From a virus: a DNA stretch of 20,161 nucleotides. This document shows positions 1-20,161 of the stretch, in pieces. Position numbers and translations under genes: made by a program. Under the pieces are notes generated by a model that saw nothing but the letters and a program-made list of their open reading frames with translations, did no database searches and was not told the DNA's origin. The first letter of the stretch is position 1; every line of letters begins with the position of its first letter. Location: IMG/VR virus record IMGVR_UViG_3300031227_006873, positions 1-20,161 of that record; one strand, 5' to 3'.

Positions 1-2
1 AG

Positions 3-110
3 CAGGAGGATGAGCTGGATTTGGCTCCGGTAAGCCACAAGCCGGAGCCGGAGGAGCCAACGGACCCACAAGGGATAGTGCTGGACGACGATGATGACCT
101 CGATTTCTGA
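3..110 (+). CDS. C-terminal fragment of an acidic-tailed protein, possibly phage SSB
   Basis: An open frame enters from the left edge and stops with TGA at 108-110, leaving 35 residues. The visible part is a Pro/Glu-rich linker followed by a strongly acidic end, DDDDDLDF. A disordered linker finishing in an acidic tip with a terminal Phe is the layout of the protein-interaction tail of single-stranded DNA-binding proteins (bacterial SSB ends in a DDDIPF-like tip). The exonuclease and RuvC-like resolvase downstream make an SSB plausible here. The OB-fold is outside the window, so the identity rests only on the tail, and other phage proteins also end in acidic runs. Confidence 0.5.
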   Translation, partial: QEDELDLAPVSHKPEPEEPTDPQGIVLDDDDDLDF

Positions 111-119
111 CGCAAACAC

Positions 120-148
120 TTGACCTAGTGGTCTCGTGCCGGTAGTCT
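120..148 (+). promoter_or_regulatory. Probable sigma70-type promoter before the lipoprotein-like gene
   Basis: TTGACC (120-125, five of six consensus bases) is followed after exactly 17 bases by TAGTCT (143-148, three of six). It lies between the stop of the first gene and the start at 169. The -10 element is weak, so this is a tentative call. Confidence 0.4.
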
Positions 149-168
149 ACCATCACTTGGGAGGCCAC

Positions 169-636
169 ATGCGCGAAACCTCAGTCGCAATCGTCGTGCT
201 CGCAATGCTCACCTGCAGTTGCAACGTGATCGAGGAGTGGGAGACGAGTCCCGCGCTTGTCCGGAGCAAGGCTGAGCTGGCCGGCGCCGCCATGGTCTAC
301 ACGTACTTCGCCGCCGACCCGAAGGCCAAGGCCGGCGCAAAGCATATGCGTGAGACGATCAAGGTCATCGAGGGCGTGGTCGACTCGTTCCCCGCTGCGG
401 GGTTCAACGTCTTCCTTCCCGAGGTGAACAAGAAGCTCGAAGAGGTGATGACAGGCGAGGCTGCGGTGTATCTGATGCCCGCCAAGATGTTCGCCGGCAT
501 CTTATTGGAGAGCCTGCAACAGAAGGCTGTGAAGGACCACTGGTTCGACGACGTGAACGCCGTCTCGGACATTCTCTCTGCGTTCCTGTCGGGCGCTGAC
601 GGCGCGATGGCTGCGTACGTCCAGCCCGACTCCTAA
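169..636 (+). CDS. Small secreted or lipoprotein-like protein, unknown function
   Basis: A 155-aa protein that I do not recognise. The start at 169 is chosen over an in-frame ATG at 136 because GGGAGG (159-164) lies five bases before it and because it places a signal-like segment at the very N-terminus: a charged MRET start, a hydrophobic stretch (residues 5-15) and then TCSC (C16, C18). That layout resembles a short lipoprotein signal, although neither cysteine sits in an ideal lipobox. The rest is predicted mostly helical and soluble. It is a single-gene unit, with a probable promoter at 120-148 and a strong terminator at 684-716, so it seems to be expressed separately from its neighbours. 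Such a solitary surface or periplasmic protein could be a host-modifying (moron) or lysis-related gene; that is inference only. Confidence 0.75.
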   Translation: MRETSVAIVVLAMLTCSCNVIEEWETSPALVRSKAELAGAAMVYTYFAADPKAKAGAKHMRETIKVIEGVVDSFPAAGFNVFLPEVNKKLEEVMTGEAAVYLMPAKMFAGILLESLQQKAVKDHWFDDVNAVSDILSAFLSGADGAMAAYVQPDS

Positions 637-683
637 AGAGCCGCGCTAAGCCAGCAACCAGACCAGCTGGCACTTCCGAAGAG

Positions 684-716
684 AGGCGTCCCATTCCGCG
701 GGACGCCTTTCTTTAT
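684..716 (+). terminator. Rho-independent terminator
   Basis: A perfect 9-bp stem AGGCGTCCC (684-692) / GGGACGCCT (700-708) with a 7-base loop is followed by a T-rich tract (TTCTTTATT). It ends the transcript of the lipoprotein-like gene. Confidence 0.9.
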
Positions 717-739
717 TGGCCAACAAATTGGAGTGTGGA

Positions 740-892
740 ATGGCACAAGAACAGGATCCACTTGCTCGATACAGATCGAGTCAAGGTGCGTCGTATATAG
801 AGCCGAAGCATATCGGCTTCATCTGTCTTCCCGTGAAGAGGTCCGACGCCCGCGGACCATCTCGGACCAGCGAGCTAGGCGGGAAACTCTGA
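740..892 (+). CDS. Possible 50-aa small protein
   Basis: An ATG at 740 preceded by GGAG at 730-733 (six-base spacing) opens a 50-codon frame that begins MAQEQDPLARYR and ends at TGA 890-892. The product would be basic, with no recognisable motif. The same stretch contains three perfect 6-bp hairpins (765-780, 801-818, 840-858), so the sequence may instead be, or also be, a structured RNA. The good ribosome site favours a gene; the hairpins argue for caution. Confidence 0.4.
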   Translation: MAQEQDPLARYRSSQGASYIEPKHIGFICLPVKRSDARGPSRTSELGGKL

Positions 893-990
893 CCCGGTGA
901 TGGGTGGGATACCCGCTACTATATAGCCCCTAAATCCGAGGCGTGACAGTTGAGGGCCGTGCGTCAGCCAAGCGCTGGGGCGCGGCCCTC
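765..990 (+). ncRNA. Hairpin-rich segment, possible structured RNA or leader
   Basis: Between the terminator at 684-716 and the gene at 1016 there are successive hairpins: CTCGAT/ATCGAG (765-770/775-780), AGCCGA/TCGGCT (801-806/813-818), GGTCCG/CGGACC (840-845/853-858), GGGT/ACCC (902-905/911-914) and a long one with GAGGGCCG (952-959) paired to CGGCCCTC (983-990), extendable to 11 bp with one G-U pair. The last ends 25 nt before the next start codon and has no T-run, so it is more likely a leader or RNA element than a terminator. Whether this is one RNA, a leader or incidental is not settled by the sequence. Confidence 0.35.
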
Positions 991-1015
991 CTTGCCAAGT
1001 GAAAAGGGAGATGTC

Positions 1016-1339
1016 GTGGAAACTCTTGCTTACGCGTTCTTGCTGACGGTTGTCGTGGTTTCGTTCATCATCCTCATACATCTCAACTTCAAAGAGACCC
1101 TGCTTCACGTCATGAATGCATACGATCAGTCGATCCACGCGCATCACGACGCGAGTGTTCGAGTTGCGGATCACCGACGGCTGGACAACGAGCGCATAAA
1201 GGAGGTCATGTACTGGGGCAAGGAGATGGCGAGGCACCACAAGGAGTTGGCGCAGTTCGTACTTGCCGAGATTCATCGCTTGCAGCCTCCGGAACATTCA
1301 GACGCGGCGCCGACGGAAGACACGGACAAGTCGGCCTGA
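1016..1339 (+). CDS. Small membrane-anchored protein, unknown function
   Basis: A 107-aa protein that I do not recognise. The GTG at 1016 is chosen because AAGGGAG (1003-1009) sits six bases upstream. The longer reading from TTG 950 would translate through a strong hairpin and has no ribosome site. Residues about 5-24 (AYAFLLTVVVVSFIILI) form one clear transmembrane helix. The remainder is a charged, His-rich, probably coiled helix with an acidic tail. An N-terminal anchor followed by a cytoplasmic or periplasmic coiled helix is common among phage membrane accessory and inner-membrane spanin-type proteins, but no overlapping partner gene is seen, so I do not call it a spanin. Confidence 0.7.
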   Translation: METLAYAFLLTVVVVSFIILIHLNFKETLLHVMNAYDQSIHAHHDASVRVADHRRLDNERIKEVMYWGKEMARHHKELAQFVLAEIHRLQPPEHSDAAPTEDTDKSA

Positions 1340-1383
1340 TGGGCTTTCGCAAGGACCAGCATTAGCGAGGAGGTCGTCTGACG

Positions 1384-1740
1384 ATGAGTAACGCTGCTGA
1401 CGAAAAGTGTGCATCGTGTGAGTCGCTGCGCAAATGGCTGAGTGATGAGCGGAAGGCTGTCCGCGAACTCACCGACAAACTGAAGGCCGCCCGTGCTTCG
1501 TCCAAATCGCTGCGCACGCAACTCAAGGGCACGGGCAACCTTGACGCCGATATCGTAGCAAGGGAAGTCGCAAAAGCCATAAACAACGGGCTAGGTCACT
1601 ACATCGTCACGACAACCCACGCGACGGTCAAGGCGCTCAGAGACGACGCTCTGGCAGAAGTCGCGATTAAGCGGTCCGCTGGCGTGAAGGCGGCTGTAGC
1701 GAACGCCGCCCAGAGACAGATAGATAACAGGGGGTACTGA
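1384..1740 (+). CDS. Small coiled-coil protein, unknown function
   Basis: A 118-aa protein beginning with ATG at 1384. GAGGAGG lies about 10 bases upstream, a slightly long spacing. Near the N-terminus it has a single CxxC (CASC, residues 9-12), followed by a highly charged helix (about 14-50) with a heptad-like pattern and then an Ala-rich helical C-terminal half. One CxxC alone is not enough to claim a zinc site. Its TGA overlaps a possible 28-aa start (1740). No family recognised. Confidence 0.65.
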   Translation: MSNAADEKCASCESLRKWLSDERKAVRELTDKLKAARASSKSLRTQLKGTGNLDADIVAREVAKAINNGLGHYIVTTTHATVKALRDDALAEVAIKRSAGVKAAVANAAQRQIDNRGY

Positions 1741-1826
1741 TGCGCCGCGAGAAGCTCACGTACACGATCCGTTGCTCGGGCCTCCCGACGTCAAAGAGGT
1801 CCGAGCGATGGATCTCAAGAAGGTGA
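1740..1826 (+). CDS. Possible 28-aa basic peptide
   Basis: An ATG at 1740 overlaps the stop of the preceding gene (TGATG arrangement), and the AGGGGGT run just upstream could serve as a ribosome site. The product MRREKLTYTIRCSGLPTSKR... is 28 residues and basic. It fills the gap between two genes exactly, which supports translation by coupling, but a frame this short could be chance. Confidence 0.3.
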   Translation: MRREKLTYTIRCSGLPTSKRSERWISRR

Positions 1827-1833
1827 GTGTCTG

Positions 1834-2115
1834 ATGGAAGACAAACCATTTGTCATCGCACATAACTGTTTAAGTGAGGGCTATCCCGAGCGAAAGCTGC
1901 TGAACGTCGAAAACTTCGGTGAGCGCTGGTATATGCTCAGGGATCACCCCAAGCGGCTCGAAGGTATGAAGTTCTACAAGCTTGTCGAGTTGCCCAAGCC
2001 AGCGATACTAGCGGAGATGGACGCCTGCAGGAAGACCTATGAGAAGCAGGAGCACAAGGAAGCGCTGGCGGTAGCTAGAGCAGAGGTTCGCAGGTTGGAA
2101 GCCGAAGAGGAATGA
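1834..2115 (+). CDS. Hypothetical protein
   Basis: A 93-aa protein with ATG at 1834; AAGGTGAG about seven bases upstream may act as the ribosome site. The first two thirds look like a small mixed alpha/beta domain with several aromatic residues (GERWYMLRDHP around residue 30). The last 30 residues are a Lys/Glu/Ala-rich helix, probably coiled coil. The stop overlaps the following ATG (ATGA at 2112-2115), so the next gene is probably translationally coupled. Function unknown. Confidence 0.65.
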   Translation: MEDKPFVIAHNCLSEGYPERKLLNVENFGERWYMLRDHPKRLEGMKFYKLVELPKPAILAEMDACRKTYEKQEHKEALAVARAEVRRLEAEEE

Positions 2116-2318
2116 GGCACTTCACGGAGGCCGGCGTTATGTACAGGCATCTCGCGAACCGTGAAGCGGCCGAGCCATGGGAGCGTATCTTCCGGTATCG
2201 CTGGCGTCACACAGCGACAGGCACGACGGGGACGCGACTCATCGCGATCCTGCAAGGGCACATCGATAGCTTGCTGCTGTACTGGAGTTGTGTGCGATGG
2301 ACGTACTCACCTCTTTGA
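2112..2318 (+). CDS. Hypothetical small protein
   Basis: A 68-aa frame starting in an ATGA overlap with the previous gene. An alternative start is the ATG at 2139, which has GGAGG nine bases upstream and would give 59 residues. The protein is Arg/Trp-rich with no recognised motif. A competing frame from 2161 lacks a good start and runs into the next gene, so this one is preferred. Confidence is modest because the product has unusual composition. Confidence 0.45.
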   Translation: MRHFTEAGVMYRHLANREAAEPWERIFRYRWRHTATGTTGTRLIAILQGHIDSLLLYWSCVRWTYSPL

Positions 2319-2417
2319 CGGGCGCGTGATTCTACACCGCGGCGTAAAATCCCCGCGTAGTTTGTACTTGCCGAACAACCTACTTGCTGCTACCTTTGAA
2401 ACGTCGAGGAGCGAGGA
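2319..2417 (+). other. Short intergenic leader with a hairpin
   Basis: A 99-base gap before the Cys-rich gene. CGCGG (2338-2342) pairs with CCGCG (2353-2357), with a flanking CTA/TAG match. TAAAAT at 2345-2350 looks like a -10 box but has no suitable -35 at the right distance, so I do not call a promoter. Confidence 0.3.
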
Positions 2418-3296
2418 ATGCCGTCGAAAGCACCGCCGTTCAACTACAAGCGGTGGCAAAACCGCCGCGAGCGCATCTATACTGCGTGTGTCGATAACGC
2501 TGGCCTCTTGGGGCAGGTGCTCGATCCCGACGTATTCACTGAGCTAATTGTCCTCCTGCGTCGAACTCTCAAGCTGAAGGCTGCGCACGAATCGGTGCTG
2601 CGCGATTCACTGTTGGAGTACGCTGGCACTGAGATGACCGAGGGTGTCTTTGACTGCATCGCAGTTAGGCTCGCTGGCGGCTACGACGACATCTGTGCAG
2701 GCAAGATAATCCTCTCGACGAACACGGTGCCGAGCAACGGTGAGTGGATGCCAGTCGAAGTCGAGGAGATGCGCTTCGCCGAGGTACGAAACTACAAGGC
2801 GCAGGTCAAGATGACGGCGATGATCCTCACCGGAATGCTCGCTGGTCGTGTCTTTACGCAGAAGATGCCGGCGAAGGCGACGTCAGTGTTCTTCGCGAAC
2901 ACGATGGGTTGGGCGAAGTTCGGACCGCGCCCAGCTCATAGTGAGCTTGTTCAGCTGAAGTTCACTGGCCTGATCGTCGCCGACAAACAACGTGGGCTAC
3001 AGGTAGATGAGTACAAGTGCACGGCAGGACAGCTGAAGCTCAACAAGTTGTTGCGTGAGGGTCGCGACGAGCCGTGCGTCATGAACCACAGATATCAGTG
3101 CAAGACGTGTCCGATAGGGTACAGCAAGTGTCCGCGCGGGACTCACAGGTACACGTGGGTTCCGCGTCTTTGTCCGAGTTGCAAAGATGAGCGCGCCATC
3201 TACGATCCGGCAGAGCCGAACATGAAGTTCTGTCTGTTGTGCCGGTCGCGGTCAGCGCGCTCTTCGTGGGCGCGTGAACGGCGTGGCGTGACATAG
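2418..3296 (+). CDS. Phage protein with a Cys-rich, multi-zinc C-terminal region
   Basis: A 292-aa protein with ATG at 2418 and GAGGAG (2406-2411) six bases before it. Residues 1-200 look like a globular alpha/beta domain that I do not recognise. The C-terminal 75 residues carry a dense set of possible metal ligands: C220, H224, C228, C231, C238, H243, C252, C255, C272 and C275, including three CxxC pairs (CKTC, CPSC, CLLC). That is enough for two zinc sites, and zinc ribbons of this type usually bind nucleic acid or hold protein complexes together. The tail after the last pair is Arg/Ser-rich. The following gene starts 10 bases after its stop with its own ribosome site. The zinc-binding call is by pattern only, and function is unknown. 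Confidence 0.75.
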   Translation: MPSKAPPFNYKRWQNRRERIYTACVDNAGLLGQVLDPDVFTELIVLLRRTLKLKAAHESVLRDSLLEYAGTEMTEGVFDCIAVRLAGGYDDICAGKIILSTNTVPSNGEWMPVEVEEMRFAEVRNYKAQVKMTAMILTGMLAGRVFTQKMPAKATSVFFANTMGWAKFGPRPAHSELVQLKFTGLIVADKQRGLQVDEYKCTAGQLKLNKLLREGRDEPCVMNHRYQCKTCPIGYSKCPRGTHRYTWVPRLCPSCKDERAIYDPAEPNMKFCLLCRSRSARSSWARERRGVT

Positions 3297-3306
3297 GAGG
3301 TGTGCG

Positions 3307-3807
3307 ATGGCTCTGCAGATGGTTGGTCCCCACGATCTCAGGAGGTACAACCCTGACCGTGATATGCTCTGGGGCTTGCACCGGTTCTTTCGGCGCGCGC
3401 TGGAGCAGCTTGGCGACGGGGAATTCAAGACACTGCATAAGCTGATGTCCGCGAACGGCATTCATGTGCCGCAGACGACGCTCAAGGAATCGATGGAGCA
3501 GCTCATCAAGGATCTGGCAGCTGTGCTTGCCAATCCGCACCTCAAGGACACGCAGGATCCGGAGAAGGAAGCGACGGAGTTGCTGAGTTGTTTGTTCACC
3601 AACACGCAGCCCGGCTACGTGGCGCTGCGAACGCTGTTCAGTGTGATGTTCCTGAAGGGAGTCGTATGCGAGCTACCCATTTGGTGCGCGATGACGCGGC
3701 CAAAGCATCCGAACGATCCGTTGCCGAGTCACGACGAGATCGAGGATGCAGCCAATGAATTCCTCAACAAGATCGGAACGACGGGAGGCACAGCTAGTGA
3801 CGACTAA
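3307..3807 (+). CDS. Hypothetical helical protein
   Basis: A 166-aa protein; ATG at 3307 with AGGAGG (3296-3301) at good spacing. It appears mostly alpha-helical with an acidic C-terminus (ASDD). No motif recognised. Its last 11 bases overlap the GTG start of the exonuclease gene, so the two are probably co-translated. Confidence 0.7.
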   Translation: MALQMVGPHDLRRYNPDRDMLWGLHRFFRRALEQLGDGEFKTLHKLMSANGIHVPQTTLKESMEQLIKDLAAVLANPHLKDTQDPEKEATELLSCLFTNTQPGYVALRTLFSVMFLKGVVCELPIWCAMTRPKHPNDPLPSHDEIEDAANEFLNKIGTTGGTASDD

Positions 3808-4492
3808 CTTCAACTTACTCATGAAGGCTGTCGCCGAGCGCTGCCCCGGCGGTTCGATACCAAACGACTATCTGGTCATCGATCTCGAAACGACGGGGTT
3901 TCCGAACCCCAGACGTGCCGAGTACGTGGTGCAGTTCGGCTATGCAGTCGTGCAGGGCCGACAGATGACCGACAACTACTCGACGCTGTTGAAGACGCCG
4001 CCCAACTGGATCACTCCCGGTGCATCGGAAGTAACGGGCATCACCGACGAGATGATTCAGAAGGATGGCCAAGAGCCGGCGGCGTTCTACACCGAGCTGA
4101 TCAAGCTGCTGGAGCTGTACAGGTCGAGCGGCTCGATGTTCGTTGGCCATAATTTGAAACGGTTCGACTGTCCGTTCCTCGAAGCCAATTTCAAGCACTA
4201 CGGCTTTGACTTCGCGTTTGGCCCGGACGAGATAATCGATACAGGAATGCTGTTCAAGGCGTCGCAGCTGTTCGCGGCGCCCGCGGACGACGAGAAACTT
4301 GGCGCGTTCTTCGACCGTGTGGGTCAGACTCGTAGCCGCGCGAAGTGGAATCTGGGGTTTTCCGTCCAGCGCCTCGGTCTCGACATGAAGTACGGGATCG
4401 ACTTGTCGGAGGCCCATGATGCGGCATTTGACTGCCGTTTGACTCATTTGCTTCTCGAAGAACTACGGAGGCTTGCTGACGTTACAGGCTAG
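3797..4492 (+). CDS. DnaQ-like DEDDh 3'-5' exonuclease
   Basis: A 231-aa protein of the RNase T / DnaQ exonuclease superfamily, which removes nucleotides from 3' ends of DNA or RNA with two metal ions. All motifs are visible: Exo I in VIDLETTG (D29, E31), Exo II in GHNLKRFD (D124), and Exo III in HDAAFD (H207, D212), which makes it the DEDDh subtype. The protein is close to a stand-alone exonuclease domain in length, with no polymerase attached. GTG at 3797 is chosen because GGGAGG lies about eight bases upstream; the longer reading from 3746 lies deep inside the previous gene. In a phage it could proofread for a polymerase, degrade host DNA or process recombination intermediates. The RuvC-like gene downstream favours replication or recombination. 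Confidence 0.9.
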   Translation: MTTNFNLLMKAVAERCPGGSIPNDYLVIDLETTGFPNPRRAEYVVQFGYAVVQGRQMTDNYSTLLKTPPNWITPGASEVTGITDEMIQKDGQEPAAFYTELIKLLELYRSSGSMFVGHNLKRFDCPFLEANFKHYGFDFAFGPDEIIDTGMLFKASQLFAAPADDEKLGAFFDRVGQTRSRAKWNLGFSVQRLGLDMKYGIDLSEAHDAAFDCRLTHLLLEELRRLADVTG

Positions 4493-4510
4493 TAGAAGCG
4501 GAGGTTGACC

Positions 4511-5299
4511 ATGGCGAGTGCACAGGGCCGGAAGCGGTGTACTGGTTGTGGTAAGACCAAGGCACTGCAAGCGTTTCACAAGCATAAAGGACGAAAAGAT
4601 GGAAGGAACTCGCAGTGCAAGAACTGTCGCGTGATACAAACTCGTGACTACTATGCAGCTCATTTCGAGCAGTGTGTTGCGTATGCTAAGGAGTACCGAG
4701 CAACACACACTGAGGCCATAAGAGAAGCAAAGCGCAGTTACCGTGCAAAGCACTTGGAGGAGCGCAGGGCTGCAGAGCGCTGTAACGCTGCGAAACATCG
4801 GAAAGAGAATAACGCGTATTGTCGCGCTTGGTATAAGGCCAACAGCGAGAAGTGCCGTGCGAATGCTCGACGCTATCGGAAAGCCGACCCGAAGAAATGT
4901 CAGGAAACGGTTTGTAAGTGCCGTGCCGCAAAGCCAGAGAAGTACAAGAAGCTAGCGAGGGCAGCTACGCGAGTGCGAAGGGCGCGAAAACACTCCATCG
5001 GCGAGTGTTTCACGGGTGCCATGGAAGCCTTCATGCGCAACTTTTGGCTGCATGAGTGTGCGCTCTGTGGTAGCGAGGTTAGCCTTTGTGCAGATCATTG
5101 GCTACCGCTTTCAAAGGGACACGCACTGGCGATGGACAACGCCGTTCTACTCTGTCATTCGTGTAACAGCCGCAAGGGAGCTACGCTGCCAAGTGCCTTC
5201 CTCGACCACGCGACTGTTGTCCGTATCGAGCGGAAGTTGCAGAAGCAGGCTGCTGCGTGGGAATTATCGCAGAGCGTAACAGCGGAGGTGGGCCTATGA
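4511..5299 (+). CDS. HNH endonuclease with N-terminal zinc finger, likely homing enzyme
   Basis: A 262-aa basic protein; ATG at 4511 with GCGGAGG six bases upstream. Residues 10-39 form a zinc finger (C10, C13, C36, C39) in the CxxCG...F..C..C style common at the N-terminus of phage HNH proteins. Residues 40-140 are an imperfect repeat of short basic units (Y..A.H.E, RYRKADPKK), probably a DNA-contacting arm. The HNH domain is at about 183-223: C183/C186, ADHWLPLSKG (D195, H196), N210, and CHSCNSRKG (C215, C218, N219). This matches the zinc-bound treble-clef nuclease fold that makes double-strand breaks or nicks. It lies between the exonuclease and resolvase genes and ends in an ATGA overlap with the latter. 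A free-standing homing endonuclease is the likeliest role; a packaging or recombination nuclease is the alternative. Confidence 0.88.
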   Translation: MASAQGRKRCTGCGKTKALQAFHKHKGRKDGRNSQCKNCRVIQTRDYYAAHFEQCVAYAKEYRATHTEAIREAKRSYRAKHLEERRAAERCNAAKHRKENNAYCRAWYKANSEKCRANARRYRKADPKKCQETVCKCRAAKPEKYKKLARAATRVRRARKHSIGECFTGAMEAFMRNFWLHECALCGSEVSLCADHWLPLSKGHALAMDNAVLLCHSCNSRKGATLPSAFLDHATVVRIERKLQKQAAAWELSQSVTAEVGL

Positions 5300-5853
5300 A
5301 CATCATTTGTTATGATGCCGGATATGTAAACCTTGGCTGGGTTGCAGCCAAGGTGACCAAACGAACGGAACCGAAGGTCATCGATTGCGGCGTGTCGATG
5401 GCGCCGCAACTGTCGCCGAAGGAGCGAAAGCGCCGTGGACTGTCAGCGGCGCACAACAACATTGCGAGGATCGAGAAGCAGGTTGCTTTTGTGGTGAATC
5501 TGCACAGGCTGTATGATCCAGCGGCGTACTTCATCGAGATACCTCATGGTGGCGCGAAGGGTGCGCTTGCTATCCGGGCGATGGCGTACGCAACGACCCT
5601 GCTCGTGGCGTCGCTTCAGATCCTTGCGGACGGACGGCCGGTGACGTATATGCTCCCGAGCGAGGTCAAGGAGTTGGTGGGGGGCAAGACGACGTCCTCG
5701 AAGGAGGAGCTGGCGTCAGCGGTCAGGACGTTCTGGCCGACTGTTGACTGGGCGAAGCACGGCAAGAAGAGCGAAAATATGACTGATGCCGGAGCTGTCT
5801 GTCTGGCAATGAGGTTCCACCAGACGTTCAAAGCGCTCATGTCAGCATGCTGA
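5296..5853 (+). CDS. RuvC-like Holliday junction resolvase
   Basis: A 185-aa protein with the RuvC/RNase H-fold layout: an N-terminal strand with D7 (IICYDAGYVNLGW), a central strand ending in a conserved Glu (FIEIP, E81) and a C-terminal acidic residue in MTDAGAV (D164). A basic loop with KTTSSKEEL (131-139) matches the family region before the last helices. Enzymes of this family cut four-way DNA junctions, and phages use them to resolve branched DNA before packaging. ATG at 5296 is chosen from GGAGG (5284-5288) and the ATGA overlap with the HNH gene; the longer reading from 5257 lies inside that gene. Length is close to cellular RuvC (about 170-190 aa). The exact position of the last acidic residue is inferred by pattern. 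Confidence 0.82.
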   Translation: MNIICYDAGYVNLGWVAAKVTKRTEPKVIDCGVSMAPQLSPKERKRRGLSAAHNNIARIEKQVAFVVNLHRLYDPAAYFIEIPHGGAKGALAIRAMAYATTLLVASLQILADGRPVTYMLPSEVKELVGGKTTSSKEELASAVRTFWPTVDWAKHGKKSENMTDAGAVCLAMRFHQTFKALMSAC

Positions 5854-6191
5854 ATTACTACACGTATCAAGGAGTGAGCCTGTTCGAGTACGGAGCAACG
5901 GATTTACCGACCAGCGACAACGACTTCACGTTGAAGTTGCACAAGCAGACGACGGTCGGTGCACTCAGGCGCTTCATATCTAACGAGCTGCTGGAGGGCG
6001 TGAGGTACAAGGATATACGCTCGAAGCAGTTGGCCGTGGCGATCTTTGCGGCGTTTGCGCACCCGACGCTTCAGTATGTTGAGCGGAATTTGAGTTCTCC
6101 GCTCTGGTATGAGTTGTTATGCTTCAACGTGCTCATGAGAGAGCAGCTGCAGTCAAGAGCGGTACTACCCGCGAGGAGTGTTGGACCATGA
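5847..6191 (+). CDS. Hypothetical protein
   Basis: A 114-aa protein whose ATG (5847) lies seven bases inside the end of the resolvase gene. No strong ribosome site is seen, so translation probably depends on coupling. It has a short beta-rich N-terminal part with several Tyr and Phe residues and a helical C-terminal two thirds. The C-terminal end overlaps the next gene's start by four bases (6188-6191). No motif recognised. Confidence 0.6.
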   Translation: MLNYYTYQGVSLFEYGATDLPTSDNDFTLKLHKQTTVGALRRFISNELLEGVRYKDIRSKQLAVAIFAAFAHPTLQYVERNLSSPLWYELLCFNVLMREQLQSRAVLPARSVGP

Positions 6192-7207
6192 CAGACGACG
6201 AGACGGCGAAAGCACGAGCCGAGCAGGTCGAGAACGAGCGCAAGATCAACGAGCTGTTCGCCGCTGCCGGCGCGTCGCTGAAGAAGCGCATGGGCGAGGA
6301 CGACGAGCTACGCAAGCTCGCGTACACACTCCTGTTCGCAAACAGGCTCTTTAACTGGGCGACAGCCGAGGCGTGTGCGCTCAAGGGCGTGTCGAACGAG
6401 ATGGTGAACCTGCTTATCAAGGCGCAACAGGAGAAGGCCGCGACTGAGGGCTTCGACTTCGCTGAGATGATCGCGGACTACCAGAAGCATCAGATGCCGT
6501 GGCTGGAGTCTCGTCGCCGTGAGGCCGTGGCACGCAAGACGTCGCGTGAGCGCAGGATCAAGAAGATGATCCAGCGCGGTCGCAAGAAGAACATCAGCCT
6601 CCCGTGCCACTCGATGGAGGCGTTGTTCGAGAACAACTTCACCCACCAAGACCTGCTGGTCGTGGTCGGGGAGCGTCGCGCCGTGGTGCCGATACTGCAG
6701 CTGTGCGCGCGCAAGTACACGAAGGCTGCCGGGAACGTCACGTTGCTGTCGTCCAACGAGGTGGCGTCACCGAACGCGCAGCTCGCCCAGCACATCATCC
6801 CTCCACAGATCTGGCGCAACGCCGCGCTGATCTACGGGGACCTGAAGGCGCTGCTGGAGCCACTCAGTAAGAACATGGACCCGCTGGGGCTGCTGGTGAT
6901 CGAGGATCTCGATAACCTGCTCATGCTGGCCCCGGTAGCTCAGAGTAGGCCGTCGTATCTCAGTCGCGCCTACGGGCTGCTGTCTCAATATCAGGCGGAT
7001 TACGGCGGCGCGATCATCGCCGGCGTCTGCACGGACAACGACCCGCTCGGGATCGACAGTATACAGCTGTATCCGCCCGAGCTGCTGTCGAAGCACGTGC
7101 TCGTGTCGTGGCAGGAGCCGAAGGTGTCGAACATCCCATCCATTGTGGTCGGGAACGACGTCATGCTTCTGTCAGAGATTCAGAAGGAGCTAGCGACCCC
7201 CGAATGA
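6188..7207 (+). CDS. RecA/AAA-fold-like protein with degenerate Walker A
   Basis: A 339-aa protein; ATG at 6188 with GAGGAG upstream and an ATGA overlap with the previous stop. Residues 1-130 are charged and helical, ending in a very basic segment (RKTSRERRIKKMIQRGRKK, about 117-134) that could bind nucleic acid. From about residue 155 the pattern resembles a P-loop NTPase core: a strand and turn LLVVVGERRAVVPIL (156-170) where a Walker A would be, and GLLVIEDLD (234-242) as a Walker B-like strand, then a helix and another strand (GAIIAGVCTD, 274-283). The GKT/S of a real Walker A is absent, so ATP hydrolysis by this chain is doubtful. It could be an inactive helicase/loader-like or recombination-mediator-like protein. 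The fold assignment is inference. Confidence 0.55.
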   Translation: MTDDETAKARAEQVENERKINELFAAAGASLKKRMGEDDELRKLAYTLLFANRLFNWATAEACALKGVSNEMVNLLIKAQQEKAATEGFDFAEMIADYQKHQMPWLESRRREAVARKTSRERRIKKMIQRGRKKNISLPCHSMEALFENNFTHQDLLVVVGERRAVVPILQLCARKYTKAAGNVTLLSSNEVASPNAQLAQHIIPPQIWRNAALIYGDLKALLEPLSKNMDPLGLLVIEDLDNLLMLAPVAQSRPSYLSRAYGLLSQYQADYGGAIIAGVCTDNDPLGIDSIQLYPPELLSKHVLVSWQEPKVSNIPSIVVGNDVMLLSEIQKELATPE

Positions 7208-7782
7208 TATATGCAGGCTTTGAGTTCGCACCCGTCCCAAACTGGGACGTCATCATGCCGATCAAGGCCCCGAGCAACTACAAGAAGCCCGAGGCCATCG
7301 AGAAGTATATCGCCGAGCGTAAGGTCGCGCTGGCATCCGGCGGCGCGGCCGTCGATATACTGACCGGTACGGTCAGGCGCATCTTCGTCGTCGATCCTGA
7401 CGAACACAGGTCTGAGATGCTCGAAGGCGATGCTGTCTGTGGCTTTTTCAAAGAAGCCTTGGATGCCATCGTCAAAGGAAGCGGCGTCGTTGGCTACCGC
7501 ATCCATCGCGCGATGCATATCCTTGCTATCACGAGCGCGCTACACGCCGACTCGCTCGGCGAGGGGAACAGTATCCCCGTCTCGCGCTTCAAGTGGATTG
7601 ACGAGTTGTACAACAGATACCGGGGCTTCGTTGATCCGGTCAGCCTGCTGTTCGGCACGACCGACATCGACTTGAACGCCGTCGCCATGCGGTGCGGCGT
7701 GAAGATCAACCCGGAGTCTCCGGAGTCGCTTGCAGAGTTCGCGCAGGTGATGCTGAGGAACGTGGATCTCGGTAGCGAATGA
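7204..7782 (+). CDS. Hypothetical protein
   Basis: A 192-aa protein that starts in an ATGA overlap with the preceding gene and ends in one with the glutaredoxin gene. The longer reading from 7108 lies inside the upstream gene and is rejected. The N-terminal 50 residues are Pro/Lys-rich; the rest is helical with conserved-looking segments such as VGYRIHRAMHILAITSAL (about 98-115). No family recognised. Strict coupling on both sides suggests it works with, or is produced in step with, the RecA-like protein. Confidence 0.65.
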   Translation: MIYAGFEFAPVPNWDVIMPIKAPSNYKKPEAIEKYIAERKVALASGGAAVDILTGTVRRIFVVDPDEHRSEMLEGDAVCGFFKEALDAIVKGSGVVGYRIHRAMHILAITSALHADSLGEGNSIPVSRFKWIDELYNRYRGFVDPVSLLFGTTDIDLNAVAMRCGVKINPESPESLAEFAQVMLRNVDLGSE

Positions 7783-8039
7783 AAGTCCTAGTCATAGGCA
7801 AGAAGAAGTGCGGGGTCTGCGATGCAGCGAAGGACAAGCTGGATCGTATGCAGATCCCGTACGACTTCTACGATATAGACGTGATGAAAGAACCGCACGA
7901 CAATTGGCGCACTGACGGGTCAATCGACGTGTTGGCCTTCTTCAATCAGAACAACTGTGTGATCCCCACCATCGTGATCGACAAGAAGGTGTTCACGTAT
8001 TCAGCGGCAATGGCTCACCTGAAGAGGAAGAAGACATGA
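7779..8039 (+). CDS. Glutaredoxin-like (NrdH-type) thiol oxidoreductase
   Basis: An 86-aa protein with the thioredoxin fold of the glutaredoxin/NrdH group. The N-terminal strand MKVLVIGK leads to the redox motif CGVC (C11, C14), then the first helix, the second strand (YDFYDIDV), and the cis-proline segment VIPTIVID (P63). Length is typical for the family. Such proteins pass electrons to ribonucleotide reductase or reduce other disulfides, and phages often carry one. No reductase gene is in this window. It starts and ends in ATGA overlaps with its neighbours. The CGVC centre differs from the usual CPYC or CVQC, so its preferred partner cannot be predicted. Confidence 0.88.
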   Translation: MKVLVIGKKKCGVCDAAKDKLDRMQIPYDFYDIDVMKEPHDNWRTDGSIDVLAFFNQNNCVIPTIVIDKKVFTYSAAMAHLKRKKT

Positions 8040-8266
8040 CGTATTTCTGGTGGCTGTTTGGAGTCTGGTGTGTGCTCACCGTGCTCGTGGCTGTCGGCAT
8101 GTACCTGCGCGATCGCAGGAACCGGCCGCTCTGTCCTGTTCACGACAAGCCCATGCAACTGGTCGGAGATGACTGCCATAAAGAAGAGTTCATGTGCTAC
8201 GTGAAGGGCTGCGGTTGGTGTGCTGACGTGTATGGAGGGGGACGCAAGAGCGTCTTCAAGGTGTAA
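8036..8266 (+). CDS. Membrane-anchored small zinc-ribbon protein
   Basis: A 76-aa protein with one N-terminal transmembrane helix (residues 4-23, rich in Trp, Leu and Val) followed by a basic stop-transfer segment (RDRRNR). The soluble part contains CPVH (C33, H36) and CYVKGC (C54, C59), a CxxH...CxxxxC layout that suggests one zinc site. It is coupled by ATGA to the glutaredoxin gene. A redox role for its cysteines is possible given that neighbour, but a structural zinc is simpler. No named family recognised. Confidence 0.72.
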   Translation: MTYFWWLFGVWCVLTVLVAVGMYLRDRRNRPLCPVHDKPMQLVGDDCHKEEFMCYVKGCGWCADVYGGGRKSVFKV

Positions 8267-8267
8267 C

Positions 8268-8930
8268 ATGGACAAGCATCCGGGCGACATGATGGCGAAG
8301 CCGGGCCAGTCCCAAGAGGACCGGCAGCTTCGCATGGTTGGCTCTATGGAGGAGATGCGAAAAGAGAACTGGGTGCCGTTCACGCTCGGGCCTCTGTATC
8401 TCGCCGGCCAGCTAGATTTCGACGTGATCGCGCGCTACTGCACTGAGGCGAAGCGTGACGTGCTTGTGTCACACATCGACTTCAACGACTTCAAGCTGTT
8501 CGACATGCCGGAGACACTGGGCCACCGTATGCTAGCCATGAATGACGAGGCGTACCCCGACTTCGTGGAGTTCATGCTATCCGTGGAGGTCATCGATCGC
8601 GCGAACAAGCGTTACTTCCAAGTCGCGCGTTTCGGCGCGCCGATCATCGATCCATTCATGCGGTTCCTCAACGTGACGGTGCCGCGGCCGGAGACGATAG
8701 ATGTGTGGACCGCCATCGGACTCGGTGGCATGATCGTACCGAAGACGCACGTGGAATATCTGCCGTATCCCATCTTCAAGCCGGGCGAAGCAGAAGATCT
8801 GTCGCGGCAGGATTTCCTGAGCAGGCTGCCGCGGCCAATCACTGCTCCGATGCTCGTCGAGTTCGAGTGGAAGAAAACGCGCCCGGAGATTGTACAGCGC
8901 GGACTGAGACTGTTAGGAGAGCTTGAATGA
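8268..8930 (+). CDS. Hypothetical protein
   Basis: A 220-aa protein. The ATG at 8268, one base after the stop of the previous gene, is preferred to the longer frame from 8220, which lies inside that gene. The ribosome site is weak (AAGGTG), so coupling is likely. The N-terminal 30 residues are Met/Lys/Gln-rich and probably disordered; the body looks like a mixed alpha/beta fold with segments LDFDVIARYC and PETIDVWTAIGLGGMIVP. No motif recognised. It ends in an ATGA overlap with the next gene. Confidence 0.68.
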   Translation: MDKHPGDMMAKPGQSQEDRQLRMVGSMEEMRKENWVPFTLGPLYLAGQLDFDVIARYCTEAKRDVLVSHIDFNDFKLFDMPETLGHRMLAMNDEAYPDFVEFMLSVEVIDRANKRYFQVARFGAPIIDPFMRFLNVTVPRPETIDVWTAIGLGGMIVPKTHVEYLPYPIFKPGEAEDLSRQDFLSRLPRPITAPMLVEFEWKKTRPEIVQRGLRLLGELE

Positions 8931-9184
8931 ATGTCGAAGTGACGGCCGTGCCTGAGCTGGAATGTGCATTGGCCGAAGCGAAGGACCGCGCATTGACGGT
9001 GCAGCCAATCTTCTGGAACCCGAAGGAGATCGCCAACGTTGCATCGGTCGTTGTCAAGAACAGCGCCGGCAAGGTGCTGTTCAAAGGCGTGCTCCGTGTC
9101 AGCGGTCAGTCGGGAAGGCCGACGATCGTAGAGCGCGCCACGCCTGTGCCTCCTGCAGTGGATCGCGGCAACAGCAAGAAGTGA
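8927..9184 (+). CDS. Hypothetical small protein
   Basis: An 85-aa protein starting in an ATGA overlap. It appears to be a small alpha/beta domain (VASVVVKNSAGKVLFKGVLRV) with a basic, Pro-containing tail. No family recognised. Its TGA overlaps the GTG start of the next gene (GTGA at 9181-9184). Confidence 0.62.
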   Translation: MNVEVTAVPELECALAEAKDRALTVQPIFWNPKEIANVASVVVKNSAGKVLFKGVLRVSGQSGRPTIVERATPVPPAVDRGNSKK

Positions 9185-9774
9185 TCTACGCACTGTTAGG
9201 GGACACGGACAATGGTAAGGCCAGCGTCGATGTGTACGTTGACACCAAGTTGTTCAAGTCCACGACGTTTGAGACACATGGAGCCGCGCGTGCGTCACTT
9301 ACGCATGCCGGGTTCGCGAACATCGCGAGCGACAACAAGTGGGTGCCGCTGATATACAGTCGGACATATCAGGCAACTGTCGTGATACAGGTCGAGCCGA
9401 TCCGACAGCTGCAGCTCACGGAGGGTTTGTGGTTGGACGTGGTACGTGTTCCGGATGGCTACGGGTTCAGGTTCACGATGCATGAGGGAAAGAAGAGTGT
9501 CGATCCAATACTGGAGATCTTCACGCTCGACCTGTTTGCGGTTCAGGCGATAGGAACGTGGAACGCGATCGAAGCTGCGCTCAACGCGGGGCTGTCGTTC
9601 TTCAAGAAGGTACAGGATCTTGTTGGCAACGATGTGTTGAACACGTTGCTGGAGATAGCGAAGGAGCGTGAGAAATGCCAGACAAGCAGGCGCCGAACAG
9701 CGATGGGGCGGCTAGCAAAGCCGAGGAGAAGAAGCCCCCCGTCGACACCGACAAGTACTTCCTTGTCATCGTAG
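9181..9774 (+). CDS. Hypothetical protein with an unusual overlapping C-terminal extension
   Basis: A 197-aa protein starting at GTG 9181 in a GTGA overlap; the longer frame from 8962 lies inside the upstream gene. Residues 1 to about 165 look like a normal globular protein (VIYALLGDTDNGK..., then beta strands, then the helix LNTLLEIAKERE). The last 33 or so residues (from EKCQTSRRR) are Arg/Ser/Thr/Pro-rich and coincide exactly with the start of the next gene read in another frame, over a 100-base overlap. This is out of keeping with the 4-base overlaps elsewhere and suggests a lost stop codon or a small indel just before 9675. Function unknown. Confidence 0.6.
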   Translation: MIYALLGDTDNGKASVDVYVDTKLFKSTTFETHGAARASLTHAGFANIASDNKWVPLIYSRTYQATVVIQVEPIRQLQLTEGLWLDVVRVPDGYGFRFTMHEGKKSVDPILEIFTLDLFAVQAIGTWNAIEAALNAGLSFFKKVQDLVGNDVLNTLLEIAKEREKCQTSRRRTAMGRLAKPRRRSPPSTPTSTSLSS

Positions 9775-10022
9775 GCGACTCTTCCGAGGAGGCGCCGAGA
9801 ACCATCGAGTGCGACAGCTTGAAGGCGTTTGCCGCGGCTGTTAATGAAAGTGTGCTGGGGGCGGAGAACGTGATCCATGCCTTTGGCTTCAAGGGTCAGA
9901 GGGTGAGCATCAGCGCGCCGACTCCCGTCTGTGCGGTGGAGATCAATGGAAAACGAGCAGAAGTCGGAAGCGAAGATAGGACGTTTGACCCGTCAGGACG
10001 CATCACACCGCTCCGTCGCTGA
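9675..10022 (+). CDS. Hypothetical protein
   Basis: A 115-aa protein; ATG at 9675 with GGAG about ten bases upstream. The N-terminal 27 residues are charged and Ala/Pro-rich, probably disordered. A small alpha/beta domain follows (KYFLVIVGDSSEEAPRTIECDSLKAFAAAV). It overlaps the 3' end of the previous gene by 100 bases and the start of the next by 77. No family recognised. Confidence 0.62.
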   Translation: MPDKQAPNSDGAASKAEEKKPPVDTDKYFLVIVGDSSEEAPRTIECDSLKAFAAAVNESVLGAENVIHAFGFKGQRVSISAPTPVCAVEINGKRAEVGSEDRTFDPSGRITPLRR

Positions 10023-10482
10023 GTACTTGAACATTCCAATAAGGGCACCGTCGCTGCAGGAGTGTATCAACGACGGCCACCGGATCGAACGTGGGCGTAT
10101 CACGTTCTCCGACGGGGCGCTGTGGTACTCCTACGGAGATATGCGGTTCATCTACGATGACTTGGGCAGTCCGAACAGTCTCAATGTCAACGGGCTGAAG
10201 TGTCTCGACCCTGAATACATGACGCATGCGTGGCTCGCTGACATCTATCCTCAGATGCTGGAAGCGCAGGGATCTGTGGATCCGTGCCACATAGCCAAGC
10301 AGCTGCAATGGCCGGACCAACGCATCCTGCTTCTCCGGGGGCACGATCTGGTGCGGGTCGTCTGCCGCGCAGAGATGCACTGGGCGGAAGAAACACTGAC
10401 GGTGCACGGCCGGCTCGACCGTGTTGATTCGACAGGCGACGTGTCGTTTTCGTTGCGTGTCGACGACGTACGGCTCTCCTAA
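9946..10482 (+). CDS. Hypothetical protein
   Basis: A 178-aa protein. ATG at 9946 is preferred to the frame start at 9931 because GGAG (9938-9941) lies four bases upstream, although the spacing is short. It therefore overlaps the previous gene by 77 bases. The sequence looks globular with many aromatic residues (GALWYSYGDMRFIYDDLG) and beta-rich segments near the C-terminus (VSFSLRVDDVRLS). It is the last gene before the terminator at 10518-10549. Function unknown. Confidence 0.65.
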   Translation: MENEQKSEAKIGRLTRQDASHRSVAEYLNIPIRAPSLQECINDGHRIERGRITFSDGALWYSYGDMRFIYDDLGSPNSLNVNGLKCLDPEYMTHAWLADIYPQMLEAQGSVDPCHIAKQLQWPDQRILLLRGHDLVRVVCRAEMHWAEETLTVHGRLDRVDSTGDVSFSLRVDDVRLS

Positions 10483-10517
10483 ACCACACGCGCGAATGCG
10501 TCATAATATCTGGGATC

Positions 10518-10549
10518 GCCGCCTGCTCTTAGTAGCAGGCGGCCTTTTT
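10518..10549 (+). terminator. Strong Rho-independent terminator
   Basis: A perfect 10-bp GC-rich stem, GCCGCCTGCT (10518-10527) and AGCAGGCGGC (10534-10543), with a 6-base loop is followed by CTTTTT. It closes the long gene cluster and leaves only 13 bases before the next start codon, so the downstream gene needs read-through or a promoter upstream of the hairpin. In the latter case the hairpin would act as an attenuator. Confidence 0.92.
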
Positions 10550-10562
10550 ATGGAGGTACACG

Positions 10563-11939
10563 ATGACAGTACAGAAGCAGCCGGAGCAGCAGAAGAGACG
10601 TGGTCGTCCACCGCTGCGCAAGAGGGACAAGAAGCTCATCGAGCGAAGCGAGGTCGCTTGTGGTCTCGATGTCATACGCCCGGGGCAGAGGCTCGTGCCC
10701 GGCGGCGGGAAGCACGGCATCGAGGCAGACGAGGCGGGCAATGTTGTCCTCCTCGGAGCCGAGGGAGATCTGGTGCCGTTCGCACAGGCGGAGTTCGTCG
10801 GTCTCTACCCGGAGGGTCACGGGAAGCGACTCAGGTTCGTTGTCCTTCGTCCGTACTTCGATGACGGCGAGATTCACGTGGGTGGTTCACGCCACAAGTC
10901 GGAAAGGCCGGCGCCGGACGACGGGCATCAAGGCTTGTGGAAGCTTCCGGGTGGTCGCGTGGTCTTCAGGGGTGCCATTCCCGACGACTACACGGGTAGA
11001 GAATACCCGGACGGCCACTACAAGGATCTGCGGGTCACGAGCGGGAAAAACGCGCTGTCGTTGTTCTCGTTCCATCCGCAGTACAAGGCAGTGAACAAGC
11101 ACCTGCGCCGCTTGCTTACCGGGGCGCTCAAACAGATCGAGCACGTGACCACGAAGTCGAATGCGCTGGAAGCGCCGTCGGCGTTCGTGGCCAAGGGAGC
11201 AGAGTTCTTGAATGCTCGGTTCCTGCAGGGTAACTTCTCTGATGTCGTGAGCGTCACTGAGCTGCTCGCGGACATCATGAATGCCGGCTTCTGGGCGCTG
11301 CCCGGGCTGGAGAACGTGATGGTCGCGCAGATGGCCGGGGTCGTGAAGGATGTGGGGGAGTCACACATTTCGGTCGAATGGGCCGATGGAAGTGGATCGC
11401 TGGTTCACTCTCCGAAGAAGGAGATTGTGGACTACATCCGGAGTCGCGTGCCCGTACGAACGGCAAACCTCACCGTCGTTCCGCTCGTTCGCGAGGGCGA
11501 GAAGATCGACGCCGGGACCGTTCTCTGGGGCGGATCGACGGAGCAGTTCATCACCGCCGAAAAACTCAGGTGCAAGATCCCAGAAAACGTGAATGAGGAG
11601 CAGCAGTTGCAGCTTCTCCGCGTCTGGGCGCTGTTGGCGGTAGGTTCCCTCCGGGAGGGACAGGAAATCTACCCCATGAAGTTTGTTGCTCCGCGGAAGG
11701 CCGCGGATGTATACTTCGTCCCGGGAGTGAGCAGAGTAGCGCTCACGCAGCACCCTGCCGCAACGATGTGCGCTGAAGCGCGCGGCATCAGCGTTGACTT
11801 CTATACGCTGTCGCACCGCAGCCGGCACTGGCGTCGGTGGCGCGAACGTGTCGAGCGCGAAGAGGCTGCTGCCGCACACGCGCGGACAACCGCGGTCGAG
11901 GAGGCCGAGGTCGAGGAAACTGAGAGCGCGCCCGAATAG
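10563..11939 (+). CDS. Unknown 458-aa protein with AT-hook-like N-terminus
   Basis: ATG at 10563 with GGAGG (10552-10556) six bases upstream. The first 25 residues are strongly basic and include KRRGRPPLRKR, matching the RGRP core of an AT-hook that inserts in the DNA minor groove. The body (about 30-425) has many short Gly-rich beta-type segments, for example VPGGGKHGIE and LWKLPGGRVVF. Residues about 304-323 (VVPLVREGEKIDAGTVL) resemble a barrel-sandwich hybrid turn as in lipoyl-like or RNA polymerase beta domains; this is a short similarity and not a family call. The C-terminal 35 residues are acidic and helical. It sits between two strong hairpins upstream of the portal gene, so it could be a virion or DNA-binding structural protein. 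I do not recognise the family. Confidence 0.7.
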   Translation: MTVQKQPEQQKRRGRPPLRKRDKKLIERSEVACGLDVIRPGQRLVPGGGKHGIEADEAGNVVLLGAEGDLVPFAQAEFVGLYPEGHGKRLRFVVLRPYFDDGEIHVGGSRHKSERPAPDDGHQGLWKLPGGRVVFRGAIPDDYTGREYPDGHYKDLRVTSGKNALSLFSFHPQYKAVNKHLRRLLTGALKQIEHVTTKSNALEAPSAFVAKGAEFLNARFLQGNFSDVVSVTELLADIMNAGFWALPGLENVMVAQMAGVVKDVGESHISVEWADGSGSLVHSPKKEIVDYIRSRVPVRTANLTVVPLVREGEKIDAGTVLWGGSTEQFITAEKLRCKIPENVNEEQQLQLLRVWALLAVGSLREGQEIYPMKFVAPRKAADVYFVPGVSRVALTQHPAATMCAEARGISVDFYTLSHRSRHWRRWRERVEREEAAAAHARTTAVEEAEVEETESAPE

Positions 11940-11949
11940 GGCGCCTCTC
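11922..11949 (+). terminator. Terminator-like hairpin across a stop codon
   Basis: GCGCCC (11928-11933) pairs with GGGCGC (11939-11944), and GAGAG (11922-11926) with CTCTC (11945-11949) across one bulged C, giving 11 bp. The loop contains the start of the TAG stop codon. Only a weak T content follows (CCATTTA), so it may be a pause or RNA-processing hairpin and not a full terminator. Confidence 0.5.
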
Positions 11950-11972
11950 CCATTTAAGTCTCAGGAGGATTC

Positions 11973-12512
11973 ATGCCGGATCAGACACAGCAGGAGCCGA
12001 CGATCGTAGAGGCGCTGAAGCGCCTACGCAGGATCGAGAAGAAGATCACTTCCAACAACGCGGAAGTGACACGCTACGCGTCAGGTCTCTCGTCGCGCAA
12101 GCCGCTCTTCGACACCGAGGACAAGCAGTTGCAGGAGGTGAAGAGCCTCACGCAGTCGTCGGTGGATCTCGTGCAGGAGTACCTCAAGCTGAAGCGCCGT
12201 ATCGATCTGACCAATCTCGCGATCACGGTCGATATCGAGGGCCAGAGGCGGACGATCGCCGAGTGGCTCATCGTCAAACGGAAAACCGCCGATCTCATGA
12301 TCGGTGTCTTCTCGGCACTGGATGACAGTGCCGCGAATGCCGCGCGCCGCGAGGACCGCATGTTCTCCGGCGAGGGCAAGACGCCGCAGGTCGTGCGGTA
12401 CTACAAGGAAGAAGCGAAGATGAAGGAACTTCGCAGCTGGCAGGACGTGAAGGAAGCGATCGACGGGCGGCTGGAGGTCGTGAACGCGACCACGTCGCTC
12501 GTCGCTGAGTAG
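11973..12512 (+). CDS. Helical coiled-coil protein, possibly DIP1984-like
   Basis: A 179-aa protein; ATG at 11973 with CAGGAGG about five bases upstream. It appears almost wholly alpha-helical: an N-terminal helix (IVEALKRLRRIEKKI), a middle one (TEDKQLQEVKSLTQSSVDLVQEYLKLKRRIDLTN) and a third (IAEWLIVKRKTADLMIGVFSAL). The order of a helix, a short polar break, a long helix ending in 'RIDLTN' and another helix recalls the DIP1984/septicolysin-like helical-bundle family, but I recall that pattern only loosely. It lies just upstream of the structured RNA region, and its stop is followed by a ribosome-site-like AAAAGGAG without a convincing gene. Structural or scaffolding roles are possible. Confidence 0.7.
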   Translation: MPDQTQQEPTIVEALKRLRRIEKKITSNNAEVTRYASGLSSRKPLFDTEDKQLQEVKSLTQSSVDLVQEYLKLKRRIDLTNLAITVDIEGQRRTIAEWLIVKRKTADLMIGVFSALDDSAANAARREDRMFSGEGKTPQVVRYYKEEAKMKELRSWQDVKEAIDGRLEVVNATTSLVAE

Positions 12513-12540
12513 AAAAGGAGACCTTGCGTAGCGTAAAAAC

Positions 12541-13217
12541 GGGACAAGGAGCTTCGGCTCCGACAGAGACCCTCGCCGGGGGTTTGTACCGGTAAACAGC
12601 CAATTACAAAGATCAGAGCTGCCATGAAAGCTACTCTATATCTTTCAAGGTTGAAGGTTCAAGCATTCAAGTATCACTCGGTGCCCACCGAGGGTAAACC
12701 TAGGGCATTTCAAGCTTCAGCCAACCCGGGACACCGGGGTGAAGGATCAAGGTTTGGGGCATTAGCCCGGAAAAATCCGGATCCTGTAGTGTGCGCCTCT
12801 GTCCGCTTCCGATCTACAGCCGGCTGTTACGTACAGGTCTTAACATATTCTCTCATGGGACGGGGCGTCCGGGTAACCGGGTGAGAGGGCTTGTCCTAAG
12901 CTAGCCCTCTTGAGTTGAAGCGTTCCCGTCCCAGTTTTTGGAGGACTGCCCTGCCGGTGATGTGAGCATATAATCCGGCGTGAAACTCTGACTGGCTCAC
13001 GCGAAGAGCATCCCGCCACGGGGGTGGGGCCAACTAAGGGGCAAGCAGTCCTCTGCTAAGTAGCCGGTAGCTTCTACTGCAACTCCGCTGTGGTACCGGG
13101 GCGCCCAGCCCTGCGGAGGAGCTGGTTCCCGTCTCGGGATACGAAGTTACCGACGGAGAAGGAGCGCACAGTCGATACGACCTCACATGGAGGTCGTTCG
13201 CCGCGCTCCTTTCTTTT
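12541..13217 (+). ncRNA. Large ornate structured noncoding RNA candidate
   Basis: About 680 nt without a credible gene but full of perfect helices. From 5' to 3': a UUCG-capped hairpin (12548-12561); TGAAAG/CTTTCA (12625-12647); an H-type pseudoknot in which stem CTCGG/CCGAG (12677-12692) has loop TGCCC paired to GGGCA (12703-12707); GGGC/GCCC and CCGGA/TCCGG (12757-12780); CCTGTA/TACAGG (12783-12837); a 9-bp long-range helix (12856-12864/12925-12933) enclosing a GUAA tetraloop hairpin (12869-12880) and a 7-bp hairpin (12884-12910); a 9-bp long-range helix GAGGACTGC/GCAGTCCTC (12941-12949/13045-13053); inside it a possible pseudoknot; then a kissing contact CCGGTA/TACCGG (13064-13069/13094-13099). 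It ends in a terminator-like hairpin. The size and tertiary style recall phage-borne GOLLD and ROOL RNAs, but I cannot assign a family by eye. No promoter is seen at the 5' end. Confidence 0.75.
13159..13217 (+). terminator. Terminator-like 3' end of the structured RNA
   Basis: A 9-bp outer stem AAGGAGCGC (13159-13167) / GCGCTCCTT (13203-13211) encloses a 7-bp hairpin CGACCTC/GAGGTCG (13178-13184/13190-13196). It is followed directly by TCTTTT. It marks the end of the RNA and separates it from the promoter at 13227. Confidence 0.75.
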
Positions 13218-13226
13218 GCTATCGGC

Positions 13227-13254
13227 TTGACACGAGTTCCGACAACTGTACGAT
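13227..13254 (+). promoter_or_regulatory. Sigma70-type promoter before the 327-aa gene
   Basis: A perfect -35 TTGACA (13227-13232) and a -10 TACGAT (13249-13254, four of six) are separated by 16 bases. It lies immediately after the terminator and 26 bases before the start codon at 13280. This is the best-looking promoter in the window. Confidence 0.7.
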
Positions 13255-13279
13255 TGTAGTTGGTTTGTTGGAGGGAACT

Positions 13280-14263
13280 ATGGCATCAGGCCCGAAGCCG
13301 CTCAGTGGGCGTACGCCCAATATCCTTATCCCTGCAGGCAAAGAGAATGAGTATGCCGTCGATGCGCAAGGGAACATCATCCACACCGTATATGGGAGCG
13401 ACAGTGAGATCCCCGACGCGGTAGTGCTTCCGTCCGGTCGAGGCGGAAGACTCGGCAGCGGAGGCAACTTTGAGGGCGGCCTCGAAAAGAAGTTCGATCC
13501 TCTCAAGCTCGATCTGCAGCAGAATATCGTACTGTTCGACGAGAGCGGAGTTCCTCAGCTTGTAACCAAGACAACGGGACGTGAGCTGGCAGCTATTGTT
13601 CCCAAGCAGGCGCCAAAAACTGACGAGAAGCCTGTCTACGAGTCAGAGGCGTCAGCCGCGCCCGCGGCCAAGGCAGCGCCGCTGACAGTGGAGGGCGCGA
13701 ATCAGCTCGGTGAGAATGCGGAGTATCTGTACCGTGGGATGGCGGCGCAGCGAGGGCAGCAAAAGGCTGCAGTTGCGCCACCAGAAACCTCTGCCGCCCC
13801 GGCAGCGCCGCTTCCAGTGGCGAGACATATTGAGGAGGGTTTCGTGCCACAACCGAAGACGAAGAAGAAGAAGGCGAAGAAGACGAAGAAGTCACGACGC
13901 GTCGTAGAATCTGACGACGGGGCTAACGAAGGGCAGACACCGCAGGATAAGCAGGAGCCGAACTTCCTGCCTGTTGAGGTGGAGATCAACGCGTCGTTCG
14001 GGAGACTGCGCCAGTCGTTCTCAGGCATCTTCCGGGACAACGGGAACCTGATCCTCTACACTGACAGCCGTCACGTGCCGCTGTACATGCTGCCTGAGGT
14101 CACGGAGCCGCTGGAGCTTACGGTGACGTGGCAGGAGCGGGTGGTCCACTGCGTCTGGGCAGGAATTCAATTCACGCTACCACACGCACCGGTCACGTTC
14201 ACGGTGTTGTTGATCGACGAGAGCAACCACGGATCCGAAAGTCTGAACGGTTCTCAGGGCTGA
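13280..14263 (+). CDS. Unknown protein with lysine-rich linker, possible structural protein
   Basis: A 327-aa protein. ATG at 13280 is chosen because GGAGGG (13270-13275) lies four bases upstream and because the longer frame from 13187 begins inside the terminator hairpin. The N-terminal 125 residues include Gly-rich loops (SGRGGRLGSGGNFEGGL). The middle (about 115-185) is Ala/Pro-rich and probably disordered. A very basic stretch follows (PKTKKKKAKKTKKSRR, around residue 200), then an acidic linker. The C-terminal 90 residues look like a compact beta domain (VEVEINASFGRLRQSFSGIF...). Position just before the portal gene suggests a virion or assembly role, and the Lys-rich stretch could contact DNA. 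Family not recognised. Confidence 0.72.
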   Translation: MASGPKPLSGRTPNILIPAGKENEYAVDAQGNIIHTVYGSDSEIPDAVVLPSGRGGRLGSGGNFEGGLEKKFDPLKLDLQQNIVLFDESGVPQLVTKTTGRELAAIVPKQAPKTDEKPVYESEASAAPAAKAAPLTVEGANQLGENAEYLYRGMAAQRGQQKAAVAPPETSAAPAAPLPVARHIEEGFVPQPKTKKKKAKKTKKSRRVVESDDGANEGQTPQDKQEPNFLPVEVEINASFGRLRQSFSGIFRDNGNLILYTDSRHVPLYMLPEVTEPLELTVTWQERVVHCVWAGIQFTLPHAPVTFTVLLIDESNHGSESLNGSQG

Positions 14264-14341
14264 GCAGCAGACATTTGACTTGCAGCCACTTACAAAAGGG
14301 ATTAACCTACGTAAAGGTATACAGGTAGTTGGAGCAGCGCG

Positions 14342-14521
14342 ATGGAGAAGGACAACCAAGCCAAGGTGGGCCGGACCAAATGTGACATGTGTGACAAGAT
14401 ATCCGCCTGCTTCGTGGGCGAACGTCTACTTTGCACAGAGCACGCGTCCTTGGCGAAGACCGCCGCGGTCGACGCTCCTCTGAAGGACGCCGGCCTCGCG
14501 TTCAGAGATCACCACCGATAG
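14342..14521 (+). CDS. 59-aa single zinc-finger protein
   Basis: An ATG at 14342 with GGAG (14330-14333) eight bases upstream opens a 59-codon frame ending in TAG at 14519-14521, ten bases before the portal start. It holds CDMC (C14, C17) and CTEH (C31, H34), a CX2C-X13-CX2H zinc-finger spacing. The flanks are basic at the N-terminus and Ala/Asp-rich at the C-terminus. The spacing of ligands, ribosome site and fit between neighbours all support a real gene. The product could be a small regulator or an assembly protein; nothing more specific can be read. Confidence 0.7.
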   Translation: MEKDNQAKVGRTKCDMCDKISACFVGERLLCTEHASLAKTAAVDAPLKDAGLAFRDHHR

Positions 14522-14530
14522 GCGGTAGAC

Positions 14531-17500
14531 ATGGCCGACTCGCTGAATGTCTTCCCGAGCATGCCTAGTGGTGGGGCTAGCACTCCCGGAACCGCTAATG
14601 CTTTCCCCGATCCCTTCTTCGACTATTCTTCGACTCAGATGCCTCGCAGTCTTTACGACGTGTTGAGGTGGTGTTTTGTACCCGGTACGCCGGTGCAGAT
14701 GGCTGATGGCTCGTTGAAGGCGATCGAGGATGTACGTGTTGGCGATGTCGTGCTGAATCGTTTCGGCGAGGCGGCACGAGTGAATGTTGCCAGTACGCGA
14801 CCGTGGGATGACATGATTGTCAGTGTTGAGACCGTAGATGGCAATGCCGCTGCGGTCGAGAGCATCCCTGATCACGAACATTTTGTGGTGCGCGCACCAC
14901 GACTGAAACCTAATCGCTGTATCTACGCGCTCAAGCCAGACAAGATCGAAAAGGTGAAAGCACGGGATATCCGTGTCGGCGACTACCTCGTGGCACCGCA
15001 GGCAAAGCTGGAAGACGGAGAGAAGCCTGCGGTCGATCCGTACGTTGCTGGCACGTATCTCGGCGACGGGTGGGTTTGTCAGCGGTACAAGGGTGTTGGC
15101 GGCCGTGATGACCGGACATGGCAGGACACCGGCGAGCATTACGCGACGCGATTCATCTTCTCACCCGAGGCGTATGAATCTGTGGCGCGTGTGGCGGCGG
15201 CAGGGCTGAAGTTGGTGCCGACAACAGATCCAAACAGCGGCGCCGCAATGGTATACACATGCCATGACTACGCGCTGACGGATGATCTTAAAGCGCTGTG
15301 CGGGCGTGGTGCGCGTACGAAGCGCCTCAGTGATTGTGTCTATGGCTGGTCGCGTGATGAAGTACTGGAATTCGTCGCGGGATACGTCGACTCGGACGGA
15401 TGTTTGATCAAGAACGGCACGAACACACGCGGTGTCGTGATCACGTCCTGCAATAGGAATCTGCTACTACAGGTTCGCCGGCTGTGTAACGCTGCCGGAA
15501 TGACACCGACGCTCGCAGGTGGCGAGATCGACGGCGGCGGCGGTCTCGTTCCTGAGGGTCGCTACGAGAAGTACACGCTGTTCTTCAACTGGTACAACAT
15601 GCAGCCGCTCGTTGCACACAGTGAGAAGTTGAAGAAGGCGACAATCGGTGCGTGTGGTAAGGGGAAGACGCAGTCGGTCGTGATCAAGGGCGGGGTCGTC
15701 TATCGCCGCGTGCGCACAATCAATGAACAACCATACTCAGGCAGTGTACACAATCTTGAGATCGAAGGCGAACACAGTTACATAACTTGTGACTGTGCAA
15801 CGAGTAACTGCGAATTCGTTTGGATGACCAACGGAACTTATCGCACAGCCTGCCAGCGCATTGTCCGCTACTTCCTCACGACGATCGAACTGAACGACAT
15901 CGGCGACGATGAGAAGGTGAAGTACAAGGAGTTCCTCGAAAAGCAGGCGAAGATGATCGACACTCTCGCCTACGTCGGGGACGACTGGATATGTCTCCAT
16001 GGTGATACGAAGGCTGTGACACGTGACGGTATCTTCACGCTTCGTGAGCTGAAGGGAAAGACGGTAGATGTCCTTTCACAGGACGGCGTGTATCGTTCAG
16101 CGGAATTCAAGTCGTTTGGGCGGCAGGAACTACTCGAAGTTGAGTTCAGCGATGGCCGTACAGTACTCGCTACCCCTGAGCACCAGTGGGTCGCCAAGAA
16201 TTGTTCTGGGAAGCTAACTCGCGTACCCACGACTCAGCTCACCGAGGGCTATCGCGTACCTCGCGTAGCAGCGCCGCGCCCCGAGCAGAATGACAAATTC
16301 TTTGAGGGAGTAAGGCACGGCTTCACATTCGGTGATGGCTCTATCTACAACCGTGATCGAAAGACGCCAAGGGCTGAAGCTACGTTCTTTGGCGACAAAG
16401 ATGCGGAGATGCTGAAGCATTTCGAGGGTCACGGTGGCAAGCCTGTTTCAGACGAGGCTACGCAGTCGGTAACAATCTTCGGGCTGCCGGCACACTACAA
16501 GCAACTGCCCTTCAATACGTGCAGTGCCAGTTATTGGTATGGATTCGTCTGCGGTTTTCTGGCTGCTGACGGCTCGGTGGATGTGTATGGCTGTGCTATC
16601 CTGACGCAAAAGGCCAAGGCTACACTAGCGGCGATAGTCGATCAACTTCCGCGTATTGGAATGAGCGCGGGGCTGCTTCGAGGACACGAACGAACTTCAC
16701 GGTTCGAACGGCGAGATGGACGTGTGGACGTCTACACCGGCATCATGCATTACGTGACGTTGCTCAAGCAGTACATGCTTCCGCAAGACTTCTTGCTCTC
16801 GAAGCATCGCGTAAATTTCGAGCAGAACTACAGTCCCACAAACTATGGCGAGTTCATAGGCATTCGTGATGTGCGTGAGACCGGCATCGTCGATGAGGTT
16901 TTCTGTTGCGTTGAGGAAGAAACGAACACCTTCGCTATTGAGGGAGGCATACTCACCGGAAATTGTTATGGAAATGCATTTGTGTCCGTGCGCATTCCGT
17001 TCCGGCGTCACCTGCGCTGTCCGAAGTGCCACCAAGAGCGCGCGCTCAAGCACATCAACTATTCGTTCCAGAACTGGAGCTTCATCGCGACGTGCTCGAA
17101 CTGTAACTACAAGGGCAAGTTCGAGCGCATCGACCGGCGGAGCATCGAGCAGGACAAGATCAAGCTCATCCGTTGGTCGCCGCATGAAATGCGGATGCTC
17201 CACCATCCCATCTCTCACAACACGGTCTACTATTGGATCCCGACAGCGAATTTCAAGCGCGAGATTCGCAAGGGCAACAAGTTCTACATCGAGTCGACTC
17301 CGTGGGAGATCATCGAGGCAATCAAGAAGGACCAGTGGTTCAAGTTCAATCCCGACATCATCTACCACATGAAAGAAGAGACGCTGGCCGGGATTCGTAA
17401 CGCCGGCTGGGGCATCCCCCGGCTGATGGCGAACTTCAAGCAGGCGTGGTACGTGCAGGTGCTGAAGAGGTACAACGAGGCCATTGGTCTCGACTACATC

Positions 17501-18541
17501 ATTCCGTTCCGTGTGATCACGCCAGCGAAGGGGCCGGGGTCCGGCGAATCCGACCCGCTGCTCCACATGAACATCGGCTCGTTCAACAGCAAAGTCATGG
17601 GCATGATCCGCAAGCATCGACGTGACCCCGCGACGTGGAATGCACTGCCGTTCCCGATTCAGTACCAAGCGCTCGGCGGCGAAGGCAAGGATCTCGCGCC
17701 ACACGAACTGATTACGCAGGGCGTCGATGATATGCTCAATGCAATGGGCTTCCCCGCCGAGATGTTCAAGGGTACGTTGCAGGTGCAAGCTGCGCCGATG
17801 GCACTGCGCCTGTTCGAGCGTACGTGGACTCACTACGTGTCCGCGCAGAACGGACTGATCGACTGGTTCTTCGAGGCGGTTACCGACTTGCTGAGCTGGG
17901 AGCGGGCGGAAGGGCGACTGCAGCCGGTTACTCTTGCCGAGGACATCGAGAAGAAGCAGATCCAGTTGCAGCTCGCAGCCGCACAGCAGATATCCAAGCA
18001 GACAGCGTACGCTCCGTTCGGTATCGACTGGCGTGCTGAAGTTGAGCGCCAGTTCGATGAGGAGAAGTATTATCAGGACGCAACGGCTCGGTTCCAAAAA
18101 GAGCAGGCCCGCGCGCAAGAAATGGAGCAGACTTTCGAGCAAGCAGACCAAGCAGTAGCTCAACCGCCGGGCGGCGCGCCAATGGATCCTGCGGCCATGG
18201 CTGCTGGCGGCGGTGCTCCTGCGGCTGCCGGCGGGATGCCTCCGGGCGGCGCACCTCCGGGCGGCGCTCCTGCGGGCGGCGCTCCTGCAGGTGGCATAGC
18301 GCTTCCGGCCGGTGGAGCAGGTACTACACCTCAGGATATGCTCGCTCAGGCAGAACAAATCGCTTTACAACTTCTCGGAACTCCCTACGAGTCACGCAAG
18401 TCAGAGATGCTCAAGATTAAGAAAGCCGACGAAACCCTTCATGCTTTGGTCGTGCAAAAAATCGAAGATATTCGCCAGAAAGCAAAGCAGCAAGGGGGCT
18501 TCCAAGCGCTGCAGTCCATGGTTGGCGGGCAGGCGTCGTGA
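14531..18541 (+). CDS. Phage portal protein precursor with two inteins
   Basis: A 1336-aa precursor that would splice to a 633-aa portal protein. The portal forms the ring at the capsid vertex through which DNA is packaged and ejected. Extein support: the N-terminal CEFVWMTNGTYRTACQRIVRYF segment, the YGNAF motif (813-817), and the late segment MGFPAEMFKGTLQVQAAPMALRLFE (1072-1096), all of which I associate with large-phage portal proteins. Between them lies a zinc ribbon, CPKC (C830, C833) and CSNC (C855, C858). Intein 1 covers residues 48-426 and intein 2 residues 488-811. The C-terminal 130 residues are coiled coil, then Gly/Ala/Pro repeats (1211-1264), then a helix. ATG at 14531; the ribosome site is weak (AGGCGG). 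The stop overlaps the GIY-YIG start (GTGA). The portal identity comes from remembered motifs, not a search. Confidence 0.85.
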   Translation: MADSLNVFPSMPSGGASTPGTANAFPDPFFDYSSTQMPRSLYDVLRWCFVPGTPVQMADGSLKAIEDVRVGDVVLNRFGEAARVNVASTRPWDDMIVSVETVDGNAAAVESIPDHEHFVVRAPRLKPNRCIYALKPDKIEKVKARDIRVGDYLVAPQAKLEDGEKPAVDPYVAGTYLGDGWVCQRYKGVGGRDDRTWQDTGEHYATRFIFSPEAYESVARVAAAGLKLVPTTDPNSGAAMVYTCHDYALTDDLKALCGRGARTKRLSDCVYGWSRDEVLEFVAGYVDSDGCLIKNGTNTRGVVITSCNRNLLLQVRRLCNAAGMTPTLAGGEIDGGGGLVPEGRYEKYTLFFNWYNMQPLVAHSEKLKKATIGACGKGKTQSVVIKGGVVYRRVRTINEQPYSGSVHNLEIEGEHSYITCDCATSNCEFVWMTNGTYRTACQRIVRYFLTTIELNDIGDDEKVKYKEFLEKQAKMIDTLAYVGDDWICLHGDTKAVTRDGIFTLRELKGKTVDVLSQDGVYRSAEFKSFGRQELLEVEFSDGRTVLATPEHQWVAKNCSGKLTRVPTTQLTEGYRVPRVAAPRPEQNDKFFEGVRHGFTFGDGSIYNRDRKTPRAEATFFGDKDAEMLKHFEGHGGKPVSDEATQSVTIFGLPAHYKQLPFNTCSASYWYGFVCGFLAADGSVDVYGCAILTQKAKATLAAIVDQLPRIGMSAGLLRGHERTSRFERRDGRVDVYTGIMHYVTLLKQYMLPQDFLLSKHRVNFEQNYSPTNYGEFIGIRDVRETGIVDEVFCCVEEETNTFAIEGGILTGNCYGNAFVSVRIPFRRHLRCPKCHQERALKHINYSFQNWSFIATCSNCNYKGKFERIDRRSIEQDKIKLIRWSPHEMRMLHHPISHNTVYYWIPTANFKREIRKGNKFYIESTPWEIIEAIKKDQWFKFNPDIIYHMKEETLAGIRNAGWGIPRLMANFKQAWYVQVLKRYNEAIGLDYIIPFRVITPAKGPGSGESDPLLHMNIGSFNSKVMGMIRKHRRDPATWNALPFPIQYQALGGEGKDLAPHELITQGVDDMLNAMGFPAEMFKGTLQVQAAPMALRLFERTWTHYVSAQNGLIDWFFEAVTDLLSWERAEGRLQPVTLAEDIEKKQIQLQLAAAQQISKQTAYAPFGIDWRAEVERQFDEEKYYQDATARFQKEQARAQEMEQTFEQADQAVAQPPGGAPMDPAAMAAGGGAPAAAGGMPPGGAPPGGAPAGGAPAGGIALPAGGAGTTPQDMLAQAEQIALQLLGTPYESRKSEMLKIKKADETLHALVVQKIEDIRQKAKQQGGFQALQSMVGGQAS
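14672..15808 (+). mobile_element. Intein 1 in the portal gene, with LAGLIDADG endonuclease motifs
   Basis: 379 residues in frame. Block A starts at C48 (CFVPGTPVQMADGS), block B is SIPDHEHF (111-118), block F is VHNLEIEGEHSYIT (406-419) and the C-terminal block G is ATSN followed by the +1 Cys (N426 | C427). The central region carries two LAGLIDADG-type motifs, VAGTYLGDG (172-180) and FVAGYVDSDG (281-290), the pair expected of a single-chain homing endonuclease. Both acidic residues are present, so it may still be active. The penultimate residue is Ser and not His. The insertion site is after RW and before CEFVWMTNG in the extein. Confidence 0.93.
15992..16963 (+). mobile_element. Intein 2 in the portal gene, with LAGLIDADG endonuclease motifs
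   Basis: 324 residues in frame. It begins at C488 (CLHGDTKAVTRDG), with block B LATPEHQW (546-553), block F VFCCVEEETNTFAIEGGIL (790-808) and the end TGN | C (N811 | C812). Two LAGLIDADG-like motifs are visible: GFTFGDG (597-603) and GFVCGFLAADG (671-681). The penultimate residue is Gly and not His. The site lies directly before CYGNAF, a portal signature. The two inteins show no obvious sequence similarity beyond shared blocks, so they probably arrived independently. Confidence 0.93.
18239..18298 (+). repeat. 15-bp tandem repeat coding PPGGA/PAGGA units
   Basis: Four consecutive five-residue units (PPGGA, PPGGA, PAGGA, PAGGI) near the C-terminus of the portal protein. They lie within a longer Gly/Ala/Pro-rich segment at 18161-18322. 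Likely a flexible linker that can vary in length by slippage. Confidence 0.85.
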
Positions 18542-19458
18542 GTGTCTTCATCTACGGTCTACGTGATCCGCGCGACGGGCTTATTAAGTATGCTGGAAAG
18601 ACAAACAACTTAGTTCTACGTGCGCGCGGGCATAAAAGCGAGCGCTCTGGTACTCGAAAATGTAACTGGGTGCAGAAGCTCTTGCGGCTGGGGATGAAGC
18701 CTATCCGTCTCATTCTCTCTGAGTTGCCAGATTCGTCTGACTGGCAAAGTATTGAGCGTCTGTGGATTAAGACGCTCCGTGATTTTGGCTGCGGACTATT
18801 GAACGCAACTGACGGCGGTGACGGGCGCGAGAACGTTGTTGTAACCGAGGAGACTCGACAGAAGATACGTGAGGCGCGCGCACGTCAGCCGGTGTCAGAG
18901 AAGGCAATCAAGGCTATGGCTGCGGCGAACCGTGGAAAGAAGCAAAGTTCTGAGACACGCAAGAAGATGCAGCAGGCCGCCATCCGTCGAGAGGCAAAAA
19001 AGCAGGCAGCGGGTTTTGTTGTGAGTGAAGCTACGCGTGCGAAGTTGAGTGCTGCGTGGCATGCTAGCGCTGCCGCTGCAACCCATCTTCAGCAGATGCA
19101 GGAGAACCTCCGCGGTAAGAAACGGCCGGAGGCAACGAAAGAGAAACTTCGCCGGGCGCACATTGGCAGGAAGCATACTGCGGCCACGTGCAAGCGAATG
19201 AGCGACGCGCACAAGGGAAAGCCGATCCCGCCCGAGCAGCGACAGAAGATCAGCGCGGCCCTGAAGGGGCGTGTCATAAGCGCAGAGCATCGTGCTAAGA
19301 TAGCAGCTGCCGGTAAGGGGCATCCCGTACATGTAGCAACTGGACGAAAACGAGGTCTTGCGAACCGCGGACGCAAAGCTAGTTCCGTTACGCGCACCAA
19401 AATGTGCGCTGCACAGCAACGACGGAGACAGCGCGAACAACTTCTCACAGTGGCCTAG
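18538..19458 (+). CDS. GIY-YIG homing endonuclease with NUMOD3-type repeats
   Basis: A 306-aa protein starting at GTG 18538 in a GTGA overlap with the portal stop. The nuclease domain is residues 1-95: FIYGL (4-8) and KYAGKT (17-22) are the GIY and YIG strands, R28/R30 follow, E73 in SIERLWI is the expected metal-binding Glu, and LNATDGGDG (88-96) is the conserved end of this subfamily. Residues 100-290 hold at least five copies of a short basic helix motif (for example PEATKEKLRRAHIG, SAEHRAKIAAAGKG), matching the NUMOD3 DNA-binding repeats of phage homing enzymes. It is long for a GIY-YIG because of these repeats. Its place directly after the portal gene and before an unrelated gene fits a free-standing invader. 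Confidence 0.92.
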   Translation: MSVFIYGLRDPRDGLIKYAGKTNNLVLRARGHKSERSGTRKCNWVQKLLRLGMKPIRLILSELPDSSDWQSIERLWIKTLRDFGCGLLNATDGGDGRENVVVTEETRQKIREARARQPVSEKAIKAMAAANRGKKQSSETRKKMQQAAIRREAKKQAAGFVVSEATRAKLSAAWHASAAAATHLQQMQENLRGKKRPEATKEKLRRAHIGRKHTAATCKRMSDAHKGKPIPPEQRQKISAALKGRVISAEHRAKIAAAGKGHPVHVATGRKRGLANRGRKASSVTRTKMCAAQQRRRQREQLLTVA

Positions 19459-19468
19459 GGGGCGCACC

Positions 19469-20161
19469 ATGCCGAGTGCACTTATCGCCGGCCCGTGCGT
19501 CTCGGAGTTCGGTTGGGAACTCATGGAGTGGCAGGGGGCCGTGCGCAAGATGGCGCAAGGTCACGACAAGGTCACGGTTTGTAGTGCCGCTGGTCACGAA
19601 CCGCTTTATGCAGATCTGAATCCTTCGTTCATCCCACATCATGTTGTTGGGTACCGTGATTGTCATCGTATGCGCCCCGGCTCGATAGGCAACCCGAGCG
19701 AGCTTGCACGTGTACAACACGTGCTTGCTATGGATGAAGCTAGATATCGGCGCGCGGGCTACAAAGTTACGCGCTTCACGTCGATTCCTGCACGGAAAGA
19801 TAAAGCTGTCGGGACACGCCGCCCGATCGAAAAACAGCTCTTTGTCAAGTATGGAGATGCTACGCGCATCGAAGAGCCGTACCCGGTTGTCATTCACGCG
19901 CGCGCCAAGTGCGTGAACTACGTGTGCGATGGCGATGACTACCCGGAAGACAAGTGGGCGGAGCTATTGCAACTGCTGGCCGCGGCCGGTTTCATGCGTG
20001 TTGCTGCAATCGGGATGCCTACGGCATCAATCGCTCCAGCTGGATCCGTCGATCTCAGGGGCAGCTTACTGCAATCCACGATGGATCTTATGGCGGCAGC
20101 CACGGTGGTCGTCGGTCCTTCGAGCGGCCCCATGCATCTTGCCTCGCTGTGCGGCACACCG
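19469..20161 (+). CDS. GT9-like glycosyltransferase, 3' end beyond the window
   Basis: An open frame from ATG 19469, with no stop before the right edge; 231 codons are visible. The start follows a GGGGG-rich stretch 11 bases after the previous stop. The N-terminus (LIAGPCVSEFGWELMEWQG) and the C-terminal VGPSSGPMHLASLCGTP match the GT-B glycosyltransferases of the heptosyltransferase (GT9) type; the latter is the nucleotide-sugar-binding signature. The segment VVIHARAK (around residue 144) is the strand that opens the second Rossmann domain. The acceptor is unknown: phage enzymes of this kind can modify virion proteins, phage DNA or host surface sugars. The gene is cut by the window edge and not visibly broken. 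Confidence 0.82.
   Translation, partial: MPSALIAGPCVSEFGWELMEWQGAVRKMAQGHDKVTVCSAAGHEPLYADLNPSFIPHHVVGYRDCHRMRPGSIGNPSELARVQHVLAMDEARYRRAGYKVTRFTSIPARKDKAVGTRRPIEKQLFVKYGDATRIEEPYPVVIHARAKCVNYVCDGDDYPEDKWAELLQLLAAAGFMRVAAIGMPTASIAPAGSVDLRGSLLQSTMDLMAAATVVVGPSSGPMHLASLCGTP

Follow-up and report, generated by a model that had tools for sequence, protein, structure and literature searches.

A structured RNA beside a DUF6847-like gene in uncultured, mostly giant bacteriophages and its possible role as a ribonucleoprotein scaffold

The window (the whole stretch of DNA analysed here, 20,161 bases) is the full IMG/VR record IMGVR_UViG_3300031227_006873. It carries a portal-type gene that two intein-like insertions interrupt, together with homing endonucleases and a RuvC-like resolvase, and probably represents one piece of a jumbo-phage genome, because close relatives of the portal were found on contigs of up to 211 kb. 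Both insertions in the portal-type gene (14531-18541) are in-frame; Hint/LAGLIDADG matches were obtained for the first, and a Cys start and an Asn-Cys end were read by eye for both. A GIY-YIG/NUMOD3 homing endonuclease gene (18538-19458) overlaps the end of the portal gene and, with an HNH endonuclease gene (4505-5299), makes for a heavy load of homing elements.

A gene for a DUF6847-like protein (179 aa) lies at 11973-12512 (plus strand, as for all features of the RNA region given below); it is the conserved partner of the RNA described here. The protein matched Pfam DUF6847 at E 1.2e-4 (22.5 bits, under the curated cut-off of 27) and PHROG 1491 at E 8.7e-9. Relatives were found at 47 IMG/VR loci by profile search, and 23 of 41 relatives matched Pfam DUF6847 at E≤0.01 (best E 2e-8). 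The AF2 model (pLDDT 94.4) is almost all helical, and its sole fold match was 3kdq, an uncharacterised Corynebacterium protein (E 1.9e-3). The window protein is not markedly basic (31 K+R vs 29 D+E). A PDB sequence search with the protein profile gave no significant match, and no match was obtained by tblastn of four DUF6847-like proteins against INPHARED phages.

The core RNA (12513-12842, about 330 nt; group A, see below) begins at the stop codon of this gene. In the first-pass annotation the RNA was taken to start at 12541; that limit was set too far downstream, since the 5′ strand of the closing helix (12520-12532) lies before it. The single object of about 680 nt that had been proposed at 12541-13217 is instead a composite of most of the core and an accessory domain, a division made because a tRNA-Met gene follows the first part in the related loci L002 and L003. 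The region 12513-13220 folds better than dinucleotide shuffles (z = -4.15); the core alone gave z = -3.15 and 12843-13217 gave z = -4.94. The earlier view that the region holds no plausible gene was upheld: no reading frame is kept, an 86-aa ORF at 12624 is lost in the gapped alignment (A6), the gaps are numerous enough to break any frame, the helices covary and no downstream protein recurs.

Loci were gathered by core-motif pattern scans of IMG/VR and by profile searches with the DUF6847-like protein, and the 3′ flanks were inspected. The core was found 3′ of the DUF6847-like gene in 18 loci that can be aligned with the window (group A; a few are mutually close). A further 18 loci (group B) have a diverged form of it there, with GAGAUAAAAACCGG at the 5′ end, a YAAG array and a 3′ GGCUUCC. 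Many of the loci are on jumbo-phage contigs, and the carriers of the RNA are many uncultured, mostly giant bacteriophages. The RNA directly follows the stop codon in most loci; other sequence lies between in L156, L163, L181 and L161. A small ORF with a start that by eye resembles a signal peptide is found between gene and RNA in L156 (6538-6960), and an ORF just 3′ of the RNA in L110 (6020-6800) has a TnpB-type resemblance, by eye only. No recognisable RNA was found in five loci with the DUF6847-like gene (L168, L169, L173, L174 and L175); a tmRNA gene stands in its place at L174 (6643-7114) and L175 (5522-5950), in both cases a phage tmRNA gene directly after the DUF6847-like gene.

A model of the 3′ domain (R1) recovered its own group-A sites at E 4e-15 to 4e-7 and matched the window, which is included in the model, at E 9.8e-10. 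Seven of the eight matched contigs hold one site per genome; the eighth has one extra weak match. R1 gave nothing convincing on 750 kb of other loci and no group-B match at E≤1, and the link between groups A and B consists in synteny and a common architecture only. The first pattern scan yielded mostly chance matches, with real sites only at L003 and L013/L059; L053/L087, suggested by blastn, were discarded on inspection, and the last IMG/VR pattern scan gave no new real site. Blastn searches against INPHARED phages returned nothing for the region or for the L120 and L116 cores, and only the tRNA matched when the L002 version was used. Genome scans of GTDB found nothing.

Covariation was assessed by a swap test, in which the pairing of each member's own 5′ and 3′ strands is compared with its pairing with the 3′ strands of other members; shared ancestry is uncorrected in all values that follow. 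The core is closed by helix P1 (12520-12532 with 12826-12839, placed by the swap test and alignment A6), for which own partners gave 416 vs 243 for swapped ones in group A (0/5000) and 388 vs 237 in group B (0/10000). An H-type pseudoknot had been proposed by the first-pass annotation, and it covaries in homologues, namely in 14 divergent members. Stem S1 pairs 12677-12681 with 12688-12692 (feature 12677-12692; 168 own vs 127 swapped, 0/10000), and stem S2 pairs the loop 12682-12686 with 12704-12708 (feature 12682-12708; 196 vs 144, 0/10000), which is one base off the partner given before (12703-12707); the test of the pseudoknot covered group A only. Unlike S2 helices occupy the same place in different members (UGCCC/GGGCA, UCUCC/GGAGA, UUGAAGG/CCUUCAA and CCGC/GCGG). 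The 3′ hairpin P5 (12777-12823; 12777-12780/12820-12823 and 12784-12789/12814-12819) gave 9/10000 in group A, the value used here (earlier, partly misplaced windows had given 0/5000). In group B it gave 121/10000 (P = 0.012) after the windows had been re-placed on inspection of the sequences, an earlier placement having given P = 0.34; this is weaker evidence than that for P1, because the windows were chosen after the sequences had been seen. Both tetraloops noticed before are present: a UUCG-capped hairpin (12548-12561; from sequence and alignment A6, in the window and L002 only) and a GUAA-capped hairpin.

The member cores are rich in YAAG motifs (248 copies in 32 cores, where 125 would be expected; z = 12.4), successive copies being separated by 7 (47 times), 8 (25), 14-16 (35) or 22-23 nt (12). 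The motif is scarce in the window itself (6 vs 4.2 expected), where CAAG/GAAG motifs lie 7-8 nt apart at 12646, 12653, 12660 and 12668 (12646-12671), with others at 12712, 12741 and 12748. A complete tRNA was called by ARAGORN in 11 of the 18 group-B RNAs, always at one fixed site between the 5′ strand and the repeat array and with varying identity (Ser, Ile, Met, Thr, Asn). In group A the tRNA, where present, lies 3′ of the core, and the region is often within a tRNA array; ARAGORN found no tRNA in the RNA region of the window. A putative anticodon-arm remnant in group A (seen in 4 of 16 loci where 0.8 would be expected; three of these four are close relatives) is not claimed. ARAGORN also called tRNA-Pyl genes (CUA anticodon) in the arrays around the RNA at L120 (8035-8112) and L159 (12050-12121), and these may be suppressor tRNAs.

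A periodic array of a short motif, with variable tRNA cassettes at one site, could serve as a decoy or sponge, the YAAG motifs, and the tRNA where present, titrating a protein of the host, for example one that regulates post-transcriptionally or an anticodon nuclease of its defence. Sponges are not known to use this motif but others, for example GGA for CsrA, nothing links the RNA to defence, and the strict tie to the DUF6847-like gene would be left unexplained; we consider this role improbable.

The remainder of the region (12843-13217) is a lineage-specific accessory domain with terminator, common only to L002, which has the same region plus two large insertions; L003 has the first part. In L002 and L003 the tRNA-Met gene starts about 12 nt 3′ of the core part, and at its place the window has a three-way hairpin insert (12850-12935) in which no tRNA was found. 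The accessory structured domain proper (12936-13217) is 81-88% identical to L002, and three compensatory pairs were found within 13056-13217. The part at 12936-13055 is about 88% identical to L002 and shows no covariation; it may be a second structured RNA in its own right. Two perfect 9-bp helices had been reported, and both repeats exist (12856-12864/12925-12933 and 12941-12949/13045-13053), but neither is supported by covariation: the first, which sits in the three-way hairpin insert, has no homologue, and the second recurs in L002 with a bulge of one base. A third perfect 9-bp inverted repeat (13159-13167/13203-13211) forms the closing hairpin, which is followed by a T-run. The terminator-like end proposed before thus stands as a hairpin and T-run seen by eye, but was not called by the terminator scanner, the rule of which admitted loops of 3-8 only. 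A kissing contact proposed at 13064-13069/13094-13099 fits L002, but is explained equally well by a nested helix. A sigma-70-like promoter of the next gene (TTGACA-16-TACGAT, 13227-13254) lies outside the RNA, and its TTGACA is kept in L002 and L003.

The terminator-like hairpin that closes the window copy, the constant position of the RNA 3′ of the DUF6847-like gene on the same strand, and the tRNAs after or inside it (L002, L003, L160, L157 and group B) are what would be expected of a cis element that protects or regulates the DUF6847-like message, or of a processing platform that releases the following or embedded tRNAs. We regard such a role as unlikely: the structure far exceeds its needs, gene and RNA are separated by other sequence in L156, L163 and L181, and in several members there is no tRNA next to the RNA.

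The 617 ORFs that lie within 6 kb of the DUF6847-like gene at 39 loci include a single protein cluster that spans at least five loci, the DUF6847-like one (37 loci). Pattern scans that were blind to protein landed beside the DUF6847-like gene at all real sites (L003, L013/L059, L115/L121, L116, L120 and L122). This tight pairing with one gene suggests a new RNA-protein machine. The position before the portal, which had been thought notable, did not hold up as a conserved feature, the portal not being recurrent within 6 kb across the 39 loci. Four contigs with related portals (L006, L101, L102 and L103; 159-211 kb) gave neither an R1 match nor a DUF6847-like protein, with the reservation that they are perhaps incomplete and that R1 misses group B. 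Absence of the RNA from relatives without any compensating change had been named as a case against it; the DUF6847-like gene, too, is missing from the portal relatives without the RNA. A packaging RNA that acts on the adjacent portal, as phi29 pRNA does, would fit the start of the portal gene 1.3 kb downstream in the window; it is disfavoured, and indeed very improbable, with the portal missing from the conserved neighbours and the RNA missing from the large related-portal contigs.

The suggestion of a divergent GOLLD or ROOL RNA was not borne out, as neither model matched the window record or the tested RNA loci at E≤10. For GOLLD (RF02032, gathering score 150 bits), the window record and seven RNA-bearing contigs gave at E≤10 only one chance match of 7.5 bits far from the RNA; for ROOL (RF03087, gathering score 99.1 bits), there was none at the RNA loci and one 9.4-bit match elsewhere in a 277-kb contig. 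Rfam 15 at gathering score, OLE and HEARO included, returned nothing in the window and only tRNAs in the relatives, and permissive Rfam scans gave chance-level matches only, apart from tRNA. Group-I/II introns and HEARO, considered as candidates, had no Rfam support. The proposal of a large pseudoknotted phage RNA, possibly of a new class, is supported in that many relatives covary and Rfam has no match to the RNA; it is near-certainly a separate new class. No description was found in Rfam 15, INPHARED or the open-access literature (subscription journals and preprints being outside this scope). We regard the RNA class and the RNA-gene module as new, although in general style the RNA stands beside the ornate phage RNAs.

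OLE is a large, ornate RNA with dedicated protein partners. The new RNA is likewise large and ornate, and a partnership with a dedicated protein is proposed for it below; unlike OLE, which is from extremophile bacteria, it is from phage, and it has no Rfam match. The OLE partners are OapA and others (PMC12286853), and the DUF6847-like protein, predicted to be helical, shows no sign of an OLE partner family. With tmRNA it shares the place after the DUF6847-like gene (L174/L175) and the presence of a tRNA-like part, but the window has no ARAGORN or Rfam tmRNA call and shows neither a tag frame nor a tRNA-like end.

GOLLD is closer in its biology, as a large structured phage-borne RNA in tRNA arrays, and some GOLLD RNAs carry tRNAs in a linker (PMC12286853), much as tRNAs lie inside some relatives of the new RNA, though not in the window. 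ROOL occurs in phages or prophages, has pseudoknots and is often found close to tRNA islands (PMC12286853). In general style the new RNA resembles these two, with its phage origin, tRNA arrays and occasional carriage of a tRNA. The new RNA differs from GOLLD in being smaller, in being fixed to one protein gene and in its YAAG array of 7-8-nt period, and from ROOL in having about half the length, a protein-gene partner and, in group B, tRNAs inside. The main rival explanation is that an RNA-only particle, a cage or other oligomer, would self-assemble as GOLLD and ROOL do, perhaps enclosing or displaying a tRNA, and the gene linkage would reflect shared transcription only. The pseudoknots and extensive structure agree with it as well as the shared biology; the GOLLD and ROOL models are unmatched, the core is half their size, and no tie of GOLLD or ROOL to a single protein gene is described in PMC12286853, whereas the new RNA has one. 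We judge the RNA-only particle to be rather unlikely, and place it ahead of the cis element.

The computations show a conserved class of RNA that P1 closes and that has the pseudoknot (group A), the 3′ hairpin, the YAAG array of 7-8-nt period, a strict linkage to one protein family and, frequently, a tRNA. We propose, in a judgement that is evenly balanced, a two-part phage module in which the DUF6847-like gene and the structured RNA of about 300 nt 3′ of it on the same strand act together as a ribonucleoprotein scaffold; in it, we infer, protein would bind at the repeats, and the tRNA would be displayed or set free. The RNA would be cut out of the DUF6847 transcript, with the help of RNase P/Z cutting at tRNAs that flank it or lie within it, and would fold into a compact particle. 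Several copies of the DUF6847-like protein, or another oligomer, would bind one repeat each, and the RNA would be the scaffold of a ribonucleoprotein within the tRNA/translation programme of the phage, which in many phages may display or co-deliver a tRNA. This ribonucleoprotein reading is ranked first because it explains linkage, repeat period and tRNA cassette at once; the covariation of P1, S1, S2 and P5 and the single R1 sites are also counted for it. Counted against it are a protein that is not markedly basic, the few YAAG motifs in the window, the five gene loci without the RNA and the link between groups A and B by synteny. More tentatively, this may be a phage ribonucleoprotein of a new kind, in which the repeat array would be wrapped around a dedicated helical protein oligomer and would present a tRNA cassette that can be exchanged; during infection by jumbo phages it would act on translation or on a defence directed against tRNAs.

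Few large ornate RNAs are known from phages, and what they do is unsolved. The new RNA has a testable structure and an unusually obvious candidate protein partner, its single conserved neighbour, and this candidate opens a direct biochemical route to the question why giant phages have large structured RNAs among their tRNA genes. That the tRNA at the fixed site is interchangeable is a specific clue, which any account must explain.
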